From: Gemmatimonadota bacterium
GTDB taxonomy: Bacteria > Gemmatimonadota > Gemmatimonadetes > Gemmatimonadales > GWC2-71-9
Direction: 5' to 3'
Length of the DNA stretch: 8,717 bases
Assembly (NCBI GenBank): GCA_029862935.1
Contig: JAOTWK010000127.1
Location: forward strand, 1 to 8,717
Numbering within the stretch: the first letter of the stretch is position 1; each line of letters begins with the position of its first letter. Made by a program: the position numbers and the translations under genes. Shown here in pieces: positions 1 to 8,717 of the stretch. The notes under the pieces are model-generated. The model saw nothing but the letters and a program-made list of their open reading frames with translations. It had not been told where the DNA came from and searched no databases.

Positions 1-2085
1 CAACCGCTCTTGGTGGACGTACGCGACGACCACGGGATCACGCGAATCGAACTCGTGAGTTGGCGCGTGAGCCGGCTGGGCCAGACGTCAAACCCTCAGA
101 CGGAGGTTCTGCGTGCGCCGGACGGCTCAGCGGCGCGTGCCATCATTCAGGCCACACTCGATTTGAACGGTCGCGGGTTTCTCCCCGCTGACACGGCGTA
201 CTTCCAAGTGCGGGCGTTCGACAACGCTCCCACGCGACAGCTGGGTGTGAGCCACGTGTTTCGGTTGCGGCTTGCGTCGATGGCCGAGTTGCGGCGGGCG
301 ATGCGTGAAGCGTCCCGTGCTGCCGGTGCCAGCGCGGATTCCCTGGTCAGCGAACAGCAAGATCTCGTACGGCGACTGGAGGATGTGGCGGCCGAACGCG
401 AGCGGTCGGCCGCCACAGCCGGAGGCGCGGAGCAAGGCGAGCGTTTGCCGTTTGAGTCTGCCGAGCGCGCACGCGAGCTGCTCGACGCAGAGCGCGATCT
501 GACGGACCGAGCGCAGCAACTCGGCGATGAAGTCCGGCAGTTGGCTGACGCAGCCTGGGAAGCGGGCATCACCGATCCCGAGTTCCACCGTCAGCTGCGC
601 GATATCCAGGACTTGATGCGCCGCGCCGTAACGCAGGATCTGCTGGACCGCCTCGCCGAGTTGCAGCAGGCCGTTGACCGTCTGGATGCCGCCGACGTGC
701 GCGAGGCGCTCCGCCAGCTGTCTAGCGCCGCGGACCAGCTGCGCGAAACGTTGGAACGGGGGCGCGACCTATTTGAGCGTGCCGCGATCGAGGGTGAGCT
801 CACCACGCTTTCCGCTGACGCCGACGACCTCGCGCAAGTACAAGATGCCTGGAACGCCTCGCTGAATGAGCGTGTGGAGCGTAGCGCCGCCGATGAAGAA
901 CAGGAGCGTGCGGACCGGACGCGCGAACTGGAACAGCGGCTCGATGAGTTGGAGCGGATGTTGGATTCGGCAGGGGCTGCGAGCGAGGCAGTCGTGAACG
1001 GTGGAGATCGTGCCGGCGAGGCCGCCCGGGCGATGGATCGTGCGGCGACCGGGGCAGAGCAGGGCGACGCCCAGCGCGCGCGGCAGGCTGGCACCGAGGC
1101 GAGTGAGGCTCTCGACCCAGTCGGGGCGGCGCTGCGGCAGGAGCGCGATCGACTGCGCGAGGAATGGCGCCAAGAGGTGTTGGCGGAAATGGATCAGGCA
1201 TTGGTCGAAACGGTCGAGTTGACCAAAGCCCAGGAGGGTGTGGAAGGTCGTCTGCGGCGCGGGGAGTCAGGTGCGGATGTCCGCGGCGACCAAGCGGCTA
1301 TTAGAGAAGGCGTCGACCGGATCGTCGATCGCATGCAGGCCGCCGCCGGCAAGAATGCGCTCGTCTCCCCGCAAACGGGTGCGGCACTCGGTCTCGCGCG
1401 ACACCGCATGGATGAGGCGTTGGATCAGCTCCAGCGGCCATCGCCCAACACGCGAGATGCGGGCACGCTGGCGGGCGACGCAGTCGACGCGCTGACCGAG
1501 GCCGTCTATGCTATGATCCGAGGCCGGGGCGAGGTAGCGGGTGCGGAGTCTGGTTCGGGCTTGGCGGAAGCGCTGGAGCGCATGGCCGAGTTGGCGAGTG
1601 AGCAGGGACAGATGAACGGGCAGGCAGCAGGGCTGCTCCCGACATTCGAGTCCGGTGGACTGCAGCTCATGCAGGAACTGCAAGCGTTGGCCGCGCGGCA
1701 ACAGGCGCTCGCGCGCGAGCTCGAGCAGTTGCGCGCGGACGGTGAGCTGAGTGGCACTGGGGAGTTGGCCGACGAGGCTGACGATATCGCCGAGCAACTT
1801 GGAGGCGGGCGGCTCGACAACGAGATCCTGGAGCGACAGGAGCGTCTGTTCCGGCGGTTGCTCGACGCGGGTCGAACGCTCGAGAGCGACCAGGAAGACG
1901 AGCGTCGGGACCGGGTCGCCGAATCGGCGCGGCCCGGCAACGTGCGACTTCCCGCGGCCGCGGACGTTTCGCTGGGTGCGTCCCGGTACCGCTATCCGTC
2001 CTGGGCGGAATTGCGTACGCTGACGCCCGACCAGCGTCGGCTCATTCTCGAGTACTTCCGGCGGCTCAATGCGCCGCGTCCGTAG
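1..2085 (+). CDS. DUF4175-like coiled-coil protein, 5'-partial
   Basis: The reading frame is open from the first base, and the first codons already lie inside a conserved beta-strand pattern (VDVRDDHGITRIEL). The true start, and probably N-terminal membrane segments, are therefore upstream of the window; the TTG at nt 10 is not a credible start. To about nt 285 the protein is a beta-rich, Ig-like segment ending in AFDNAPTRQ and VFRLRLAS. From there to about nt 1920 it is almost entirely Glu/Arg/Ala/Leu-rich helix with heptad-like stretches, most clearly at nt 460-830 and 890-980. A short conserved-looking tail (YRYPSWAELRTLTPDQRRL, nt 1996-2052) follows. The order Ig-like strand, helical bundle and coiled coil resembles DUF4175 family proteins, which are membrane-anchored and of unknown biochemical function. 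Those often follow MoxR/DUF58/BatA genes (family knowledge, recalled and not searched). The 3' end overlaps the TPR gene by 17 nt. No enzymatic motif was seen; a structural or scaffold role is inferred. Confidence 0.75.
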   Translation, partial: QPLLVDVRDDHGITRIELVSWRVSRLGQTSNPQTEVLRAPDGSAARAIIQATLDLNGRGFLPADTAYFQVRAFDNAPTRQLGVSHVFRLRLASMAELRRAMREASRAAGASADSLVSEQQDLVRRLEDVAAERERSAATAGGAEQGERLPFESAERARELLDAERDLTDRAQQLGDEVRQLADAAWEAGITDPEFHRQLRDIQDLMRRAVTQDLLDRLAELQQAVDRLDAADVREALRQLSSAADQLRETLERGRDLFERAAIEGELTTLSADADDLAQVQDAWNASLNERVERSAADEEQERADRTRELEQRLDELERMLDSAGAASEAVVNGGDRAGEAARAMDRAATGAEQGDAQRARQAGTEASEALDPVGAALRQERDRLREEWRQEVLAEMDQALVETVELTKAQEGVEGRLRRGESGADVRGDQAAIREGVDRIVDRMQAAAGKNALVSPQTGAALGLARHRMDEALDQLQRPSPNTRDAGTLAGDAVDALTEAVYAMIRGRGEVAGAESGSGLAEALERMAELASEQGQMNGQAAGLLPTFESGGLQLMQELQALAARQQALARELEQLRADGELSGTGELADEADDIAEQLGGGRLDNEILERQERLFRRLLDAGRTLESDQEDERRDRVAESARPGNVRLPAAADVSLGASRYRYPSWAELRTLTPDQRRLILEYFRRLNAPRP

Positions 2086-3784
2086 CGCGCTTCTCGTTCT
2101 CAGTCTCGTGGTCCTGCCCGAGCTGGCGCTCGCGCAGAGTCCGCTGCAGTTGGAACGGGACGGCCGTCTCGCCGAAGCTTCTGGTGCATACCGCCGCGCA
2201 CTCGATGTAGACCCCGCCGATGTCAGCGCCCTGTTGGGCCTCGAGCGTGTGCTGTTGCGTCTTGGGCACTTGGATTCCCTACGCCGTTATCTCACACGCG
2301 CCGTGCGCAGTATCCCGACGAGCGAAGCGGTTCGCGAGCTGCACTTCCGGACAGTGGCGGCGCTCGACGGAGACGACAGCGTTGCCGTGGTCGCGGCGCA
2401 GTGGATGGCGTCGATACCCACGAGTACCAACCCGTATCGTGCATGGGCGCAGTGGCTCGCCAGTCGGGGGCGACTCGAGGAGGCTCGCGCCGTCATCGCG
2501 CGAGGCGGTGAACGGATCGGAGACATCCGGTTGACGCAGTACGGCGCGCAGCTGGCCGTACAGGCCGCGGACTGGGACGACGCGGCACGGCAGTGGGCGC
2601 GTGCGGTCGCCGCCAGCCCCGAGCTCACGGCGAGTGCCAGCACCGGACTGCGGCGCATTCCTGAGGAGCGCCGCGCGCCGGTGCTCCGCTTCTTGACGAC
2701 GGAGGCGGGTCCCCCCGGCACCTGGATCGCGGCGAACCTGCTCGCCGCGTGGGACCGACCGGGCGAGGGGTGGAGTCTGCTGGCCAGCGCACTTCCGAAC
2801 GACGAGTCCCAAGCGCCTGTGCTGTTGCGCCGTTTTGCCGATGCTGCGTCGGAGACCGGGACGAGCGAGGGCCTTCGGGCCCGCGGGTTTGCGTTGGAAC
2901 GGTTGGCGGAGTTGTTGCGGGGTCCCGCGGCCGATCGCGCGCGGCTGGACGCGGCGCAAGCCTTTGCCAATGCGGGCAGTTTAGCCGGTGCGCAGCGGAT
3001 GCTGGATCGCGTCTCGGTCGATCGGGGAGAGAGCTCACGAGAGGCTGCGGCGGCCATGGCCACCTTCATCCGGGTGCTTGCCGATGCTGGACAGGTCGAG
3101 GCGGCGGCAAACCGGTTTCGCGAATGGGAAGCGCAATTGGCACCGCGTGATGCAGAGCGCATCCGCGAGACGATCGCGTGGGCATGGATTCGGCGTGGCG
3201 AATTCGCGCGTGGCCAGGCGCTCCTTGGATCCGATTCGACGCCGGGTGCGCACGCCGTGCTCGGTTGGATCGCGCTCTATCAAGGGGAGCTCGCCACGGC
3301 TAGACACCACTTCGATGCGGCGGGACCGTACGCCCGGGAGCGTGCCGAGGCGACACGTCGCGCCGCCATGCTGGTGCTGTTGGAGCGGGTGCAGGTGGCA
3401 CGGCACCCGGCGTTGGGTGCGGCCTTGCTCGGTCTCGAGGGAGACAAAGTGAGCCGGGCTGTTGCCGAGCTGCGCCAGGCAGCCGAGCGGCTCGGCTCGA
3501 GTGGGCGCGCGGCCGTCTTGACGGTTGCTGGAGAAGCCGCGTCGAAAGAAGGTGATGCTGCAACGGCGGAGGCGGTGCTGCTCGAGGCCATCGCGAGTGA
3601 TCCGCAGGGTCCCATGGCGCCGAGTGCGGAGTATCAGCTCGCAACGGTGTACGTCTCTTCGGGACGAACGGACGAAGCGATCGATCGGCTGGAGCGGTTG
3701 ATTCTCACGTATCCCCGGAGCGCGCTCGTGCCACAGGCCCGACGGTTGTTGGACCGGGTACGAGGGATGGTCCCGAACTCATGA
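2069..3784 (+). CDS. Exported tetratricopeptide-repeat protein
   Basis: This 571-residue protein starts at an ATG inside the end of the upstream gene. That start is supported because it gives an immediate Sec-type signal peptide: MRRVRS, a hydrophobic core ALLVLSLVVL, and an ALA|Q cleavage site after residue 22. The mature protein is predicted to be periplasmic. Residues 26-93 form about two TPR-like helix pairs (LAEASGAYRRALDVDPADV is the clearest). The middle is a degenerate alpha-solenoid of repeated A-W-x-R-x-G and A-A-x-x-W patterns. Residues 517-565 are a strong BamD/YbgF-style TPR (YQLATVYVSSGRTDEAIDRL followed by TYPRS). Such repeats bind other proteins and have no catalysis of their own. 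The coupled position between a coiled-coil envelope protein and a Tat-exported protein suggests a scaffold for an envelope complex, but no partner can be proved. No strong Shine-Dalgarno precedes the start, so reinitiation from the upstream gene is likely. The stop overlaps the next ATG (ATGA). Confidence 0.85.
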   Translation: MRRVRSALLVLSLVVLPELALAQSPLQLERDGRLAEASGAYRRALDVDPADVSALLGLERVLLRLGHLDSLRRYLTRAVRSIPTSEAVRELHFRTVAALDGDDSVAVVAAQWMASIPTSTNPYRAWAQWLASRGRLEEARAVIARGGERIGDIRLTQYGAQLAVQAADWDDAARQWARAVAASPELTASASTGLRRIPEERRAPVLRFLTTEAGPPGTWIAANLLAAWDRPGEGWSLLASALPNDESQAPVLLRRFADAASETGTSEGLRARGFALERLAELLRGPAADRARLDAAQAFANAGSLAGAQRMLDRVSVDRGESSREAAAAMATFIRVLADAGQVEAAANRFREWEAQLAPRDAERIRETIAWAWIRRGEFARGQALLGSDSTPGAHAVLGWIALYQGELATARHHFDAAGPYARERAEATRRAAMLVLLERVQVARHPALGAALLGLEGDKVSRAVAELRQAAERLGSSGRAAVLTVAGEAASKEGDAATAEAVLLEAIASDPQGPMAPSAEYQLATVYVSSGRTDEAIDRLERLILTYPRSALVPQARRLLDRVRGMVPNS

Positions 3785-5082
3785 AACGGCGGGATTTTGT
3801 CGGTGCGGGCGTGGCGGCATGCGTCCCGCTGGCGTTTGGGGATCTCGCGCTCGGCGTCGGCGGACGGCGGTCGAGACGCGCACCGTGGTTACTCGTGCCC
3901 ATGGACGAGCGTCAGACAAACCACTTGAAGGCATACGGCGTCCTGTTCCGCGCGCTCAAGCGAGGAGCCACGGGTGAGTGGCTGCTCAATTATCGGGGTG
4001 GGAGTTTTCTCGTCTCCGACGACCCGGTCGTTTTGCGGGAGGCGGCGCTAGACGGCGTTCACGTCGAACCGATCACCGCGAGTCAGGAAGTGGATGTGCG
4101 CGGGACGATCGCCGCGAGCAACATGGACTCCGTACCGCTCGAGAAAGCCCCTCGCGTGGCCGTGTACGTTCCTCCGAACACCGCCCCATGGGACGATGCG
4201 GTGACGATGGCGCTCGAGTATGCCGGCATCGCGTACGACAAGGTATGGGATCCCGAAGTGCTGGCGGGCGGGTTGAGTGACTATGAGTGGCTCCACTTGC
4301 ATCACGAAGATTTCACGGGGCAGTATTCCAAGTTCCTTCTCACGGCGAGCGGATCGCCGTGGCTCCGCGAAATGGTTCGCGTCTACGAGCGAACGGCACA
4401 AGCCCTGGGGTTTGCCAACCCAGCAGATCTCAAGAAGGCCGCTGCTCGGGCCATTCGTCGCTACGTGGAAGACGGTGGATTTCTGTTTGCCATGTGCACG
4501 GCGACGGAGACACTGGGGATCGCGCTGGCCGCCGAGGACGTGGACGTGGCGGCCGCGTTCAGTGATGGCACACCGATGGATCCCGACGCGTCGGCGCGGC
4601 TCAACTGGGAACGGTCGTTCGCCTTCACGGGCGCCGCGCTCGAGCCCTCTCCGTCTGTGGCGAGCTTCTCCGACATAGACGGCCACCAGGTGAATCACGC
4701 GGTGCGCCGGCAACCGCTCGGCGCGTTCACCCTGTTCAATTTCAGCGCGAAGATCGATCCGGTGCCGGCAATGCTGGTGCAATGCCATCGCAACGTGATT
4801 CCGGATTTCTACGGGCTTACGACCTCGTTCACGCGCGCGCGCCTCAGACCCGACGTGATCGTGTTGGCGGAAGAGCCGGGTGCCCCGTGGGTCAAATACA
4901 TCCACGGCAATCGTGGGGAGGGGACCTGGACGTTCTTTGGGGGGCACGATCCGGAAGACCCGCAGCACCAGATCGGTGATCCACCAACCGATCTGTCGTT
5001 GCACCCCCATTCGCCCGGGTATCGACTGATTCTCAATAACGTGTTGTTCCCGGCGGCCAAGAAGCGCGAGCTCAAGACGTGA
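3781..5082 (+). CDS. Tat-exported protein of the family labelled 'asparagine synthetase B'; GATase-like fold suspected
   Basis: This is a 433-residue protein. Residues 1-25 look like a twin-arginine signal (KRRDFVGAG plus a modest hydrophobic stretch). Conserved blocks I recognise from a Bacteroidetes family annotated 'asparagine synthetase B' are PMDERQTNHLKAYG (40-53), WLLNYRGGSF (67-76), PWDDAVTMALEYAGI (near 136-150), WLHLHHEDFTGQY (170-182), GGFLFAMCTATE (near 232-243), FFGGHDPEDPQHQ (385-397) and SPGYRLILNNVLFPAAKK (411-428). It has neither an N-terminal catalytic Cys for an Ntn-type glutaminase nor an SGGxDS ATP-pyrophosphatase loop, so a true AsnB activity is unlikely. The strand-turn layout around 'DYEWLHLHHED' and 'GGFLFAMC' resembles class I glutamine amidotransferase, ThuA or DUF4159-like folds. 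C239 with H389 and E392 is a speculative triad, and H172/H174/H175/E176 a possible metal site. The protein overlaps both neighbours by 4 nt. Family membership is fairly sure; function is unknown. Confidence 0.75.
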   Translation: MKRRDFVGAGVAACVPLAFGDLALGVGGRRSRRAPWLLVPMDERQTNHLKAYGVLFRALKRGATGEWLLNYRGGSFLVSDDPVVLREAALDGVHVEPITASQEVDVRGTIAASNMDSVPLEKAPRVAVYVPPNTAPWDDAVTMALEYAGIAYDKVWDPEVLAGGLSDYEWLHLHHEDFTGQYSKFLLTASGSPWLREMVRVYERTAQALGFANPADLKKAAARAIRRYVEDGGFLFAMCTATETLGIALAAEDVDVAAAFSDGTPMDPDASARLNWERSFAFTGAALEPSPSVASFSDIDGHQVNHAVRRQPLGAFTLFNFSAKIDPVPAMLVQCHRNVIPDFYGLTTSFTRARLRPDVIVLAEEPGAPWVKYIHGNRGEGTWTFFGGHDPEDPQHQIGDPPTDLSLHPHSPGYRLILNNVLFPAAKKRELKT

Positions 5083-7592
5083 CCACACTCTCTGCGGAGG
5101 CACGGGCCACCCTGGCCAACGAAATCGCCGCCGCCGGCGGGCGTGAAGTGTCATTTGTCGGCAGCGTCGACGAAGACGGTTGCATCGTGGACGTGCGCGC
5201 GGTGGCACGGGGAACGGTGCAGGAAGTCCTCGCGTTACCCGGCGTCGCTGCGCGCGGTGAAATCGTCTTGCACAATCATCCGAGCGGCGAACTGGATCCG
5301 TCCGCCGCCGATCTGCACGTGGCAGCGGGACTGCACGACGAAGGTGTCGGGTTCGCGATTGTCGACAACCACGCTGACACGCTCTACGTCGTGGTCGAGG
5401 TGCCACGCCGGACCGAGCGCGTCCCACTGGATGCCGTTGCCATTGCGAACACGCTGGCAGAAGGCGGGTCGGTCGCCCGCGTACTCGGGCAGTTCGAAGA
5501 CCGCGCGAGCCAGCGCGACATGGCGGCCTACGTAGCGGATACATACAACGAGGGTGGGGTGTCGCTGTTGGAAGCGGGAACTGGTGTGGGGAAGTCGTTC
5601 GCTTATCTCGTTCCCGCCATCGAGTGGAGCCTCGCCAACGGCGAGCGCACCATGGTGTCGACGAACACCATCAATCTGCAGGAGCAGTTGATCGGCAAAG
5701 ACCTTCCGCTCCTCGCACACGCGTTCGCGGAGCGAGAGCGCGAACCGGCGTTCGCGATCCTCAAAGGCTGGAACAACTACCTCTGCCTCGCTCGCCTCGG
5801 GTTTGCCATGAGCGGGCAGACCTCGTTGTTGGAGCCCGAGCTACAAAGCGAGCTCGGCACGCTCGAGGAATGGGCCGCGCGTACGAGTGATGGCTCGCTC
5901 GCCGATCTACTGGACCAGCCGACGATCGAGGTGTGGGAGGAAGTCCGGGCGGAGCCGGATCTGTGCACTCGGCTCGAGTGTCCACAGTTCGACCGGTGCT
6001 TCTTGTTCGAGGCGCGGCGTCGGGCTGCCGAAGCAGATGTCGTGGTGGTGAATCACCATTTGCTCGCGGCGGATCTCGCCGTCCGACGCGCCCAGGAGAA
6101 CTGGCAGGAAGCGGCCGTGCTGCCGCCCTATCGACGCCTCATCTTGGACGAGGGCCACCACCTGGAAGATGTGGCCGCGCAGCATCTCGGCTCGCAGGTC
6201 ACGTCCCGTGGCGTCATGCGATTGCTCAGTCGACTCGAGCGAAACGGCAAGGGACTCATCCCGGCGCTGCTCACCGAACTGGCGGTGCGCGGCGACCTGC
6301 TGAGCGATGCGTCGGCCGACTTGCTCCGCGACTCGTTGCTGCCAGCGGTATCGACGGCCCGCACCCACGTCGAGCAGGTGTTCCGCCTGCTCGCCGAGCG
6401 ACTCGCCAAGGAATCGGCGCCGGTGCTGCGGCTGGACGACCGATTCGCTGCGGACCCCCTGTGGGAGCGCGGCCTCTCGGTGGCATTGGACAACGTGATG
6501 TCCGCACTTGGTGCGCTCCGCGACGGCGTCGACATGGTGGCCGATCGCATGGAGCTCACCGAAGAACCGGATCGCCGCTCGCAGATCGTGCAGGAGTTGC
6601 GTGGCGTCGTGCGTCGGCTGCAGATGGCGGCGGACGGATTCGTGTTGGCGTTGCGGCCATTGCCTGGCGCCGAGCTGGTTCGCTGGATGGAGCGGCGTGG
6701 CACTCGGCCCACCGGTGGCCTGCCGTTTCCGATGGCGCTTGCCGCCGTGCCACTCGACCTCGCGACCATGCTGCGCGAATCCCTGTTCGACAAGGTCGAG
6801 ACAGTGGTCGTTACGAGCGCGACGCTCGCGGCGGGTGGGAGTTACGATTTTCTGCGTGAACGCATTGGACTGGCGCAGCCGCCCGACCCGGTGCGGTACG
6901 CGGAGATCCTGCCGTCGCCCTTCGAGTTCTCGCAGCAATGCTTGCTCGGCGTTCCGACGGACCTGGACGATCCGCGCAGCAACGAAGCGGGACATGATCG
7001 GGCAGTTGCACGAGCGGTCGTGGAGCTCGCACATGCGTCCGACGGTGGCCTGTTCGTCCTGTTCACCAGCCACGCGGCACTCAGACGCGCTGCCGCCGCC
7101 GTGCGCAGCGACGTCGGCGCGCGGTGGCCGCTCTTGGTCCAGGGCGAAGCCCCACGCGATTTCCTGTTGCGCCGATTCCGCGAGCTGGGCTCAGCGGTGC
7201 TGTTGGGGACGGACAGCTTCTGGGAAGGGGTCGACGTACCGGGACGCTCGCTCCGGGCGTTGGTGCTCGCGAAACTCCCGTTCAAGGTGCCGACCGAGCC
7301 GCTCACGGCGGCGCGCATCGAGGCATTGGAGGCGCAGGGTCTCGACGGATTCCGCCATTACCTGCTGCCGCTCGCCGCGCTCAAGCTCAAGCAGGGCTTT
7401 GGACGGTTGATCCGGTCGAAGGCCGATGTGGGCGTCGTAGTCATACTCGATCCCCGTGTCGTGACGCGGAATTACGGTGAGGTGCTGCTGCGGACTCTTC
7501 CGCCGGCCGAGCGCGTCGTTGGCTCCTGGGCGGACGTGCGTGGCTCTGCCGAGGAATTCTTCGCGCGCCACGGCATTGGAGCGCCGGCATGA
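5079..7592 (+). CDS. dinG: JAMM/JAB domain fused to DinG-family Fe-S DNA helicase
   Basis: This 837-residue protein starts at a GTG overlapping the previous stop (GTGA). Residues 1 to about 125 form a RadC-like JAB domain with a complete JAMM zinc signature: E23, H65-N-H67-P, S75 and D78, in the spacing HxH-x7-S-x2-D. From about residue 145 it is a superfamily 2 XPD/DinG helicase. Walker A is EAGTGVGKS (165-173, K172), motif Ia is near TNTINLQEQL, and four Fe-S cysteines are C236, C296, C301 and C307. The x4 and x5 spacing of the last three matches what I recall for E. coli DinG. Walker B is DEGH (357-360), motif III TSATL (579-583), motif V GTDSFWEGVD (710-719) and motif VI QGFGRLIR (772-779). 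The family unwinds DNA 5'->3', including D-loops and R-loops, using ATP. Some Firmicutes DinG proteins carry an N-terminal exonuclease; here a JAMM-type domain takes that place. All core residues are intact, so an active helicase is expected. The substrate of the JAMM domain is unknown. Confidence 0.92.
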   Translation: MTTLSAEARATLANEIAAAGGREVSFVGSVDEDGCIVDVRAVARGTVQEVLALPGVAARGEIVLHNHPSGELDPSAADLHVAAGLHDEGVGFAIVDNHADTLYVVVEVPRRTERVPLDAVAIANTLAEGGSVARVLGQFEDRASQRDMAAYVADTYNEGGVSLLEAGTGVGKSFAYLVPAIEWSLANGERTMVSTNTINLQEQLIGKDLPLLAHAFAEREREPAFAILKGWNNYLCLARLGFAMSGQTSLLEPELQSELGTLEEWAARTSDGSLADLLDQPTIEVWEEVRAEPDLCTRLECPQFDRCFLFEARRRAAEADVVVVNHHLLAADLAVRRAQENWQEAAVLPPYRRLILDEGHHLEDVAAQHLGSQVTSRGVMRLLSRLERNGKGLIPALLTELAVRGDLLSDASADLLRDSLLPAVSTARTHVEQVFRLLAERLAKESAPVLRLDDRFAADPLWERGLSVALDNVMSALGALRDGVDMVADRMELTEEPDRRSQIVQELRGVVRRLQMAADGFVLALRPLPGAELVRWMERRGTRPTGGLPFPMALAAVPLDLATMLRESLFDKVETVVVTSATLAAGGSYDFLRERIGLAQPPDPVRYAEILPSPFEFSQQCLLGVPTDLDDPRSNEAGHDRAVARAVVELAHASDGGLFVLFTSHAALRRAAAAVRSDVGARWPLLVQGEAPRDFLLRRFRELGSAVLLGTDSFWEGVDVPGRSLRALVLAKLPFKVPTEPLTAARIEALEAQGLDGFRHYLLPLAALKLKQGFGRLIRSKADVGVVVILDPRVVTRNYGEVLLRTLPPAERVVGSWADVRGSAEEFFARHGIGAPA
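7578..7581 (+). promoter_or_regulatory. Ribosome binding site for the aminotransferase gene
   Basis: A GGAG (within TTGGAG) lies 7 nt before the ATG at 7589. It is the best Shine-Dalgarno match at any of the four gene junctions in this window, and it supports that ATG as the start although it lies inside the helicase reading frame. Confidence 0.6.
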
Positions 7593-8717
7593 CTGGCCCA
7601 AGTGAGCGGTTGAAACTGCTGCCGGCCTACGCGGTGGCCGAGTTGGCCGAGATCAAGCGTCGGCTGCTCGCCGACGGTGTCGACGTCATTGACTTGAGTG
7701 CGGGTGACGCAGACTTCCCGCCACCGGCCGTTGCCGTCGAGTCGCTTGGTGCCGCGGCGCGCGATCCGGCGATGAGCCGGTACTCGTACCAGGCTGGCCT
7801 GACCACGTATCGCGAAGCGGCTGCGCGCTACATGCAGCGGCGCTTCGGTGTCGAGATGGACCCTGTGAGTGAGCTCCTGCCGCTCATCGGTTCCAAAGAC
7901 GGGCTGGCACACTTGCCGCTGGCGTTCGTGAATCCTGGCGAGGTGTGCGTGCTTCCCGATCCTGGGTACCCCGCGTATCTGGGTGGCGCCGTGCTTGCCG
8001 GGGCAGACGTCGAGCTAGTGCCGCTCCTGCCGGACAACGGCTTTCTGGTAGAGTTGGAAGACTTGCCGCCCGAGCGATTGCGCCAGACGCGGCTCGTGTT
8101 CCTCAACTATCCGAACAACCCGACGACCGCCGTCGCGCCACGCGACTACTTGGAGCGGACGGTGCGCGTATGCCGCGAGCATGGCATTCTCATCGCCTAC
8201 GACAACCCCTACGTCGACATCACGTTCGACGGCTATCGTGCGCCGAGCATCTTCGAGATTGATGGTGCGAGGGACGTGGCCCTCGAGTTTCATACCCTGT
8301 CGAAGAGCTTCTCGATGACGGGGTGGAGAATCGCGTGGGTCGCCGCCGCGCCCGAGTTGATCGGGCCGCTGAGGAAACTCAAGACATGGGTGGACACCGG
8401 CGTGTTTCTCGCCGTCCAGCACGCTGGGGCGGCGGTGCTCGATAATGCGGAAGCCTTGGCGGCACCGCTGGTCACGGAGTTGGCAAGACGGCGCGACGCT
8501 GCGGTAGAGGCGCTTGCGGACGTCGGACTCACCGTCGAGAAGCCGAAAGCCACGATGTATCTGTGGGTGCCGCTTCCGGCGGGGACTGACAGCGACCAAT
8601 TCGTGCGGGACGTGTTGCGGAATGAGGGAGTGGTATTGCTGCCCGGTGCGGCGTTCGGCCGGGGGGGTGCGGGGTTCTTCCGCATTGCGCTCACGGTGGA
8701 TGTTGGGCGGCTCCGCG
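7589..8717 (+). CDS. PLP-dependent class I/II aminotransferase, LL-diaminopimelate aminotransferase-like, 3'-partial
   Basis: The reading frame runs from the ATG overlapping the helicase stop (ATGA) to the window end without a stop, giving 376 complete codons. Family members are usually near 385-400 residues, so only a short tail is missing. The N terminus (RLKLLPAYAVAELAEIKRRL, then GVDVIDLSAGDADFPPP) and the active-site blocks fit fold-type I aminotransferases. N177 lies in NYPNNPTT, D205 and Y208 in YDNPYV (D205 should contact the PLP ring nitrogen), the Schiff-base lysine is K239 in TLSKSFSMTGWR, phosphate-binding R247 follows, and R365 in FFRIAL is the expected carboxylate-binding arginine. 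The strings ITFDGYRAPSIFEI and FHTLSKSFSMTGWRIAW closely resemble the DapL/DapL2 group, which converts tetrahydrodipicolinate to LL-diaminopimelate. Related aspartate, alanine or aromatic aminotransferases share the same core, so the substrate stays open. The protein is predicted to be cytosolic. Confidence 0.9.
   Translation, partial: MTGPSERLKLLPAYAVAELAEIKRRLLADGVDVIDLSAGDADFPPPAVAVESLGAAARDPAMSRYSYQAGLTTYREAAARYMQRRFGVEMDPVSELLPLIGSKDGLAHLPLAFVNPGEVCVLPDPGYPAYLGGAVLAGADVELVPLLPDNGFLVELEDLPPERLRQTRLVFLNYPNNPTTAVAPRDYLERTVRVCREHGILIAYDNPYVDITFDGYRAPSIFEIDGARDVALEFHTLSKSFSMTGWRIAWVAAAPELIGPLRKLKTWVDTGVFLAVQHAGAAVLDNAEALAAPLVTELARRRDAAVEALADVGLTVEKPKATMYLWVPLPAGTDSDQFVRDVLRNEGVVLLPGAAFGRGGAGFFRIALTVDVGRLR

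What the first reader, a model, noticed from the sequence alone, without database searches (positions are those of the whole stretch)
5079..7592. RadC-type JAMM metalloprotease domain fused to a complete DinG Fe-S helicase
One uninterrupted protein carries a full JAMM signature (E23, H65, H67, S75, D78) followed by all helicase motifs and the four-cysteine Fe-S set. RadC-like HNHPSG domains are usually linked to a helix-hairpin-helix region, and DinG proteins, when fused, usually carry an exonuclease domain. A JAMM-helicase combination with both catalytic sites intact suggests a peptidase or isopeptidase step coupled to unwinding, for example removing protein from DNA at stalled forks or R-loops. 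That functional reading is inference. I cannot tell from here whether this architecture has been described.
Basis: partly seen in the sequence, partly recalled or inferred. Interest (0 to 1): 0.75.

Follow-up and report, generated by a model that had tools for sequence, protein, structure and literature searches.

The report
DNA helicase with JAMM zinc domain
This bacterial protein joins a zinc-enzyme domain of the protease type to a DNA-unwinding motor; the combination was named in 2025 but its function has not been studied, and it may clear proteins stuck on DNA.

The parts
5079..7592 (+). RadC-like DinG gene, 837 aa plus stop, GTG start
   Evidence: ORF and translation; NCBIfam YoaA 554 bits, DinG models 421.5 and 398 bits, all under their equivalog cut-offs; AF2 model pLDDT 91.0, pTM 0.86
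5079..5468 (+). N-terminal RadC-type JAMM/JAB domain, residues 1-130
5145..5147 (+). codon of E23, the JAMM glutamate
   Evidence: residue position; invariant in the 82-row alignment A2
5271..5312 (+). codons 65-78, HNHPSGELDPSAAD, JAMM HxHx7SxxD (H65, H67, S75, D78)
   Evidence: most rows of A2 were found with a pattern that fixes HNHP
5577..5597 (+). Walker A GTGVGKS, residues 167-173
   Evidence: G167 T168 G169 G171 K172 invariant
5784..5999 (+). Fe-S region with C236, C296, C301, C307
   Evidence: C307 invariant, the other three at 90% or more
6147..6161 (+). DEGHH (DEAH-box), residues 357-361
   Evidence: D357, E358 invariant
7020..7505 (+). Helicase_C_2 domain, residues 648-809, with QGFGRLIR at 772
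   Evidence: Pfam 143.6 bits

Best explanation
The gene encodes a 'RadC-like DinG': a JAMM-type zinc hydrolase fused in front of a YoaA/DinG-type Fe-S DNA helicase, an old, vertically inherited chromosomal protein that was the only strong DinG-family match in most of the surveyed gemmatimonad and fusobacterial genomes that had one. Most likely working: the helicase loads on single-stranded DNA, moves along it, runs into and strains or unfolds a protein fixed on the DNA (a crosslink or a tight roadblock), and the JAMM site cuts the exposed chain; that is, one chain doing what the helicase FANCJ and the protease SPRTN do together in human-protein assays. Shown: architecture, predicted fold, near-invariant zinc-site residues, co-evolution of the two parts, presence beside an ordinary RadC in most genomes checked. 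Inferred: zinc binding, peptide-bond cleavage, the protein-on-DNA substrate and the direction of travel. A second, non-catalytic role of the domain (docking or regulating the motor) is inferred from two lineages that kept the domain but not its active site.
Against: I saw no peptidase activity reported for a RadC protein: PMC300881 calls RadC's function unknown (passage). Aravind's group argues that RadC-clade JAB domains lack the groove for a ubiquitin tail and are more likely nucleases (passages). Active-site residues are lost in two fusobacterial lineages while the domain stays, and the domain is lost outright in about seven lineages of the tree, so the coupling is dispensable. Most neighbour groups are confined to one phylum and none points to protein repair. 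No SOS-like box was found upstream in 106 loci with four consensus patterns recalled from memory.
Confidence: 0.4

Rival explanations
1. The JAMM domain is a nuclease or nucleotide hydrolase, placed at the same end as the exonuclease of ExoDinG, that trims DNA as the helicase unwinds.
For: Proposed for RadC from domain context (passages of PMC5512222, and PMC3482391): RadC occupies positions that other nucleases occupy in fusions. In the DinG family N-terminal exonuclease and endonuclease domains occur (ExoDinG, EndoDinG: PMC11981726).
Confidence: 0.25
2. The domain is mainly a docking or regulatory module (for a clamp, SSB or polymerase subunit), and the zinc site tunes structure or sensing rather than cutting.
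For: In two fusobacterial lineages the catalytic residues are gone but the domain keeps its length and shows dN/dS of 0.14-0.36 in 7 pairs, against 0.08-0.29 for the helicase of the same pairs (dS near saturation). hhalign aligns the dead domain end to end with the live one, E 4.3e-8, 129 columns. Cheng notes that organisms with RadC-like DinG lack HolC, the partner of YoaA (passage).
Against: The five residues stay fixed across phyla although the N-domain differs by 63% on average between rows, which a pure scaffold does not need. The dead domains evolve somewhat faster than live ones (domain/helicase ratio 1.41 against 1.02).
Confidence: 0.2
3. An isopeptidase for a bacterial ubiquitin-like modifier, removing it from a replication or repair protein.
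For: Structural neighbours include deubiquitinases and the bacterial BubCD; archaeal and Deinococcus JAMM proteins act on Ubl conjugates (starts of abstracts listed).
Against: No Ubl, E1 or E2 family in the rows shown for the five window ORFs scanned, and no shared neighbour of that kind elsewhere (largest 28 clusters only). RadC-clade domains are said to lack the tail groove (passage).
Confidence: 0.1

Closest known systems
RadC-like DinG subgroup (Cheng 2025, PMC11981726, section 3.8; example Desulfuromonas soudanensis)
   Same: N-terminal RadC-like domain, conserved E/H/H/D, YoaA-like helicase with Fe-S and Arch regions, JAMM-type neighbours in a fold search
   Different: Cheng's main text has 0 hits for gemmatimon-, spirochaet- and fusobacter- (supplementary tables and figures not seen). 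Catalytic and domain losses are not discussed in the passages seen.
YoaA (NCBIfam NF053712)
   Same: Best NCBIfam hit, 554 bits over residues 124-813
   Different: Below the 680-bit cut-off; YoaA has no JAMM domain
RadC (PF04002; NF000642; structure 2qlc)
   Same: HNHPSG motif, fold, PF04002 cut-off passed
   Different: 26.6 bits against a cut-off of 180 for NF000642; a lone RadC is a separate gene in most genomes checked; no helix-hairpin-helix family hit here
FANCJ helicase plus SPRTN protease
   Same: A helicase (Fe-S and XPD-like: recalled, not from a call) and a protease acting on protein fixed to DNA
   Different: Two separate proteins; the protease is SprT-type, not JAMM; similarity of working is a hypothesis only
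Rpn11, CSN5, PfJAMM1, AfJAMM, BubCD
   Same: JAB/MPN fold; ExnHxHx7SxxD site (motif from the abstract of PMC300881)
   Different: N between the two His instead of S/T; known substrates of several of them are ubiquitin-like conjugates

Membership tests
RadC-like DinG | N-terminal RadC-like domain on a DinG-type helicase | tested here: met
RadC-like DinG | Conserved E, H, H, D in the RadC-like domain | tested here: met
   E23, H65, H67, D78
RadC-like DinG | Intact helicase motifs and Fe-S cysteines | tested here: met
   four Cys present
RadC-like DinG | Host lacks HolC | not tested
   No whole genome is held for the window
JAMM/MPN+ metalloprotease | ExnH(S/T)Hx7SxxD motif | tested here: met
   E23...HNHx7SxxD, with N for S/T (the motif is quoted in the abstract of PMC300881)
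JAMM/MPN+ metalloprotease | JAB/MPN fold | tested here: met
   AF2 and fold searches
JAMM/MPN+ metalloprotease | Zinc-dependent peptide or isopeptide cleavage | not testable with these tools
   Needs biochemistry
RadC equivalog (NF000642) | Curated score cut-off 180 bits | tested here: not met
   26.6 bits
YoaA equivalog (NF053712) | Curated score cut-off 680 bits | tested here: not met
   554.2 bits
DinG equivalogs (NF005981, NF008729) | Curated score cut-offs 789 and 598 bits | tested here: not met
   421.5 and 398 bits
Type IV CRISPR CasDinG | Part of a csf locus | tested here: inconclusive
   PADLOC typeIV_DinG model matches at 412 bits; no cas family in the rows shown for the other four scanned ORFs of the 8.7 kb window
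ExoDinG | N-terminal DnaQ-type exonuclease | tested here: not met
   Residues 1-130 match RadC only in Pfam at E up to 0.1

The most novel reading that the evidence does not exclude
A bacterial single-chain protease-helicase for DNA-protein crosslinks: the Fe-S helicase drives into the protein adduct and a JAMM zinc site cuts it, a further chemistry for this repair beside SprT-type proteases and the proteasome. In the lineage of Fusobacterium nucleatum the protease part has died and survives as a pseudo-enzyme that still serves the helicase.
Probability: 0.25. Interest if true: 0.85.

Novelty: new member of a known kind. Interest (0 to 1): 0.42.

Why it matters
RadC's function is disputed (passages). 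A fusion to a DNA helicase limits what RadC-type chemistry can be for, and natural pseudo-enzyme and domain-less relatives provide ready-made controls: helicases with a live domain, a dead domain and no domain. If the peptidase reading holds, it would add a helicase-coupled protease to bacterial DNA-protein crosslink repair.

Tried and rejected
Mobile or viral origin: the fusion pattern has 0 matches in viral contigs. Among the phage and plasmid tblastn rows listed (30 of 318 plasmid records, 20 of 40 phage records) all begin at residue 119 or later except one chromosome-sized Fusobacterium record. No support for a mobile origin; unlisted rows were not seen.

Conserved operon partner: 796 neighbour ORFs were clustered and the 28 largest clusters looked at. 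The large ones lie within one phylum (a 7TM-HD protein after the gene in fusobacteria; the TPR and other neighbours of the window in gemmatimonads; one gemmatimonad cluster also holds L105). A few clusters of 3-4 loci span phyla, such as a metallo-beta-lactamase protein in L073, L099, L100. Several long opposite-strand clusters look like reading-frame artefacts. No general partner.

SOS control: four LexA-like consensus patterns, recalled and not from a call, found no site within 250 bases upstream in 106 loci; two GAACN4GTTC matches in the window (4609, 5742) lie inside ORFs. No support, not a disproof.

Chance or mis-assembly as the source of the fusion: excluded by 118 loci.

Some 'lost domain' rows are edge effects: L190 (G036; an N part lies on another contig), L268 (G286, gene at the contig end) and G320 (match starts at base 11 of its contig). 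The tree's 8 changes for 'lost' include L190, so at most 7 are real; FastTree warned of long branches meeting, and the nine-row domain-less fusobacterial clade and L279 are the least sure.

RadC 2qlc is not among the 50 VIA-align rows although it is Foldseek's best hit; a row not listed is not excluded.

JAMM residues in the gemmatimonads were read for 8 of the 69 full-length copies (all EHHSD), besides the pattern loci.
Full report
Observation. The ORF at 5079-7592 (+) is real, uninterrupted and 837 aa long. Pfam gives RadC PF04002 (26.9 bits, cut-off 22.1), Helicase_C_2 (143.6 bits) and DEAD (25.6 bits, just under its cut-off of 26). NCBIfam puts the helicase nearest to YoaA (554 bits, cut-off 680), then two DinG models (421.5 of 789 and 398 of 598); the RadC model NF000642 gives 26.6 bits against 180. 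[quoted passage not shown] PADLOC's type IV CRISPR DinG models match as well (best 412 bits), which I take as family resemblance. The window's organism is not told; the close relatives that carry a name are mostly called Gemmatimonadota or Gemmatimonadales.

Prior description. Cheng 2025 (PMC11981726; [quoted passage not shown] PMC5512222 (passages) mentions RadC fusions to DinG/RAD3-like helicases and argues for nucleic-acid processing; PMC3482391 (passage) argues likewise and credits an earlier paper; the one I looked up from memory as that paper is not held. A full-text search for 'RadC-like DinG' returned only Cheng. The architecture is therefore known; function is open.

Distribution. Record titles name Gemmatimonadota, Desulfuromonadales and other 'Deltaproteobacteria', Spirochaetes, Fusobacterium and Psychrilyobacter, Planctomycetota including Brocadia, Sumerlaeota, Riflebacteria, Halanaerobium and 'Bacillota', Latescibacterota, Myxococcota, Calditrichota, KSB1 and one Acidimicrobiia MAG; MAG labels may be wrong. 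Group surveys with a profile of the whole protein: Gemmatimonadota, 81 of 101 genomes match (E up to 1e-60), 69 full-length with the N-domain, 4 partial with it, 6 helicase-only, 2 cut by contig ends. Fusobacteriota, 93 of 98 match (E up to 1e-20): 78 full-length, 11 helicase-only, 4 split or partial. Spirochaetota, 109 of 120 match (E up to 1e-40), 63 full-length with the N-domain by my count of the rows and 2 more in pieces; the rest lack it or match only in the helicase. The phylum of Geobacter argillaceus, 25 of 79 match (E up to 1e-100) and 8 are full-length with the N-domain. Nearly all matching gemmatimonad and fusobacterial genomes have a single protein at these cut-offs, extra rows being pieces of one gene except in G077; weaker relatives are not excluded.

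Conservation of the zinc site. All five residues are present in 115 of 118 pattern loci (the pattern fixes the two His). Of the other three, L055 and L093 are cut at the end of the stretch and L080 has a frame break right after HNHP, real or a sequencing error. All five are present in 48 of 48 spirochaete copies read, out of 63 full-length; these 48 include the 18 lowest-scoring, 8 of which have changed the SG after HNHP. In fusobacteria 73 of 78 full-length copies have all five. The query and its 120 listed relatives all carry H[NST]HPx6SxxD (121 of 121).

Dead and lost domains. Five of the 78 fusobacterial copies, plus the F. vincentii record L001 and the F. polymorphum and F. nucleatum proteins P0166, P0188 and P0227, keep the domain but read SRTSE, SKASD, SRASE or DRYSD in place of EHHSD. 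hhalign aligns the dead domain with the live one over 129 columns at E 4.3e-8, while a Pfam scan of L001's protein does not list RadC; Pfam is weak here anyway, since several live-site proteins also lack PF04002. Within the dead lineages the domain still evolves under constraint: dN/dS 0.14-0.36, helicase 0.08-0.29, in 7 pairs, dS near saturation. It is somewhat relaxed: 19 intact pairs with a value gave 0.06-0.31 for the domain, and the protein-difference ratio domain/helicase has median 1.41 in 6 dead-dead pairs against 1.02 in 535 intact pairs, and 2.06 in 27 intact-dead pairs. Thus the domain seems to have a role without the zinc site, at least there. The whole domain was lost in about seven lineages of the tree (an eighth, L190, is a contig-edge artefact).

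Relation to ordinary RadC. Of 24 genomes with the fusion from the pattern loci, 19 also have a separate RadC of 130 bits or more, one has split pieces of one, and four show only the fused domain or no match (my count). In 38 chosen fusobacterial genomes, with live, dead or absent domain, all 38 have a RadC of 127-147 bits apart from the fused gene. Losing the fused zinc site is therefore not tied to losing RadC, and in most genomes the fused domain is not the cell's only RadC-type domain.

One old fusion. Over 156 diverse rows, N-domain and helicase distances correlate at r 0.717, and none of 999 permutations came near (largest 0.10); both parts differ by about 63% on average. This fits one ancient fusion inherited as a unit; a dated origin was not tested.

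How it may work. The nearest working parallel is FANCJ with SPRTN: in passages of PMC12279946 FANCJ loads on ssDNA, moves into a crosslinked protein and unfolds it, which lets SPRTN cleave. A DinG/YoaA-type Fe-S helicase with a zinc hydrolase at its N-terminus could do both in one chain. This is inference; a search for YoaA, DinG and protein crosslink together found no paper. The nuclease reading has published advocates and is not excluded; a pure scaffold is unlikely in most lineages because the site is so fixed, but a scaffold role in addition is supported by the dead domains. Neither neighbours nor SOS-like boxes help to decide.

Verdict. Added here, and not seen in the passages read, are the natural series of live, dead and missing domains, the surveys and the crosslink-repair hypothesis. 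I score interest 0.42: known architecture, untested function, a testable open question.

Noticed in passing
window 3781-5082 (+): A 433-aa ORF beginning MKRRDFVGAGVAA, which looks like a twin-arginine export signal (recalled), with no Pfam or NCBIfam hit, overlapping the start of the helicase gene.
   Followed up: no
window 1-2085 (+): A glutamate-, arginine- and alanine-rich protein of about 690 aa, open at the window's edge, with no Pfam or NCBIfam hit, next to a TPR protein at 2069-3784; similar upstream neighbours recur in gemmatimonad loci.
   Followed up: partly
L001:3983-6442; L186-L189, L204: Fusobacterial JAMM domains in which the metal-binding residues are replaced wholly or in large part, not listed as RadC by Pfam in the one scanned (L001), kept under purifying selection.
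   Followed up: yes
L099:3407-4384 (+): Upstream of the fusion in Calditrichota, KSB1 and one unnamed bacterium (L099, L100, L073) lies a metallo-beta-lactamase protein; the L099 copy has RMMBL and DRMBL hits.
   Followed up: no
pattern loci L002-L119: In 23 of 118 loci one Fe-S cysteine is replaced (12 SCCC, 8 CTCC, 3 CSCC; 5 more not fully read), so one cysteine seems replaceable.
   Followed up: no
L274 (G306): A gemmatimonad helicase-only relative has up to about 280 aa of open frame before the helicase, with no match to the JAMM part of the profile (true start not determined).
   Followed up: no
L080 7131: A Longimicrobiaceae MAG copy has a frame break just after HNHP, real or a sequencing error.
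   Followed up: no
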